64,000 bases of DNA from Tipula vernalis (taxonomy: Eukaryota; Arthropoda; Insecta; Diptera; Tipulidae), in assembly GCA_958295665.1 (NCBI GenBank), contig OY282560.1, forward strand, positions 92,108,311 through 92,172,310. Direction: 5' to 3'. The translations under genes and the position numbers were made by a program. Positions 1 through 64,000 of the stretch are shown here, one piece after another. Within the stretch, counting starts at the first letter, position 1. Each line of letters begins with the position of its first letter. The notes under the pieces are model-generated. The model saw nothing but the letters and a program-made list of their open reading frames with translations, was not told where the DNA came from and ran no database searches.

Positions 1-59
1 TACAGATGCCTCCAACTTTGCACTAGGTGCAGTTTTATCTCAGGAGGGAAGGCCAATCA
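1..59 (+). pseudogene. Errantivirus pol, start of RNase H (left piece of an interrupted gene)
   Basis: Frame 2 reads TDASNFALGAVLSQ, the opening of a Ty3/gypsy-type RNase H domain. The reading frame stops at base 59 and resumes at 8049 with the next part of the same domain, so one pol gene is split by the DNA transposon at 60-8046. The rest of the element (5' LTR, gag, protease, RT) lies left of the window. Confidence 0.85.
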
Positions 60-1240
60 CACACTTAAAAATATTACTATTTATTCCGATACAAGCGTTA
101 TATCGTTTCGTATGCGATACAACATCAATCGAAATAAGATTTGAAGCTTACATCGAAATAAATATCGATACAGTTAAAATAAAATTAGATATAAATTTTG
201 TATCGAAGACATGACTTTTACTTTAGGTGTACGACTAGTAAAACATTTATAATGTTACTGTAGAATAAATGTAGACGTACTGGAATTTAATGTTATCCCC
301 TATTGGAATTAAAGATAGAGTTAAAGGCAATACAATTTAAATTTAAAAATTTCATTTAAACTGTGCTGTAAATTATGTTTAGTTGATAAAAAATTAGTAA
401 TTCGGGAAACATAAGCGCTAAGTGGTTAAATGCTGTTTAGCGCCATGATTACATTTTTATTAACAATATCAAGTACATTTTGCATTTAACAATTCCAATT
501 TCAGTTAGTTTGCTGAATTAGTTGGCACAAACTATAATTTCAATAAGGTCTTTATCTCATTCCTGTCTAAATGGGAAGTTAAACGAAAATTTCTTTTCAT
601 ACCAAACAATTTTTTATACTAGAAAGAAACAAAAATACTTAACTTAAATTTTGTTATTGTTCTCTCTTTTTTCATTCAACACAAAAACTAAAAACGACAT
701 CGAACGAAAGTACCGTTCTGCTGCAAATGTACAAACCAGGGCTTACTACTAGATGTAACAACAAATTGTTTGATTTTTTTGTTACCTAAATGTTTTTTAT
801 TTGTATCATTCAAACAATTACTGTACATAGAACTATTAACGACATTTATTGTACATATTGTGTAACTGACATAAATATTAGTTACAAATTTAAAATAATA
901 TCTAAGTAAATTTAAAAAAACCATTGCACTTTCAATTAATTCTTTGTATCCTTGCATTGGTCGCATCCCTGACTTGTTTTTGATTTTTTAGTTTTCTCAT
1001 ACTGTTGAGAAATTTCATAAAGCGTTGGTTCGATTCGTCGGTAGTTTTTATTTAATTTTCGGTTATAATATATTGTTTCTAAAAATAAATAAATTCTGCG
1101 TGTTATGTAGTTTTAGAGTATAATACGCAAGTGAGTTTTTAATATACTTTATATTGTGTGTTCTAAAGTTTTAACAATTTGGTGTAGTGCATCCAATCGA
1201 TTTATTATTTTTGTGTAATATAACGGTAATTTGTTTCGCA

Positions 1241-1250
1241 CTATATAAAA
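1241..1250 (+). promoter_or_regulatory. TATA-like box of the first transposon gene
   Basis: CTATATAAAA directly precedes the first ATG (1251). If it is a TATA box, transcription would start about 1268-1280 and the usable start would be the in-frame ATG at 1272 or 1287. Confidence 0.35.
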
Positions 1251-4033
1251 ATGGAAAGTTATTATATTAAAATGAGTTTTAGAGGAATGGTGAACTACGT
1301 AAAAGTGCAGAAACATGAGGAATCGTGGGAGTATACCGATTTTCTATTAACAGGTTAGTAATGCCAATTAAATTTTTCATTGTATGACGATATGACGCTT
1401 CGATAAAAAAATTGTTTCCTATGTGATTGATGAAAAATTGATTTCAATCAAATATTTTTGATTTACATCAAATATTTTTTTCCGAAAGAACTTCACATTA
1501 TATTTCATTGACGAAGATATTGAATGTACGTTAATTTTAGTTTATACATTTATTTAATGATGTTAATTTGTTATTTATTACGGTTTTCAGCGTCAATGTA
1601 TGCAAATATATCTGTTTATAAAATCGATTATCTCACTGATCAGCAAGGAATAAAAATTCCTGAGGAGAATTTTTTAGATATTGTTAATCAATACAAAAAT
1701 CACCCAGAATTTCAACTGAAGATAGTCCTGAAACACGACCATGACGGTGAGTAATAATGGAATGAAATAACCTAACTTAACCCTCATGTGAATGAAGAAA
1801 AAATATCTTAATTTCAGTAATTAGTACCCACATGAATTTTGTATGGAAATTTATTTTTTCCACGTTCGTCCAAGTTGTAATATTTCTCAATTTTAAATAT
1901 GATCGTAATCTACCAATTGAACTAGAAGTTCTCATAAAATTTAAAGTTTTATTGGAAGAAAAATATAAAAAAATAGATGTCTAAAAGAGCAAAAGGTACC
2001 CGGGTACCCACGTCACTCACATTAGGGTTGAAAATTAATTCAAATAAATACATATTCCGAATTTTGAATAATGCATTTTTTTTACTTTCTATTGACTACA
2101 ATCATCGGATAATCAAGGGACACCAGTTTCTCGTCAAAATTGTCGCTCTGACCATCAAATGTACATAAATGCAGAAGTAATTTAAACATTAATATTAAAT
2201 GGTAACGTATTATCACTAACTAAATCTCTATGATTTCAGGACTTAGAAAGTTATATTTCTAAAACGGCAAGCTCGTATGTGTTATGCAAAAAATTTAAGC
2301 AGCAGGAAACATTGAAAGGTTTGTCTGACATCGAAAGAAGAGCAATTATCCGAGAGAGTGTAGACTATTTAATATCAAGATTTTCTTACCACCCGGAACC
2401 AAACCACACCGCAGCATTAACCTTAGCCGTCGTTGAATTATTCCCTCAATTGAGAACAAACGAGCAAAAGAATGGTGGAATAGTAAGTTACCTTAGTTAG
2501 TTTATTCTATATATATATATCACATATCTGTATGTTGGTGCAAGATCAACCTACCGTCAATTTTTATGTTTAATTTAATTAATTAATTTAATTAATTTAA
2601 TTAATTTAATTAATTTAATTAATTTAATTAATTTAATTAATTTAATTAATTTAACTTTTAATTTTATTAATTTAATAATTTTATTAAATGAATAATATTA
2701 TAATTAAATAAATTAAATTAATTAAATTATAATAATTTTGAATTTAAAATTAAAAGTGAGAATTTAGTTTCCTTATGTGATAATTCACTGAGAATAGTAA
2801 AAGCTGACTAAAAGCTTTACTAAAAAGAGTAAATGAATAAATAGAAATTTAAATTAAATTAAATTAAATTAATTGTTTGTTATATCTTGTTTAAGGATGC
2901 TTTGTACAACCGAAAAACAAATCGTGGCTTTATAATCGACAGACTCAACCGAGTGAGACAGAAGTTATATGCAATTGAAAAGGAAACAGGACAACATTCC
3001 ACTCGTAAACGTAGCGCAAGTGGATCATCAGTCATTCCAAGTCCACCCGATCCTTTATTTGATCTAGAGAACGACGAAAATTTCTTAATATTACGAAACT
3101 TAAACGTGCAAACCCAGAAACACTTGATTAAACAAAAATTACGCGAAACATTGCCTATGCGAATGAATAATATTTTTCAGGGACCCCTTGAAGTCAAAGC
3201 TATATCAAAAAATTTCCCATTTTTCTTCACTTCTCCTGATTTAGTAAGTACATAGAAGTAACTTAAATATTTTCGTAATTATCTATTTTAAGAATATTTT
3301 TTTTTTTCAGATTCAATATGATTTCGAAATTCGCTACCCAAGTAGCCACGATTTGTTTTTAAATAAATGGAAGACGGCGTCCAAATATATTGAAAATATT
3401 TATGTTGTCACCAAAGGTCCTAACTTAAAACGTATACCTGAGATAGAAGGTATAGTGAAATATTATAGAGATGATATGTGGATATTAAAAAATATTTATT
3501 TCAGAATTGTTACCATCTATGAGAGATTTTTTCTACCTTGTAAATATTTTACCTCAAGTGGTGGCCAGGAAGCTATCGGCCAATACCCGCAGAGAACCTT
3601 TTGTTAAAATTTTAAATAAAATATTAGTCTTCAGAACGGTAATTAATTTTGTCTAGATTATACACGACAGAAAACTACTAATGAATTTGATTTATAATTT
3701 AAGCTTAACCTACCGCCCGAAGAATTAAGAGACAATGAATTAAAACATCCGTACATTATTGCGGAAGGAGCAAATAAGTCGGCCATTTCACAATATTATT
3801 TATGTATTGAAAAGGAGCTGATAATTTTGCCAAATAACTACAATTTGATTGAAACAGTTGATTTACTTTTTAAAGCGCATTATGTTTTTTGGCAAAACTT
3901 CGATAGTTCCTTAAAAACATGCTGGACATTCATAAGCCATTACTTTTATAAAATTGAAACAACGGGATCTATAACATCCAGAATCAAGGAAATTGCTTCC
4001 AAATTGGATCTACAGCAGGCACAAGATATTTAA
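1251..4033 (+). CDS. Transposon-borne SAMD3-like/uncharacterised protein, eight exons
   Basis: I assembled eight exons in one frame: 1251-1353, 1591-1746, 1818-1978, 2240-2482, 2896-3243, 3311-3449, 3505-3638 and 3704-4033. They give 537 codons plus TAA. The N-terminus (FRGMVNYVKV, then DYLTDQQGIKI) looks like a PB1/ubiquitin-like domain. The middle has an L-S-D-x-E-R-R segment leading to AVVELFPQLR, then RLNRVRQKL. The C-terminus has VDLLFKAHYVFWQNF followed by a WTFISHYFYKI segment. This order is typical of a large group of animal proteins annotated as uncharacterised or 'SAM domain-containing protein 3-like'; I see no clear SAM domain. Function is unknown; an accessory role for the downstream transposase is inference. 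Exon 3 uses a weak donor (GTCTAA) that removes a stop. The start is uncertain (1251, 1272 or 1287). It lies 57 bp upstream of the Tnp2-like gene. Confidence 0.72.
2573..2655. repeat. AATTAATTT microsatellite-like repeat in intron
   Basis: About nine tandem copies of a 9-bp AATTAATTT unit lie in intron 4 of the transposon gene. More AT-only sequence follows to about 2750. Confidence 0.8.
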
Positions 4034-4089
4034 ATTAATATCGAGAAGATACACAAGTAATTATTTTTTAAAATCAGTAACGGTTCAAT

Positions 4090-6252
4090 ATGTTTTTTTG
4101 TTATTTTTGTAATGAGTTGTTTTATGAGCTAGACAAAGTAATTTTACACCTTAAATATTATGAATTCGTCAAAGAAAAATCTCAACTGAAAATTCAATGT
4201 GTTAAAGATAAAAGTTGCTCTAAAACTTTTCAAACATTTTTTGCACTTAAATCGCATCTTAGTAAATGTCACTTGGAAATTATAGAGCCCGATATTTACG
4301 GACAAGATAGATTGGAGGTACCCAATTCGGAAACTTCAATTCCGATAATAGATAGTTCTAATTATAAGAACTCGCTAGAAAAACTCGTAGAAATTGAAGC
4401 TCCAACTCTAAATGATTTTGAAAATCAGATGAAACGTTTTTACACGAAATTAAATCTTTTAGGTTTGCCAGAAGAAACATTGTCAGAAATTTTTTATGAA
4501 TCCAAAATTGTTACTGAATGCGCGATCAATATTATATCCGCCCCAGATGAAATTAAAAATACCCCATTTAATAAACTCAAAATATCTGAAACAATGAAAA
4601 AATTCTGTTCGAAATATAAAAGGAAAAAAATATTTTTAGAGAATTCTTTTTATGTTGAACCAGAACAGATCCCTATCGGATTTAGGTGGGAGTCAAGATT
4701 TAATGCAAATTCTTCAACTTACATGAGAAAGGTGATTCAAAATATATTTCAATTTGTACCCGTTACAAAAACAATAAAAAGTATTTTTAAAAATGATTAT
4801 TTCCTACAATTATTTAAAGATTTTAATAGTTCCCACATTTGTGTCAATGGCACATATAGCTATGCTTGTTGTAGTGGTCGCTTCCAAACTATTAAAGGAG
4901 GTTTCAATAACAAACTTATAATTTTAATACAACTTTACTACGATGATTTTGAGGTTGCTAAAGTACTTGGAAGTAAAACCATCATTCATAAAGTCGGGGC
5001 TATTTACTTTACTTTAGTAAATTGTCCTACTTATCTGAAATCAAATCTTCAAAATATATTTTTAGTTAGCCTTTTTTATGTAAACGATCTTTATAATGAA
5101 TTTAATTTAAATTCTATTTTAAAACCAATTGTAGAAGACCTAAAAGTTCTTGAAACTGAAGGCTTAGTTATAGAAAATCTCGGATTAGTATTTGGGACAA
5201 TTTTTTCATTATCTCACGACAATCTTGCTGCAAATGATTTAATTGGGTTTGCCAAATCTTTTTCCGCAAAATATTTTTGCAGATTTTGTGCGATGCCTTC
5301 CGAAGACACTAAGAAATGTACGACTGAAGAACCTGATCTGTTAAGACTTGACGACTGCTACTCAATTTTAAGAGACCAACCTCCATCGAAGAAGTTAAAG
5401 ATGACAGAAACCAAAGGTATAAGTCGAAATTCTGTGTTAAACGATTTGAAATACTTTCACACAATTAAAAACTACAGCGTTGACTTATTGCATGATGGTC
5501 TTGAGGGTTTTGTTGTGTTATCAATCAAATATCAGTTAGAGTTTTTCCTCGAACAGAAAATTTTTCATAATATCGACCAAATAAATGATAGCATTTTGGC
5601 GTATAATTTCGGATTTATAGATCGAAAAAATAAACCATCTAACATTAACCTTGATAGAAGCAATCTAGGGCAAAATGCTATTCAAATTTTATGTTTATTA
5701 ACACATTTTCCTTTAATTTTTGAACGATTTTATAACCCAATCCATCAACCTCAGTGGGAAACTATTTTAAGTGTGATTAAAATAATAAATGTATTATTTC
5801 GCTATGAAATAACAAATATTGATATAGGCAATTTAAAAAAATTGATAACAACTCATTTGGAATCTATCAAAAATATATTTAAAAAACAACTTACACCTAA
5901 ACAATATTTTCTGCTGCACTACCCTACAGTTATCAAGCAAATGGGGCCGGTCATACATCTATGGACTATGCGATATGAAGGCAAACATCGTTTTTTTAAG
6001 AAAAGTATTACACCAAATTTTAAAAATATTTGTCATACGTTTGCTCAGATTCATCAACAGATGATGTGTAGTGTGTGGTCTAATTTAACATTTGAACCGA
6101 AAGTAAAGAAAGGAAAACGAGTACTGTATAAATTAAAAAATAATTATAAATGTCTTGACGAATTTTCCAGTCCAATATATACTTTGTCTTATTTTAGCAG
6201 CAATTTTCACTACAAACGGGATTTTTTTATTTTGAAAAAAGTCTACTCATGA
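4090..6252 (+). CDS. Tnp2/CACTA-like transposase with N-terminal zinc fingers
   Basis: 720 residues without introns. The N-terminus has two degenerate C2H2-type fingers (CYFC near residue 4; C-x5-C with H-x4-H near 37-61). Later motifs in order are SHDNLAANDLIGF (about 375-387), CRFC (397-400), NYSVDLLHDGLEGF (about 461-474) and GPVIHLWTMRYEGKH (about 619-633). The last two correspond in spacing and content to the Tnp2 'DxMHNL' and 'GPV..W..PFER' motifs, so D380 or D379, D465/D469 and E630 are candidate catalytic acids; this assignment is inference. Closely similar uncharacterised proteins are common in cnidarians, fish and insects. Frame 0 ends at TGA 6250-6252, but coding-like sequence goes on in a shifted frame to 6493 (next entry). 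It probably acts on the CACACT ends. Confidence 0.75.
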   Translation: MFFCYFCNELFYELDKVILHLKYYEFVKEKSQLKIQCVKDKSCSKTFQTFFALKSHLSKCHLEIIEPDIYGQDRLEVPNSETSIPIIDSSNYKNSLEKLVEIEAPTLNDFENQMKRFYTKLNLLGLPEETLSEIFYESKIVTECAINIISAPDEIKNTPFNKLKISETMKKFCSKYKRKKIFLENSFYVEPEQIPIGFRWESRFNANSSTYMRKVIQNIFQFVPVTKTIKSIFKNDYFLQLFKDFNSSHICVNGTYSYACCSGRFQTIKGGFNNKLIILIQLYYDDFEVAKVLGSKTIIHKVGAIYFTLVNCPTYLKSNLQNIFLVSLFYVNDLYNEFNLNSILKPIVEDLKVLETEGLVIENLGLVFGTIFSLSHDNLAANDLIGFAKSFSAKYFCRFCAMPSEDTKKCTTEEPDLLRLDDCYSILRDQPPSKKLKMTETKGISRNSVLNDLKYFHTIKNYSVDLLHDGLEGFVVLSIKYQLEFFLEQKIFHNIDQINDSILAYNFGFIDRKNKPSNINLDRSNLGQNAIQILCLLTHFPLIFERFYNPIHQPQWETILSVIKIINVLFRYEITNIDIGNLKKLITTHLESIKNIFKKQLTPKQYFLLHYPTVIKQMGPVIHLWTMRYEGKHRFFKKSITPNFKNICHTFAQIHQQMMCSVWSNLTFEPKVKKGKRVLYKLKNNYKCLDEFSSPIYTLSYFSSNFHYKRDFFILKKVYS

Positions 6253-6493
6253 AATAATTCATTTATACAAAATCGTAGATATTCTTGAATGTAATAAAGA
6301 AATTTTATTTCTTCTAAATGAATTTATTGCCATATATGATAGCATTTATTGTGGTTATCAATTGATTGATAAAAATTTTAACCCTGTTTGTATTAATTTT
6401 AATTGTTTACAGTACAAAAAAACATACGAAAAACATTTTTCCAGTAAACATGAAAAACATTATATATTAGGTTGCAATGTGCAAGATGTGTAG
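6234..6493 (+). pseudogene. Frameshifted C-terminal part of the Tnp2-like protein
   Basis: After a run of six A (about 6234-6240) a shifted frame reads about 80 codons without a stop to TAG 6491-6493, including DILECNKEILFLLNEF and KHFSSKHEKHY. Composition matches the preceding gene, so a one-base indel in the A-run, or a programmed shift, separates the last part of the protein. Confidence 0.6.
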
Positions 6494-7249
6494 TTAACAC
6501 TTACAATATTAGTACATCATAAGTATTACAATGCCGATTATTTCAGATACATAAATATAAGAATTTTTATTTTTTAATTAAATTTTCGCAAGTATGTAGT
6601 AGAACTAGTACTTAACTATTAGTATAATTTTTTAAAATATAATTTTAAGTATATTTTCTATCTATTGAATTATTAAAGATTAAATGAAGAAATAAATCTT
6701 TCAAATTTTTATAATGATTTTATTTTTTATTTAAACCTGGAATTTATTTTAACTCACCATCTCCTATTTTAAAGTAAAATTACGTCATTTTCTCTTTTTG
6801 ATGAAAAGATTCCTTCAAAAAACGTGGTAAGTATGTGACTTTTTTTTGGTGGTTTGGCGACTATTGGAGGGGGGGATCAAAGTTGAGTAGATTAATCTAC
6901 CAGCTCCGTAACCTTCTAGTAGGGTGCGCATCACGTGAGCTGTTCTGGTCTTGTCATTAGGCAGCTGCGTGATGGGTACAATTGTGTAAGGGGTAACCTG
7001 TTCACAATTCGCAAGTGTACGTACTGCCTCCTCGTGGCAACCACTGGTAACTAAGGCCACTTGGCACATTTTTGGCCATTTGGCACAGGCTAAAGTACGG
7101 CACTAAAGGAGAAAACCTTGACAAAAAACCCTAATCTAAGGTGGAACAGCATATGCCGAAAGATGAATGGCTGATAGGTTAATCAGCCCAAAATATGCGG
7201 ACTCTGGAAACCAGGCACCCTCCAGTTTTATTTAGCCTTCCTGTAGTAA
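6494..7249. other. Transposon 3' non-coding region with unassigned inserted sequence
   Basis: AT-rich downstream sequence runs to about 6790 and has several AATAAA-like sites. From about 6800 to 7190 the composition becomes GC-richer. Read on the - strand it ends in an A-rich stretch (AAACCACCAAAAAAAAGTC), like the 3' end of a non-LTR element, but I cannot assign a family. An 84-codon open frame there (6815-7069, -) has no recognisable domain. Confidence 0.4.
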
Positions 7250-7618
7250 AGCTGGGTGACCTACAGGTGATTTGCAATTCCGAGCAACTCGTAAGAGTAA
7301 AATCAAACGGAATACGGGGCAGGAGTAGGAATATACGAGAATGGGACAACCCTCTCGAGGTCCTTGAGCTCCAATGCTACCGTCTTTCTAGCGGAACTAC
7401 ATGCTGTAGTAAACATCTAGGAGGGAGAGCAATAAGCCCAGATAGTATGTATCACGTACCGGGAGGCAGTATCGTCAGGTTCATTAAGAACCTGAATATT
7501 GACTGGACGGATAATTAAGCAGAGGCCAGCACAATAGATCTTTTAGGTCGCAGTGCGAAGTGGCTGATCGCCCGCATGGCCTCCCCAATAATAATAATAA
7601 TAATAATAATGTGACATT
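7250..7618 (+). mobile_element. Fragment of an RNase H-bearing non-LTR retrotransposon (I/LOA-like)
   Basis: One frame reads GAGVGIYENGT and, after a small shift, NATVFLAELHAVVNI, which is the RNase H signature of non-LTR elements. The fragment ends in an (AAT)8 tail at 7587-7610, as in I-type elements with triplet tails. It is 5' truncated, frameshifted and nested in the CACTA-like element. Confidence 0.55.
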
Positions 7619-8046
7619 TTTTCTTCCGATGTATTTTAATTCAAATTACAATGTAGAGTGTATCGAACATGATTCGACGAATACTGCTTCTAAAGATACA
7701 TCAAATTTATTTACATGTAATTTGCGATATATTTTGAAGCAAACGTCTGACGGTTTTTGACACAAAGTTTTTTACACAATTCAACATAAGATATATCGAT
7801 TCTTTTTTGCTACATTTTACTTCTAATTTAATTGCAGCTTGCATCGAATTATTTTGATGTAGATTAGCTTCATAATTAGTCATAAGTTGCATCAGATATG
7901 ATTTAAATGCAATTTGTTTCATATTTTGCTGCAACCTATAACTTTTATTTTATGATGTAAGGCTTACTTCAAAAAACGTAGTCATATTGCGCTCGAGTCA
8001 TATGCGTTGTTATTTGTATCGTATATCATAATTTTTTTCGAGTGTG
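7619..8046. other. Right subterminal region of the CACTA-like element
   Basis: No gene. Repeated short motifs related to TGTATCGAA and TTGCATC occur in both orientations and match motifs at 100-240 on the left side. They are candidate transposase binding sites. Confidence 0.5.
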
Positions 8047-8048
8047 CA

Positions 8049-8974
8049 CGTTTCTCTCAAGAACCTTAGATAAAACGGAAGAAAATTATGCGGCTAATGA
8101 AAAGGAAATGCTCGCCATAATTTGGGCGTTAACATCTTTGAGAAATTTCCTTTACGGATCAAAGAAAGTGAAGATCTTCACAGACCACCAACCATTGACA
8201 TATATGCCCTAAGCAATAAAAATAACAACTCCAAGATGAAACGGTGGAAAGCTATCCTGGAAGAGTACAATTATGAGTTAAAATATCAAAATGTCAGTCA
8301 CACAACATAGCGACAAAAGTTCTCCGGATGATCTGGTCCCCACAGTCGAAACCCCAGTTAATGTATTCCGCAATCAACTAATTTTAAACGTAGGCGAGGG
8401 AAGTTCGTACCAAATAATAAACCCTTTTCCAAAATATTCCAGGCACATTATTACACAAGCAAGTTTTTCAAATTCAGACATTATAAATTTTTTTAAACGT
8501 TACCTTAATCCATTCACGATTGAGACAACAGAAAATAAATTGGTTTTACCGGCAATTGACAAATTCAGTAAACTCGCCTTCTGCAGACCGTTAAAATCCA
8601 GAGCGACAGAAGACATCAAACAACCACTTAGAGATAAACTCTTTTTCTTTAGTGTACCAGAAATTGTGGTAATTGACAATGAAAAATCCTTCAACTCGAA
8701 TTCCATAATATCAATGATGGAAGATGGTTTAAACATAAAAGTCTTCAAAACTCCCCCATACAAAAGTGAAGTGAATGGCCAAGTGGAAAGATTTTACTCG
8801 ACACTCTCAGAAGTGATGAGATGTCTAAAGGCTGATGGGGTAGAGCGAACTTTTAATGAACTACTAGAGAGAGCGATTAATGAATATAACCACTCAATCC
8901 ACTCGACAACTTGCAAACGGCCAGTGGAAATATATTTTGGCAGAATCCCTGACACAGATCCTGAACAATTATAA
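8049..8974 (+). pseudogene. Errantivirus pol, rest of RNase H and integrase (broken)
   Basis: This continues the domain begun at 1-59. SRTLDKTEENYAANEKEMLA, FTDHQPLTYM and the tether region lead into integrase. RNase H ends with a frameshift and stop near 8300. From 8291 another frame carries integrase: AIDKFSKLAFCRPL, then VVIDNEKSF and the E of GQVERFYSTL. The HHCC zinc domain and the beginning of the catalytic core are missing, by an internal deletion near 8540-8550. The gene is therefore defective in at least two places as well as split by the transposon. The closest groups by motif are the 17.6/297/gypsy errantiviruses of Diptera. Confidence 0.85.
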
Positions 8975-10286
8975 CAAATCCGACAAGATACCATACTAAA
9001 GATAAAACATACCAGGCAGGTCAAGTAATCTATGTAAAACATAACAAAAGATTAGGATCGAAATTAACAGAACGATTCAAACCCGAAATAGTAACGGAAG
9101 ACAGAAATACAACAGTTATAACGGAGTCCGGAAGAGTAATTCACAAAAGCAATATTAAATCCTAACAAATAAAAACTTATTTTTATTACAGTTACGCCTT
9201 AAGCAACACATTGGCAGAAATTCAAATTATTGATTACACAAATTCTCAAATCATCTCAATTAGCACAGGTCAAGCAAAAATGCAGGACGGAAACTTCAAA
9301 TTAATCCATATAATTGAATTAGACAAACACCAAAATTACATAGACAGAATGCAATCCATTCTGGACAAAGAAATGACAATAGATCACCCATTGCACTCCT
9401 ATTTGAGGCATGAACTCTCGGAATTACAAACATTACTGGACAGCCTTAGAATACATAAATCCAAACGATCCTTAAACTTTATATGTAGTGCATGGAAATG
9501 GATAGCCGGAAATCCTGATCACGAGGATTTCAAAGTAATTAAAGATAAAATGAATAATGCATTAGAGAATAACTACAACCAAGTAGTTATAAACCGATTG
9601 TACAATGAAAGAATCAATAATATTACAAAAATGGCTAATTTAATTATTAACGAAATTCACAAAGAAAATAAATTAAACGACCCATTAGCATTAAATATTC
9701 AATATAAATTAAAACTAATGAAAGAAGAATTGGTAAATATTAAGTACGCAATTCACTGGGCTAAAGCAGGGATTATAAATTCACTCGTTTTATCAAATTC
9801 TGAAATTAAATTAGCCATTAATACACTGGAAACCGAAAATTTACCATATAGTACTCCCGAGGAGGCGTTAGATTTCGCTAATATCAAAATCATTAGTAGC
9901 AAATTGTGTCTACTTTATATTGTGTACATTCCGGTAACAACTCCAGAACTATATGATAAATTATTGGTCAAACCGGTCAGAAGAAACGATAAGGTGACCG
10001 AAATTGAGTATGAAAATGTCATTAAAAATCACGATAAGATTTACAGTATTTTTTTTTTTTTTTTTTTTTATTATAAAACATTTTTAGAGCTCTGTAATTT
10101 AACATTACGTACAACTTAGTTAAATTATTTACATTTAAATTTTATTTATTTATTTTATAATTTAAAATATTTCGTAAATTAAAGAGAAAGTATTTAAGGA
10201 AAAATTTTATTTAGAAAAACCTTACTGTATATAATTTAAAACAAAAACAATAAATAATAAACATGAAAAGTTAAGAAATCAAATTT

Positions 10287-12986
10287 CTAATTAAAGTGTT
10301 TTCCGAATATATGTAAACATGACATAGAGAATTTTTGGTTTAATCTGGAAATATAAGTTGATAAAGTCTCAATATTGCATTCAGTGTGCAAGTCGATTGT
10401 TGGATATCTGCGGGGGAGATTTCTTATAATTTTCAAACAACGGTTCTGTATAATCTGTAATCTCTTTTTATGTGTATAGGCTGCTTGGCTCCAGATTTGG
10501 CTACCATACGTGATTGTTGCCCTAATTATCATTTTGTAAATTAGGAGTTTATTATTCTCAGATAATTTTGAGTTACGGCATAATAATGGATATAAAATTC
10601 TGGTTAATTTTTGTGCTCTTTCAATTGTATGTTCAATCTGATTTTGAAATAACATTTTTTGATCAAACCAGAGGCCTAGGTATTTGACTTTTTTACACCA
10701 TTCAATAGGAGTGTCATCTACTATCACGTGAAGACCCCCGGTTAAAAACCTAGTTGCTCTCCTCCGGGTAAAAAATATTGCTTGAGTTTTGGACGGGTTT
10801 AATTTGATATCCCATTGAGCACAATATCTAGATAATGTATTCATGTTAATTTGTAAGTTATTTATTACGATATTGGGATCGGTAGATGACGTAAAGATTA
10901 CTGTATCATCGGCATATTGGGCAAAATGGATATTTGAAAAAAATTTCCCAATATCTGCCATGTACAGATTATAAAGAATTGGTGATAGAACGGCCCCTTG
11001 AGGAACACCTGCATCAATGTGATGTACATTCGATTTCTCATTAGACATATAGACGAAAAACCGTCTTTCATTGAGATAATTATAAATGATTTTAATGAGA
11101 TAAATTGGGAAATTAAATTGAATTAGTTTGTAAATAAGTCCCATGTGCCAAACACGATCGAATGCTTTTTCAATGTCAAATAGGATAAGACCCGTCGATT
11201 GTTTTTGGTTGAATGCAGATCTGACATGTTGATAAATGCGAAGCACCTGATGTTGAGCTGAAATCTCATCACGAAAGCCGAATTGTTCATCTGGTAGGAT
11301 ATTTTTAATTTTAATAAATTCGTTACAACGAATTTTGGGAAGTATTTCGAAAATTTTTCCAAGTAAATTTAATAGGCTTATTGGTCGATAGCTGGATAGT
11401 TTAGATTTATCTTTTCCGGGTTTTAAAATTGGTATAACTTTTGCCATTTTCCAATGTTTGGAAAAATAAGAGAATTTCATACAAGCGTTAAATAAATAAG
11501 AAATAAATATATGCCCTTTTATAGGAAGGTTCTTAATTAATATACCATTTATTGTATCATACCCAGGAGATTTACGTGGCTTGATAGATCTGATGATTTG
11601 CTTTATCTCTTTAGGAGTTGTCATATCAAATTCATGGGACGATAACAATCCGGCATGAGTAGATAGAAAACTATTGACTTCTGAAGATATATGTTGGGCA
11701 AAAGTAGATTGATTGTGATTGTTTTTATTATGAATTGCAGCAAATTGTGCTGCGAAGGATTCACATTTTTCAATATTAGTAATCGAAATATGGTTTTCTT
11801 TATCAAATAAGGGGAGTATTTGTTTACTTCGTTGTCGCAGGTTTTTACTGACTGCCCACATTTTATTTTTATTACGGTCATTTTGGATTTCTTCAATCAT
11901 ATTATGCCATTTATTATTTCTCAGAATTTGAAATTCAGCCTTGATGCGTTGATGCAACTCGTTAACAATAGTTTTAAGCATAGGATCACGAGAACGTTGC
12001 CATTGGCGTCTACGAGTGTTTCTAAGCCGAATTAACATTTTGGTTGCTTCTGGGATTTTGAATTCAATATTTTTTGATATAGGTATATTACAAGGCACGC
12101 ACTTATCTTTGGCAGATAAGATGATATTATTTAAATTACCAACTAGCTCATCTATATCGCTACATGATTTAATATTTCGAATTGGAGATTCGCTAGTTAG
12201 ATTTAGATTGTTATTAATGCATGATTTATATAGTTGCCAATTTGCCTTAGAATAATTAGATCTACAAAAACCCTCATAATATTGGGGATTGCAGTCCAAT
12301 TGAAAATGTACCGGAAGGTGGTCAGAACTTAAATCAGGGCGAGATTTCATATTATGAATGAATTGTGGGCAATTTGTCAGAGCTATGTCCAGAGTAGATC
12401 CATATTTTGAATTGTGATTAAAATGTGTTGGAGAACTTGGAAATTTAATAACAAATTTACTATCTAACATTTCGTTGTATAAGATTGTCCCAGCTCTATT
12501 ATTTCTGTAGCAATTCCAATGCGGATGTTTAGCGTTCAGATCTCCACCTAAAATGAAATTAGTTTGGAATGATGTAAGGTATTGTATGTCTGATTTAAAT
12601 CTGTTTAGAATTATATTGGATGTTCCTCCTTTAAAATAAGCGGCTATGAGTTTTATTTTACCACGAATTGTAATAAGTTCTATTGCAAAAGCCTCTATAG
12701 CTTGTAAATTCAAAGTGGGTAGCAAACAGTGTTGAATATTTTGTTTAATTATAAAAGCAACACCACCATAGCCACTCGATTTTCTATTTAAATTATACAC
12801 TTTAAATTCCGGGTCAAAGAGTGAAACATCGTCTTTTAGCCAGGTTTCCGAAATTATGGCAACATGCACATTAAGATTTTTCATGTAAGAGAATGTTTCA
12901 TTTGCCTTATTTTTTATACTTTGCGCATTCCAGATAAAAATATTTAATGCGTTATTATTCAGATTCGCAGAACCATTATTTAACAT
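10287..12986 (-). CDS. Jockey-like ORF2: endonuclease and reverse transcriptase
   Basis: 899 residues, apparently full length. The N-terminal AP-type endonuclease has WNAQSIKNK near residue 20, GGDLNAKHPHWN near 150 and the SSDHLPVHF motif near 225. The RT has PGYDTINGILIKNLP, YRPISLLNLLGKIFE, the LFDIEKAFDRVWH motif, GVPQGAVLSPILYNL and the catalytic AQYADDT. The C-terminal part ends in the usual short domain after RT, with no RNase H. The protein nicks target DNA and reverse-transcribes its own RNA in the nucleus. The start ATG lies inside the end of ORF1, suggesting translation by reinitiation or a shift. No stop or frameshift is visible, so this copy could be active. Confidence 0.92.
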   Translation of the reverse strand: MLNNGSANLNNNALNIFIWNAQSIKNKANETFSYMKNLNVHVAIISETWLKDDVSLFDPEFKVYNLNRKSSGYGGVAFIIKQNIQHCLLPTLNLQAIEAFAIELITIRGKIKLIAAYFKGGTSNIILNRFKSDIQYLTSFQTNFILGGDLNAKHPHWNCYRNNRAGTILYNEMLDSKFVIKFPSSPTHFNHNSKYGSTLDIALTNCPQFIHNMKSRPDLSSDHLPVHFQLDCNPQYYEGFCRSNYSKANWQLYKSCINNNLNLTSESPIRNIKSCSDIDELVGNLNNIILSAKDKCVPCNIPISKNIEFKIPEATKMLIRLRNTRRRQWQRSRDPMLKTIVNELHQRIKAEFQILRNNKWHNMIEEIQNDRNKNKMWAVSKNLRQRSKQILPLFDKENHISITNIEKCESFAAQFAAIHNKNNHNQSTFAQHISSEVNSFLSTHAGLLSSHEFDMTTPKEIKQIIRSIKPRKSPGYDTINGILIKNLPIKGHIFISYLFNACMKFSYFSKHWKMAKVIPILKPGKDKSKLSSYRPISLLNLLGKIFEILPKIRCNEFIKIKNILPDEQFGFRDEISAQHQVLRIYQHVRSAFNQKQSTGLILFDIEKAFDRVWHMGLIYKLIQFNFPIYLIKIIYNYLNERRFFVYMSNEKSNVHHIDAGVPQGAVLSPILYNLYMADIGKFFSNIHFAQYADDTVIFTSSTDPNIVINNLQINMNTLSRYCAQWDIKLNPSKTQAIFFTRRRATRFLTGGLHVIVDDTPIEWCKKVKYLGLWFDQKMLFQNQIEHTIERAQKLTRILYPLLCRNSKLSENNKLLIYKMIIRATITYGSQIWSQAAYTHKKRLQIIQNRCLKIIRNLPRRYPTIDLHTECNIETLSTYISRLNQKFSMSCLHIFGKHFN

Positions 12987-14346
12987 TATTATAGAGATAG
13001 GTTACAGTTAGGCGAGTTAAAACAGAAAATTGTTCCGCTTTTGTCTTACAAACTGAAAGACTCGAGACCATATCACTTACCAGAGTCAAAACTTCTTCAT
13101 ACGTAAATAAAGAATCCTTTGAAGAGTTTACCTGTCCAGATTCATTTGCGGCAGCCAATTTGTTTTGGTTTACACTATAATTAGAATTTGATGGTTTATT
13201 ATTAAATATTGAATTCCAAGACTGATGCATCTGTGTTGGCCGAGGTGAACTAAGTTCCGGAAATTTTTCAGCATTAAACGAATTCGGAGGAGGCCGTATT
13301 GAAGATCCCCTAATATTATTTATATTGTTACTTTTTATATTCCGTTTAATTTTGATGTTTTCTTGTATGAGGATGTATTCCTTCAACTTTGGACAGTTGG
13401 GTGAGTTTGCCATATGGTTTCCTTGACACAAGCAGCATTTCAAATTGGCATCTAAAACTTTGCATTGTAACGTATCATGAGGGTCACCACATTTGAGACA
13501 TCTTAGTATTTTATAGCAGTAGGATGTACCATGGCCATACATACCGCATCTGCGACATTGCGTTGGAGAAATTTTCCTTGGAGTATGTATCCGAAATGAT
13601 ACAATTATATGGTTGAGACTTTTTATCTTTTTTATAATCTGGAATTTTATGTTATTTGCATTAAATTTGATTAGATAAAGACCATTTTGCATCGAGCCTG
13701 CTTTAGGATTAAGTTCAGTTATTTCGATGATATCGTCACTGTTTATGTCTTTATTAGTGTATTCATTATCAGTGAGTACTTCTTTAATCTCATCCGTACT
13801 AATTTTTTTGGGTAGACCGTTTAATATTACTTTTAATATTTTTTCTGATGGAGAACGATAAGTAAAATGCTCAATATTCGCTTCTGTCAGTTGTTTACGT
13901 AGATTGTTGTAATCTAACTGAATGTGTAGTGAAATTTTTATCCCAATGCTGCATAATTTAATCAAAAATTTATTAATGTTAAGTTGTTTGAGAATATCCC
14001 TCAATTTGTTTTCAGTGATGTTTTGTATTATTATAGGCGTTATAATAACTTTGTTATTTTTATTTTTTGAATGAATCTCAGAATCGAGATCAAACTCAAT
14101 ACCGTTACCATCATCATCAACTAGATTGATGAATGAGTTTTTTGTTGATAAATTTGTTGATGTTGAGCCAGACATATTACTGTTATGTTGTAGAGAGTTA
14201 ATCACGCGTTGATTTTCTCTAATCATTTGTTGTAAACTTGTTTCATCGTATGTTTTTTGTTTTTGAGTTTTGAACGGTATCACTGTTAACGTCGCATTAG
14301 AGCGACGTTTAGTTCCACTCACGTTAGATTGTTTTATTTTATACAC
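12976..14346 (-). CDS. Jockey-like ORF1: Gag-like RNA-binding protein
   Basis: 456 residues. The middle holds an RRM-like/PRE_C2HC-type region (LRKQLTEANIEHFTYR to KVILNGLPKKIS). Three zinc knuckles follow: CRRCGMYGHGTSYC, CLKCGDPHDTLQC and CCLCQGNHMANSPNC. This set of knuckles is standard for insect Jockey-clade ORF1 proteins, which coat the element RNA and carry it to the nucleus. The C-terminal part is low in recognisable motifs. The reading frame is uninterrupted and overlaps ORF2 by 11 bp. Confidence 0.9.
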   Translation of the reverse strand: MYKIKQSNVSGTKRRSNATLTVIPFKTQKQKTYDETSLQQMIRENQRVINSLQHNSNMSGSTSTNLSTKNSFINLVDDDGNGIEFDLDSEIHSKNKNNKVIITPIIIQNITENKLRDILKQLNINKFLIKLCSIGIKISLHIQLDYNNLRKQLTEANIEHFTYRSPSEKILKVILNGLPKKISTDEIKEVLTDNEYTNKDINSDDIIEITELNPKAGSMQNGLYLIKFNANNIKFQIIKKIKSLNHIIVSFRIHTPRKISPTQCRRCGMYGHGTSYCYKILRCLKCGDPHDTLQCKVLDANLKCCLCQGNHMANSPNCPKLKEYILIQENIKIKRNIKSNNINNIRGSSIRPPPNSFNAEKFPELSSPRPTQMHQSWNSIFNNKPSNSNYSVNQNKLAAANESGQVNSSKDSLFTYEEVLTLVSDMVSSLSVCKTKAEQFSVLTRLTVTYLYNNVK

Positions 14347-15160
14347 TTATTTATTAGTTTGAAAACTAGTAAATTAATTGTGAAGAACAATTTATATTTA
14401 TAAAGATTTTTAACAATAATTGTTACACAGAAAAAATTCAATTTTAAACCTCAAAGATGTTACCTCAATGAAGGTTGGTAGAGAACTGATTTATAGTATT
14501 ATTAACGAATGTAAAACGATCAACTCGCTTTCAATATGTAACCAAAATAATATACTAGACATAAGTAATTCTTCTTGTTAACCCAACTTGCTCATAAGTC
14601 GACCTTCCAAAATGCAAACACAACAACAATCAACATATTCAAACAGTTAACGAAATATCGGAGGGTCTAGTTCTACTGAATCAATTCGATGGGAACATCA
14701 AAATTAATAACGAAACTCAGAAACTCAATGGAACATATTTGATTAAATTCAGCGAAACTACCTTGTCAGTGGGAAATAACATCTACATTTCTAAAGAAAT
14801 AACGATCATTCAAGTGTACTTCCAGCTATTCTACAGCCGACGCCGGAAGAAAGTGATTTCAAGGAAATACTTTCATTACAAATGATGAAAGATATTCATA
14901 TAAATAATACTCGTCACAACATTGGGCTCCTTAAAAAGGAGGGAGCCATCGAGCGATTCACGAGCTGGGGATCATTCTCAATAGTCATCATTTTGGGAAT
15001 AGCGGTCATCACTACAAAATATACCAAAACTAAGAAATTACGAATCATTAATACAACGAACCAGAGACGCCTCAAACGATAACACCCAAAGGGGCCTCAG
15101 AGCATAGACGGAAATTTTATGAAACACCGTTTTTCTGATGGTTCGAATGTGAGCATTCGA

Positions 15161-15175
15161 ACTTTAAGGGGGAGG
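15161..15175 (+). other. Errantivirus polypurine tract
   Basis: The purine-rich AAGGGGGAGG just before 15176 marks the plus-strand primer site next to the 3' LTR. Confidence 0.7.
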
Positions 15176-15447
15176 AGTTAACACGCGTAATAATTAGGTT
15201 TCCCACAAAAATACAACGTGATCATATTTGTCTCGTTGCATTAGCAATGACAACAAGTTACACGCGCATCCGGCATAATGCTGAGTGAATATTCTTGACG
15301 ACATGGTTTAATATTCTACATATTTTTAATTAAGCAAATTGTAATTAGAAAATAAGAAAATAATCAGTTGTAATTTCGATGTTAAACAAATAAGTTAAAA
15401 ATAAAAATTATTTTTTTTTTAACCAAAAATCAATAAAGAATTTAACT
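15176..15447 (+). repeat. Errantivirus 3' LTR
   Basis: It begins AGTTAACACG right after the polypurine tract and ends AATTTAACT, a gypsy-like AGTTAA/TTAACT pair. It contains AATAAA near 15431. The next bases are TATATA, the AT-type target favoured by this group. Length is 272 bp. The 5' LTR is outside the window, so the duplication cannot be verified. Confidence 0.7.
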
Positions 15448-16140
15448 TATATAAAAGGTGAATATTAAATAAAATAAAAATAGAATGAATTTAACTCTAA
15501 TATTAACAACAAGTTGTTTATTCTCAATAACTAAATAGACCCCACCCGTGGTAATCTATTAGATAACTGTAAATCAAGGCTATATTAAATTTACAATTTA
15601 AGTACAAGAGTCTAAGATTTTACACTAATATAATAATAATTAGACTTATTAAATATTTTTTTATAATCACTTACCTGAGTAGAACGGTTCAAATCAACAT
15701 TTTGAACATTATTACAACATGTCCGATCAACTATCAAATTTTTTTACTTTGATTCACTATAAAAAATCAATTTATTCACATTTTTCACACATCTAGATAT
15801 AGTTTCATTGAACTAACAATATGTGTGTCAAATGTGTTTTAAGATTTAATTTAACACACATATTTTTGAATTTCGACCGCATCACTTCACATCGCAACGA
15901 TGCACCTTCAACAGACTGGTTCATATTCCTGTAACATTAAGAATACCGTATTAATAACACTAACAAAAAATACACAAAATTCACTAAAATCACAACACAA
16001 ACGGTAAAAATAAACGTTTTGAGTGTATTAATGAAACACATCAAAGTTTATATTTATGTTGAACTGTTTATTATTATTATAAAATAAATGAAACTATTTT
16101 AATTTAATTTTTAAATTGCACAATAAATAATGTGACATGA
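15448..16140. other. AT-rich non-coding sequence
   Basis: No open frame with recognisable content and no clear repeat ends. Confidence 0.6.
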
Positions 16141-16149
16141 GTATATAGT

Positions 16150-16470
16150 TACAGGGATACACACCGTTCAATTTCAATAACACCAAAAAATCTGGATATT
16201 AAATGGATAATATCGGAAAGACTGTAAAACTCTAGAAAACCCACGAAAATTTTGAAAAAATTCCGAAAATTCGTGTAAATATGGAATTATTGGTCAAGTA
16301 ACTCAATGTTACTAATACTACTAAGCAAGTTAAGGCTATAAGCTCAAAAAAACGATATGTATATATCGAATAATCAATTATTCGAATAAACATTAAAATT
16401 CCCGAATAACATCGAACTATCAAATACACCCTATAACAATCTCAAACGTACTCGAATAATCTCAAAATCT
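16150..16470 (-). repeat. Dispersed repeat family B, copy 1
   Basis: The reverse complement of this stretch aligns by eye with 32080-32340 over more than 200 bp. Shared blocks include GAGCTTA.AGCCTTAACTTGCT, AGTTACTTGAC and the CTTTCCGA.ATTAT block. The unit is rich in TTATTCGA-type words. It has no coding capacity. Confidence 0.65.
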
Positions 16471-16480
16471 CGAATAACCT

Positions 16481-16642
16481 GGGGGGACTATTTGAGAATT
16501 CGATTCGAACGTGATCGAGTGTTTAATGTATTAGATTCCTATTTGAATTGAATCAGATTCATTCGTTTCTTATTTAAATCAAATATGAATCTTATAAATC
16601 GAAGACTCGATCACGTTCGAATCAAATTCCCAAATAGCCCCC
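16481..16642. mobile_element. 162-bp foldback MITE
   Basis: The left arm GGGGGACTATTTGAGAATT... (16482-16520) and the reverse complement of the right arm GGGGGCTATTTGGGAATT... (16605-16642) match over about 39 bp with three or four differences. The inner part includes GATTCGAACGTGATCGAGT. The central loop is about 84 bp. The short flanking TG could be part of a duplication. Confidence 0.8.
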
Positions 16643-17035
16643 TGACTGTTTCGTAACACCAAATCACAAATTAAGTCTCAAACATCACGCATCTCATTTC
16701 CATGATAAACTCCAAAAATCTCGAGAAATTTTAAAAAGTGATCCTGAAAAGATGAAACCTGAGAAAAGCGGACATGAAATCGGGAAGCAAGAATTTTCAA
16801 AATCAGGAGAACCCTAAACAATTAAGGAGAATCCTGACGCGATTAAATGCCACCGAGAGTATTCTGGCACAGGTCTAACCCACAAGGGCAGCCCGCAATC
16901 CACAAAATTTCGAGGAGGTATTGGCTGAAACATGAGTCGTCTAAAATTCCTTCTTGATATACGGGTGCGGACTTATCGATAGTCCCTCTAAAATTATTTA
17001 AGCCAGCCAAACCTAATTCTACATTTAAACTTTAT

Positions 17036-19472
17036 TACATAGTTAACGGCACACCGGTCCCCGCATATGGCACCAAATTATTAAAGTTGAATGTCGGATT
17101 GCGTCGCAAATTCCGTTGGGAATTCGTCATTGCGGACGTCACAACCCCAATTTTCAGCGCGGATTTTCTTAAATTCACGGGCCTCACCGTGGACATGCGA
17201 GGACGTAAAATCGTCGATCCGGTGACTTCACTATCTGTTAAGTGCATACCAACACATATGCAGACATCAAGTCTGTCATTTATCAATAATGTTACATTAC
17301 CCAAACAATTCCAGGATTTAATCAGAAGGTTTCCGGAGATCACAAACCGTTCATTAAGTAACACTACAAGTAAACACAATGTTACGCACCGTCTGGAGAC
17401 TGGAGACCATGCGGTGATTATCACGCACTAAATCGAGTCACGATCCCTGACAAGTACCCAACACCGAATATACAAGGCTTTTCGTAGAAACTCGCAAATT
17501 GTACAATATTTTCGACTATCGACCTTGTTCAAGCGTACCGATCGAACCATTAGATGTCCCCAAAATAGCCATCTCCACACCCTTCGGTCTTTTTGAATTC
17601 ACAAAAATGACATTCGGCCTAAGGAATGCAGCACAAACTTTTCAAAGACTAATGCATTCTGTATTATCCGGCCTCAATTTCGGTTTTGTATACTTGATGA
17701 CATTCTCGTTGCATCCAAGACCTTCGAGGAACATCTTGAACATCTTAAGATTATCTTTCAAAAGTTATTCGAGTATGGTTTGATCATCAATTCGGACAAA
17801 TGCATCTTCGCATTACTCGAAGTCCAATTTCTAGGTCATCTCATCAAAGAACAACGCATTCTTCCTCTTTCGGACAAAGTCAATTCTATTAAAAATTTCG
17901 AACGGCCTGTAACTGTTGATCAACTCAAGCGTTTTTTGGGCATGATCAATTTTTATAGACGTTTTATCCTCGTGGCTCGATTTAAAATCATGGTGGACGC
18001 ATTCGACCATGCTATCGGAGCAGTTGTGCAGCAGTTTGTCTCGGATACCTGGCAGCCACTAGGTTTCTTCTCAAAACATTTAAACAAGACGCAACAACGC
18101 TACAGCGCGTACGGCAGGGAGCTGTTCGCGGCATACCACGGAATCAAACATTTTCGACATTCCCTGGAAGGTCGTGAGTTCACACTGTTCACCGACCATA
18201 AAACCTTAGTCTTCGCGTTTTACCAGAGCCCATATAAAGCATCACCACGTCAATTTCGATATCTCGATTTTATCGGTCAATTCACAACTGACATTCAACA
18301 CGTCTCCGGCGTTTACAACGTCGTTGCAGATACCCTTTCATATATAGATCAATTTTCGCTTCCTGAAAACATTGACTATGCACAAATCGCGGATGAACAA
18401 GACAATGTTGCAGAACTACGAGAATTTTTGCATGTTGACAACATGTCGATTAAACTCAAAAAATTGATTGTGACATTTCGACTGGTACACCCAGACCCTT
18501 TATTCCGTTGAACTTCCGGAAACAGATTTTCGAATCATTTCACAATCTTTCACACCCTGGAATTCAAGCTACTACAAACATTTTAACGAAAAACGTAATT
18601 TGGCCCTCTCTCTAAGACGAAAGTTTCAAGGCATACTAAATCACCTCTTGCAAGTTTCATTCTAGCTTCGCAACGTTTTGCAGAAATTCACCTCGACATC
18701 ATTGGTGCTTTACCGCTTTCTGCTAATCACCGTTATTGCGTCACGCTCATCGATCGTTACACACGTTGGCCTGAGGCGATTCCGATTCCCGACATCACTG
18801 CTGCCACTGTCGCGTTCACAGTATTTCCATCATGGATATCCCATTTTGGCGTTCCAGTGTCCATCCTTACAGACCAAGCCACTCAGTTTGAATCTGAACT
18901 TTTCGCGGAGCTGACAAAGTTGCTGGGTTGCCAGCGTATTCCGACCACGCCATATAAGCCGAAATGCAATGGCATGGTAGAAAGATGACACCGTACATTA
19001 AACGCTGCTATAATGTGCCACGAACGCACGCATGTTTTGATTACGATCATCTTTCAGCGAAGAATTGCAAGAGTGAGTTCGTCTCACGGAACTAAGGCCG
19101 ATACCAGCATCGCGACACTGCACCCAAAAAACATTCGTCAGTAAAGAATTGGGAACATGCTCCCATGTGTTCTTACGTACAGACGCGCTTCGTAAAGCAC
19201 TACAACCACCTTATACCGGACCACATCAAGTAATCAAACGTAGCGAGAGCGAGAAAAACTATACAATAATCGTTATCAACAAGCAAGTAAATGTATCAAT
19301 AGATCGATTGAAACCGTGTTATGCGCCAGCTAACATAGACGAACAACAAAAAGCCTCGTGCGGTTCAAAGTTTTCCCCGAAATCATCACAAGCAAGTACG
19401 GACAGTAAACCTGTGGCAAACAGAAAATGTGTCACATTCCACAGTCCAACAGATGTTTTTAGAATTCATTAA
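17036..19472 (+). pseudogene. Decayed Ty3/gypsy-type pol remnant (CsRn1-like)
   Basis: The segments, in order, are the end of protease and linker (NGTPVPAYGTKLLKLN, FVIADVTTPIFSADFL at 17039-17420), RT (TPFGLFEFTKMTFGLRNAAQ at 17577-17760, with a broken active-site region about 17690-17720), RT thumb and RNase H (17780-18511, including FLGHLIKEQRILPLSDK and LFTDHKTLVFAF), integrase pieces in several frames (18540-19080) and the integrase C-terminal domain (ALQPPYTGPHQVIKRSE at 19149-19472). The gap after FYRRFI shows a deletion. There are multiple frameshifts and stops; no LTRs were found and the 5' part is absent. The motif style resembles CsRn1-clade pol genes common in insects. Confidence 0.85.
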
Positions 19473-19481
19473 ATAAAAAAT

Positions 19482-20134
19482 TGAGGTGTGGCCAACACAC
19501 GACTTTCTTTTACGAACATAGAATTTTGAGAAATTTTATGTTTTTCTTAAATTATTTTTTTAATTTTTAAATTTTTATTTTTATTTGTTTTTAATTTTTG
19601 GAAACATTTTGTATTTAGTAGTTTTTTGTAAACCTTATACTTTTTAAGATATTTTCAAAATAAATTTTCTGGACCAAGGGAGTGGTCACTTTCGGTTAGC
19701 CGATTTGGAGTAAATTTCACTGGGACCTCCCAATTTATCAAAAAAGCTTAAATCTGAAGTTTCAGTTCGATTGGTTAAACCATCTGGGCTGTAGAGAGGA
19801 CACAGACAGACTGACAGACTGACAGACTGACAGACTGACAGACTGACAGACTGACAGACTGACAGACTGACAGACTGACAGACTGACAGACTGACAGACT
19901 GACAGACTGACAGACTGACAGACTGACAGACTGACAGACTGACAGACTGACAGACTGACAGACTGACAGACTGACAGACTGACAGACTGACAGACTGACA
20001 GACAGACACCATTTCGAAACCCACTTTTTCGGACTCAAGGGACCTCAAAACAAATAAATCTCTAAAAATCTCAAGATCCAAAATTTTCATGATTACTATA
20101 CTTTATTTTACTAGAGTAAAAGAAAGTAATAACA
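19482..20134 (+). repeat. Family A repeat, copy 1, with (CTGACAGA)n
   Basis: It starts AAATTGAGGTGTGGCCAACAC and ends TTTTACTAGAGTAAAAGAAAG. An AT-rich stretch is followed by GGACCAAGGGAGTGG and then a minisatellite of about 25 copies of CTGACAGA (about 19803-20008). Both outer parts contain ACTTTCTTTTAC in opposite orientation. Copies 2-4 lie at 22146, 25877 and 26884 (inverted). Confidence 0.85.
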
Positions 20135-21644
20135 ATAAAGAAAAAAAGATTGTGTTGTCAATACAATAAAGAAATAAAGATTGTGTCGATAATCCAAAAA
20201 AATAAACCCAGCAAACACCAAAATCGTTGTCGTTTGTTGTCGAAAGCTTTTATTTCGAAATAGTTTAGCAAAGTTTCTTCTAAATCTAAATATCTGTCAG
20301 AACCAAAAGCCATTTTTATTATGGAGTCAGAACCGAGAAGAAATGGTTGAGCCTTAATCTGAGTTATTTAGTCTTAAATTTGAAGTAATAAAGGAAATCT
20401 CGTGGACCTCAACAACCGTGGACCCCCACGCCACTGCCAAATGGTTTATTGCAGCTACCCAAATCAATAGATGAAACTAATCCTTGTGGACGTAAAAATA
20501 AACGCCGAAAAGGTTATAAATAGCTCATGAATGTACCGCAATAATATTCACATACATAAACACCAAATTATGAACTAGTTTTCTGGAGTACATATTACTA
20601 ATTAGAACAACTTCATACACACTGAAGGCTTGCTCTTATAATATTTAGTTTAGACTATAAATAGATTACTTTCATATCCTATAAATATCCAATCTAACCA
20701 CATGGAACACCTTATTATTATCACCCATATTAAACATCCCGCAGGTGCAAATATTTAATTCACATACTAATAAAATATGACGTATCTTCTCTGTCGCTCT
20801 TAATAATATTCTTAAAAAACTCAAATGTATGATCCCATGCGATGTCAACAAAGTCAGAAAGTAATAATCGTAATACATACATCTATAAAAAAAAATTGTG
20901 TTTACCTTTCAAAAATATCACTTTTTTGATATAAAATTGTGTGCACGATATACGAGAGACTATAGTATATGGAAGAAGATCATTACAGCAACCACGGACG
21001 ACACACATCAAGTCAAAGAAAACAAAAGAAACGAAGAAAATGCTTAAAATTTATTATTTACTTACTACAAATTTTTTTTTTTTTGTTTTTTCCTTAAATT
21101 TATTATTTATTTAAAAATATGAAATAACAATAGCATTAATGTAATTATAATAAATATTTATTATATTTGTTGAATGTAAATATTTACGATATGTAAATAT
21201 TGTACATAATATTATGTAGATGAATTTGTTTGTTCGTGAAATAATCGTTTAATTTTCCATGAAATGTTTTTGTTCTACCAAGAACAATAATTCTTGGAAT
21301 TATTTTACATTCCTATACCATCTTATTATATAGGATGCCGTCTAACAACAGGTCTATCTTTATCCTTCTATCCCGCTACATCCTTTTTCATTTGTAAGCA
21401 ATTTGTTTAGGCTTTGTTTTTAATAAACGTTTACCATTTTAGATAGAATTTTATTATACGTGAATTGTTATGTACTTCTTGTTCATAATAATCTGTTTTG
21501 ATGTTTGATATTTGATGTAATTTCCAGTTCAGTTTCAATTTTGAAATAACGAAAATAAGGTCCAATCGCCAAAGTCATGTGGGTCTACTTTTAAAATAGC
21601 CCAATTTTGGATCTACTGACAGATTTTATATAATAAAACACAAT
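20135..21644. other. AT-rich non-coding sequence
   Basis: I see no gene, repeat pair or transposon end here. Confidence 0.6.
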
Positions 21645-22145
21645 GGGCCGAATGCATAAAAAATAGTAATTGCTAAATGTAAATGCTTTTGCTCCAAGCA
21701 ATTGCTTCAAGTAAATGAATTTGCTAAAAGCAAAAAGGTCATAAGTAGTTTACTGAAAATAGTTTAGCATTTACCACGAGGAAGTAAAGTATTTGCTTCC
21801 TAAAAGAGCAGCTGCTTCTAGCATATGCCGATTTTTTTGTTTTATTACCACAATATTAAAATTCAAAAAATAAACGGGTTAACATCAAAAGTAAAATAAA
21901 TGAACTGCAAATAAGCGTAGTAGTCTACTAAAACAACTGAATCTTGTGAATAAATCAAAATCAGGACTCGTAAGTCTTTTTAAAACCCTAAATTTATTTA
22001 ACGTTATTTGTAGTATTTTTTTTACCAAATAAATTAAAAAAAATTTAATAATGAGTGAGAAAGAGTGCAATAAAATGATGTTTATTAAAATGATTAGTGA
22101 TCGTAAAATCATTTTAAATAAATCTCAGTTACCCGAAGTAAAGAT

Positions 22146-22625
22146 AAAAAAATTGAGGTGTGGCCAACACACGACTTTCTTTTACGAACAGAGAATTTTG
22201 AGAAATTTTATTTTTTTCTTAATTTTTTTTTTAATTTTTTATTTTTTTTATTTTAATTTGTTTTTAATTTTTGGAAACATTTTGTATTAAGTAGTTTTTT
22301 GTAAACCTTATATTATTTAAGATATTTGCAAAACAAATTTCCTGGACCAAGGGAGTGGCCACTTCCGGTTAGCCGATTTAGAGTAAAAAACACTGGGACC
22401 TCCCAATTTATCAAAAAAGCTTAAATCTGAAGTTTCAGTTCGATTGATTAAACCATATGGGCTGTAGAGAGGACACAGTCCGACTGACAGACTGACAGAC
22501 AGACACCATTTCGAACCCACTTTTTCGGACTCAGGTGACTTCAAAACAAATAAATCTATAAAAATCTCAAGGTTCAAAATTTTCATGATTTCTATACTTT
22601 ATTTTACTAGAGTAAAAGAAAGTAA
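22146..22625 (+). repeat. Family A repeat, copy 2 (short minisatellite)
   Basis: Same start (TTGAGGTGTGGCCAACAC) and end (TTTTACTAGAGTAAAAGAAAG) as copy 1, but only two CTGACAGA units at about 22486-22504. It inserted in codons of the Myb/SANT-like gene and borders the satellite array. Confidence 0.85.
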
Positions 22626-25600
22626 AAAACCCTAATCCATACGTAATCGTTTAGTAAAAGTTCTGCAAAATTATTTTTTGGAAATCGCACTCAACTCCCA
22701 AGGGCCAATATCGGCCATTGCCAACAATGATGACAAAGGTTTGGCTAGCACATAGAATAGGTCCCTCAAATACCTAGTTAGAAAACCCTAATTTATAAGA
22801 ATCGTTCGTTTAGTAAAACTTCTGCAAAAATATTTTTTGGAAATCGCACTCAACTCACAAGGGCCAATATCGGCAATTGCCAACAATGATGACAAAGGTT
22901 TCGCTAGCACATGGAATAGGTCCCTTCATTACCTAGTTAAAAAACCCTAATCCATACGGATGGTTCGGTTAGTAAAAGTTCTGCAAAATTATATTTTGGA
23001 AATCGCACTCAACTCCCAAGAGCCAATATCGGCCATTGCCAACAATGATGACAAAGGTTTCGCTAGCACATAGAATAGGCCCCTTAATTACCTAGTTAGA
23101 AAACCCTAATTTATAAGAATCGCTCGTTTAGTAAAACTTCTGCAAAAATATTTTTTGGAAATCGCACTCAACTCACAAGGGCCAATATCGGCAATTGCCA
23201 ACAATGATGACAAAGGTTTCGCTAGCACATGGAATAGGTCCCTTCATTACCTAGTTAAAAAACCCTAATCCATACGGATCGTTCAGTTAGTAAAAGTTCT
23301 GCAAAATCATATTTTGGAAATCGCACTCAACTCCCAAGAGCCAATATCGGCCATTGCCAACAATGATGACAAAGGTTTCGCTAGCACATAGAATAGGCCC
23401 CTTAATTACCTAGTTAGAAAACCCTAATTTATAAGAATCGTTCGTTTAGTAAAAGGGCCAATATCGGCCATTGCCAACAATGATGACAAAGGTTTGGCTA
23501 GCACATAGAATAGGTCCCTCAAATACCTAGTTAAAAAATCCTAATCCATACGAATCGTTCGTTTAATAAAAGTTCTACGAAATTATTTTTTGGAAATCGC
23601 ACTCAACAATGATGACAAAGGTTTCGCTAGCACATAGAATAGGTCCCTCAAATACCTAGTTAAAAAATCCTAATCCATACGGATCGTTCGTTTAATAAAA
23701 GTTCTACGAAATTATTTTTTGGAAATCGCACTCAACAATGATGATTAAGATTTCGCTAGCACATGGAATAGGTCCCTCAAAGTTCTGCAAAATTATATTT
23801 TGGAAATCGCACTCAACTCCTAAGGGCCAATATCGGCCATTGCCAACAATGATGACAAAGGTTTCGCTAGCACATAGAATAGGCCCCTTAATTACCTAGT
23901 TAGAAAACCCTAATTTATAAGAATCGCTCGTTTAGTAAAACTTCTGCAAAAATATTTTTTGGAAATCGCACTCAACTCACAAGGGCCAATATCGGCAATT
24001 GCCAACAATGATGACAAAGGTTTCGCTAGCACATGGAATAGGTCCCTTCATTACCTAGTTAAAAAACCCTAATCCATACGGATCGTTCAGTTAGTAAAAG
24101 TTCTGCAAAATCATATTTTGGAAATCGCACTCAACTCCCAAGAGCCAATATCGGCCATTGCCAACAATGATGACAAAGGTTTCGCTAGCACATAGAATAG
24201 GCCCCTTAATTACCTAGTTAGAAAACCCTAATTTATAAGAATCGTTCGTTTAGTAAAAGGGCCAATATCGGCCATTGCCAACAATGATGACAAAGGTTTG
24301 GCTAGCACATAGAATAGGTCCCTCAAATACCTAGTTAAAAAATCCTAATCCATACGAATCGTTCGTTTAATAAAAGTTCTACGAAATTATTTTTTGGAAA
24401 TCGCACTCAACAATGATGACAAAGGTTTCGCTAGCACATAGAATAGGTCCCTCAAATACCTAGTTAAAAAATCCTAATCCATACGGATCGTTCGTTTAAT
24501 AAAAGTTCTACGAAATTATTTTTTGGAAATCGCACTCAACAATGATGATTAAGATTTCGCTAGCACATGGAATAGGTCCCTCAAAGTTCTGCAAAATTAT
24601 ATTTTGGAAATCGCACTCAACTCCTAAGGGCCAATATCGGCCATTGCCAACAATGATGACAAAGGTTTCGCTAGCACATAGAATAGGCCCCTTAATTACC
24701 TAGTTAGAAAACCCTAATTTATAAGAATCGCTCGTTTAGTAAAACTTCTGCAAAAATATTTTTTGGAAATCGCACTCAACTCACAAGGGCCAATATCGGC
24801 AATTGCCAACAATGATGACAAAGGTTTCGCTAGCACATGGAATAGGTCCCTTCATTACCTAGTTAAAAAACCCTAATCCATACGGATCGTTCAGTTAGTA
24901 AAAGTTCTGCAAAATCATATTTTGGAAATCGCACTCAACTCCCAAGAGCCAATATCGGCCATTGCCAACAATGATGACAAAGGTTTCGCTAGCACATAGA
25001 ATAGGCCCCTTAATTACCTAGTTAGAAAACCCTAATTTATAAGAATCGTTCGTTTAGTAAAAGGGCCAATATCGGCCATTGCCAACAATGATGACAAAGG
25101 TTTGGCTAGCACATAGAATAGTTTTAAGAATAGTTAAAAAATCCTAATCCATACGAATCGTTCGTTTAATAAAAGTTCTACGAAATTATTTTTTGGAAAT
25201 CGCACTCAACAATGATGATAAAGATTTCGCTAGCACATGGAATAGGTCCCTTCATTACCTAGTTAAAAAACCCTAATCTATACGAATTGTTCGTTTAATA
25301 AAAGTTCTACGAAATTATTTTTTGGAAATCGCACTCAACAATGATGACAAAGGTTTGGCTAGCACATAGAATAGGTCCCTCAAATACCTAGTTAGAAAAC
25401 CCTAATTTATAAGAATCGTTCGTTTAGTAAAAGTTCTGCAAAAATATTTTTTGGAAATCGCACTCAACTCCCAAGGGCCAATATCGGCAATTGCCAACAA
25501 TGATGACAAAGGTTTGGCTAGCACATAGAATAGGTCCCTTCATTACCTAGTTAAAAAACCCTAATCCATACGGATCGTTCGGTTAGTAAAAGTTCTGCAA

Positions 25601-25875
25601 AATTATATTTTGGAAATCGCACTCAACTCCCAAGAGCCAATATCGGCCATTGCCAACAATGATGACAAAGGTTTCGCTAGCACATAGAATAGGCCCCTTA
25701 ATTACCTAGTTAGAAAACCCTCATTTATAAGAATCGTTCGTTTAGTAAAAGTTCTGCAAAATTATTTTTTGGAAATCGCACTCAACTCCCAAGGGCCAAT
25801 ATCGGCCATTGCCAACAATGATGATAACAGTTTGGCTAGCACATAGAATAGGTCCCTCAAATACCTAGTTAAAAA
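22626..25875. repeat. Satellite array, ~157-bp unit with 804-bp higher-order repeat
   Basis: About 20 complete or shortened units, each with AAACCCTAAT, TTTTTTGGAAATCGCACTCAA, GGGCCAATATCGGC.ATTGCC, AACAATGATGACAAAGG and GCTAGCACAT.GAATAGG. Two unit types (CCATACGGATCG and TTATAAGAATCG) alternate. Landmarks repeat at exactly 804 bp: CCCTTAATTA at 23081, 23885 and 24689, and ATGATTAAGA at 23741 and 24545. This shows a higher-order unit present about 2.5 times. Shortened units (lacking the GGGCCAATATCGG block) recur inside each higher-order copy. No open frame. Confidence 0.92.
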
Positions 25876-25876
25876 A

Positions 25877-26416
25877 TGGAGGTGTGGCCAACATACGACT
25901 TTGTTTTATGAACAGAGAATTTTGAGAAATTTTATTTTTTTTTTTTATTTTTTTTTTTTTTAATTTTTAATTTTTTATTTTTATTTGTTTTTAATTTATG
26001 GAAACATTTTGAATTAAGAATTTTTTTATAAACCTTATACTTTTTAAGATATTTGCAAAATAAATTTTCTGGACCAAGGGAGTGGCCACTTCCGGTTAGC
26101 CGATTTGGAGTAAAATTCACTGGGACCTCCCCATTTATCATTAAAGCTTAAATCTGAAGTTTCAGTTCGATTGGTTAAACCATCTGGGCTGTAGAGAGGA
26201 CACAGACAGACTGACAGACTGACAGACTGACAGACTGACAGACTGACAGACTGACAGACTGACAGACTGACAGACTGACAGACAGACAGACAGACACCAT
26301 TTCGAAACCCACTTTTTCGGACTCAGGGGACCTTAAAACAAATAAATCTCTAAAAATCTCAAGGTCCAAAATTTTCATGATTACTATACTTTATTTTACT
26401 AGAGTAAAAGAAAGTA
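25877..26416 (+). repeat. Family A repeat, copy 3
   Basis: Starts GGAGGTGTGGCCAACA and ends TTTTACTAGAGTAAAAGAAAG, in the same orientation as copy 2, with about 11 CTGACAGA units (26204-26296). Together with copy 2 it encloses the satellite array as direct repeats. Confidence 0.85.
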
Positions 26417-26883
26417 AAAAGAGTGTTTCGCTGAAAGAGCTAAAAAGGAAACACAACTAATGAAAAAAATTTACAAAATGAAAACAGATGTAAGAAATAA
26501 ATCCGACATAAATAAAACGGGTAGCAAAAAAATTATTTTAAAATCATGGGAGCAGGAATTTCTGGATATTTTACAGACTAATGATAACCCAACATTCACA
26601 AAAATATCAGGAGTGATTTCAGCTGGATTTTCAAATGACGATGAAATACATGTGAATGCAGAAGAAAATAGTTCTGCTCAACATATTTCTGTACCAGAAA
26701 CAGCATCAGTGCCATGCTATAAAAATCAATTGCCATCAAAAATTAAGCTGCCAGAAACTGAAGAAACAAGAAACCTGTCAACAAGCCAAGTCCAAAAATT
26801 AGTATTGTTGGAACAGCTTTCTCTTATATGAAATGAATGTTCTAAAATTCAATGAATATTAACTGTTTTATTTATAATATTTT

Positions 26884-27680
26884 ACTTTCTTTTACTCTAG
26901 TAAAATAAAGTATAGTAATCATGAAAATTTTGGACCTTGAGATTTTTAGAGATTTATTTGTTTTGAAGTCCCCTGAGTCCGAAAAAGTGGGTTTCGAAAT
27001 GGTGTCTGTCTGTCAGTCTGTCAGTCTGTCAGTCTGTCAGTCTGTCAGTCTGTCAGTCTGTCAGTCTGTCAGTCTGTCAGTCTGTCAGTCTGTCAGTCTG
27101 TCAGTCTGTCAGTCTGTCAGTCTGTCAGTCTGTCAGTCTGTCAGTCTGTCAGTCTGTCAGTCTGTCAGTCTGTCAGTCTGTCAGTCTGTCAGTCTGTCAG
27201 TCTGTCAGTCTGTCAGTCTGTCAGTCTGTCAGTCTGTCAGTCTGTCAGTCTGTCAGTCTGTCAGTCTGTCAGTCTGTCAGTCTGTCAGTCTGTCAGTCTG
27301 TCAGTCCGTCAGTCTGTCAGTCTGTCAGTCTGTCAGTCTGTCTGTGTCCTCTCTACAGCCCAGATGATTTAACCAATCGAACTGAAACTTCAGATTTAAG
27401 CTTTTTTGATAAATTGGGAGGTCCCAGTGAATTTTACTATAAATCGCCTAACCGGAAGTGGCCACTCCCTTGGTCCAGAAAATTTATTTTGCAAATATCT
27501 TAAAAAGTATTAGGTTTACAAAAAACTATTTAATACAAAATGTTTCCAAAAATTAAAAACAAATAAAAATAAAAAATTAAAAATTAAAAAAAAAAATGTA
27601 AAAATTTAAAAATTAAAAAAAAAAATTTCTCAAAATTCTCTGTTCGTAAAAGAAAGTCGTATGTTGGCCACACCTCCATT
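26884..27680 (-). repeat. Family A repeat, copy 4, inverted, longest minisatellite
   Basis: Read on the - strand it matches copies 1-3 end to end. The TCTGTCAG array (27004-27346) has about 42 units, with one C variant at 27307. It lies between the Myb-like gene and the transposase of the Harbinger element. The apparent open frames through the array (SVCQSVSL repeats) are by-products of an 8-bp period, not a gene. Confidence 0.88.
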
Positions 27681-28107
27681 TTTTTTATTATAACACAAAT
27701 AATGAATGAATTATAAAACAAAGATATTTATTAATAATATAATTAATATTTTTTTAAATATTAATTATTAATTATGAGTTCCTTTATTTGATTTCTGCGT
27801 TCTTGTCCTTTAGTTCTTGTTGCTGTTGGGTTATTTGCATTCGCTTCATCATTATATGTAATTTCTTCGACTGTATCATTTTTAATTTCATCAAAATCGT
27901 CAGCGTCATCCAAATATTTTGCAATGTTATGCAAAATGAAGCAACATAAAATTATTCTTGGTACATTATGAAGTGCAACTCGAACTTTATAGTGTAAGAT
28001 CGGCTTAATTATTACTCTTTCTTTTGTAAATAATCGATTGAATCCTATATCACCGACATCGCTTCAATTTTTAAATGGAACCATTAACCATTTACTAGTA
28101 CCGTATC

Positions 28108-29218
28108 CAGGGCTGCGGAGTCCGAGCAAAAATGTTCGGCTCCGGCTCCAACTCCGGCTCCAGCTCCGACTCACATGTTTGAAATTTGTCAGGTTCAGTA
28201 AATCCATGTTAACCCTTATGTCTATTATGGGTTACCCGGGTAACCTTTTCGATTTTAATCGATAAAATTTCTATTTTATCAATGGAATTTTGGCTCTAGG
28301 GCCTAGGAGTGCCAAATTCATTTAATTGTAACAGTTACATTTTTATGTGATTTTCGAATAAATCTGATAAGGTTACTGGGTAACCCTTAATTGATTAACA
28401 TAAGAAAAAAGATGCATAGACATAAGGGTTAATTCTTCTTGATGTTTTTGTTTTCAATTTTTTGTTTGGTTTAACATCAGTAATTTCCGTAAAATGTGAT
28501 GACAAAATACTTAATTAGATTTGCGCGCTTAACCCAAATTTCTCGACTTCTCGACTTTCTAGACGTATCTCGACTTAAATTTCGCGAGATTTCGAGAGTT
28601 AAGCGGGGTACCGGCTGCTGAAGTGAAATGAAATTTCTCATATAAAAATGACACAAGCGAAAACGAAAATGAAAATTTCACCGCTGAATTTCATTTTGTG
28701 GTGCACAGTTTAGCTATCAAAATGGGAGTTTTCATATCAGAATACAGATGTATCTATTTTATCTCTATACATATTTTTCACTTCATTTTCATCTTCCTGG
28801 ACGATAAATGTGAAGATAAATTTTGACAATTTCATTTGAATTTTTGCGTTTTGTGGATCGAAGTGAATTTTATTGTATAAAATACGTTGTCAGACATAAC
28901 ATGGAGTTGTACGCGCTAAAATATTTACGAAGCTCGTCAAACTAAATTTTCACGTCAGATTTATCTTCCTATATTTTTGGAGACCAGTGAAAATTTCATT
29001 TCACTTGAACAGCGTACTAGGCTTTAAAAAAGACGAAGATTTTTTGAGAAGAAACCCAAACTTTGGCTAGTCCTATTTGAACTGCGCTAATGCATATATA
29101 AATAATTGGACTACGTAAGCAAAAAAAATCCGCAGCCGGCTCCTTTAAAAATACGAAAATAAACATAAACTCCGCGGCTCCGGCTCCGGCTCCGACTCCA
29201 CAGCCCTCATCGCCAAGT
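28108..29218. mobile_element. Non-autonomous hAT-like element, copy 1
   Basis: The ends are CAGGGCTGCGGAGTC and (reverse complement) AGGGCTGTGGAGTCGGAG. Subterminal GGCTCCGGCTCCGACTCC tandem motifs are present on both sides. The interior matches copy 2 (57393-59353) in many blocks. The host gene (LLGDEG | YGTSKW) is cut exactly here. The 8-bp flanks do not match, so the insertion site has changed since. No transposase is encoded. Confidence 0.78.
28214..28428. mobile_element. 215-bp piggyBac MITE
   Basis: Left end CCCTTATGTCTAT and right end ATAGACATAAGGG are perfect 13-bp inverted repeats. TTAA lies on each side (28210-28213, 28429-28432). A nearly empty TTAA site is present at the same place in hAT-like copy 2 (about 57825). 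The MITE also contains an inner palindrome GGTTACCCGGGTAACC. Confidence 0.93.
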
Positions 29219-30045
29219 AAAACAGCATTAGTGGTAATGCTATTCATAAAAACAAATAATGACGAATTTCGTAAAATTCTACTGTCGTGAATATTTAAAG
29301 TGGCGTTGCCTTTTCTAATAATATATTCATCGCCGAATTGGTCAGGTTTAGTAATTTTAACGTGTGTATAATCAATAACACCGATTGCATATGGAAAATT
29401 AAATTTGGTTAACCACAACTCTTTTACCACATTGATTTCCCTTACCGTTTTAGGAAACTTTATCCATACGTTCGATTTATTTAAAGTATTGTTTGTAACT
29501 TCTTTAATAATACGACAAACTGTACTTTGATGCACACCTATGTACGTTTTCACCAACACTATTTTGAAAGCCAGGGTCAGACACGTAACGAAGAAAAATT
29601 CGTATTTTGTCAGCAGGGCTAACTGCACCACCTCTATTTTCAGACAAATCACCAATAAAATAATGAGCTAACCACTTTTATTTTTATTAAACCGATATAA
29701 TTGTTTACATGATTTCTCATCTAAATTTGTACGTTCTTTATAAATTTTTTTTTGGTTTAATATAATGCAGCCATACGTATGATCATATCGGCGAATTATT
29801 AATCACTAAACTGATTTCAAGCTGCAAAATAGCAGAATGAAATATTTCTAGTGTTTACTTCTAAATTTTAGCAAATGCTAGTGTTTATACATATCAAATA
29901 AAGCAGAAGCTTAAAAAATTTTCCAAATTCTAGCAAATGCTAATAATGTATGACGAAAAGATATAAGCAGAAGCGATTGCTTGGATTTTATACTTATAAT
30001 TTCAAGAAAACAGCAAATGCTAATTTTTACGCATTTGTTGGTCTT

Positions 30046-30500
30046 GGCCGGTTTTGGTGAAGCGCTTTGAGGTGCATTAGATGGTCGCCCAACATTTTTT
30101 CTTCGCTGACTGAGTGATTTAGCCACTTCAGTCCGAAATGTTGGAAGCTTAATTTTTTGGGTTGATTTAGGTTTAGTCTCTGGTACAGAATGTAGGCGTT
30201 TTACCATTGCTACGTCGATTAAGTGAAAAAAAATACTGTTCGACCATTTACGGGTTTCCATGCATATATGGTAGCGGCCTAATAGTCCATCCATCAAATC
30301 GACACCCCCCCTCCCCCCATATGCCGGTAGTACTCCTTAATTAAGTACGGACAATCAATTTCATTCTGTTGTTTTTCCTTTTTATATCATCGGGTTACTT
30401 TCTGTGGTGCCAACAAACATATGTTGACAGAAACCGTACGGTTTTTGTGTCTTATCACAAAACTGACAAAATGTCGACTCCATAAGCATTTCCGACTTAA
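30046..30500 (-). pseudogene. piggyBac transposase, C-terminal piece
   Basis: On the - strand: ESNPMI/KEYYRHMGG, then after a G-run disturbance (about 30305-30318) VDLMDGLLGRYHI, RKWSNSIFFHLIDVAMV and FRTEVAKSL, followed by KNVGRPSNAPQS. These are the GGVDxxD and HLLD segments of piggyBac transposases. A TGA/TAA and G-run indels break the frame. The C-terminal cysteine domain is missing; the Harbinger end lies right there. Confidence 0.7.
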
Positions 30501-30654
30501 GGCGGCATCACACGACAGCTTACAATTCGGCACCTTGTTGAAGTTAGCCGATAGTTTTCAGCCGAAAGATATAAAATGTCGGTAATGCAGATAGTGTCTT
30601 GGCTATATCAGCCAAAAGTTACTAGCTGATATATTTCAACCGAAAAATATTTTA

Positions 30655-31212
30655 AATAACCTAAAAACTGGCATTTTCATGAAGTGATAATGCGACTGAA
30701 TAAAGGCCCATTTTGGTTTGTCACTGTTTACCAAAGGAATTATATTTTAAGTTTCATCAGAAAAGCCAAATTCAACCTTTAAAGTGTCATGTCTGGAAAG
30801 TATTTCAATTAGTGTACCTTACCAATAATTATCCCTAAAACTTAGGAATTTTTTTAATTTTATATGGGTTTATCATTCAAACGAATTTTCCTGAGCTCTC
30901 CACATGAACCTTGCTCTGATAATTTTTCTAGGGATAATTGTTGGTAACGCACACTAATTGAAATACTTTCCAGACATGACACTTTAAAGGTTAAATTTAT
31001 ATAAATTTTTTAATTTCATATTTAGCTTTTCTGATTAAACTTAAAGTATAATTCCTATGGAAAACAGTGACAAACCAAAATGAGCCTTTATTCAGTCGTA
31101 ATATCACTTCATGAAAATACCAGTTTCTAGGTTGTTTTGCTATTTTTTCATTTTATTTAAAATATAGTATTTTAAGTAAAATGAAAAAATAGCAAAACAA
31201 CCTAGAAACTGG
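30655..31212. mobile_element. Long foldback element with an extra third arm
   Basis: The left arm (30655-30838) and the reverse complement of the right arm (30928-31133) match over about 185 bp with roughly 85-90% identity by eye, including CATTTTCATGAAGTGAT and AAAGTGTCATGTCTGGAAAG. An additional perfect hairpin of about 40-bp arms (31120-31212) repeats the outermost part (CCAGTTTCTAGGTTGTTTTG and complement). It lies between the two piggyBac pieces. Confidence 0.85.
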
Positions 31213-31925
31213 TGGTATATTGACGCAGAATAGGGTGGCATTGGCACTGAACCGAAGGTTTCATTAAAATGTGTTAAGCGGTCAAACCCTGAACAACCAC
31301 AAAAATTTACGCATGTCATTAGAATCAACTGTAAATTTCGTTCCGATATTCTTTTGATGCGTGTACAAATTAGATTGTTCTGTTTTGTGCCTAATAAGTT
31401 CATCGTTTACCAAATATCTGAAGCACCGATAAGAGGTTTTAATTTCCTTTAACTTTGATGGTAATTGTTGGTCTACTCGAAATATAATATCGCTGATATG
31501 TAACCTTAAGTTTGGTTTTTTCCAAATTATAGTTTTGAATTTACGGCTGTCGTCTTTTATATTCATAACAGCTCCAGAAAATATAGATGCTATGGAAATA
31601 CTACTTTGGTTCGTTTGTTTCTTCTATCAATTCTTGCTATCGGATTCGCTTTCTTCGACCAATCTTTTATTAAGTGCACCCGCACACGTATGTTCACTAT
31701 GAGTAGGCGTTGATGGTTCATTTTCAGAAGGTTCGTATGCCTCTCTCAATGCATATATACTGACATCAGTCGTAGCATGTCGTCTTCAGCACTAAACGAA
31801 GTATTTGTCGACGGAATTTAATCTTCATCGTCAGTGGTTTTTATATCGGATGGTATACAAGTGATAAGTTCTTCGATTTCCTCATCAGTCATTTCTGAAA
31901 TTTTGTAAGCTTGTCGAGACGCCAT
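31213..31925 (-). pseudogene. piggyBac transposase, N-terminal piece
   Basis: On the - strand it begins MASRQAYKISEMTDEEIEEL (from 31923), which is the acidic piggyBac N-terminus, with a TAA after about 35 codons. Further on (31566-31282) the frame carries YLVNDELIRHKTEQSNLY and DSNDMRKFLWLF, the typical start of the DDE_Tnp_1_7 domain. The catalytic middle part is missing where the foldback element lies. Confidence 0.7.
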
Positions 31926-32079
31926 AACGCCATTTGTTTTTACACACACATACAAACAGACAATACAATATTTACCCGAAGTTTCACCAAAAATTTCTTC
32001 AGAAAAACGTATAAATATAAATGCAAATGTTCATTGTAATTCACACGTCCGCCTATAGGCGGGTATTACAAAATTCATC

Positions 32080-32420
32080 ACCAATTCACCATAGATATCG
32101 TTTTGTTGAGCTTAGCCTTAACTTGCTAAGTAGCATTTTACTTAGTAGCATATTAGTGACATTAAGTTACTTGACAAACAAAGACACATTTTCGAAACTT
32201 TTCAAAAAAAATTCTAGATTTATACAGGCTTTCCGAAATTATTTATTAATATCCCAATTTTTCGGTATTATTGAAGTTGAGTTCGAGATCAATCGAGATT
32301 CACATAATATAGAGATTATTCGAATTTTTCTGAGCTAATCGAGATTGTTCCGCGGTTTATTCTAGATTTCTTAAGTTTTTAGATATTTCTAGGATTATTC
32401 GAGATTTTGAAAGATTTTCA
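32080..32420 (+). repeat. Dispersed repeat family B, copy 2
   Basis: Matches the reverse complement of 16150-16470 (GAGCTTAGCCTTAACTTGCT, AGTTACTTGAC, CTTTCCGAAATTATT). It continues in TTCGAGATT-type words. No coding capacity. Confidence 0.65.
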
Positions 32421-33114
32421 AATTTATTCGAATTCTGTAAGGTAATGTTCTGCGCTTAGCTTTGAGTTGTAAGAACTTGTAGATTTAAAAAATTTTCTAG
32501 ATTAGGCCAAGAATGTCCAGGTTACTTACGTTTTACATGGCGGTGATTAGCATGTATAGGATTTCTTTGGTTTTACATACGGATAATTCGATTTTAAAAA
32601 CTTTCCAAAATATTCAAGATATTCGAAATTATACTCAGAATGTGAGATGCTTTATCGATATATTTAAAAATCGTCATAGGATTGAGTTGCAAGATGTTTC
32701 GTTTCATTTGAGGTCATTGAAATGAATCACGTTTTGTTTCGTCTACTCCCGAAATCAGATACTTTTAATTAATGCGAGACTTGACAAAAGGAAGAAAAAA
32801 GTTTGTAACTAAAAGCTTTACTTGTTCATAGGTACAAAAAGCATTTTTAGGTGCCCAAACAAAATTTTGCGGGGGCCCGAAATTTGTAGTTATGCCATTG
32901 GAAACAACAATGCCTGTTTTATAACCAAAATTCATTTACAAAACCAAAATTACAAAAAATTCCCGTTTTCAAATATTAAATCCCACCTTGAAGACTGATG
33001 ATTCTTAATTGGTAAAATATTGGATTAACAAATAACTAATTGTATACATACATTGCAATCTTTCTTTAAGAACTCAATGGAAAAACGTATATGGTTTTGT
33101 GCGTTTTGAGTATT
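32421..33114. other. AT-rich non-coding sequence
   Basis: No recognisable gene; short open frames lack known motifs. It ends at GTATT (33110-33114), the target duplication of the next element. Confidence 0.55.
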
Positions 33115-33350
33115 TGTTTTGTCCCTTATGGCCGTGAACTCGAATTAAAATACACGCGTAATTTACAAGGCTTATTATAATGCTCTTTATTCTACGAATG
33201 TTAATACAAGACTTAAAAACGAATAATAAGAAGAAGCAAACACTAGCAATAATGACATTTGTATAGTGTTGCCAAATTCACCTTATGTGTACAATGGGTT
33301 ATAACAATAGTGTTGCCAAATTTACATTAGATGTGCAATGGGTTATAACA
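33115..33350 (-). repeat. 3' LTR of the Mag-like element
   Basis: 236 bp; by eye identical to 37665-37900. It contains a repeated block GTGTTGCCAAAT....GTGTACAATGGGTTATAAC twice. Confidence 0.95.
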
Positions 33351-33389
33351 ATCTCCCACGCTTAATTGAGAACTGGAAATATGAATTAT

Positions 33390-33893
33390 TCAAGGAACAT
33401 AATCACGAAGATGAGTTGGCATGTTGCGTGGTCTTGTAGACCTACGAATAGCTTGACCCTGAATTGGTTGAGTTGGTTGAGATATGTGCAGCTCCTGGAT
33501 CCCTGGAGGGTTTACGGGTGCAGCTTGATCCTGACTAGGTTGTGTTTGTTGGTTTGAAGTTTCAAGAATATACTGGCGGTAACATTGATTTTGTTGATTT
33601 AAAGGTGTATTTGAATTACTTGACGAGGAACTTGAATCAATGTCGCCATCAGTAATGTCTGGTGCAAAACGTACTTTACGTTGTTGAACTTTCGTAGCTT
33701 TAAGTTGGTCTATGTGACGTTTAAGTGTATATCCATCATCTAACTTTACAACATAATGGAGTTGTCCAAGTTTCCGTAGTACCGTACCTATTTTCCATAC
33801 AGTTTTGTTGTCTCGAAGATGTATGACTTGAACTCTTTCTCCCACGCTTATCTGACGAACACCCGGTATTGGTTTTGTAGTATTATTTTTCAT
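33390..33893 (-). CDS. Mag-like element, integrase C-terminal domain (third pol piece)
   Basis: The segment has GERVQVIHLRDNKTVWKIG and VVKLDDGYTLKRHIDQL, the SH3-like tail of Mag-type integrases, and then a low-complexity serine/glutamine stretch up to HLRDYVP and the stop. It is in frame with the preceding integrase piece except for one TGA at 33978-33980, so it probably belongs to the same protein. Confidence 0.8.
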   Translation of the reverse strand: MKNNTTKPIPGVRQISVGERVQVIHLRDNKTVWKIGTVLRKLGQLHYVVKLDDGYTLKRHIDQLKATKVQQRKVRFAPDITDGDIDSSSSSSNSNTPLNQQNQCYRQYILETSNQQTQPSQDQAAPVNPPGIQELHISQPTQPIQGQAIRRSTRPRNMPTHLRDYVP

Positions 33894-33977
33894 TGTTGGC
33901 TTTAACGCATCTAGTTTAATTCGTATTCGTCTATTGAAGTAAAGTTCAGCTGGACTCTTCCCACAGCTGAGAGGTGT

Positions 33978-34451
33978 TGCTCAATACCTTTGAAGAATTT
34001 CGTTAACTTTATTTTGTAACGACCCTGGTTCCGATGACATAGCTTTTAATTTGCGTTTTAATGTTTGCACGTTGCGTTCAGCTAGTCCGTTTGTACTAGG
34101 ATGTCCCGGGGCGATTAATTTTTGGAAAATACCATTTTTACTGCAAAAAGATGTGAATTGCTCACTGGTGAAAATTGAAGCATTGTCTGATACCATTACT
34201 GATGGGAATCCATGCGTAGAAAAAATTTCGGTTAGAAGGTTAATAGTACTTTGTGTCGTAGGTGAGTCGCGAATGACTTTAAATTCTGACCATTTTGACT
34301 TGGCATCGACGACAATGAATTCTTTCCCAGTTTTCATCTGGTTCTTGCCACTGGTGTAGTGGGGCTTTTGAAGGTTTATTTTGGACTTCAACACAGGCTT
34401 CACATGAACGTACCATTCTCTCGATGTCCCGGTCGATTCCTTTCCAAACAC
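33978..34451 (-). pseudogene. Mag-like element, integrase core (second pol piece)
   Basis: The segment KEFIVVDAKSKWSEFKVI, VMVSDNASIFTSEQF and HPSTNGLAERNVQTLKRK carries D, D and E of the integrase catalytic core. It is out of frame with the main gag-pol frame because of a deletion at 34313-34330, and it ends at a TGA where the next codons (ATPLSCGKSPAELY) continue in frame. Confidence 0.85.
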
Positions 34452-37400
34452 AGTATCTTCTCGCCAGTTGCTTCATTTTCGTAATCCCTGGATGGGTGTG
34501 ATGTAATTCTTGAAGTATTTGCGACTGGAGGCTAATTGGAATGAGAACTCTTTGACCCTTGAATATAACACCATTATCGAGCGTGTATCTTCCCTCGTTA
34601 TCCGCACCATTTTGTAGATTTGCCACGATTGTTGAAAGTTCTGGATCTTTTGCTGTCTCTACTGCTAACGTCGCCGCATTTATGTGTTCACTGGAGATTT
34701 CGAAAATTGATTGACTGCATAATTCATTTACCTCTTCATTGATAATTTTGTCTGTAGATGGTTTTTCATTCAATCGTGTTGCACGAGATAAACAATCAAC
34801 ATTTGTGTGTTCCGACCCCTTCTTGTAGACTATTTCGTAATCGAAGCTTGACAGAAATTCGGCGTAGCGCAGTAACCTTGCTGCTGTCATGGCGGGCATC
34901 TTGTTGTGTTGATGGAAAATGCGAGTTAATGGACGATTATCGGTGACTAGTTGGAATTTCCTGCCGTAGAGATACATAAAAAAGTGATTTATTGTAAAGA
35001 TAATTGCTAATGCTTCGCGATCTAACTGGCTATAATTTGTTTCAGCTGTTGTTAATGACCTTGATGCGTAAGCAACTGGACGTTCTATGCCGTTGACTAG
35101 GTGTGAGAGTACGCCTGCTATACCTGTAGGGCTGGCATCACAAGCGACTATAACTGGCAGTTCCGGATCGAAAGGCATCAGGACTTGATCACTGGCAACA
35201 ATATTTTTAAGTTTGATAAACGCAGCTTCACATTTTGCGGACCAATTAAATTTGTTATCTTTCTGGAGCAGTTGACGTAATGGATGTGTTATCGAAGACA
35301 TTTCGGGTATAAATCTGGTGTAATACGTTATCATGCCCAAAAATCTTAGGACATCATCTGCTGTAGTCGGTCGAGGTATATTTTCGATTGCTTGAATTTT
35401 TGAAGGCGATTTTGAAATTTTATTATAGCGTACGACGTGTCCCAGATATTCCACCTGAGTTTGCAAAAATGAGCATTTGGTTTTATTTAGATGTAGATCA
35501 TGTTGTTTTAGACGTTTCAGACACTCTATCAAGTTGTTTTTACATTCAGCCTCGGTTGTGCCATGTATTATAATGTCATCGAAATATGACATAGTTTTGT
35601 TTAATCCAGATAGAATTTGCTCAATGATGCGATTAAATTCCGCTGGCGCAGTTTTAATGCCAAACGATAGACGATTTACGTTGTATGTTCCCTTATGGGT
35701 TGATATTGTTTGGATTTCCCTGGATTCTGGATTTACTCGAAGATGCAGGTAGGCTTTATAGAGGTCAAGTCGACAGAAATATTTTGACCCTTTGAGATTA
35801 TTTAAAATTTCATCGACACGCCGTATTGGGTAATTTGCAGAAACTAGTTGAGGATTAACGCCTGGCTTATAATCGACGCAGAGTCGAATACCACCGTCTG
35901 GTTTTGTAATGATCACTAGGGGAGATCCCCAATCACTCCTTTCACATTTTGTAATAATCCCAGCTGCTTCTAAATCATCGAGTTCCTTTTCAACCCGTTC
36001 TCGAAGTGCATGTGGAACTTCTCGTTCTTTGAAGAATATTGGTTTCGAACCTTGACGAAGCTGGAGTGTGACCTCAAAATTTGGAACACAACCTACTTTC
36101 TCTGTAAAAACGTCCTCAAACTTGTCAACAATATCTGAAATTGAATCAAAATTATTTTCCTCTAATGCATTGATATTGTTGAAATGATGGCTGTCCACTT
36201 CATGAAGGTTGATTCCTAAATGGCGAATCCATACCCGGCCTAAGAGCGCATCGTATTCGCGAGGAACTACATACAACTCCTCATTTGCTGTGCAGTTGTT
36301 GTATTTGACTTGAACTTCGATTTTACCATCAGGAAATATAATGTTTTTAGTATATGATCGGAAAGCAATTGTTGAAGGTTGCAGTGGTGCCTTTATTTGC
36401 AGCTGATTATATTGATTCCTTGGTATTAATGTATACCCAACACCAGTGTCGACCTCAAATTTTTGACGGTGTCCATTTATTTCCACCGTAGCATAGTACT
36501 TATCAGCATCGTTATTTTTATTGTGCTGATTGCAAAATATATCGACGATTTGGTTAATACCATACATTTGGTGAACTGATTCGTCATGATCATCATTTCT
36601 ATGAGTTGAACTATGGTTTGAAGTTTTGACTAATGTTTTGATGCACACTTGTTGTATGTGACCACTTTTTCCACACGATTTACACTTGAGATTACGTGGA
36701 TTAGTACGGCAGTCCTGTGTTTTGTGGTTGTCTCTACCACAGCGTATGCACAAGTTGTCGATTCCCAACTGGGCGTAGTTTATTCTAGATTTTGAACGAC
36801 CTTGTGCTCTTGAAGACTGAGCCCTGGAACGACTTTTTTGACGGTTTGAATTTCTGGCTTGAATTTTGTTTACGGCATTATTGATGGGTTGCTTTGTAGT
36901 CAGTTCACGACAATCGATTTTTGAGGCTTCTAATGATAAAGCTTTTTGTACTATTTTTTCGAAATCGTCTTCTTCCGATTGAAGTAATTGCTCCCGGATT
37001 GTGTTGTCGTTAATGCCCCGTATAAATTGGGCTCGAAGTAAAATGTTTGATATGTCAGCCTTGCAGGCACACTTTGACACAAACTCGCACTCATTTGTAT
37101 CCCGCCGGAGTAATGCCACATAATCAGCTATTGTATGTTCTTCGCCTTGATATGTGGAAAAAAATCGGTGTTGACTTACTAGTATGTTTTTTTTCGGGCA
37201 CAAATGAGTTTCCAACATTTTCATTAAGTCGTCGTACTCGACTTCGTTGACTGTCTTAGGGGCAATTAATGAAACCAACAACTTAAAATGTGTAGGTCCA
37301 ATTGAGTTTATAAGCATTTGACGGCAAAGTGTTTTATTAGTAATAACACCCTTCATGGTCAAATAATTTTCGAAGCGTTGATGGTATAGCTTAAAGTTTT

Positions 37401-37569
37401 CTTTTTTATCATCAAAGTTCTCAAATGGAGCACACATAACCTGTAATGGTGGCTGCTGCTGTTGTTGTGGTTGTTGTTGTTGACTGCTACTAGTACTTAC
37501 TTGCTTTAGCAAGTCACGTTGTGATTTGCTGAAGGCTTCTAACAATTGCGCAAATTGTGAGGCATCCAT
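34279..37569 (-). CDS. Mag-like Gag-Pol: Gag, protease, RT, RNase H, integrase start
   Basis: 1096 residues from MDASQFAQLLEAF. Gag has a glutamine run near 30. Zinc knuckles (CIRCGRDNHKTQDC, CKSCGKSGHIQQVC) lie near 270-312. Protease EVDTGVGYTLIP is near 371, RT LCVDYKPGVNPQ near 560, with YFDDIIIHG near 660. RNase H (ACDASPTGIAGVLSH near 811; VTDNRPLTRIF) follows, then the integrase HHCC domain (HHTHPGITKMKQLARRYC near 1023; RSCEAC). Gag and Pol are in one frame, as in Mag elements. The last dozen codons (after DENWERIH) are a frameshift artefact. It would make virus-like particles and reverse-transcribe the element RNA, but this copy lacks a continuous integrase. Confidence 0.93.
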   Translation of the reverse strand: MDASQFAQLLEAFSKSQRDLLKQVSTSSSQQQQPQQQQQPPLQVMCAPFENFDDKKENFKLYHQRFENYLTMKGVITNKTLCRQMLINSIGPTHFKLLVSLIAPKTVNEVEYDDLMKMLETHLCPKKNILVSQHRFFSTYQGEEHTIADYVALLRRDTNECEFVSKCACKADISNILLRAQFIRGINDNTIREQLLQSEEDDFEKIVQKALSLEASKIDCRELTTKQPINNAVNKIQARNSNRQKSRSRAQSSRAQGRSKSRINYAQLGIDNLCIRCGRDNHKTQDCRTNPRNLKCKSCGKSGHIQQVCIKTLVKTSNHSSTHRNDDHDESVHQMYGINQIVDIFCNQHNKNNDADKYYATVEINGHRQKFEVDTGVGYTLIPRNQYNQLQIKAPLQPSTIAFRSYTKNIIFPDGKIEVQVKYNNCTANEELYVVPREYDALLGRVWIRHLGINLHEVDSHHFNNINALEENNFDSISDIVDKFEDVFTEKVGCVPNFEVTLQLRQGSKPIFFKEREVPHALRERVEKELDDLEAAGIITKCERSDWGSPLVIITKPDGGIRLCVDYKPGVNPQLVSANYPIRRVDEILNNLKGSKYFCRLDLYKAYLHLRVNPESREIQTISTHKGTYNVNRLSFGIKTAPAEFNRIIEQILSGLNKTMSYFDDIIIHGTTEAECKNNLIECLKRLKQHDLHLNKTKCSFLQTQVEYLGHVVRYNKISKSPSKIQAIENIPRPTTADDVLRFLGMITYYTRFIPEMSSITHPLRQLLQKDNKFNWSAKCEAAFIKLKNIVASDQVLMPFDPELPVIVACDASPTGIAGVLSHLVNGIERPVAYASRSLTTAETNYSQLDREALAIIFTINHFFMYLYGRKFQLVTDNRPLTRIFHQHNKMPAMTAARLLRYAEFLSSFDYEIVYKKGSEHTNVDCLSRATRLNEKPSTDKIINEEVNELCSQSIFEISSEHINAATLAVETAKDPELSTIVANLQNGADNEGRYTLDNGVIFKGQRVLIPISLQSQILQELHHTHPGITKMKQLARRYCVWKGIDRDIERMVRSCEACVEVQNKPSKAPLHQWQEPDENWERIHCRRCQVKMVRI

Positions 37570-37664
37570 TTTGTAGAAGTAAATTTTTCCTCCTTGAATT
37601 TTATTGTGTAATTTTTTTTTTTTTTATCTTGTAATTTAATCTTTTTTTTTTCTCTCGTCGCCAC

Positions 37665-37900
37665 TGTTTTGTCCCTTATGGCCGTGAACTCGAATTAAAA
37701 TACACGCGTAATTTACAAGGCTTATTATAATGCTCTTTATTCTACGAATGTTAATACAAGACTTAAAAACGAATAATAAGAAGAAGCAAACACTAGCAAT
37801 AATGACATTTGTATAGTGTTGCCAAATTCACCTTATGTGTACAATGGGTTATAACAATAGTGTTGCCAAATTTACATTAGATGTGCAATGGGTTATAACA
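37665..37900 (-). repeat. 5' LTR of the Mag-like element
   Basis: Identical by eye to 33115-33350. It should hold the promoter of the element, but no canonical TATA box stands out. Confidence 0.95.
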
Positions 37901-37905
37901 GTATT

Positions 37906-39118
37906 TAATCCATCTATGATTCAACCCAACTAAAGTTCACCTCCCAAAATCCCTACAACAAATACCCCCAAAAAAATATTCGCTGCAAACTGAATATCTT
38001 TAGGTGTAAAGCCCATACACACCACCACATACCTACCCCGATCAATACCACCATAACACCACCCCAATCTCATTAAAATTTTAACCCAAAAACTCCTACA
38101 TCATCCATTTCGCCCTACTCCTGCCCATCAACAAAAGTCATATCCTACTTTTCGGAACCACTTCAGCATCCAAATCTGTGTTACTAGACCGTAATGTTGG
38201 GAGAATGGAAAGGACGATATAATCTAAACGGCAAAAAAAATCCCAATAATAATGTAATCAAACCACTCTTATTGATACGGAGTCCAAAAGACGTCAGAGA
38301 GAGCCCAAGAGGGTACAAAAAGGTGGTGTTACAATAAAATAAATTTGTTTTGAACTAGATTTCTAGATTTTCCAACGAAATGAAAAGTCACCTTATACAG
38401 ACAAAACAGAACAATATTGAATCGGCCTTCGCGGCGGGTGGTCATTTTAGGTACACAACTCCATGAGTTTTTAATCTATATGTATGGATATTTGAGAAAA
38501 ATTGTAAATTGAATCCCTATTAGTAACTTATTGGTGGTGGACCACAACTTTTTTGTTTGATTGGATGAGTAAGTGAATTTATACTCATATGTATGGTGCA
38601 TTAATATTAGTACGTGATTTTGGTGTGCTTTGGGAGTAGAAATAAGTGATTAATTTCTATTTCTTATGGGTTAACACTTTAACAGGGCAATTAGGCTAAT
38701 TGATTTTTTTTTTCTAAGATTTTTATATCTTACAATGCTAAGGATACTGATTGCTGCTGAGAGTTCATAATATTATGTTGCCCTGTACAAACTTTCTCAC
38801 ATGAAATTATATAAAATAAATCAACCCGACAGTAATCATCGGGAGCAATGTATTCATGAAGAAAAGCCTACATAATAGACGTATTACGTAAAAGGAGTAA
38901 AAAATAGTCAGTTACTCATGAGGATAAAGCTTGCGACACGAGCTATAGCGGGTTTATTCATTGGTTAGAGAAATTCATTAGAGAAATATTATATTTCTCG
39001 ACCATAATGGCGAATTAGTTTTTCGGCGAATTCAATATCATAGCATCAATTTATTGATACGTCGTACTTCATTAAAATTGTTAAATTAAGATTTAATGAA
39101 TATAAAATATTAAATAAA
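37906..39118. other. Non-coding sequence
   Basis: No gene or repeat ends recognised. The region includes C-rich non-coding stretches at 37.9-38.15 kb. Confidence 0.55.
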
Positions 39119-39126
39119 ACTTTAAT

Positions 39127-40472
39127 AGGGGTGTTATTCAATATTTAGTCCACATTCCTTTATTTTTGAGCCGCATTTCGACTCTTTGTGACATAGTCTG
39201 AAAAGAGTTTACTATCGTTTTTTTAATAAATGGGTCGGTGAACCATATGTTTTCAATTTTCTCAATCAATATTTGTTTGTCTGTGATGTGTTTTTCCGAT
39301 AACTGCTTCTTTAGAACCATCCAAACATTTTCTATGCATTTCATGTCCAGAGAATTCACCGGCCAATCCAATAGCTGTATGTTTTTGGAACTCAAATAGT
39401 TTTTAACCGACTTGTCGGTGTAACAAGGAGCTCCACACTGCTGAAAAATTTACCTTTACCGAGGGCGAAACAGTTAGGGGAGTTTTGGTAAAAAAAACCT
39501 TATCCAACATCTGGATAAACTTATCAACATTCATAATGCCACCTACTAAATGAAGAGGCCCAGGAACTTCTGCGGTGATACACTCCCAAACCATGACAGA
39601 TTTTGGATGTTTAACCTTTTGTATACAACACAGTCTTCATTGAAACGCTCATGTGAGCGGCGTTTAACAAAAATATTTCTCTCTCGGCAGGAATTTAGAC
39701 AAACGATTCATCCGAGAAACAAACCTGAAAATTTGGTCGTTTAAGAGAATTTGTAAAAATGAAATGGCAAACATGAATTTTCATGAATTTGCATTTGATC
39801 AATTTGACACTGTCAAGTGCTTATTCCGTTCCGATGCATTTCGTTTAAGTGTCATGTTGGGCGTTATTTTTTCTTTAATAGTCGGGCGACACTGTTTTAG
39901 TCCAAATTGCTTAAAGCGGCGTCGCAATATTCTGTTCGAGATGTTGATGTCGTATTTCTTTATAGTGTCATTTATTGAAGCAGTTGATCGTTTACGATTC
40001 TGTAAGGTTAATTTTAAGTTGATTCTGTCTTCCATTTCTGATGCTTTATTTTGTTTTCTGCAATTTTCCCTGTGCAGTGGAGTCACGACCTCGCCATTTT
40101 GGAGTGATTTCTTAATTCTACGCACGAATGTTTACTGGTTTCAACTATTTTGGCAATTTTAATTTCATATTGTGTTAATGATGAATGTTCCAATAAATTA
40201 GTAATACGCGGTTTTTTATCAATGTAATGTCAGCTTTTCGTCCCATTATGACAGTAACGCGAAACTCGCAAAAATCACTTACTAAACACAATTGAAAATT
40301 ATAACCTATCGCACCAATAAAGAACCACTAACACAATACTTAATAAAAAAAATTATGATACCTCATTTATTACATTATTTAAGTACTACCGTTACCTAAA
40401 ATGTTAATCAATCGCTCGCTCGGGGAAGTACAAAATTTAGAAAAATATTCAATAACAAATTCCAGAGAAATA
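39127..40472 (-). pseudogene. Tc1-like transposon with broken transposase
   Basis: On the - strand: MGRKADITLIKNRV (40250 region), the helix-turn-helix part KRSTASINDTIKKYDINIS and LRRRFKQFGLKQCRP (40120-39850), the middle MVWECITAEVPGPLHLVGG (39594-39540), and the C-terminal WPVNSLDMKCIENVWMVLKKQL (39370-39300), which is the Tc1 'DWPxxSPDxNxIExxW' segment. Several frameshifts separate these pieces. Possible inverted repeats are GGGGTGTTATTCAATATTT (39127) and, complemented, TTTGTTATTGAATATTTTTC (about 40470). Confidence 0.78.
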
Positions 40473-43400
40473 ACGGTAAATTTTGTGGGTCATAAACAGC
40501 GGTAGATAAGTGCTACAGACAAAAGGGAAATTGCTTTTATTAATAGCGGAATTTTAGAAAATCAAAAGTTGCTAATTCAATGGCCATGTACTGTATTTAT
40601 CCAAACTGTCGAACGTTATATTGTATTTATTATGTGAAACGTAATCCAATGAATCAAAAATGCAAATCATCATAATTTTTATAAGCTTGACAAATCCATT
40701 TTTTACCAATTTAAATGTAGAAATATTGGAAGCCCGTAAGCTATTATAGAAAAGGAAATGATTAATTTGGAAACCAAATAGAAATTATTATAAGTAAAAT
40801 ACAATCGCGCGCATATTAACCGCGCTGCTTATTTCTTAGACTTATGCTAATTTAACATAAAATACAAAAAAAAAAAGTGTGGCAGAGAAGGCTTCAAAGA
40901 ATTTATAATTTATATTATTTTGTATGCGCCACACTCCGCACACAAAACAAATTGACGCAAATGACTTTGGTGGTAACCTGAGAATGTGTTTAAAAGAAAA
41001 AAACACCAAAAAAGCAATTTATGTACAGATTTGTAAAAATAAAAATGAAAACATAAAAGAAAAGGGCAAAGCAAAAAAAAAAAAATCGCAAAAATATTAT
41101 TTTTCACAAATCACTTTGACATTGCTACCGAGGACTTTTAATGGCAAACTGTCCACCCTATATATAGTATAGACGAAACCAAATCAGTTTCATAATACAA
41201 TATTGATGAGTAGCTTAAATAGTCTTAGACCATCTAGGTATTCAATATACGAGTATATCCGGTGACACAAAAGATTCTAAGAATTAAATTTAACGACAAA
41301 TAGGGCAAAAAGGAAATCATTGTTTGCAAACAGACACACAAACCCACACAAAAAGACATTCCTTTGATCTATCGCACATTGTGTTGAGTTTAATCTACTT
41401 AGTTTTTATCTAAAAATAAATAAAATATTTTCACATTCCTTAGAAATTCTATATGCGTTTACAAATGTACAAATACATCCACATTGAGGTAGGTCAAATA
41501 ATTTTAATTCTAAGTAATGATGTTTTAAGCTTATTAAAGGCAAAGGATTCGGTGAAGATATATTACATTTTCCAAGAATAATTTGTGTGACATATTATGT
41601 ATTGATCAATAGTTGACTTGCTACAATATGTTTTTCATTCAATTATGCGTCATGCCGTGGAACAACTTTATTTTTTCAGTATGTCCTCCCTCTTGAAGTC
41701 AACACTATTATTAGTGAAAAACATCCTTGATGGGTTTCCTTATTTGGCGCTAAATACTTTAATCTATTTGGTTACGTCAAATAAGGTAATGCCCTCAGGA
41801 TCGCTAATGAGTTTCAGGTGTCGCGCTATAACGTTCCGTTGCCCTCATTCATAGGTAAGAGGTCTCAGACATACCATTTCAACTTAACTTATCGAACAGG
41901 CACAATACCACATACATTGTTGGTTAACAAGCGATATATTTTGACAACAAGTGATGCAGCCAGTCGTGGCTGAATTTGTTCCAATTAATAATGAGATAAG
42001 CCTGTACTGAGGTTGCTTAGGTGTACCAAAATATCATCATATGTGAAAAATGCTTTGAGCCACCTTCTCGAGAGTGTTCTGAATAAAATTCCCCATCGCG
42101 GAGTAAATATCTTTTTGAGTAACATTAATTCTCAAATTAGTTTGCTGTGCACACAGTATACTGACCATCTGATTAATAGCAACTTTGAACCTATTATTTC
42201 AGTGAAATGAAAAAACGACGGTTATGATTGTGGAGTGTCCATGTTGATGAAGATATAGCATCTGCAAGGAATCGATCAAAAATGGCTTACCAAAAATGGC
42301 GTTAACTTCTACTCTGAGTATATAAACAGACGTAATAAGTGGAATTGGACTAAAAGTACGCTCCCAATTATTAGATCGAAATTTTATCTTACTTGACCTT
42401 GGTACCTCTTGCGGCATGATTCCCGCAGCCCAGCCAGGTAGAGGAGGTGGTCATAGATTAAAGGTACCGCAACTAAGATCTTTATAGCCGCAAGCACCGA
42501 ACAAAAGAAATATGAGCTAACGGTCAAATGTGATACGATTTGGAATGGGGAGCCGTAGCACCCAAAAGAGTGAATTGATATATTTTCAACTCAATTTGAA
42601 GGGACGGATGCGAATAGCATGGCTATCCATCCTAAAGTGTTATTGACCATTGGTCCCTAATAATAGTTAGTAAGAGAAAAGACTGACGTATGTTGTCAAC
42701 AGAAAGGCTGGAACGGTGGACCATATGATCCCTTGCCGCTTCTTACGAGGCTCTCAACAAACTCCTGTTTTTTTCTCAGGTGAAAGAAAAATGAACTTAA
42801 AACTTGCTTTTTCTATTTTATTAGTTCTTCCTTAGCTGCTGTCGTTGATCCGGAACACAAAAAAACCTCGATGAAAGCAAACAAAACAAAAGACTGTCCA
42901 TCAAAGAAAATTGTCGAAGTTTTTAGATCATTTCTAGTTGACTGATTAAGGAGCGATCAAAACATAAAGATTGCTTTCTCTCCCTCATTCAATCCACCAA
43001 AAAATCGTATTATTACCTCCTCCAATATTTTTGCTGGTTATTAAAAGAGTGCAATAACAGCAAGCTGAGGCACGTTTTTGCGTTTATTCACCGAATTATG
43101 GCAGCCACCTTGATTGAAAATGTTCCCAGTTGAATAAACGCAGAAAATAATATGAATAAGAAAAATGCTTCTACATTTATTTACTGAAACCTGGTGCACA
43201 CTTTTATTGTGTACAAATAGATTCGAAAGTAAACTTAAATAAAATCTGATTTTATCTGGCACGCGCCGATAGGAAGGAGATAATTTACGTTAATTCATTT
43301 GTTGTTGATGAAACTTGATTTTGTATGCACCAGGACTTTGTCATTAGAATTTTGGTGCATCTTCAAGGTTGGGTTACAGTTTTTTTTGTAGTTGTTAGTG

Positions 43401-43752
43401 ACTGCTACAGATGATTGGCCAATTAATGAAGATTTAAAATGTTACAAATCTTTGTTGGACCAATTTCACGATGACGATTTTAGATGGCATTATATGCAAA
43501 AATCGTATCCACTAACTTTGAACTCTTTCAAAACTAGGGTTGAGAAAATCATCAAGGCTCCCAGGTACGCCTTAAATACGTTTGATATCGCAAGCCGGAA
43601 TTATCCTAAAAAAGGCCTTGTTTTGTGGATATGATAAGGGTGGTTGGTTCATTGAGTCTTCTCGCGAAGCATGATAAAATACTAGTTAGAGCATTGAGCC
43701 TTTGAAAAAGCGGACATTGAGAATTCGATCAGTGTTCGACTGGGAAGTTATA
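40473..43752. other. Non-coding, no gene recognised
   Basis: Short open frames (for example 40924-41172, 41618-41854, 43392-43634) show no known domains or splice context. Probably intergenic DNA with old, unrecognisable repeats. Confidence 0.5.
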
Positions 43753-43913
43753 TCTACTTGTGAAGTAAGCTTAACCAAATGTTTTTTTTTTCTATTTTAC
43801 TGCATCCTTCCTAGGTATCACTCATTTGATCAGCAAACAGCAAATGAGTGATATAGGAAGGCTGCAGTAAAATCGGTAAAGGAAACATTTGTTAAGTTTA
43901 CCTCACAAGTAGA
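43753..43913. repeat. Long hairpin (foldback MITE or small-RNA precursor)
   Basis: The left arm (43753-43827) and right arm (43842-43913) pair almost throughout: TCTACTTGTGAAGTAAGCTT with its complement, TTTTACTGCATCCTTCCTA with TAGGAAGGCTGCAGTAAAA, and TCACTCATTT with AAATGAGTGA around a 14-base loop. Confidence 0.8.
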
Positions 43914-46010
43914 GGATCAATTTCTCTACTCTACTTGTAACTTATCCCCTCTTCTTATGTTGTTCAAACTAGTAGCGGTTCCGGAGGTTTGGAGTAGAAA
44001 CAATAACTATGGAATTTTCTGGAGAGCACGCTTCATAGAAACCTCTATAAATCTCGACCACTTTCTCTAATGAGAAATTGATTTTATTGAATATCTGCAT
44101 TGGCGACTTTTCGTTTCTAAGTTTATAAAGTAAAGCCTGCCCGGGCCTTTCAATAGTGCTGCATTCAATCTCTACCTATCATTTGTTTCTGGACTAAAAT
44201 TTTCTTTTAACTCCTCACTCAATATTGATTGCAAAGCCAAATTTAGATTATTAATTGTCTTCACTTGCATTCAAAATGTAACACCATTTTGTCCTGAAAA
44301 CATTACCTCCACAGTAATAGGATCATGTTCCATTTGTTTTGTGTCTCTTCGTGATTTATATTTGAGCATGATTGGTGACACAAAACTGACAGAACATGAT
44401 TTTATGACTGTTTAAAATAATTTGGTAGAAGCATTCTTAACAAAACATATTTGCAGCTGGAATTTCTACCGATCCATGAATAATCGCCCAACCAAACTTC
44501 CTTTTTGGAACCTGTAATAGTTGATCCAACAGGCGCTAGGATCGCTCGATTAATTCAACTATGATCTTTAATTTACATTCTACTTTCCAACACCTCCATT
44601 ATAATTGTTAATTAGTATTTAACCAACCCCATTCTATATAAACATAATCAGTGATTATTGCTGAAGAGAGGTTTAGTTAATCCATCCACAATCATCTGAT
44701 CAGTGCTAACTGATGCCAACTGAATCTCCCTTTCTTCAATTCAGCGAGTAATTAGCATTCCTAAGCACTGTTGAACTACACCCGAATCCTTCATTTAAAG
44801 GTGTTCAATAATTTTCGTTTCAATGAACATTTTAATAGTTTGGTGTTCGAGAACATAAACAAATCAACAACGTACATGGCTACTAACAAAATATTTCCAT
44901 TCTAAATTTTGTGATAGATCCAAGGGTCCACTAGCGAAGGCTTCACACCGAAATCGTACCTGAATTTGAATAAAGTCTAAGTATTTATCGATTCTTTTTA
45001 TGATTATTATTTTAAAATCAGGAAGGTCGGCCGACACAGCGCACCGACACTGAACCTAAACTATTCAGCGATGGAGACAGCGATTTCCCAAACTCACTTC
45101 TTAACAGACGTGGTTACACGAGGCATTCAAATGAGCTGACGAACAAAATGTGCGCTACCACCATAACGAGACCATATTATAAGAAGCCATAAACCACTGT
45201 GGCGTCGATCGAAAGTAAAATTGTCAAATTATAAAAATGCACCTTTAAGAATAATTAAGTACTTACAGTTATTTAAATTTAGCAGAAAGTCGGTGCAGAG
45301 ACTCGTTAAAAAAATGGAGTCACCTCGGTCTCTGATATGTTGCTATGTTGAAGACGTTTAATGATTGCCGCCTTGTTGTCTGCTGCTGGAGGGAGGTGAT
45401 TGTAACCCCAATCACTGAGAAATCGGGCGTGACCCGTGGGCGAACAACTCTCTTTCGATTCACTATTTTGTGGTGAAGACACTATTTTCTTGCATCGGAA
45501 GGTTGCGTGTTTAGATCACGTCGTGGTTACCACTTTTTGGTGGTTCCGGGATGGCAACTCCCTAGCGTGCACACTTAGGCGAATCGAAAAGAATACAATT
45601 GTGACTTCCATCTTCTTATGTTAAATGTATCCTTCAGTCAACGACAACGACAAGAAGAGATCAACTGTCATCTTTCATTTTGTTTAAAAACATTTTCCCA
45701 CCAAATTTTAAATGTAGTTTCACGATACTCTCATGATATTATCATGTTGGCCTTATGTCTTCAAAAATAATTAGTTTAGTAAAAATATAAAAATTTCTTT
45801 TGTTTCCAGCAATTATATGACGTCTAATTATCTTAAACAAAGCTAAAACAAAACAAATTAAGAAAAATACTGAAATAATCACACATTAAACAAATATAAA
45901 TTCATCTATCACGACATTTTTTTTTTTAACTGCCATCTCTAGGCGGATGTCGAGAGTTCTCATTTACACTGCGAATATAAGTAATGAAATATCAAAGTCA
46001 AAGTGACAGA
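43914..46010. other. Non-coding sequence upstream of the Gmer gene
   Basis: No gene or repeat recognised. A GC-richer block (45040-45640) has an open frame without known motifs. Confidence 0.5.
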
Positions 46011-46018
46011 TTCAGTCG
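46011..46018 (+). promoter_or_regulatory. Initiator-like element of the Gmer gene
   Basis: ATTCAGTCGG contains the arthropod TCAGT initiator core about 130 bp upstream of the start codon. There is no TATA box at the right distance. Confidence 0.35.
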
Positions 46019-46116
46019 GTGTTCAAAAATTTAACCACGTCGTTCAGAGCAATAACACAAATCTTTGCATAATATTGTTTTGGTAAACGTAAACACAAAT
46101 TAAAAGTCTCAAGTAA

Positions 46117-47261
<1,145 letters not shown>

Positions 47262-47378
47262 TAGCTTCTCAGAATAGAAGTGGTCCGTTTGCGAGAAGAG
47301 ACAAATTTATTTATTTTTGGCTGTTTTATTTTATTATTTGTAACACTCATACATTTATTATTGTAACAAGCGTTCTGC

Positions 47379-47384
47379 AATAAA
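47379..47384 (+). terminator. Poly-A signal of the Gmer gene
   Basis: AATAAA lies 118 bp after the stop codon. Confidence 0.65.
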
Positions 47385-47399
47385 ATGATTTATCTAACA

Positions 47400-48050
47400 G
47401 TTTGATGCCATTTAGAAGGCTGTATAATATTGAATTTTAGTTTTAATCGCCTTCCTATCCAGTGACTTAATCTGGTTTATACAGGTTTATCTGAATTAAG
47501 ATTTAAGCCTTAATACAGGTTTATCTGAAAACTCGAAATTTAACTCTACCTACTTAAAGCGATCACAATTCAAAAATAAAATGAGCACAAATTGAGTAAT
47601 TCTCATCTTCAAGTACTTATTGCAAAATGCTTCCAATATAAGTTTGTTTCAGTGTTCTGTAGAGATTAGAAGTTCTGTTTATCTCAAGGAACGTGTTATT
47701 CGGGTAAAAGTAGATGCTGCACAAGTGTGTTCATATTTTACCGCATTGGATCAAATCCTTAGAAGACGCTCTACTAACGAGTGTTTTTAACTACTAAGAG
47801 GATGCCTTATTTTATTTTTTGTTCTTCAGATTTTTATTTCGTATAACCCCACTCTCCTCACTCACCTGGTATGTATTTCTTTCAGATCACCGTTGTGCAA
47901 TCTACTGTTGATTGCTGTTTTCGGCAAATGGATGATGGAATGCTGTCCATTGCAAGCGATTATTCCAAGCTAAAAGTAAAACAGATCATCAAGGTGACTT
48001 CAACTGCTTTCGAAAATCCTTGTCTTCTGAAATAAAAAAAACATTTTGGT
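47400..48050. other. Non-coding sequence
   Basis: Intergenic; no gene or repeat recognised. Confidence 0.55.
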
Positions 48051-48055
48051 GCTCT

Positions 48056-48345
48056 GGGGGCCTATTCTCGAATTTCACATCCATTTTCCACATGTGGACA
48101 TCTGTCAAAGTTCACACAAAAACGTTCGAAAATTGTAATTCGTATATAAAACAAATGCCGCATGGACATTTTCCTATATGGGGAATTTTTTCCACCTGCT
48201 CATACCCATTCGGAAATATTCCCTTAATACCGGAAAAAGTTCATAGTGAATTCAAGAATGCAGGAATTTAAATTTCCGAACGTTTTTATGAATTTTGATA
48301 GATATCCGCATGTGGAAAATGTATATGGAATTCGATAATAGGGCA
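48056..48345. mobile_element. ~290-bp MITE with long inverted ends
   Basis: The left end GGGGGCCTATTCTCGAATTT and the reverse complement of the right end GTGCCCTATTATCGAATTCC continue matching for about 60 bp (CATTTTCCACATGTGGACAT against CATTTTCCACATGCGGATAT, then CAAAGTTCA against CAAAATTCA). The interior is non-coding. Confidence 0.8.
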
Positions 48346-50340
48346 CCTGATCTAAAAAATTTAAGAAAAGCTGGTACTGCTAGGAGGCTGAAGAATAGGG
48401 CCAAAAGAGCTAATCTTGTGGCTGAATGGTCTTGCTTCCTAGTGGCTCATTGATATAATCGATCAACATCATTGAGGAAGTTTGACGACTTGATCTCTTC
48501 GTCTTCCTGCCTTTTTTCTTCCTGATGAGAGGGTAACCTCCTCCAAAAAGAAGATTAGTGAGCTGCATCTTTCTGTCCATTTTCTGTCATTTCCTTAATA
48601 GGCTATTCGCTCCCGATATTCTGCGTTGGAGTACTCCAAAGCGTGTTCTCATTTGTTCCGTACAAGGCTGGTGGTTTTGTTGGGATTTTTCCACTTGAAT
48701 TTCAGCATGGTATTCCTCTTAATTGGATAATGACCTGGTTTTAACCATTTCAGGTAAGTACATAAATATCTTATTCGAGTTAAAGCAATACAATTTAATT
48801 AGTGGGGGGGGGGGGGATGATGCCATGAGAATTTGCACGTCAACCCGTCTAAAACTGATTTGATTGTCTTTACTAGGCGCAGTTTGGAGAATTTTCTGTA
48901 CCTTCACTTTTCGGTGAGGTGATTTAAATATCTTAGACAGTAAATTTTTCTGGAAACTCTGAATTTAAACTCCAAAGAGGGACTGTCATTTTTGACAATA
49001 TTTAAGGGCTTTTGAGAAATCTTGGTGCCACCTGCGCTATCTTACATAGAAGTAGTTTGGTAGACTGTAGTTAACCTAAAATCCGGTTGATACTGAAGAA
49101 CTCGCTGAAGAATCTACTTTATTCCCACAATAGCGTTATAGTTATTCGGGTTCCACCTCATTGTGTGTCATTGAGGGTAATGAGACTACAGCCTTATTAG
49201 TCAATGCGGGTTTAAGGTTAAAATTTCGTGCTCCTGAGCCTTTTGCTAGCTTATCCTTTAATGAATTAAGGTATATTTGATTAAGGCCAATATAGCTCGA
49301 TGCTTCTAGGTCATACATGGCGAAATACTTTATTAGTGAGCCCAACTTGAGGTTAGCTATTTCTTTGAAAAAAGATCAGCTGCGGATCCTGGTTGCTATT
49401 CTTATTGTTCACGGTCGCTTTAAGATTCACCTTCAACGGATGGACCAATCCAGCACTCTCACTTAAGTGAGAGGCCTTGGTTTAAATTCATTCAGTTTGC
49501 TAAAGCTGCAGTACGCTTATATGAATTAGGATAAAATCGCTGGTTTGCACCATGGGCCCATTATGGCCTTAAGTGCGGGATAATAATAATTGTGGCCACC
49601 TTAGGCAATTGTGGGCAGGTGTTATTACTAGTCTACTACACCTTCAGAATCCAATATTTTATACTGAATTATGACAACGTCCCTTGTACGCCTCCTTGTA
49701 GTACAAGTTTTTGTATCCTTTAGCGACGAGTTTTGAGTATAGGTGATTTTCAGAAAAACGGTTGAGCTCGTATTATTGTTATGATTGTTTTGTGATCCTG
49801 ACTAATTCATCTGCAGTTAACAAACTTGATCTTTCTCCAGACCTGTGATATATAGTTTTTTGAGGATTATCAGCGACTTCACCAAACCTACCACGACCGG
49901 TCAAATGACTGTCACTACTTTTTTTAATTATTTGTTTCTACGAATAATGTTTAGTCTGTCTTAACTACCACAACCGGTCATTTCAACGGTCATGAAGTGT
50001 CGGTAGGTTCAGTGTTAAAATAATACGCAAAATTAATTCTGCTATGAAGTTGATTCTTCTGTTGATTGTAGTACTGTTCCGTAATATTGATGTTGAACTC
50101 CTTTGAATTATTTGAAAAGTAAGCTCTATGTAATATTACAAATGAAAATTTGCATCTTTTATCAACAAATAAAATTTTAAAATATATATATTTATTATAA
50201 ACATTTAAGAAATAAAGATAATAATATAAATAATTATTTATAAATTGTAGGATAGTTTGCACATCAACAAAATAATAACAAATAGATAATACTTATAGAA
50301 TTTTATGCATAATTTTTTTTAATAAATTTTTGGAAAAAGT
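48346..50340. other. Non-coding sequence between the Gmer and WDR7 genes
   Basis: Contains a G-run at about 48804-48817. ACCGGTCA motifs in both orientations at 49885-50010 suggest a small decayed element. No gene recognised. Confidence 0.5.
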
Positions 50341-50362
50341 TCAACAAGCGCGAAGCAACTGT

Positions 50363-64000
<13,638 letters not shown>

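Follow-up and report, generated by a model that had tools for sequence, protein, structure and literature searches.

A two-gene CACTA-like transposon of Tipula vernalis with a RAG1/Transib-like transposase and a conserved, putatively TnpA-like partner

Transposons of the CMCT clade, to which EnSpm/CACTA, Mirage, Chapaev, Transib, Plavaka and ESTA are assigned in the relevant passages of PMC12730594, share a DDE triad with a C(2)C and an H(3-4)H motif. According to the same passages, CMCT elements keep extra genes, as is the case for the TET/JBP genes of fungal EnSpm, Plavaka and ESTA. In the plant element En/Spm, TnpD carries the tnp2 domain and TnpA binds the subterminal repeats, both proteins being required (passages on En/Spm in PMC2613891 and PMC1636069). 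For animals, the sections of DeMarco 2006 (PMC1636069) on TRC elements such as SmTRC1 describe a D-x-[LM]-H-x3-L-G motif, 2-bp duplications and CCC ends.

The window analysed here, a stretch of 64,000 nucleotides from Tipula vernalis (contig OY282560.1), contains a transposon of 7987 bp at 60..8046 with CA on each side. Its features are the following.

58..59, no strand, target-site duplication CA, left copy
60..73, + strand, 5' terminal inverted repeat CACACTTAAAAATA, matching the 3' end in 11 of 14 positions, the first six perfectly
60..309, no strand, 5' subterminal region with TTGCATCRAA-like repeats (two sites, each with one mismatch at most, within 250 bp, at element positions 89 and 139)
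1251..1353, + strand, partner exon 1
1591..1746, + strand, partner exon 2
2118..2176, + strand, partner exon 3
2240..2482, + strand, partner exon 4
2896..3243, + strand, partner exon 5, under purifying selection between families
3311..3449, + strand, partner exon 6
3505..3638, + strand, partner exon 7
3704..4033, + strand, partner exon 8 with the stop, under purifying selection; model pLDDT 86.5
4090..6252, + strand, transposase, first 720 residues, intronless, with C2H2-like fingers and a RAG1/Transib-like core
6236..6493, + strand, remainder of the transposase, out of frame, about 85 residues
6847..7608, no strand, nested insert of 762 bp with an (AAT)n tail and a duplication of about 14 bp
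7609..8046, no strand, 3' subterminal region with TTGCATCRAA-like repeats (four sites, each with one mismatch at most, in the final 450 bp without the insert)
8033..8046, + strand, 3' terminal inverted repeat TTTTTTCGAGTGTG, reading inward as CACACTCGAAAAAA
8047..8048, no strand, target-site duplication CA, right copy

Scanning of left ends up to position 1200 and of right ends from 6500 to 10000 gave a single CAC-end pair with at least six matched bases and a flanking duplication, 60/8046. The CACACT inverted ends and the CA duplication had been claimed in an earlier note on this DNA; their coordinates proved correct, and the 2-bp duplication was seen again across copies, as described below. 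By eye, the sequences flanking the element appear to form one retroelement RNase H. The host site (1-57 and 8049-10119) looks Gypsy-type, with these flanks and with later frames downstream: an integrase-like frame at 8282-8971 (DDE_3 with E 1.1e-05 and rve with E 8.7e-05, neither reaching the cut-off), followed by a long open frame at 9166-10119. On the reverse strand, a frame of 904 codons (10287-13001) resembles, by eye, the endonuclease/reverse transcriptase of a non-LTR retrotransposon.

Twenty-six elements, including the window copy, were examined for their ends; both ends were readable in 20 and one end was unrecognisable in six. A 2-bp target-site duplication was present in all 20. The duplicated dinucleotides were TA (11), CA (6), TG (2) and CG (1), all of them pyrimidine-purine steps, a class with a frequency of 0.238 in the window. 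The cited passages on these elements make no mention of this pyrimidine-purine, mostly TA, target preference. The termini were CA..TG in 19 of the 20; the exception is one window-family copy (L014) situated in a TA repeat, with its right end changed to AGTATA. Mostly 5'-CA..TG-3' termini and duplications of 2-5 bp are those of the CMCT clade; the 3-bp duplication of plant elements and of fungal EnSpm was not found, the length here being 2 bp.

Ten further window-family copies were fetched. All ten, in unlike flanks, carry CACACTTAAAAATA at the left end, and CACACTTAAAAAT is found at the left ends of these ten as well as of the seven fetched copies of the family with 68% identity. The right end was recognisable in eight of the ten, each with an exact 2-bp duplication (TA 4, CA 2, TG 2), and a 3-bp extension of the duplication was absent from these eight sister copies. 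Eight elements of the 68% family (L039 included) were examined, and the six with both ends all showed a 2-bp duplication (TA 4, CA 1, CG 1). TA was duplicated in both the 63% family (L041 with L043) and the 64% family (L040 with L044), the latter having CACAGT as its right end. Two copies of family G had CA and TA duplications and one copy of family H had CA. For 16 elements the ends were taken as the best matches to the window termini, independently of the duplication; the 5' end of family G and the end pair of family H were settled partly by the duplication itself. Across families the ends are of the types CACACT, CACAGT or CACTCT.

The transposase has C2H2-like fingers at its N-terminus, and in its predicted structure residues ~106-672 adopt an RNase H fold of the RAG1/Transib type, with 8-13% identity in structural alignments to RAG1/Transib. 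A CACTA-like transposon with an RNase H-fold transposase, as had been suggested, is thus supported, the structure check pointing to RAG1/Transib. The key residues are D285, D377, C397, C400, (Y606), H610 and E630. They correspond to the CMCT signature, a DDE triad with C(2)C and H(3-4)H between the second D and the E, which is present in the alignment of 27 rows, 25 of which reach H and E, with the first His missing from the window copy. H, D, E and G of the HDxLEG motif are invariant in all 27 rows and L varies. Transposase_21 (tnp2) was matched by four of 27 rows at E <= 0.1 (best 2.3e-05) and not by the window transposase itself; DUF4218 was matched by ten of the 27.

Full-length relatives of the transposase are about 800 residues long. 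The 720-residue frame proposed earlier is correct in its coordinates and incomplete as a protein, being the front part of a longer one whose frame breaks near 6240; in six of the eight sister copies compared the frame continues past this point. Most window-family copies have stops elsewhere in the transposase. Residue 606 is Y in the window copy and H in the 29 other copies. Eight sister copies align to the left and right of the insert at 6847-7608 and lack it. With its transposase frame broken, a zinc-ligand-type His lost and a nested insert present, the window copy is probably dead. The insert resembles a 5'-truncated non-LTR retrotransposon.

Upstream of the transposase on the + strand lies the partner gene (1251-4033), with eight exons, 503 codons and GT..AG introns. 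The two same-strand genes do adjoin, as first described, with a spacer from partner stop to transposase ATG of 56 bp instead of the 57 bp reported. The eight-exon structure also stood: all borders are GT/AG, and splice-aware alignment to four other families returned eight exons in two of them (a frame break and a stop occurring in one of these), the remaining two having six and seven exons with two frame breaks each. In seven further families six to nine exons were found, with a break or stops in four. Intron 4 contains AT-rich TTAATTAA-type repeats (2575-2890).

Upon comparison of 11 partner proteins, identity to that of the window ranged from 55% down to 25% in ten families, and 73 columns were conserved in at least nine proteins. 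The protein may be of the 'SAMD3-like' type, as the earlier note proposed; no SAM family was matched at E <= 1 by any of five partner proteins. No domain explaining its role and no DNA-binding domain was recognised, and no relatives were found among 5.8 billion proteins, with a search that needs shared 5-residue words, or in a viral-contig scan. Paper titles and the starts of abstracts gave no report of a SAMD3-like or similar partner in transposons.

The association of the two genes was assessed in the 1.27-Gb assembly, and all pairing counts refer to this one genome. The protein search gave at least 66 transposase matches, mostly at ~97%, 68%, 62-66% and 52% identity, with 62 candidates scored out of 4690 from a first look. 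For the 5' 301 bp there were 40 matches: 20 at 98-100%, 19 at 70% over 148 bp and one at 84% over 63 bp. The partner was located directly upstream on the same strand in 29 of 30 transposase loci, the window's own included; in the one locus without it (L033) the transposase match begins only at residue 251. A second search, started from the relative P0008 (38% identity to the window's protein), revealed further families, 35-45% identical to P0008 (55 matches scored). All seven of these with fetched upstream sequence had the partner on the same strand (best exon E 1.1e-18 to 4.4e-44). In total the pair was found in 36 of 37 loci, close together and in constant order and strand, and in six families it lies within ends of shared type. 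The earlier note's expectation that the pairing is general is therefore borne out in this genome, where the genes co-occur, inverted ends flank them and an RNase H fold is predicted, these being the three points on which the note had staked its claim beforehand.

Among the 55 matches scored, family G comprises 20 copies (G000:C1:28394101-28396464 and 19 other places), all without stops in the matched frame and 19 with equal score. Mostly 803 codons are open, and the ends are CACTCTC..GAGTGTG. These near-identical, stop-free copies suggest a very recent spread of the family.

Both genes bear traces of selection. Between families (dS 1.2-3) the median dN/dS was 0.07 (exon 8), 0.14 (exon 5) and 0.11 (transposase), against 0.27, 0.55 and 1.01 respectively between near-identical copies (dS <0.15), absolute values being rough, with dS near saturation and pairs not independent. 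Since the ratios are low between families and higher among near-identical copies, we read this pattern, from sequence comparison, as selection during mobile life and decay afterwards.

The end regions (5' 250 bp; 3' 450 bp, or 700 bp in the 68% family) contain repeats resembling TTGCATCRAA. In four families, whose ends had been inspected when this motif was picked, 6, 10, 7 and 11 sites with at most one mismatch were counted, against 3, 6, 4 and 1 in the far longer interiors; none of 300 shuffles reached the end counts. Sites at 139 from the 5' end and at -207 from the 3' end are shared by all four families, those at 39 and 89 by three each. Taken by itself, the window copy shows no enrichment of the exact core GCATCR, the count being attained in 46 of 300 shuffles. 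Two families had no part in the choice of motif: G has four sites against 0.37 expected (0 of 300 shuffles) and H has none, so that five of six families carry the repeats.

The window element is best explained as one copy of a cut-and-paste transposon that has two genes and belongs to the CMCT clade, EnSpm-like and of an animal lineage, with a presumably obligate and most likely TnpA-like partner (probability about 0.82). The CAC...GTG-type ends, the 2-bp duplications, the RAG1/Transib-like fold and the clade's residue signature are computed findings, as are the conserved neighbouring gene in nearly all relatives and the subterminal repeats in most families; the mechanism and the partner's role are inferred. 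In this reading the transposase would bring the ends together, cut them and insert them at target-strand positions 2 bp apart, mostly at TA. The near-constant presence of the second protein's gene beside that of the transposase points to a working part of the transposon; the protein would be an obligate partner, most likely binding the subterminal repeats, the transposase or both. The TnpA-like role is the most economical reading because the layout is that of En/Spm: CAC ends with subterminal repeats enclose a CMCT transposase and a further conserved gene. That two unrelated neighbours or nested elements came together by chance has nothing in its favour and is practically discounted by the pairing in 36 of 37 loci, with constant order, strand and closeness, and by its position inside shared-type ends.

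Gene capture by transposons does occur, and the second gene could be of host origin, taken up a single time by an ancestral element and kept since as a passenger with indirect or no help, consistent with the failure to find a homologue or a role-explaining domain. A passenger is expected to decay, yet the partner persists in all but one of the loci, keeps 25-55% identity in ten families and has a dN/dS of ~0.1 between families, which makes this origin improbable. Somewhat less unlikely is a cofactor acting on the catalytic complex instead of the repeats, as the transposase is a structural relative of RAG1, which works with RAG2. RAG2 is a Kelch/PHD protein, and the folded part of the partner, exon 8, the only part compared, gave no RAG2-type Kelch/PHD match. 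The most serious alternative, though still doubtful, is that the transposase recognises the ends alone through its N-terminal zinc fingers, the partner serving in regulation or against silencing; an action on promoter methylation is described for plant TnpA in the part of PMC1636069 on this protein. Nothing speaks directly against this alternative, and it is compatible with the two-gene transposon preferred here.

Two-component transposases of the CACTA type have, to our knowledge, been resolved experimentally in plants only. With its conserved partner under selection beside a RAG1-fold transposase, the present element is a concrete candidate for an animal counterpart of the plant system, and family G, looking recently mobile, offers a system for studying end recognition. 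It is about as likely as not that the large group of animal proteins annotated only as 'uncharacterised' or 'SAMD3-like' supplies the dedicated second component of an EnSpm-like lineage present throughout animals, or consists of host genes descended from it; this would be a RAG1-fold system of two proteins, with parallels in TnpD/TnpA and RAG1/RAG2. If the partner type is widespread, many 'uncharacterised' animal proteins could be re-annotated as transposon components.

Transib and RAG1 produce a target duplication of 5 bp. The element resembles them in the fold and in the D-D-CxxC-HxxxH-E layout, and differs in its 2-bp duplication, N-terminal fingers, partner gene and low identity. With the fungal EnSpm, Plavaka and ESTA elements, in the relevant passages of PMC12730594, it shares the carriage of an extra gene by a CMCT transposon; the fungal gene is a TET/JBP dioxygenase, and ends and duplications differ (ESTA: TA; PlavakaA: TGT ends). 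As in the animal TRC elements, in the sections of PMC1636069 on them, a transposase, here putatively of Transposase_21 type, 2-bp duplications, a D-x-[LM]-H motif and extra short proteins are combined. As an animal CACTA-like lineage the HDxLEG group has a precedent in these TRC elements, with the D-x-[LM]-H-x3-L-G motif described in that paper. Unlike TRC, with its CCC ends, the window element and its kin begin with CAC, and the short proteins of SmTRC1, described there as products of alternative splicing without similarity to other sequences, contrast with a partner that has a conserved gene of its own, upstream of a transposase without introns. The Spm proteins likewise come from one alternatively spliced unit in the passages of PMC1636069 on them, whereas here there are two genes, and Tgmt* has a three-base duplication in the section of PMC2613891 on it, against 2 bp here. 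The partner may be likened to TnpA by element layout, the searches having shown no relation of the two proteins: as in plant CACTA elements (En/Spm, Tam1, Tgmt*), CAC ends and subterminal repeats are combined with a transposase, of tnp2 type in the plants, and a second protein.
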